Positions 1-19,107 of a stretch of 19,107 nucleotides of DNA are shown here, piece after piece; the stretch's first letter is position 1; the number at the start of each line of letters is the position of its first letter. The position numbers and the translations under genes were made by a program. Source of the DNA: Oscillospiraceae bacterium (GTDB lineage: Bacteria; Bacillota; Clostridia; Oscillospirales; Ruminococcaceae); NCBI GenBank assembly GCA_016295545.1, contig JAEDLA010000004.1, positions 1-19,107 on the forward strand. The letters are read 5' to 3'. Under the pieces are notes generated by a model. That model ran no database searches and was not told the origin of the DNA. It worked only from the letters and a program-made list of their open reading frames with translations.

Positions 1-20
1 ATACAGAAAGGGGAAAGCCA

Positions 21-704
21 ATGTTTTTCAAAAGGCTAAGAGCAGATATTGCACTGATAAAGGAACGGGATCCGGCGGCACGAAGTACCTTTGAAATACT
101 GACGACCTACCCCAGCCTGCGTGCGATACACAGCTACCGGCGTGCAAACTGGTTTTACCGTCACGGAATGTTTACTCTTGCAAGAATGATATCCCAGCAC
201 TCACGGAAAAAAACAGGCATAGAGATACATCCCGGAGCAACTATCGGTGAGGGACTTTTTATAGATCACGGCATGGGAGTGGTAATAGGCGAAACGGCTG
301 TAATCGGTGATAACTGTCTTATTTATCAGGGAGCAACTCTCGGCGGAACAGGCAAGGACAAGGGAAAGCGTCACCCAACGCTGGGAGATAATGTGCTTGT
401 GGGCGCAGGAGCAAAGGTTCTGGGACCTTTTAAAGTGGGAAATAATGTGAAGATAGCCGCCAATGCAGTGGTGCTTAACGCTATTCCCGACAACTGTACG
501 GCAGTAGGCGTTCCGGCAAGGGTAGTGCGGCGCAACGGCGAAAAAATCTCAGGTCATACTGTTACTCAGGATATCGACCAGATACACATTCCCGATCCCG
601 TTTCACTGGAGCTTTGCCGTTTGCAGGCTGAAATCGATAAGCTGAACAGGAAAATCGGTGAAATGGAAAAGAATACTGAAAATAACAGCTCAGGCGGAAA
701 ATAA
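21..704 (+). CDS. cysE: Serine O-acetyltransferase CysE
   Basis: Makes O-acetylserine from serine and acetyl-CoA, the committed step of cysteine synthesis in the cytoplasm. The 227-residue protein has an alpha-helical N-terminal part (about 1-65) and then a left-handed beta-helix of hexapeptide repeats (about 66-160), with GIEIHPGATIGEG as the first clear turns. The catalytic dyad region is visible as IDHG (His83) and a second conserved histidine in KRHPT (His118), matching His158 and His193 of the E. coli enzyme as I recall them. The length fits the short CysE class of Bacillota. The C-terminal tail (about 172-227) is charged and probably helical. ATG at 21 is preceded by AAAGGGG at 7-13. 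It is followed 20 bases later by cysS, a pairing that links cysteine supply to Cys-tRNA charging. The promoter lies outside the window. Confidence 0.96.
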   Translation: MFFKRLRADIALIKERDPAARSTFEILTTYPSLRAIHSYRRANWFYRHGMFTLARMISQHSRKKTGIEIHPGATIGEGLFIDHGMGVVIGETAVIGDNCLIYQGATLGGTGKDKGKRHPTLGDNVLVGAGAKVLGPFKVGNNVKIAANAVVLNAIPDNCTAVGVPARVVRRNGEKISGHTVTQDIDQIHIPDPVSLELCRLQAEIDKLNRKIGEMEKNTENNSSGGK

Positions 705-724
705 CGCCGGAAAGGAATAGAATC

Positions 725-2143
725 ATGCAGATATACAATTCACTGACAAGAAAGAAAGAGGACTTTATTCCCAGAGAATCGGGAAAGGTAAGTATGTACA
801 CCTGCGGCCCGACTGTTTATCATTATGCGCATATAGGCAATTTACGCAGCTATATTATGGAGGACGTTCTGGAGAAATATCTGCGTTTTACAGGACTTGA
901 CGTGAAGCGTGTAATGAATATCACAGATGTGGGACACCTTACAAGTGACGGCGATACCGGAGACGACAAAATGCTCAAGGGAGCAAAGCGTGAGCACAAA
1001 ACTGTTATGGAGATAGCTCAGTTCTACACAGACGCATTTTTTGCTGACTGTAAGAAGCTGAACATAAAAACTCCCGATGTTGTAGAGCCTGCCACCTCCT
1101 GCATTGATGAATTTATCCGTGTTATCACATCTCTTATGGAAAAGGGATTTGCCTATGAATCCGGAGGAAATATCTACTTTGACACCTCAAAGCTTGAAAA
1201 GTACTATGTTTTCAACGATTTCAAGGAGGAGGATTTAGCTGTCGGCGTTCGTGAGGGCGTTGAGGAGGACTCCAATAAGCGCAATAAGGCAGACTTCGTT
1301 TTATGGTTCACCAAGTCAAAATTTGACGATCAGGAGCTTAAATGGGACAGTCCATGGGGTATAGGCTATCCCGGCTGGCATATTGAGTGCTCATGTATCA
1401 GCATGAAAAATTTAGGCGAGTACCTCGATATCCACTGCGGCGGAATCGACAATGCATTTCCTCACCACACCAATGAGATAGCACAGAGTGAAGCCTATCT
1501 GGGACATGACTGGTGCAATTACTGGTTCCATGTTCATCACCTTAACACCAACAGCGGAAAAATGAGCAAGTCAAAGGGAGAGTTCCTGACAGTTTCGCTT
1601 CTTGAAGAAAAGGGATATAATCCCCTTGTTTACCGCTTTTTCTGTCTCCAGTCCCATTACAGGAAGTCCCTTGTTTTCTCATGGGAGAATCTTGATAATG
1701 CTGCAGTTGCCTATAATAAGCTTGTGGAGAAGATAGCGCCCCTTACAGCAGACTGCTCCGGAGATATAGACAAGGCTGAGTATGACCGCCTTAACGGAAC
1801 ATTCAGGGCAGCTCTTGACAATGACCTTAACACATCTCTTGCTGTTACTGCTCTTTATGACGTGCTGAAATCACCGGCAAACGCTGCAACAAAGCTTGCA
1901 CTTATCGATGAATTTGACAAGGTTCTCGGACTTGATCTTACTTCTGCGGCAAATGCAGTTCAGGCAAAGGCTTCTGAAAGCGAATGTGATATCCCGCAGG
2001 AGATACTGGAGCTTGCAGAGCAGAGAAAGGCTGCACGCAAGGAGAAAAATTTCGCTCTCGCTGACCAGCTGAGGGATAAGATAACTGCTCTGGGCTATGT
2101 TATTACTGAAACACGCCAGGGTACAGAAATAAAAAAATTATAA
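725..2143 (+). CDS. cysS: Cysteinyl-tRNA synthetase
   Basis: Class I aminoacyl-tRNA synthetase that charges tRNA-Cys in the cytoplasm. The 472-residue length is normal. The HIGH signature reads HIGN at about 36-39 and the KMSKS loop is exact at 279-283. Zinc-site residues are visible: Cys27 in YTCGPTVY, Cys222 in GWHIECS, and the FPHHTNE motif (His247/His248, Glu251). The C-terminal anticodon-binding helical region ends with a charged tail. AAAGGA at 711-716 lies 8 bases before the ATG. It is the second gene of the cysE-cysS pair, and walJ-like follows after 16 bases. No T-box lies between cysE and cysS, so any regulation would act upstream of the window. Confidence 0.97.
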   Translation: MQIYNSLTRKKEDFIPRESGKVSMYTCGPTVYHYAHIGNLRSYIMEDVLEKYLRFTGLDVKRVMNITDVGHLTSDGDTGDDKMLKGAKREHKTVMEIAQFYTDAFFADCKKLNIKTPDVVEPATSCIDEFIRVITSLMEKGFAYESGGNIYFDTSKLEKYYVFNDFKEEDLAVGVREGVEEDSNKRNKADFVLWFTKSKFDDQELKWDSPWGIGYPGWHIECSCISMKNLGEYLDIHCGGIDNAFPHHTNEIAQSEAYLGHDWCNYWFHVHHLNTNSGKMSKSKGEFLTVSLLEEKGYNPLVYRFFCLQSHYRKSLVFSWENLDNAAVAYNKLVEKIAPLTADCSGDIDKAEYDRLNGTFRAALDNDLNTSLAVTALYDVLKSPANAATKLALIDEFDKVLGLDLTSAANAVQAKASESECDIPQEILELAEQRKAARKEKNFALADQLRDKITALGYVITETRQGTEIKKL

Positions 2144-2159
2144 CAGGAAGTAAGGCAAT

Positions 2160-2945
2160 ATGGCACGAATATATCCACTTTTCAGCTCCAGTAAGGGAAA
2201 TTCCACCTTCATAGGAACGGAAAGAGGCGGAATACTGATAGACTGCGGAGTAAGCTGTAAAAGGCTGATAAATGCCCTCTCACTTAACAGAATACCTGTG
2301 GAGGCAGTTCAGGCGGTATTCATCACCCATGAGCACAGCGACCATGTAAGCGGACTGCGGCAGTTCACCAATAAAACAGGATGTCCTGTCTATGGACAGA
2401 AAAGGACGCTTCAGCGGCTTTGTGACGGAGGGAAAATAGCTCCCTCCTCCCCTGTTATAGAAATGCAGGACAATCCTATAACAGCCGCCGGACATGAGGT
2501 GCGCTGTTTCAATACGCCCCATGATACCATTCAGAGCTGCGGTTACAGGATACATACGGACGATGATAAGCTGTGCGCCGTCTGCACCGACCTCGGACAT
2601 ATAACAGAGGAAGTCGATAATGCCCTTACAGGCTGCCGCCTTGTGCTCCTTGAAGCTAATTACGATGAGAATATGCTTCGCACCGGGGGATACCCTCTTT
2701 ACCTGAAAGAGCGTATATTGTCACCTGTGGGACATCTTTCCAACAATGACAGTGCTGCTCAGATAGGCAGGCTTATCGAAAGGGGCACGACGCATTTTAT
2801 TCTCGGACACCTCAGTCAGGACAACAACCGCCCTCATATTGCGGACAGAACGGTTCAGAACTCTCTCGGCATATACGAAAGGGGAAAGGACTATCTTATG
2901 GGAGTTGCACCTGTTGAAACTCAGGGGGGAGCTGTGATTTTCTGA
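2160..2945 (+). CDS. MBL-fold metallo-hydrolase, YycJ/WalJ-like
   Basis: Metallo-beta-lactamase-fold hydrolase of the YycJ/WalJ group, proposed in Bacillus to act as a 5'-3' double-strand DNA exonuclease and linked there to the WalRK locus; the exact substrate here is inferred. The 261-residue protein shows the two-metal motif HEHSDH (57-62), then TPHD (His121), TDLGH (Asp144), GHLSN (His192) and LGHLSQ (His217), in the right order for a complete active site. The N-terminal PLFSSSKGN start is typical of the group. AGGAAG at 2145-2150 precedes the ATG. The TGA stop overlaps the next ATG by one base (TGATG), implying translational coupling with rlmH, the order often seen in Bacillota. No walR or walK is present in the window. 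Confidence 0.88.
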   Translation: MARIYPLFSSSKGNSTFIGTERGGILIDCGVSCKRLINALSLNRIPVEAVQAVFITHEHSDHVSGLRQFTNKTGCPVYGQKRTLQRLCDGGKIAPSSPVIEMQDNPITAAGHEVRCFNTPHDTIQSCGYRIHTDDDKLCAVCTDLGHITEEVDNALTGCRLVLLEANYDENMLRTGGYPLYLKERILSPVGHLSNNDSAAQIGRLIERGTTHFILGHLSQDNNRPHIADRTVQNSLGIYERGKDYLMGVAPVETQGGAVIF

Positions 2946-3418
2946 TGACTGTTAATCTTATTGCTGTAGGCGGACTGAAAGAAGCCTATCTCCGCAGTGC
3001 CTGCAGTGAATATATCAAGCGGCTCGGACGTTACTGCACCTTTGAGCTTCATGAGCTTGACGAGTGCAGATTAAGCTCCTCACCGTCAGAAAAGGAGATA
3101 TCTGCTGCTCTGAAAAAAGAGGCAGAGCAGATTAAAAAGTATGCAAAGGGTTATATTATACCGTTGTGTATCGAGGGAAAGCAGCTTGACAGTCCGCAGC
3201 TTTCCGCAAAAATCACCGAAGCCTGTATAAACGGCTCCAGTACGGTAACATTTATAATTGGAAGCTCCTACGGACTTGATGACAGCGTCAAGGCTTTGGG
3301 GAGCTTCCGGCTTTCAATGTCAGCCATGACCTTTCCTCACCAGCTTGCCCGTGTAATGCTCCTTGAACAGATTTACAGAGCCTTTCAGATAGCAGAGGGC
3401 GGAAAATATCATAAATAA
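2945..3418 (+). CDS. rlmH: 23S rRNA (pseudouridine-1915 N3) methyltransferase RlmH
   Basis: SPOUT-class methyltransferase that uses S-adenosylmethionine to methylate pseudouridine 1915 in helix 69 of 23S rRNA, on assembled 70S ribosomes. The 157-residue length is the family norm. The knotted SAM-binding region is seen as FIIGSSYGLDD (about 103-113), the family glycine-rich loop, and the C-terminal signature runs LSMSAMTFPHQLARVMLLEQ then IYRAFQI and a terminal YHK. Start at 2945 overlaps the stop of the preceding hydrolase by one base. It is the last gene of the housekeeping group; no obvious rho-independent terminator follows, only the GC-rich repeat region. Confidence 0.96.
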   Translation: MTVNLIAVGGLKEAYLRSACSEYIKRLGRYCTFELHELDECRLSSSPSEKEISAALKKEAEQIKKYAKGYIIPLCIEGKQLDSPQLSAKITEACINGSSTVTFIIGSSYGLDDSVKALGSFRLSMSAMTFPHQLARVMLLEQIYRAFQIAEGGKYHK

Positions 3419-3429
3419 CCGGTTCCGGT

Positions 3430-3472
3430 GCCGATGAGCGACCGGTGCGCCGGTGAGCCGGTGAGCGACCGG
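3430..3472. repeat. GC-rich short tandem repeat
   Basis: A 16-base phrase GCCGATGAGCGACCGG at 3430-3445 recurs with one mismatch at 3457-3472, a period of 27 bases. An 8-base phrase GCCGGTGA is repeated head to tail at 3449-3456 and 3457-3464 inside it. CCGG-rich words allow several alternative hairpins. There are too few copies and no spacers of uniform length, so this is not a CRISPR array. It is likely a dispersed intergenic repeat or a replication-slippage product. Confidence 0.65.
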
Positions 3473-3523
3473 CAGCGCAGTTCACCCACCCGTGTTAGTA
3501 TTCCTGTATAATCAAATAAGTTT

Positions 3524-3545
3524 GCCCTCCCTCAAGGGAGGGGGC
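3524..3545. repeat. Perfect CCCTCCC/GGGAGGG palindromic hairpin
   Basis: CCCTCCC (3525-3531), loop TCAA, GGGAGGG (3536-3542) gives a seven-base-pair all-matched stem, extendable by pairing the outer G with C. No T-run follows on either side, so it does not look like a normal terminator. The flanks AGTTCAC (3478-3484) and GTGAAC (about 3548-3553) form an outer imperfect inverted repeat, which makes the unit resemble a small palindromic intergenic element. Confidence 0.6.
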
Positions 3546-3639
3546 GAGTGAACAGCGGTGCGGTTTGCTCAACTGTGCTGATATTCCTGTTATACACATT
3601 ATTTTGCCGTAATATCAAGGATTTTCGGCGATATGACAA

Positions 3640-3669
3640 TTGACATTATATGGCAGGGTATGTTATAAT
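3640..3669 (+). promoter_or_regulatory. Sigma-A promoter of the glycan export operon
   Basis: TTGACA at 3640-3645 and TATAAT at 3664-3669 match the sigma-A consensus exactly in both hexamers, separated by 18 bases. The start of transcription would be near 3676, giving a leader of about 60 bases before the first ATG at 3736. It is the only good promoter seen before the ten-gene run. Confidence 0.75.
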
Positions 3670-3691
3670 GAAAAAATGTAGTAGTTTATTC

Positions 3692-3716
3692 ACAGCGCTT
3701 TTGCTGTCTATTTTTA
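3692..3716 (+). terminator. Possible weak leader hairpin with T-run
   Basis: ACAGC (3692-3696) and GCTGT (3703-3707) form a five-pair stem with a six-base loop, followed after three bases by TTTTT. It lies between the predicted transcription start and the ribosome binding site of the export operon, so it could act as a weak attenuator. The stem is short and may be meaningless. Confidence 0.25.
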
Positions 3717-3735
3717 TATTTTAAGGAGACATTAA

Positions 3736-4515
3736 ATGAATACTCTTAAAGAGCTGTACAATTACCGTCAGATGATTTTCAGCCTTGTAAGAAAGGACCT
3801 CAGAGGAAGATACAAGGGTAGTGTACTTGGCTTTCTCTGGACGTTTATCAACCCTCTCTTTCAGCTGATCGTTTATACGATTGCATTTTCGTTTATACTC
3901 CCAAGCCCTATCGATAAATATTATCTTCATCTTTTCGTGGCTCTTATCCCCTGGATTTTTTTCTCCTCCTCTATTCAGGGCGGTGCAAATTCCATACTTG
4001 CCGCAAAGGATCTGGTGTCGAAAATCTACTTCCCCCGTGAGGTAATTCCTATTTCCTATGTGACAAGCTGCTTTGTCAATATGCTCCTGACCTTTATAAT
4101 CATTTTTATCGTTGTTATTTTTTCGGGAGTGGGACTTAATCCGGCAGCCATTGCCTGTCTGCCGCTGATAATGCTTGTCGAATACGTCATGGCGCTTGGA
4201 CTTGCCATGTTTTTTTCAGCTGTTACTGTCTTTTTCAGGGATATGGAGCATATCCTCAGCATTATTACTATGGCATGGATATACCTTACACCTGTGCTTT
4301 ATCCCATTGACATGATTTCTGATCCGAAAATTCAGAAGCTTTTCTACGTAAACCCCATGACATCAGTTATCGTTGCATACAGAGATATACTTTACTATGC
4401 AAAGGTGCCTGATTTTTCAACACTGCTTATTGCTGTGGGATTCGGTATATTCTGCCTGATATTCGGCTGGCTTATGTTCTCAAAGCTCAAAAAGCATTTT
4501 GCGGAGGAATTATAA
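3736..4515 (+). CDS. Polysaccharide ABC exporter permease (Wzm/TagG-like)
   Basis: ABC-2 type membrane permease of the O-antigen/teichoic acid export family, working as a dimer with the ATPase encoded next. The 259-residue protein begins with a cytoplasmic amphipathic region (about 1-30, containing LVRKDLRGRYKGSVLGFLW, the family entry motif) followed by about six membrane segments: around 30-55, 62-82, 108-130, 138-160, 170-192 and 232-250. Family length is about 255-275. AAGGAG at 3723-3728 lies 7 bases before ATG. The stop overlaps the ATPase start by one base (TAATG), so the two subunits are translationally coupled. It is named as a family member only; the exported glycan is unknown and it could also be called TagG-like. 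Confidence 0.92.
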   Translation: MNTLKELYNYRQMIFSLVRKDLRGRYKGSVLGFLWTFINPLFQLIVYTIAFSFILPSPIDKYYLHLFVALIPWIFFSSSIQGGANSILAAKDLVSKIYFPREVIPISYVTSCFVNMLLTFIIIFIVVIFSGVGLNPAAIACLPLIMLVEYVMALGLAMFFSAVTVFFRDMEHILSIITMAWIYLTPVLYPIDMISDPKIQKLFYVNPMTSVIVAYRDILYYAKVPDFSTLLIAVGFGIFCLIFGWLMFSKLKKHFAEEL

Positions 4516-5855
4516 TGGACAAGGATAATGCTATTGAAGTAAAAGACGTCAGGAAAAAGTTCAAGATATATTACGATAAAGGCAGCGACCTTAAAGACCG
4601 TATTCTCTTTCACAAGCGCAGTCACTATGAGGACAGGTGGGTTCTGAAAGGTATCTCATTCAGCGTTAAAAAGGGCGAAGCTGTGGGACTTGTCGGTCAC
4701 AACGGCTGCGGAAAAAGCACTACCCTGAAGCTGCTTACAAAAATCCTATATCCCGATGAGGGAAGTATTGAGATGTGCGGCAGAGTATCAAGCCTTATTG
4801 AGCTTGGTGCAGGCTTTCACCCTGATATGAGCGGCAGGGAGAACATTTATACAAATGCTTCTATATTCGGACTTACCAAAAAGGAAATAGACGCACGTAT
4901 GGAGGATATCATTGCTTTCTCCGAGCTGGAGGAATTTATTGATAATCCTGTAAGGACATATTCCTCCGGTATGTATATGCGCCTTGCCTTTTCAGTTGCT
5001 ATCAATGTTGACGCAAATATTCTCCTGATTGACGAGATACTTGCAGTAGGCGACGCAAATTTCCAGAAAAAATGCTTCGACAAGCTGAGGGAGATAAAGG
5101 CTAACGGCACTACAATTGTTATCGTCTCTCACGCACTTGAACAAATCGAGCAGATATGTGAGACTTCATACTGGATAGAGGACGGGCTTATCAAGGACTC
5201 CGGTACACCGAAAATAGTCCACGAGCACTACCTCAAAAGCATGGAGAGGAAGCGTGTTGATTATCTGGAAAAGGTTCACGCTGCGGAGAATGAGAAGAAA
5301 AATCAGGCTCAGAACAGCGGAGACAGCAGTACCTCTGAAAAGCCGGAGGAAAAGGAAGAAAAGCTGCCGGATTTCTGCGATAAGACAGCTATCCGCATGG
5401 GTACAGGTGATGTGAAGTTCACCAATGCGGAAATTCTCGGCGAAAACGGCGAAAAGCAGTACGTTTTCGATACTGACGATAAAATTACTGTAAGATTACA
5501 GTATGAATCATACAAAAAGGGACTGAAAGGCAACTTCGGCTACGGCGTTTTCAGAGAGGACAGCCTGCATTGCTATGGCACGAATGTTTCCATAGAAAGC
5601 GGCGGATTTGTACCTGTTCAGGACAAGGGCACAGTGGAGGTAACCTTTCAGAACAGTCTGCTTCCGGGAAAATATTTCCTCGATGTGGCAGTTCATTCCC
5701 ATGACGGAATAATATTTGATGATATAAGGAGAGTTCAGTCCTTTGCCGTAACATCGGACAAGCAGGACATCGGCGTCTGCCGCCTGAAATCCCAGTGGAA
5801 AGCAGACGGCAAAATTTTAAGCAGGGGAGAGGATAACAATGAGTCAGGAACCTAA
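4515..5855 (+). CDS. Polysaccharide ABC exporter ATPase with Wzt-type C-terminal domain
   Basis: ATPase subunit that powers export of a lipid-linked polysaccharide. The nucleotide-binding domain (about 1-245) has Walker A GHNGCGKST (61-69), signature YSSGM (149-153), Walker B NILLIDE (168-174) and switch histidine in SHALEQ (His206). After a charged, low-complexity linker (about 250-285) comes a beta-rich domain (about 293-425) resembling the Wzt C-terminal carbohydrate-binding domain, with motif-like GTGDVKFTNAEIL. In characterised Wzt proteins this domain recognises the modified non-reducing end of the chain before export. At 446 residues it is much longer than TagH-type or simple Wzt ATPases, which end near 250-270. 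Its end overlaps the FkbM gene by 17 bases, tying it to the enzyme that may make the recognised end group. The domain call is from fold pattern and position, not a search. Confidence 0.92.
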   Translation: MDKDNAIEVKDVRKKFKIYYDKGSDLKDRILFHKRSHYEDRWVLKGISFSVKKGEAVGLVGHNGCGKSTTLKLLTKILYPDEGSIEMCGRVSSLIELGAGFHPDMSGRENIYTNASIFGLTKKEIDARMEDIIAFSELEEFIDNPVRTYSSGMYMRLAFSVAINVDANILLIDEILAVGDANFQKKCFDKLREIKANGTTIVIVSHALEQIEQICETSYWIEDGLIKDSGTPKIVHEHYLKSMERKRVDYLEKVHAAENEKKNQAQNSGDSSTSEKPEEKEEKLPDFCDKTAIRMGTGDVKFTNAEILGENGEKQYVFDTDDKITVRLQYESYKKGLKGNFGYGVFREDSLHCYGTNVSIESGGFVPVQDKGTVEVTFQNSLLPGKYFLDVAVHSHDGIIFDDIRRVQSFAVTSDKQDIGVCRLKSQWKADGKILSRGEDNNESGT

Positions 5856-6924
5856 GCCGGGACTTTATACACGCATACTCCGGTTCTTTCTGAGGGACCT
5901 TTACAGCCGTTCCGATTCAATGGCAGAAAGCATAAAAGGTCTTGCAGCTGTGGCTGAAAATACCAGCGAACACCTTAACTCTGTAGATAAGCATTCCTGT
6001 GATATTGAAAGAAATTTCCTGAAGCTGCTGGAAGATTCCAATAATGGTCACTCCGAAAGAGCTGAACGTGCGGAAAAGCGCCTTGATTCCCTTGAAATAT
6101 ACAGGGAGGACACAAGAAGATACAGAGAGGATACCGCAAAGCGTATGGAGAATGACGACCAGACCACAAGAGAACTTGCTCACCGCATTGAAACAGTGGA
6201 AAATGCCCTGTGCGAGGACGACAGGACTACCAAGGCTGTGAAGCTGTTTAATAAGCGTACCTACTCTCAGGCAGGAGAGGACGCAATAATTACCTATGCC
6301 GCCGCCATGCTGGGGATTCCTCTTTCGGAGTGCAATTACCTTGATTTAGGGGCAAACCGTCCCAAGGAAATGAGTAATACCAACTTTTTCTACGAACAGG
6401 GCGCAAGAGGTGTTCTTGTGGAAGCCAACTGCTCACTAATACCAGCCCTTGAAAATGAACGCAGGGGCGATGTTATACTTAACAGGTGCATAACCGACAA
6501 AAGCGGTGATAAGGTAACCTTCAACGTGCTGAACCTTGACGGACTTTCAAAAATAGGCGATGTTGACGAGATACTTAAAGCAAATCCTGATGCACGTCTT
6601 GAAAAGTCAGTTGAGATTGAAACGATTTCAGTTAATGATATTATGGAGAAATACTTTAACGGAAAGGCTCCGGTTATACTTAATCTTGATATCGAGGGAC
6701 TGGAAACGGAAATACTTAACAGCATAGACTTTGAAAAATACCGTCCCCTGTTTATGATAATTGAAATGATACCCTATTCCACCAGTCTTACTGTGGGGAT
6801 AAAGGATAACGGGCTTCTTGAATGTGCAAAATCAAAGGGCTACAGCGAGTATGCCTTTACCGGAATAAATTCAATTTTTGTTGACCAGCGTAAATACCGT
6901 GAGCTTACGGGGAATAATATTTGA
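5839..6924 (+). CDS. FkbM-family methyltransferase with N-terminal coiled coil
   Basis: Likely S-adenosylmethionine-dependent O-methyltransferase acting on a sugar of the exported glycan. The catalytic half (about 140-350) shows SQAGED (143-148), the SAM-binding loop NYLDLGANRP (167-174 region), VEANCSLIPAL (motif II, 194-204) and LNLDIEGLETEIL (281-293), all FkbM hallmarks. The N-terminal 130 residues are different. They start with an aromatic and basic stretch (about 9-23) that could lie on the membrane, followed by a highly charged helix (about 30-128) with heptad-like spacing, probably a coiled coil. GGAGAGG at 5826-5832 precedes the ATG. The start lies inside the ATPase gene, so coupling is likely. 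The architecture recalls WbdD of E. coli O9a, where a methyltransferase and coiled coil set chain length; that comparison is inference. Confidence 0.85.
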   Translation: MSQEPKPGLYTRILRFFLRDLYSRSDSMAESIKGLAAVAENTSEHLNSVDKHSCDIERNFLKLLEDSNNGHSERAERAEKRLDSLEIYREDTRRYREDTAKRMENDDQTTRELAHRIETVENALCEDDRTTKAVKLFNKRTYSQAGEDAIITYAAAMLGIPLSECNYLDLGANRPKEMSNTNFFYEQGARGVLVEANCSLIPALENERRGDVILNRCITDKSGDKVTFNVLNLDGLSKIGDVDEILKANPDARLEKSVEIETISVNDIMEKYFNGKAPVILNLDIEGLETEILNSIDFEKYRPLFMIIEMIPYSTSLTVGIKDNGLLECAKSKGYSEYAFTGINSIFVDQRKYRELTGNNI

Positions 6925-6943
6925 AAGGTGAAATGGAAAAGCA

Positions 6944-7438
6944 ATGGCTGAAAATATAAATAAAATCGATGTTGACGAGATAATGCAGCAGATACGTGCT
7001 GAAATAAAGGAAAAGGGACTGGACAGCTCCATGCTGTCCTTTGAGGACGTGCCCTTTGATAAGGAAGTCAGCCACGCTGACAGCGAATTCAGGATAGGTT
7101 CACTTCTCCAGAGTGCAGAGTACCTTAATATCCGTAATCAGATAGAGCCTTATAAGCCCATTACCGGAAATCCTGTAACTGTGTTTGTTAAAAAAGTTAT
7201 AAGAAAACTTGTTAAGTTCTATTTTCTCCCTGTTATCACGGAACAGAACGCTCTTAACCACCATACTGCCAATGCTGTTCAGCAGCTCAGCAGCTATGTC
7301 AGTGCAGATTCAGCCGTTGATGTAAAGGCTCTTGAAGCTAAGGTTGAGGAAATGGAGCTTATTCTTGCTGCCAATAAAAAGGAAATCGAAGCTCTGCGCA
7401 GTCAGCTCAGTGCTCTGACAGAAGAAAACAAGGACTGA
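6944..7438 (+). CDS. Small coiled-coil protein of the glycan operon, unknown function
   Basis: I do not recognise a catalytic domain in this 164-residue protein. Three parts are visible. An acidic N-terminal helix contains KIDVDEIMQQIRAEIKEKG (7-25), a phrase I recall from the N-termini of methyltransferases in surface-glycan clusters of Clostridia. A basic, hydrophobic amphipathic stretch lies around 77-98 (VFVKKVIRKLVKFYF inside it) and could bind the membrane surface. A C-terminal heptad-rich helix spans about 124-160. No signal peptide or true membrane span is seen. It sits 19 bases after fkbM and 16 before a glycosyltransferase. It may be a scaffold that holds glycan enzymes at the membrane, perhaps pairing with the FkbM coiled coil; this is inference. 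The start is supported by AAAGGTG (6924-6930), though spacing is long. Confidence 0.7.
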   Translation: MAENINKIDVDEIMQQIRAEIKEKGLDSSMLSFEDVPFDKEVSHADSEFRIGSLLQSAEYLNIRNQIEPYKPITGNPVTVFVKKVIRKLVKFYFLPVITEQNALNHHTANAVQQLSSYVSADSAVDVKALEAKVEEMELILAANKKEIEALRSQLSALTEENKD

Positions 7439-7454
7439 TAAGCGGAGGACTCCT

Positions 7455-8537
7455 ATGAAGATTGTACAATTTCTTCCCACCCTCGCCTTTGGAGACGCTG
7501 TGGGAAACGATACTGTTGCTCTGCAGCAGGCTATGAGAGAGCTTGGCTATGAAACGGAAATTTTCGCTGAGGTAGTTGACCAGAGACTTCCAAAGGGAAC
7601 AGCCTCCGACCTGTGTGCTGGTATGCCGGAGATAGGAAAGGACGATATTATCATGTATCACCTTTCCACAGGCTCAAAGCTGAATTACTCCCTTGAAAAA
7701 TACGACTGCCGCAAGCTTATGATTTATCATAATATTACTCCGCCTCATTTCTTTGACGGCTATAATGCAGCAGCTGCCTCCAATGCTCAGTACGGACTTG
7801 ACGGACTTAAACACCTTGCTGATAAGTTCGACTACTGCATGGCAGATTCTGATTTCAACAAAAATGACCTTATTAACGCAGGATATAAATGTCCCATTGA
7901 TGTAAGACCTATCCTTATCCCCTTTGAGGACTATGAGAAAAAGCCGGACAGCAGCATTATCCGCAAATACGGTGATGACGGCTGGACTAACATTATCTTT
8001 GTGGGCAGAATAGCTCCCAATAAGAAGCAGCAGGACGTTATTTCCGCTTTCTGCTGGTATAAAAAGAATATCAATCCGAAGTCAAGGCTTATTTTTGTAG
8101 GCTCATACAATGGTATGGAAAAATACTACAACCGTCTTGTCAGGTATGTCAATGCCCTTCAGCTGGAGGACGTTATCTTTACCGGACATATAAAATTCCC
8201 TGAGATACTTGCATGGTACAGAGCAGCTGATGTATTCCTCTGCATGAGTGAGCATGAGGGCTTCTGTGTGCCCCTTGTTGAGGCAATGTACTTCGGAGTG
8301 CCGGTCATTGCATACGGCAGCTGCGCTATCCCCTATACAATGGGGGGCAGCGGAATCGTTACCGACAGCAAGGACCCTGCCGAGACTGCAATGCTGATAG
8401 ACAGAGTTGTCAGTGATGAAAGCCTGAGAAAAGCTGTTGTTGAGGGACAGAAAAAACGCCTTGAGGACTTCTCCTACGAGAAGATCAAAAAGCTGTTTGC
8501 TCAGCAGCTGGAAGGCTTCATTTCCGGAAGGAGCTAA
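7455..8537 (+). CDS. Glycosyltransferase, GT4-type (first)
   Basis: Retaining GT-B glycosyltransferase that would add a sugar from a nucleotide donor to the growing glycan on the cytoplasmic side. The 360-residue protein has an N-terminal acceptor domain (about 1-165) and a C-terminal donor domain (about 178-350). The donor domain opens with FVGRIAPNKKQ (182-192), has FVGSYNG (214-220), and carries the EX7E motif in EHEGFCVPLVE (Glu268 and Glu276). GGAGG (7444-7448) lies 6 bases before the ATG. The next glycosyltransferase begins 2 bases after its stop. Sugar specificity cannot be read from the sequence. Confidence 0.92.
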   Translation: MKIVQFLPTLAFGDAVGNDTVALQQAMRELGYETEIFAEVVDQRLPKGTASDLCAGMPEIGKDDIIMYHLSTGSKLNYSLEKYDCRKLMIYHNITPPHFFDGYNAAAASNAQYGLDGLKHLADKFDYCMADSDFNKNDLINAGYKCPIDVRPILIPFEDYEKKPDSSIIRKYGDDGWTNIIFVGRIAPNKKQQDVISAFCWYKKNINPKSRLIFVGSYNGMEKYYNRLVRYVNALQLEDVIFTGHIKFPEILAWYRAADVFLCMSEHEGFCVPLVEAMYFGVPVIAYGSCAIPYTMGGSGIVTDSKDPAETAMLIDRVVSDESLRKAVVEGQKKRLEDFSYEKIKKLFAQQLEGFISGRS

Positions 8538-8539
8538 TA

Positions 8540-9733
8540 ATGAAAAAGATTGCATTTGTTATTCCCTGGTACGCTGAGAAGATTCCCGGCGGCGCTGAAA
8601 TGGAAACAAGAGAGGTCACAAAGCATCTGCGTGAAGCTGGTATGAATGTGGAGATCCTCACTACCTGCGTAAAAGAGTTTGTAAGCGACTGGGGCGTGAA
8701 TTACTATCCTGAGGGAACTGAAACCATTCTTGGAGTGCCTGTTCGCCGCTTCAAGGTGAAAAAACGTGACGCAAAGGCTTTTGACGAGGTAAATATCAAG
8801 CTTATGAACGGTATCCTCATCAGCGACGAGGAGGAACAGGTCTTTATAAATGAAATGGTAAACAGTCCGGCTTTGTATAAGTATATTTCAGAGCACAAGG
8901 ACGAATATACCGCTTTTGTATATATTCCCTATATGTTCGGAACCACCTACTTCGGCATAAAGGCTTGTCCGGAAAAGGCGGTTATGATACCCTGCTTCCA
9001 TGACGAAGCCTATGTCTATATGAAAATTTTCCGTGAGTTGTATTCACAGGCTGCCGGAATGATATTCAATGCACGTCCGGAGCTTGAGCTTACTGAACGT
9101 GTTTACGATACAGAAAATGTGGAAAAAATCGTTATGGGTATCGGTATGGACGTTGACCTTAAAACTGATCCTGCTGCGTTCAGGAAAAAGTTTGGCATTA
9201 ACGAGCCGTTTATCATTTACGCAGGAAGAAAGGATATGGGCAAGAATGTTCACACTCTGCTGAAATACTTCGGCGAGTACAAGAAGCGCAATCCCTCTGA
9301 CCTGAAGCTTGTTCTTATCGGCGGCGGTGAGATAGATATTCCCGAAAGCGCCGAAAGGGACGTTATTGATCTGGGATTTGTGGATATTCAGGACAAGTAT
9401 GACGCCTGCGGAGCTGCAGAGCTTCTCTGTCAGCCCTCAAAGAATGAAAGCTTCTCCCTTGTTATTATGGAAAGCTGGCTTTGCGGCAGACCTGTTCTCG
9501 TTCATGAGCACTGTGAAGTCACAAAGAATTTTGTCCGTGAATCCTCCGGCGGTCTGTACTTCGGGGATTACTTCGAGTTCGAGGGCTGCCTTGACTATTT
9601 CCTGAATAACAAGGATATTTCCGCCGCAATGGGACTTAACGGCAGACAGTATGTTCTCAGGAACTTCGACTGGAATATTATTATTGACAGATACAGAGAA
9701 TTTTTTGAAAAGATTGAGGCAAGACAGGCGTAA
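8540..9733 (+). CDS. Glycosyltransferase, GT4-type (second)
   Basis: Second GT-B glycosyltransferase, 397 residues. The N-terminal domain carries the donor/acceptor loop PGGAEMETRE (16-25), the family GGxE motif. The donor domain begins with IIYAGRKDMGKN (225-236) and has VLIGGGE (258-264) and the EX7E motif in NESFSLVIMES (Glu303 and Glu311). The start follows AAGGAG (8528-8533). It is only distantly similar to the preceding glycosyltransferase, so the two probably form different linkages rather than being a recent duplication. A 34-base gap separates it from the next gene. Role in repeat-unit assembly is inferred from context. Confidence 0.92.
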   Translation: MKKIAFVIPWYAEKIPGGAEMETREVTKHLREAGMNVEILTTCVKEFVSDWGVNYYPEGTETILGVPVRRFKVKKRDAKAFDEVNIKLMNGILISDEEEQVFINEMVNSPALYKYISEHKDEYTAFVYIPYMFGTTYFGIKACPEKAVMIPCFHDEAYVYMKIFRELYSQAAGMIFNARPELELTERVYDTENVEKIVMGIGMDVDLKTDPAAFRKKFGINEPFIIYAGRKDMGKNVHTLLKYFGEYKKRNPSDLKLVLIGGGEIDIPESAERDVIDLGFVDIQDKYDACGAAELLCQPSKNESFSLVIMESWLCGRPVLVHEHCEVTKNFVRESSGGLYFGDYFEFEGCLDYFLNNKDISAAMGLNGRQYVLRNFDWNIIIDRYREFFEKIEARQA

Positions 9734-9767
9734 TGACATTTTGTGTATAGGAAAGGTGTAGTGGTTA

Positions 9768-11954
9768 ATGAATAGTGGTACGAGAATACCTGAAACGGGA
9801 AAAAGCAGGCTGATTTCAGGCGCAGCAGCCGTAATTCTGGGAATTATCGTGTTTGCAGCTCATATCATCAGGTTTCAGAGCATTGAAATGCCTATAATTT
9901 TAGCTGACGAATTTGGAAATATTGCCAATGCAGCCTATCTTGCCGGTGCAGACTGGTCTGACGTGATAAGTCGTGTCGGATATTATTCCTATGGCAGCTC
10001 GCTGTTTTATCTGCCTATATTTCTTGCTGTAAATACAACCGACCACCTTTATCAGGCTGTAGTAATATGCAATTCACTTATGATATGCCTGTATTATGTT
10101 TTTGTATATCTGACATTGTGCCGTCTTTATCATAATTCCCCGAAGCCTGTTTCGGCTGCACTTGCTTTTGCTGCCGCACTTTATCCAAGCTGCATTTGCT
10201 ACGGTTACACTGCAATGTATGAAACGGCACTGCTGCTTACCTTTGCTTTTATCGTATGGACATTTGCCTCATTCTGCAAGACAGGAGCTTCGCCGTATAT
10301 TTACCTTTATACCGTCGGACTGGGGTATCTTCTCATGGTTCATATGAGAACCGTTGGAGTTGTTGCTGTCGGACTTCTTATGCTGTTCAAGCTTCTTTTT
10401 GACAAAAAGCTTACCCGAAAGCAGATTGTTATCTGTATTCTGATTGCTGCCGGTATGTTCGGACTTTTCCTGCTGCTGAAAAATTATTTCTATTCAAGCC
10501 TCTGGGAAAGCGGAACCTCCACAAAGGACGCTGCGGAGGTTGCAAACACCTTGTCATCTCAGACAAGCAAGCTGAAAATACTTTTCTCCGTTCAGGGCAT
10601 AAAGAATATGCTCAAGCTGCTTGTCGGACAGTCCTTCTATTTCGTTACTTCAACATTTCTTCTTGGCGGAGTATTTATTGTTTCATTTGTAAAAATGCTT
10701 ATCTCCAGAATAAGAAAAAAGGAGCTTTTCCGTTTCAGTGCAAGGTTCAACATTGTCCTGTTTATCGGAGCTGCATACCTTGCCCAGCTGGCAATATCCT
10801 GTGTAACATTTATAAAGATACTTCGTGTGGATCAGGTTTTCTACGGCAGATATACCGAATATATATTTGGATTAATCATGGTGTTCGGATTTATGCAGAT
10901 AAAAAAGCACTTCCTGCGTATTCGTGAGCTTCTGTTGTGTCTGCTGCTTTATATAATCCATGCAGGAGCTACAGAATTCCTTTCGGACAAAATAAAGCAA
11001 TCTCTTGCAGTTCCTAACGTTGTATCTGTGACGGCTCTTTACAGATATTTTGACGGAGCTAAATTCAACGCCATTGAAGCTGCCGGATTTACAATTGTCT
11101 GCTTTGCAGTAATATGCGTTTTTGCACTTTTAACCTACAAATACATTTCCTTGATTGCAGCTTTCGGAATGTCAGGGGTTATGTTCAGCAACGCTATGCT
11201 CTTTACCGATGAATATATTCTTCCGCTTAATGAAATCCATAAAAATTACAAAGAGCTGGGAAGTATTATCCTTGATAATCACAGCAGCGGCAGTATAGAT
11301 TATTACAGCAAGCCTGAGAATATTAACCTTGACAATATGGTCAAATATGAGCTGCTTCAATACAGGCTTTTCGATGTTCCTGTTAAAATTTATGATGAAA
11401 AAGAAATTGAAAATGCTTCTGCTGATGTTATAATTACTGATATGGATGTGCAGCCCTTTGAACAGAACCTTTTCGGCAGATATAACATCTTAAAATACAG
11501 AGGAGAAATCGTAGCATGGGAAAAGACTGATAAGCCGTCGCTCAATATTCCTGCAACAATTTTCTATACTCTTTGTACAGACAGGACAGACTGGAACGCC
11601 GGTTCATATACTTCAAGGGGAGAGGAAGGCTATCTTGTCTGCGGACGTGGACAGTCTCTGCCTGCAGGCAATTATACAATAACCTTTAATGTTATGGTTT
11701 CTGATGAGGGCGGCGAATGCGGCACGGATAAACCAGTATTTATTACTGATGTCTACAGCGCTGAGAAAAACGTACAATACGGAAAAGAAGACGTTTTCAG
11801 CGGAGACTTCAAGGAAAACGATATTTTCCAGGTGGAATATGATATCACCGTTCCGGAGAATAATACTTTCTGTGAATTCAGAATAAAAGTGAGCAGCGGT
11901 GTTATTATGACCGCTTACAGCGTAAATATTGAGGAGAGAAAGGTTGCTGATTAA
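9768..11954 (+). CDS. Large multipass membrane protein, GT-C glycosyltransferase-like
   Basis: Probable integral-membrane glycosyltransferase of the GT-C fold, which uses a polyprenyl-phosphate sugar and works on the outer face. The 728-residue protein has an N-terminal membrane helix (about 16-36), then the acidic pair Asp47-Glu48 in ILADEFGN, placed in the first outer loop as in GT39/ArnT-type enzymes. About ten further hydrophobic segments run to about residue 480, with GRYTEY at 360-365. Residues about 485-590 look soluble and mixed. The last 125 residues (about 598-722) are beta-rich, with LPAGNYTITFNVMVSD and a closing CEFRIKVSS strand, resembling a carbohydrate-binding beta sandwich. 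GGAAAGGTG (about 9750-9758) precedes the ATG. No exact family can be named by eye. Confidence 0.75.
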   Translation: MNSGTRIPETGKSRLISGAAAVILGIIVFAAHIIRFQSIEMPIILADEFGNIANAAYLAGADWSDVISRVGYYSYGSSLFYLPIFLAVNTTDHLYQAVVICNSLMICLYYVFVYLTLCRLYHNSPKPVSAALAFAAALYPSCICYGYTAMYETALLLTFAFIVWTFASFCKTGASPYIYLYTVGLGYLLMVHMRTVGVVAVGLLMLFKLLFDKKLTRKQIVICILIAAGMFGLFLLLKNYFYSSLWESGTSTKDAAEVANTLSSQTSKLKILFSVQGIKNMLKLLVGQSFYFVTSTFLLGGVFIVSFVKMLISRIRKKELFRFSARFNIVLFIGAAYLAQLAISCVTFIKILRVDQVFYGRYTEYIFGLIMVFGFMQIKKHFLRIRELLLCLLLYIIHAGATEFLSDKIKQSLAVPNVVSVTALYRYFDGAKFNAIEAAGFTIVCFAVICVFALLTYKYISLIAAFGMSGVMFSNAMLFTDEYILPLNEIHKNYKELGSIILDNHSSGSIDYYSKPENINLDNMVKYELLQYRLFDVPVKIYDEKEIENASADVIITDMDVQPFEQNLFGRYNILKYRGEIVAWEKTDKPSLNIPATIFYTLCTDRTDWNAGSYTSRGEEGYLVCGRGQSLPAGNYTITFNVMVSDEGGECGTDKPVFITDVYSAEKNVQYGKEDVFSGDFKENDIFQVEYDITVPENNTFCEFRIKVSSGVIMTAYSVNIEERKVAD

Positions 11955-11957
11955 CTG

Positions 11958-12929
11958 ATGAAACTTATAATACAAATCCCCTGTTATAACGAGGAGGAAA
12001 CGCTGCACCTTGCCTATAACGACCTGCCGAAGCATATTGACGGAATCGATACTATCGAGTACCTCATAATCAACGACGGCAGTCAGGACAATACTGTGCA
12101 GAAAGCAAGGGAGCTTGGCTTTCACCATATAGTCTCATTCAAGCAGAACAAGGGACTTGCAAAGGGCTTTATGGCAGGCATAGACGCCTGTCTCCACTTA
12201 GGCGCAGATATTATCGTTAATACTGACGCAGACAATCAGTACTGCGGAGCTGATATCGAAAAAATAGTACGCCCTATTCTCGATGAAAAGGCAGATATTG
12301 TTATCGGAGAAAGACCGATAGATGAAACAGAGCATTTTTCATGGAAGAAAAAGAAGTTTCAGCATCTGGGCAGCTGGGTTGTAAGAGTTGCATCGGGAAC
12401 AGATATTCCTGACGCTCCCAGCGGATTCAGAGCCTATTCCCGTGAAGCTGCCATGCGCCTTAACGTGGTAAACGAGTACACCTACACCCTTGAAACAATA
12501 ATTCAGGCAGGACATAATAAGATAGCCATGATCTCCGTTCCCATAAGGACTAATGCGGAAACACGTCCGTCAAGGCTGTTTTCCAGTATGTGGAAGTATA
12601 TGAAGCGTTCCTCCACGGTAATTACACGTTCCTTTGTAATGTACAGTCCCCTTAAATTTTTCAGCACTGTTGGAGCAATTCTCTTTACGCTTGGAGCAAT
12701 TCTGGGAATACGTTTCCTTGTGTACTTCTTTATGGGGGAGGGCGACGGTCATGTACAGTCTCTTATACTTACAGCAATTCTCATTATGATGGGATTCCAG
12801 ACCTTTACCATAGGTCTGCTGGGAGATACTATTGCCGCCAACAGAAAAATCATGGAGGACGTGCAGTACAGAGTGAGAAAAATGGAGTGCGGCAGCGGAG
12901 ACAGTGAAAAGAATGAAATCGATAAATGA
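11958..12929 (+). CDS. GT2 glycosyltransferase, polyprenyl-phosphate sugar synthase type
   Basis: Family 2 glycosyltransferase resembling dolichol-phosphate mannose synthase and GtrB, which transfer a sugar from a nucleotide donor to polyprenyl phosphate at the inner membrane face. In 323 residues the GT-A domain (1-225) shows IPCYNEEETL (7-16), INDGSQDNT (38-46), the metal-binding NTDADNQY (88-95, Asp90/Asp92), and PSGFRAYSREA (154-164). Two C-terminal membrane helices lie near 230-258 and 265-290, as in the GtrB/DPMS-like forms. The gene starts 3 bases after the GT-C gene stop and overlaps the next one. Together with the GT-C and UPF0104 proteins it suggests outside glycosylation using a flipped lipid-linked sugar. 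Confidence 0.88.
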   Translation: MKLIIQIPCYNEEETLHLAYNDLPKHIDGIDTIEYLIINDGSQDNTVQKARELGFHHIVSFKQNKGLAKGFMAGIDACLHLGADIIVNTDADNQYCGADIEKIVRPILDEKADIVIGERPIDETEHFSWKKKKFQHLGSWVVRVASGTDIPDAPSGFRAYSREAAMRLNVVNEYTYTLETIIQAGHNKIAMISVPIRTNAETRPSRLFSSMWKYMKRSSTVITRSFVMYSPLKFFSTVGAILFTLGAILGIRFLVYFFMGEGDGHVQSLILTAILIMMGFQTFTIGLLGDTIAANRKIMEDVQYRVRKMECGSGDSEKNEIDK

Positions 12930-13890
12930 CATAAAAAACAAAAGGATACTGTTTATCGCCACTAAAAATTCCGACTACCTGAGAATAACTCAGGAGCTGA
13001 GAATACTCCGTGAAAACGGAAACAGCGTTACAGAGATAATCTCGCCAAAGAAAAGCTATCCTAAGAGGCTTTTGTATGTTTATCGCAGGCTTCTTACTGT
13101 GAAGATGTCCGATTACGACATGAGCTTCGTAGGCTTTGCACCTCAGCTGGTACTGCCCTTTTTCAGGAGAACGCTCAGGAAAAAGCCGGTCATTGCAGAC
13201 TTCTTTATCTCAATGTATGATACGCTGTGCTTTGACAGAAAGAAATTTCGTCCGGACAGCCTGCCCGGAAAGCTGCTGAAAAAAATCGATTGCAGGACGC
13301 TAAATCTTACTGACGGGGCAATATGCGACACTAAGGCTCACGGCAGGTACTTCTGCGAGGAATTTGGCTATGCGCCTGAGAAAATGGGTGTTCTGTATCT
13401 TGAAGCGGACAAAAGCATATACTATCCCCGTGAAGCACCTCAGAACAGTGAATTTACCGTGCTTTACTTCGGCAGCGTGCTTCCTTTGCAGGGAGTTTCA
13501 GTTATCCTTGAAGCAATAGAACTGCTGAAAAATGAAAAGGGACTTAAATTCGTTTTTATCGGACCGTTAGGTAAAAATAATGTCCGCAAAGGCGAAAATA
13601 TCACCGAGTATATCGACTGGCTGCCCCAGGAAAAGCTTGCGGAAAAAATCGCTCAGGCTGACCTTTGTCTTGCCGGGCATTTTGACGGCTCTATCATGAA
13701 AGCCAAAAGGACTATTCCAGGAAAGGCTTACATCTACAGTGCCATGAACAAGCCTATGATTCTCGGAGATAATGAAGCTGTACGTGAGCTTTACAGCGAG
13801 TCAGACGAGGGGATCTATTTCACGGAAATGGGTAATCCTCAGAAGCTTGCAGAGCTGATTCTGAGCATCAGAGATAAAAGGATAAAATAA
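12913..13890 (+). CDS. Glycosyltransferase, GT4-like (third)
   Basis: Probable GT-B glycosyltransferase of 325 residues from the ATG at 12913. An in-frame GTG at 12904 would add three residues; GGAG at 12897-12900 is too close to it and rather far from the ATG, so the start is uncertain. The donor domain (about 165-320) opens with TVLYFGSVLPLQG and contains FVFIGPLG; near the C-terminus TIPGKAYIYSAMNKPMIL matches the usual donor-binding segment with a Lys-Ala-Tyr turn. The classical EX7E pair is not clear, so it is a divergent member. The N-terminal domain begins KRILFIATKNSDY. It overlaps the GT2 gene by 17 bases and the following membrane gene by one base, so it is part of the same operon. 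Confidence 0.8.
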   Translation: MKSINDIKNKRILFIATKNSDYLRITQELRILRENGNSVTEIISPKKSYPKRLLYVYRRLLTVKMSDYDMSFVGFAPQLVLPFFRRTLRKKPVIADFFISMYDTLCFDRKKFRPDSLPGKLLKKIDCRTLNLTDGAICDTKAHGRYFCEEFGYAPEKMGVLYLEADKSIYYPREAPQNSEFTVLYFGSVLPLQGVSVILEAIELLKNEKGLKFVFIGPLGKNNVRKGENITEYIDWLPQEKLAEKIAQADLCLAGHFDGSIMKAKRTIPGKAYIYSAMNKPMILGDNEAVRELYSESDEGIYFTEMGNPQKLAELILSIRDKRIK

Positions 13891-14828
13891 TGAAGAAAAT
13901 AGCTAAAATTGCCGGTAATCTGCTGATGATTGCCGCACTTGTCTTTCTCATAAAGAAAATTATGGGCATGGACGCTGACTTTACACAGTTTGGCTCACCG
14001 AATGTTATTGCCGCTCTTGTGCTGAGCTTTATTGTACAGACTGCTGTTATCGTTATGGGAACCTTTCCCTGGCTTATGTTTACACAGGCGCTTTCCGGAA
14101 CGAAGATACCCTTTTCCGCAGCAATGCCTGTCTACACGAAGTCAAATGTCTTTAAGTATGTTCCCGGCAATGTTTTCCAGTATATAGGCAGAAATCAGCT
14201 TGCCGCCGATATGAATATAAGTCATGTTGACGTTGCCTGTGCCACTATTTTTGATGTGCTTTTCTGCGTTCTGTCTACGGGAATTATTTCCGTGCTGCTT
14301 CTTGGCGGTGAAATTGCCGGACTTTTAGGAAAATACGGAAAAAATCTGCTGATAATCGCAGCAGCGGCGGTGCTGATAATAACAGCAGGAATAATCGTTG
14401 TGCGGATGAAGTTTTCCCGGCAGGTCGGCGGCTATCTGTCACGGTACAGAAAGGCTTTTGAGCCTGGAAACCGGAATAAATTCATATCCGGAGCGTCCTA
14501 CTATCTGCTTCAGAATCTTGTATCGGCAATTTCCTATTTTGTGTCCCTTGCCCTTGTTTTCGGCGGAACAGCTGATTTCCCGGAGCTTATATCTCTTACG
14601 GGAGCTTTCATGTTCGCATGGATAATCGGCTTTGTTACGCCCGGAGCCCCCGGCGGTATCGGTATAAGAGAGTCGGTAATGCTTTTTGTCTGCGGAGATG
14701 AGTATGAATCAAAGGTACTGCTTTTCGTCCTCGTTATGAGGTTTGCCTCAATACTTGCTGACGTGGCAGCCTTTGTAATAGGCAGGATATATCTCGGAGC
14801 TGCCAGAAGAAAGCAGAATAATTTATAA
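13890..14828 (+). CDS. UPF0104/lysylphosphatidylglycerol synthase-TM-like flippase-family protein
   Basis: Integral membrane protein of 312 residues with about eight hydrophobic segments (near 9-27, 36-58, 108-130, 150-172, 200-225, 235-255, 270-295 among them). Two family motifs are seen: KYVPGNVFQYIGR (about 90-102) and TPGAPGGIGIRES (about 251-263), typical of UPF0104, AglD and the membrane half of MprF. Related proteins have been proposed to flip lipid-linked sugars or aminoacyl lipids; the function of this one is not shown. It is the last gene of the run, starts on the final base of the preceding stop, and is followed 8 bases later by a strong terminator. A role in moving the polyprenyl-phosphate sugar made by the GT2 enzyme is an inference. 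Confidence 0.85.
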   Translation: MKKIAKIAGNLLMIAALVFLIKKIMGMDADFTQFGSPNVIAALVLSFIVQTAVIVMGTFPWLMFTQALSGTKIPFSAAMPVYTKSNVFKYVPGNVFQYIGRNQLAADMNISHVDVACATIFDVLFCVLSTGIISVLLLGGEIAGLLGKYGKNLLIIAAAAVLIITAGIIVVRMKFSRQVGGYLSRYRKAFEPGNRNKFISGASYYLLQNLVSAISYFVSLALVFGGTADFPELISLTGAFMFAWIIGFVTPGAPGGIGIRESVMLFVCGDEYESKVLLFVLVMRFASILADVAAFVIGRIYLGAARRKQNNL

Positions 14829-14836
14829 AAATAAAA

Positions 14837-14867
14837 GGCTGATACATTTTTACACTGTGTATCAGCC
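14837..14867. terminator. Bidirectional rho-independent terminator
   Basis: GGCTGATACA (14837-14846) pairs perfectly with TGTATCAGCC (14858-14867), ten base pairs with an 11-base loop. On the plus strand ATATTTTAT follows and would end the glycan operon. On the minus strand TTTTATTTTTAT follows, a better T-run, and would end the trpE-fragment unit, whose stop codon lies only 5 bases before the stem. Confidence 0.9.
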
Positions 14868-14872
14868 ATATT

Positions 14873-15049
14873 TTATATTACAGATATCAAATTTTCTTTT
14901 GTGGTAATTATTAAGCGGCTATGACTGACCTTTTTCAGCACGGACAGTACGTTCAGGGGAGTGTGCATATCGGAGAAAAGCTCGGCGGCTATGGGTATCA
15001 TTTTGTATCTGCCGTTTTCCGAAAGCCTTACGGCTTCTTCATTTATCAT
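14873..15049 (-). pseudogene. trpE: N-terminal fragment of anthranilate synthase component I behind a Trp T-box
   Basis: This 58-codon reading frame starts at ATG 15049, 5 bases after GAGGAGGGA. Residues 1-42 resemble the N-terminus of TrpE: RYKMIPI (14-20), an acidic-Thr-Pro turn SDMHTPLNV (26-34) and a helix ending LKKVS (38-42). In full enzymes the next strand reads roughly LESxE...RYS; here it becomes RLIITTKENLISVI and stops. Normal TrpE has about 480-520 residues, so some 90 percent is missing. No frameshifted remainder is seen: 5 bases past the stop is a terminator. The Trp T-box just upstream supports the identity independently. It could be a dead remnant after deletion, or a small retained open frame; I favour a remnant. 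No trpG or other trp gene is in the window. Confidence 0.72.
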
Positions 15050-15089
15050 AAAAAATCCCTCCTCAGGAATTGTCCTGCGAGGGAAACAG

Positions 15090-15128
15090 AAAAGTCCCTG
15101 ACAAGACTGAATAAATCTTGTCAAGGAC
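15090..15128 (-). terminator. T-box-regulated intrinsic terminator
   Basis: GTCC-T-TGACAAGA and TCTTGTCA-G-GGAC form a long, nearly perfect stem, followed by TTTTCTGTTT. The left arm shares CCTTGA with the antiterminator, so the two structures exclude each other. Uncharged tRNA-Trp should favour readthrough into the trpE fragment. Confidence 0.92.
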
Positions 15129-15371
15129 CAATAAACTATAGTTATATCGGCGGTGCCACCTTGATTTGCAGAATTATCTGCCACTTAGCGAGATACCATC
15201 ATATCTCCGGAATCTGACGTGTGCCCGACGTCATGGAATACTCAGCCTAAGCCTTTGACCATGCCCTCAGCGGTCCATTTAACAGTACGTAACTCTCCGG
15301 GTTCTCAGCAATCCCGAATCTCTGTGCAGCCGTCCTCTGTTTTTATCTCCGCCTCAACGGTTTGAATTTAT
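15090..15371 (-). promoter_or_regulatory. T-box riboswitch, tryptophan-specific
   Basis: Complete tRNA-sensing leader. The predicted transcript begins near 15371. The distal Stem I arm reads AGAG-ATT-CGGG-loop-CCCG (about 15300-15325), with GCTGAGAA in the loop. The specifier is UGG (15275-15277) in the usual AAA-UGG-ACC setting, so it reads tRNA-Trp. Small stems follow (TGACGT/ACGTCA at 15233-15215, GAGATA/TATCTC, GCAGA/TCTGC). The T-box motif AAGGTGGCACCGCC lies at 15162-15149; its UGGC complements a GCCA tRNA end, agreeing with discriminator G73 of tRNA-Trp. TCAAGG (15164-15159) pairs with CCTTGA (15126-15121) to make the antiterminator and would block the terminator. Every element expected of a working T-box is present, although its gene is truncated. 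Confidence 0.92.
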
Positions 15372-15377
15372 GATGTT

Positions 15378-15406
15378 ATTATATTACCTGAATCTGAAAA
15401 AGTCAA
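15378..15406 (-). promoter_or_regulatory. Sigma-A promoter of the T-box unit
   Basis: On the minus strand TTGACT (15406-15401), a 17-base spacer and TATAAT (15383-15378) form an almost ideal promoter, with an AT-rich downstream edge. It starts only 38 bases after the metH stop codon, so the T-box unit has its own transcription independent of pheA-metH. Confidence 0.85.
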
Positions 15407-15443
15407 TAGGGAAAATCGAGTTCTGTTAATTGTTTACAAAAAA

Positions 15444-17825
15444 TTATTTTTCTCCATAGATTTCAGCAGCAATATCAACAGTTTCCTTAGCGTCCTTTGC
15501 GTAGAAGTCAGCGTTTATCTGTTTTGCGTAGGAAGCTGTAAGCACAGCTCCGCCAACAACTGTTTTACACTCCGGATATTTCTGATTCAGGAGAGCAATG
15601 GTATCAGCCATAGCGCCGAGAGTAGTAGTCATCAGTGCAGAAAGTCCCACCAGCTTCACCTGATGCTCAACAGCTGCACTGACGATAACCTCCTTGTCCA
15701 CGTCTCTGCCAAGGTCAATTACGGTGAAGCCGTAGCTTTCAAGGAGTACCTTTACAATATTTTTGCCTATGTCGTGAATGTCGCCCTTAACAGTAGCCAG
15801 AACCACTTTTCCCTTTGATACAGGGGATTTTCCCTCTGAACTGATTTTGCGTTTTATTACTTCAAAGCAAGCCTGCGCAGCTCCGGCAGTGAGAATAAGC
15901 TGGGGCAGGAAAATCTTTCCCTTTTCAAATTTATCTCCGGCTGCGTCAAGGGCAGGGATAAGATATTCATTGATAATAGCCATAGGCTCCTTGTCTGAAA
16001 GCATTTCCTCCGCAGCCTTAACTGCTTCGTTTTTCAGTCCGTTTTCCACACAGTAGCCAAGCTCCTTTGACGTATTCTGAGCAGCGGGAGCAGCTGTTTT
16101 TGCCGGAGCGGACTTGTCTCCGCCGTAAATGCTTACAAATTCCGTGCAGTTCTCATCAATTCCCGAAAGAAGCTTATATGCCCTTACAGCGCCGATAATC
16201 GACTCAACGTTGGGATTGATTATAGGCAGGTCAAGTCCCTTTTGCAGTGCCATAGTAAGGAAAGTACGGGTTATCATTTCCCTGTTGGGCAGACCGAATG
16301 ATATATTGGAAACGCCGAGAACGGTTTTCAGTCCAAGCTCAGTCTTGACACGGTGAAGTGCTTCGAGAGTTTCCGTTACGCCCTCCTGTTCGGCAGAGGC
16401 AGTAAGCGTCAGGCAGTCGATATAAACGTCCTCTCTGGGTATGCCAAGCTCAAGGGCACGATTGAGTATTTTTTCCGCAATGGCAAAGCGTCCCTCTGCG
16501 GTTTTAGGAATACCGCCCTCATCGAGAGTAAGTCCCACAACAGCTGCACCGTATCTTTTGACAAGGGGCAGTATAGTGCCGAGAGACTTTTCCTCACCGT
16601 TGACTGAATTTACAATGGGCTTGCCGTTGTAAACTCTCAGACCGGCTTCAAGAACCTCAGGAATAGTTGAATCAAGCTGAAGCGGAGTATCACAGATACC
16701 CTGAATTGCCTTGACGGCGGCAACCATCATTGCTTTTTCGTCGATTCCCGGCAGTCCCACATTGACATCAAGAATATCTGCTCCGGCGTGTATCTGCTCC
16801 ACTGCCTGAGAGAGAATATAGTCCATATCGTTGGCGAGGAGAGCTTCCTTGAACCGTTTTTTGCCTGTAGGATTGATTCTTTCGCCTATAACTTTCGGCT
16901 GAGAGATATCCACATAGCTGACAGCCGAGCATACACCGGCACGGGGCCTTATCTTTGTGTGAGCGTATTTGCTGTCCCACAGAGCGGCTTTCAGCGACTT
17001 GATATGCTCCGGAGTAGTGCCGCAGCAGCCGCCGAATATCTTTACTCCCATAATTGCAAGCTGAGCCGTGCTTGACGCAAATTCCTCAGGACCAACGGTG
17101 AAAAGATTAGTCACAGGGTCAGGCAGTCCGGCATTTGGCTTTGCAATGACAGGTAGCTTCGTGAGGGAGCATATCTTCTCCACCACAGGCATAAGCTCAT
17201 CAGGACCGAGAGAACAGTTTACTCCCACAGCGTCCGCACCCAGTCCCTCAACGACGGCAGTGAGACATTCCGGAGAAACACCGGTAAAGGTCCTGCCGTT
17301 TTCCTCAAAGGTCATGGTTACAAGCACCGGTTTTCCGGAGTTTTCCTTAGCCGCAAGGAGTGCAGCCTTTACCTCGTAAAGATCGGTCATAGTCTCTAAA
17401 ACGATAATATCCGCATCTTCTCCGGCAAGGATTATTTCCTTGTAGCAGTCGTAGGCTTCCTCGAATTTCAGTGTTCCGGAGGGTTCAAGCAGCTGACCGA
17501 GAGGACCTATATCCAGAGCCACAAGAGCCTTGTCTCCAACGGCATTCCTGGCAATTTTTATTGCGGCGGACACTACCTCATCAGCAGAGTGACCTGTTCC
17601 TGCAAGCTTGTATCTGTTTGCGCCGAATGTATTGGCATAGACAATGTCCGCACCGGCTTCGGCGTAGGCACGGTGGATATCAGCAATAGCCTCCGGAGCG
17701 GTAAGGTTAAGCAGCTCAGGAACGTGACCTGTATCAAGACCGGCTGACTGGATCATTGTGCCCATTCCGCCGTCAAGGAAGATAAATTCCTGCTGTTTAA
17801 GCATATCGTAAAAGTTTTTAGTCAT
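15444..17825 (-). CDS. metH: Cobalamin-dependent methionine synthase, short form without reactivation domain
   Basis: Transfers the methyl group of methyltetrahydrofolate via cobalamin to homocysteine. Domains in 793 residues: homocysteine-binding barrel (about 1-285) with LDGGMGTMIQ (17-26) and zinc ligands Cys204 and Cys267-Cys268 in GGCCGTTP; folate-binding barrel (about 308-565) with GERINPTGKKRFKEAL (314-329) and DVNVG (353-357); cobalamin cap helices (about 590-660); cobalamin domain (about 672-793) with DIHDIGKN (682-689), whose His684 is the lower ligand, GLSALMTTT (727-735) and VVGGAVL (756-762). E. coli MetH has about 1227 residues; the missing part is the C-terminal AdoMet-binding reactivation domain. 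Short forms are common in anaerobic Clostridia, where repair must come from a separate protein. AGGAG lies 6 bases before ATG. It follows pheA by 42 bases, so co-transcription is likely. Confidence 0.94.
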   Translation of the reverse strand: MTKNFYDMLKQQEFIFLDGGMGTMIQSAGLDTGHVPELLNLTAPEAIADIHRAYAEAGADIVYANTFGANRYKLAGTGHSADEVVSAAIKIARNAVGDKALVALDIGPLGQLLEPSGTLKFEEAYDCYKEIILAGEDADIIVLETMTDLYEVKAALLAAKENSGKPVLVTMTFEENGRTFTGVSPECLTAVVEGLGADAVGVNCSLGPDELMPVVEKICSLTKLPVIAKPNAGLPDPVTNLFTVGPEEFASSTAQLAIMGVKIFGGCCGTTPEHIKSLKAALWDSKYAHTKIRPRAGVCSAVSYVDISQPKVIGERINPTGKKRFKEALLANDMDYILSQAVEQIHAGADILDVNVGLPGIDEKAMMVAAVKAIQGICDTPLQLDSTIPEVLEAGLRVYNGKPIVNSVNGEEKSLGTILPLVKRYGAAVVGLTLDEGGIPKTAEGRFAIAEKILNRALELGIPREDVYIDCLTLTASAEQEGVTETLEALHRVKTELGLKTVLGVSNISFGLPNREMITRTFLTMALQKGLDLPIINPNVESIIGAVRAYKLLSGIDENCTEFVSIYGGDKSAPAKTAAPAAQNTSKELGYCVENGLKNEAVKAAEEMLSDKEPMAIINEYLIPALDAAGDKFEKGKIFLPQLILTAGAAQACFEVIKRKISSEGKSPVSKGKVVLATVKGDIHDIGKNIVKVLLESYGFTVIDLGRDVDKEVIVSAAVEHQVKLVGLSALMTTTLGAMADTIALLNQKYPECKTVVGGAVLTASYAKQINADFYAKDAKETVDIAAEIYGEK

Positions 17826-17867
17826 ATCGTTCTCCTGATTAAAGATTTTATGGATTAAGAACGGAAG

Positions 17868-18989
17868 TTATTCTTCCCTGAATGTGCCAAGAAATCTGAA
17901 ATACTCCAGATTGTTGCTCAGGTCAGTCATAAGTGCCTTAACGTGCCTGTCGGTGACTTTTCCGGTGAAGTCAAGGTAGAACATTACCTCAAAGCTGCCG
18001 TCTCTTACGGGGCGGCTTTCCAGCTTGCAGAGATTCATACCGTTGATGTAGAATTTCGTCAGCATTCTGTACAGACTTCCCTGAGTGTGGGGAATCTGAA
18101 GCATAACGGAGATAGTGTCGGCGTCAGGCATGACCTGTAAATTTTTTGAAATGCAGATGAATTTAGTCCTGTTTACCGGACAGTCCGCAACAGTATCGGA
18201 GATTATATGCAGTCCAAGTGCTTCGGCGCAGTCTCTGGAGCATATAGCGGCAAGGCGGTCGCTTTCCTGACTTGCCTTTACAAATTCAGCGGCAGTGGCA
18301 GTATTTCCGTAGTCCTTGCTTTTCAGTCCGTGAGCTGTAAGATAGTCCGAGCACTGAGCAAGTGCCTGAGGGTGAGAGTAGACACAGGAGATTTCCTCCG
18401 GCTTTATGGGAGCTTTTGCAGCAAGACAGTGGTTTATCTCAACACAGACTGTTCTGACGATGTATGTGCTGTATTTCCCCATAAGGTCGTAGGTAGCCGT
18501 AACAGAACCGGCAGTAGAATTGTGAATCGGCAGAACGCCATACTGTATTTCGCCTGATTCCACAGCCTTGAAAACGTCCTCAAAGGAGTGGAAGAATTTC
18601 ACAGGCTTGTTTCCGAATATCATTTTTGCCGCAGCTTCGGAATTTGCTCCGGAAGTTCCCTGACAGCCTATTTCAGAAGCGTTTATGAAGTCAGGCTCAG
18701 AGAAAACGTAGTCGGGAGCATTATCAAGAAGCGCCTGATTCTGGAGATGCTTGCTTATATCCATAATGGTTGTGAAAAGAGCTGCTGTACCGTTTTCGAG
18801 ATTGGCGTCGCCTGTCTGTTCCCTGATGCGCCGGATTACCTCGTCCTCTCTGCCCCCCTGAAATACGGGGAGATTATTTGCTTTTTTATACTCCGCAACA
18901 TTGCGGCAAAGCTCCATTCTTTCAAGAAAAAGTGAGAGTATCTGACTGTCAATTGTATCGATATTGTCACGAAGCTGTTTCAGATCCAT
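17868..18989 (-). CDS. pheA: Bifunctional chorismate mutase/prephenate dehydratase (P-protein)
   Basis: Converts chorismate to prephenate and then to phenylpyruvate in phenylalanine synthesis. From ATG 18989 it has 373 residues; GGAGG (18997-19001) is 7 bases upstream, whereas the ATG two codons earlier is too close and the GTG at 19052 lacks a site. Chorismate mutase (about 1-88): LRDNIDTIDSQIL and the basic segment with Arg47-Glu48. Prephenate dehydratase (about 106-283): QGTSGANSEAA (110-120), LPIHNSTAGS (153-162), SHPQAL (205-210) and the catalytic NRTKF (273-277). ACT regulatory domain (about 293-370): PHTQGSLYRML and the Phe-binding ESRP (324-327), so feedback control by phenylalanine is expected. 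The motif normally read PIENS has His in place of Glu (residue 156), and GAYSE reads GANSE, which is unusual. Confidence 0.94.
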   Translation of the reverse strand: MDLKQLRDNIDTIDSQILSLFLERMELCRNVAEYKKANNLPVFQGGREDEVIRRIREQTGDANLENGTAALFTTIMDISKHLQNQALLDNAPDYVFSEPDFINASEIGCQGTSGANSEAAAKMIFGNKPVKFFHSFEDVFKAVESGEIQYGVLPIHNSTAGSVTATYDLMGKYSTYIVRTVCVEINHCLAAKAPIKPEEISCVYSHPQALAQCSDYLTAHGLKSKDYGNTATAAEFVKASQESDRLAAICSRDCAEALGLHIISDTVADCPVNRTKFICISKNLQVMPDADTISVMLQIPHTQGSLYRMLTKFYINGMNLCKLESRPVRDGSFEVMFYLDFTGKVTDRHVKALMTDLSNNLEYFRFLGTFREE

Positions 18990-19008
18990 GTTCATACCTC
19001 CGCTGATT

Positions 19009-19036
19009 ATTATATTATAGCAGTTCAGCTTGTCGA
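19009..19036 (-). promoter_or_regulatory. Promoter of pheA-metH
   Basis: On the minus strand TCGACA (19036-19031) is followed after 16 bases by TATAAT (19014-19009). A second, overlapping TATAAT lies at 19019-19014 without a good upstream partner. Transcription would begin near 19002, giving an untranslated leader of only about 13 bases with the ribosome binding site at its very 5' end. No T-box or attenuator fits in such a leader. Confidence 0.6.
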
Positions 19037-19058
19037 AAAAACGAAAAATCACGGGATT

Positions 19059-19107
19059 CCAAAGGGTTTATTAACCCTTTGGCGGAGTCCAGAGGCAGAG
19101 CCTCTGG
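19059..19107. repeat. Paired palindromes at the window edge
   Basis: CCAAAGGGTT (19059-19068), loop TATT, AACCCTTTGG (19073-19082) forms a perfect ten-base-pair hairpin. After six bases a second hairpin CCAGAGG (19089-19095), loop CAGAG, CCTCTGG (19101-19107) is perfect over seven pairs and ends exactly at the window edge, so the element may continue. No T-run follows on the visible side, so it resembles a dispersed palindromic intergenic repeat rather than a terminator. I recall similar GGCAGAGCC hairpins scattered in Clostridia genomes, unverified. Confidence 0.65.

What the first reader, a model, noticed from the sequence alone, without database searches (positions are those of the whole stretch)
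14873..15406. Orphan tryptophan T-box driving only a 58-codon trpE fragment
Promoter, UGG specifier, T-box motif matching tRNA-Trp G73, antiterminator, terminator, strong ribosome binding site, short frame and closing terminator are all intact, but the frame holds only about the first 42 residues of TrpE. A sensor that should decay once its operon is lost looks fully preserved. It may be a recent deletion scar, a decoy binding uncharged tRNA-Trp, a small regulatory peptide or RNA, or a unit that controls readthrough toward the glycan genes on the opposite strand.
Basis: partly seen in the sequence, partly recalled or inferred. Interest (0 to 1): 0.72.

Follow-up and report, generated by a model that had tools for sequence, protein, structure and literature searches.

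The report
Stray copy of a tryptophan-operon start
An intact-looking tryptophan sensor with only the first stretch of the trpE gene sits alone between two unrelated genes of a Ruminococcus-like bacterium; it is most likely a recently copied, misplaced start of the tryptophan operon that has not yet decayed, rather than a new kind of regulator.

Summary
A tryptophan T-box (Rfam RF00230, 69 bits, UGG specifier, antiterminator and terminator) drives a 58-codon frame, of which residues 4-43 are TrpE. The interpretation changes. In many Ruminococcus relatives the unit's two neighbours, metH and a membrane-protein gene, are direct convergent neighbours with no T-box between them (23 of 85 loci examined have the pair adjacent, one contig counted twice; 56 do not, 6 lack flank). 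Trp T-boxes sit elsewhere, mostly before full trpE. The unit is therefore most simply an inserted partial copy of an operon start, not the scar of an operon deleted in place. It looks preserved because it is young: residues 4-43 match one full-length TrpE (P0003) at 39 of 40 positions, against 20-31 for ten other TrpE and 26 for the nearest genome found. Its T-box scores like that genome's leader (68.5 bits). No such fragment was found in 125 genus genomes, so a conserved function is unlikely. A possible side effect: no other terminator-like site was found between metH and the T-box. The strain's genome is not held, so whether a full trp operon survives in it is unknown, and insertion of a whole operon followed by deletion is not excluded.

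The parts
15378..15406 (-). promoter-like TTGACT-17-TATAAT
   Evidence: 11 of 12 positions; hexamers present in the five relatives aligned
15120..15366 (-). tryptophan T-box leader (RF00230)
   Evidence: 69.2 bits, E 7e-15; sequence profile of 20 genus trp T-boxes 191.4 bits
15275..15277 (-). UGG specifier codon
   Evidence: sequence; same codon in the five relatives aligned
15121..15164 (-). antiterminator with 7-nt UGGCACC bulge
   Evidence: fold, -12.0 kcal/mol
15093..15129 (-). intrinsic terminator competing with the antiterminator
   Evidence: 16 pairs
15050..15084 (-). second hairpin covering the ribosome binding site, followed by six U
   Evidence: -17.5 kcal/mol; a similar hairpin in G083 (-21.4)
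14873..15049 (-). 58-codon frame; residues 4-43 are the TrpE amino terminus, residues 44-58 not recognisable
14830..14874 (.). inverted repeat (82% complementary arms, 11-nt loop) with U-runs on both sides; probably the old terminator shared by the convergent neighbours (inference)
   Evidence: too long a loop for the scan
15444..17825 (-). metH-like gene (homocysteine methyltransferase, pterin- and B12-binding domains), neighbour on the unit's upstream side
   Evidence: Pfam; synteny
13890..14828 (+). 312-aa membrane-protein gene at the end of the glycan cluster ('lpg' here, a label of mine), convergent neighbour
   Evidence: no Pfam match; synteny

Best explanation
The unit is a recent, lineage-specific partial copy of the start of a trp operon (promoter, tryptophan T-box leader and about the first 40 codons of trpE) that landed between the convergent genes metH and lpg. 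Shown: all T-box parts are present; the junction holds no T-box in the relatives that have it; the trpE piece is nearly identical to a full-length TrpE. Inferred: it still senses tRNA-Trp. With charged tRNA-Trp, transcription would stop near 15093; with uncharged tRNA-Trp it would run through the 58 codons to the inverted repeat at 14874-14830. No complete gene is controlled. Its one plausible local effect is on the 3' end of metH transcripts, for which no other terminator-like site was found before the T-box.
For: Of the 23 gaps none scores above 6.1 bits with a profile of 20 genus trp T-boxes, against 191.4 for the window. G083, the nearest genome found by MetH (83%), has its T-box-trpE on another contig, leading frames that I read as trpE, G, D, C, B and A. 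Recency: residues 4-43 are identical to P0003 at 39 of 40 positions, to ten other TrpE of the same search at 20-31, and to G083 at 26. Codon-position differences from G083 over 32 codons are 6:3:14, similar to working pairs such as G083-G042 at 7:7:17. The T-box scores 69.2 bits against 68.5 for G083 and 80.4-96.8 for the other 19 leaders tested. In 125 genus genomes 98 have a TrpE start (99 matches); all lie in frames of 488 codons or more except one of 258 at a contig start and one weak second match of 213 in a genome that also has a full one.
Against: No genome of the strain is held, so a parent operon in the same cell is not shown; P0003 may be another species and its DNA was not seen. G083, closest by MetH, does not have metH next to lpg, and 56 of 85 loci do not either, so the empty site is inferred from other relatives, G017 the nearest of them. 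No convincing target-site duplication or transposon end was found. The codon pattern over 32 codons cannot tell a recent copy from weak constraint. The T-box score is second lowest of 21.
Confidence: 0.68

Rival explanations
1. A whole T-box-trp operon moved into the metH-lpg junction and was then deleted from about codon 43 of trpE to near the shared terminator, leaving a recent scar.
For: Trp operons seem to be exchanged in this clade: G083 and G017 share 86% MetH (G017 partial) but only 61% TrpE. The near-identity to P0003 allows a recent deletion as well.
Against: Needs two events. None of the 23 metH-lpg gaps examined holds a trp T-box, and they are at most 990 bp long. The sequence after codon 43 resembles no operon end seen: the trpA end of G083 was read by eye, and BLAST against all held loci gave only short A+T-rich matches.
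Confidence: 0.2
2. The unit has a regulatory use: an RNA that binds uncharged tRNA-Trp, a small peptide made under tryptophan starvation, or a tryptophan-dependent 3' end for metH.
For: The T-box parts are intact. The 58-aa cluster counts 3 member sequences on 9 contigs, though how independent these are is not told. The scan found no other terminator-like site between metH and the T-box (the scan misses long loops).
Against: No second fragment found in 125 genus genomes, and no other small protein among proteins of 0.55-1.75 times its length. The frame stops before the conserved HCF-LES stretch of TrpE.
Confidence: 0.08
3. Assembly artefact: a chimeric join put a trpE leader between metH and lpg.
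For: No genome is held for the window, which may be a metagenome record.
Against: Both flanks belong together in relatives, the piece exactly fills their junction, it lacks 7 codons that P0003 has, and the 58-aa cluster counts 9 contigs.
Confidence: 0.04

Closest known systems
Tryptophan T-box leader of trpE operons in Ruminococcus (Rfam RF00230)
   Same: Promoter, stem I with UGG specifier, T-box, antiterminator and terminator align with leaders of full trpE genes.
   Different: No complete gene follows; it sits between metH and lpg, where the relatives examined have no T-box.
[quoted passage not shown] passages found by term search were seen, not the whole text)
   Same: A T-box module copied to a new place, one of the four routes named in that paper's conclusion.
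   Different: The paper speaks of insertion in front of a gene or operon of related function; here the copy carries a stub of its old gene and controls nothing complete.
Trp T-box before trpBA, alone or as a second copy, in the same genus (G002, G018, G057, G061; G051, G055)
   Same: Trp T-box leaders separated from trpE.
   Different: Those lead complete trpB and trpA frames.

Membership tests
T-box leader (RF00230) | sequence-structure match to the family model | tested here: met
   69.2 bits, E 7e-15, full model 1-219; below the gathering score of 93, as are 13 of 20 trp leaders of relatives
T-box leader (RF00230) | specifier codon, T-box bulge, antiterminator and competing terminator | tested here: met
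T-box leader (RF00230) | tRNA-dependent antitermination | not testable with these tools
   needs transcription assays
T-box-regulated trp operon | complete downstream tryptophan gene under the leader | tested here: not met
   58-codon frame with one TrpE stretch (residues 4-43), then the inverted repeat and the convergent gene
duplicated operon-start fragment | site empty in relatives | tested here: met
   23 metH-lpg gaps without T-box; but 56 of 85 loci, G083 among them, do not have the two genes adjacent
duplicated operon-start fragment | parent copy in the same genome | not testable with these tools
   no genome held for the window; a near-identical full TrpE (P0003) exists in other data
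conserved small regulatory gene | frame kept in diverged genomes without full trpE | tested here: not met
   no such short frame among 99 matches in 125 genomes; only its own cluster in the protein search

The most novel reading that the evidence does not exclude
A free-standing tryptophan T-box acting beyond its own transcript: placed in the metH 3' region, it makes the 3' end of metH mRNA depend on tRNA-Trp charging, or its RNA titrates uncharged tRNA-Trp away from the real trp leaders.
Probability: 0.06. Interest if true: 0.65.

Novelty: new member of a known kind. Interest (0 to 1): 0.3.

Why it matters
It looks like an early stage, or a dead end, of a proposed route by which T-boxes spread: a complete sensor module copied, with a stub of its old gene, to a place where it controls nothing yet. 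It also shows why an intact-looking regulatory RNA is not by itself proof of use: its age must be judged, here from the attached coding piece.

Tried and rejected
Rejected: an intact TrpE hidden by a sequencing error. Only 92 bases lie between codon 43 and the stop of the convergent gene, and the site is a short junction in relatives. Rejected: a plainly decayed T-box; its score and antiterminator fold match those of leaders before full trpE. In the 115-nt fold the window's minimum-energy structure holds the terminator; those of G083 and G103 keep the antiterminator instead, so that fold alone proves little.

Led nowhere: the source of the 15-residue tail, which gave only short A+T-rich matches. 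Target-site repeats at the edges: none convincing. Mobile-element cargo: no plasmid match; no relative of the frame in viral contigs; two unannotated phage-labelled records with T-box matches, one of which I read as T-box-trpEGD. Literature: led to the T-box evolution paper, of which passages were seen. The listings (no paper; 10 of 11,446 seen) show no title or abstract start on a free-standing T-box with a truncated gene; those papers were not opened.

The third protein search was not used. The 80 loci are the best 80 of 486. The 20 leaders are the best DNA matches, not a random sample. Gene names of operon frames (trpG, D, C, B, A, cysE and the like in relatives) are my reading except where a family search is cited.

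Full report
What is there. On the minus strand, directly after a metH-like gene, lies a promoter-like pair TTGACT/TATAAT (15406-15378), then a T-box leader (15366-15120; RF00230, 69.2 bits, E 7e-15). The sequence gives a UGG specifier (15277-15275) and the T-box UGGC (15158-15155). The antiterminator folds with the usual 7-nt bulge at -12.0 kcal/mol; five relatives give -11.4 to -13.8. A 16-pair terminator follows (15129-15093), then a second hairpin over the ribosome binding site and a 58-codon frame ending at 14873. An inverted repeat with U-runs on both sides (14874-14830) separates this from the convergent gene 13890-14828, called 'lpg' here (my label; no Pfam match).

What the frame is. 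It has no Pfam match, but residues 4-43 align with TrpE of Ruminococcus relatives. The nearest genome found, G083, has a full TrpE whose start is 58% identical. A search aimed at the TrpE start gave 11 proteins at E 1e-8 or better among 25 candidates. One, P0003 (495 aa), is identical to residues 4-43 at 39 of 40 positions; the other ten (nine full length, P0010 partial) reach 20-31 of 40 and G083 26 of 40. P0003 has 7 more codons near the start. Differences from G083 by codon position are 6:3:14 over 32 codons, similar to pairs of full-length genes. So the piece was most likely part of a working trpE until recently.

Where it belongs. In 15 of 20 first relatives a TrpE was found. For 13 of the 15 a listed T-box match lies just upstream (a capped list); for the other two, G005 and G007, the unit's DNA matches just upstream. 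A DNA search with the unit gave a match at E 0.01 or better in 110 of 125 genus genomes, many of them weak. Of the 20 loci of its best matches, 19 have a T-box before a trpE frame and one (L200) before trpBA. G083 has its trp genes on contig C51 and metH on contig C41.

Why insertion. metH and lpg are direct convergent neighbours in 22 of 85 loci by script, with G017 added by hand; 56 are not adjacent and 6 have too little flank. Two of the 23 rows (L067 and L276) appear to be the same contig. Gaps run from 27 to 990 bp. A profile of 20 genus trp T-boxes scores 191.4 bits on the window's gap and at most 6.1 bits on the other 23. In G001, G002, G017 and G083 hairpins that look like terminators follow metH closely (my reading). 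In the window the only terminator-like minus-strand site found in 14780-15500 is the T-box terminator itself (that scan misses long loops), and the inverted repeat beside lpg may be the old shared terminator (inference). Against this, G083, the closest by MetH (83%), does not have metH beside lpg.

Why it looks intact. The window's T-box scores like the leader of G083 (69.2 against 68.5 bits), although both lie below the 19 other leaders tested (80.4-96.8 bits). With a near-identical TrpE start in P0003, youth is enough to explain this. A conserved function is not needed and not supported: of 125 genomes 98 have a TrpE start, 99 matches in all; these lie in frames of 488 codons or more except one of 258 at a contig start and one weak second match of 213 in a genome that also has a full one. 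The small-protein search found only the fragment's own cluster, with 3 member sequences on 9 contigs; this speaks against a single assembly error, though how independent the contigs are is not told.

Background of movement. TrpE and MetH disagree: G083 and G017 share 86% MetH (G017 partial) but 61% TrpE, while G017 and G020 share 83% TrpE. Trp operons of two types thus seem to have been exchanged in this clade, and the fragment is of the P0003/G083 type. Some genomes have a trp T-box directly before trpBA (G002, G018, G057, G061; no TrpE start found in these four drafts), and two have both arrangements (G051, G055).

Verdict. The unit is most likely a recent, partial, misplaced copy of a trp operon start. 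Whole-operon insertion followed by deletion remains possible (about 0.2). A function as decoy, peptide or conditional metH terminator is possible but unsupported (about 0.08). A parent operon in the same cell was not shown, because no genome is held for the window.

Compared with what is known. It meets the sequence and anatomical tests for a T-box leader but not the test for a regulated operon, since no complete gene follows. [quoted passage not shown] passages seen). The copy here differs in carrying a stub of its old gene and controlling nothing complete.

Noticed in passing
L168, L169, L313, L314 (genomes G018, G002, G057, G061): A trp T-box, or in L313 and L314 a DNA match to one, stands directly before trpB-trpA with no TrpE start found in the genome; such strains may depend on indole or another precursor from outside. 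Draft genomes, so missing contigs are possible.
   Followed up: partly
L308 and L309 (G051); L187 and L310 (G055): Two trp T-boxes in one genome, one before trpE and one before trpBA; the two of G051 are about 68% identical over 241 bases.
   Followed up: partly
L182, L116, L125 and P0003: TrpE and MetH relationships disagree (G083-G017: MetH 86%, TrpE 61%), which suggests exchange of trp operons between lineages.
   Followed up: partly
window 15084-15050 and L182: A hairpin covers the ribosome binding site and is followed by a U-run just before the start codon, in the window and in G083; it could add a second layer of control.
   Followed up: no
L175 and L177: T-boxes with an apparent UGG specifier stand before genes that look like a second TrpB-type enzyme (name recalled, not tested).
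   Followed up: no
L321 (MT835865.1): A record labelled bacteriophage holds a T-box match, a 496-aa trpE-like frame and trpG- and trpD-like frames; it looks like bacterial chromosome.
   Followed up: partly
L046: A record titled Alistipes senegalensis carries a metH at 74% identity to the window's, like the Ruminococcus records beside it, so the label is probably wrong.
   Followed up: no
metH-lpg gaps of L014, L015, L019, L026, L030, L033, L040, L273: The junction holds different small frames in different genomes, as if it often accepts insertions.
   Followed up: partly
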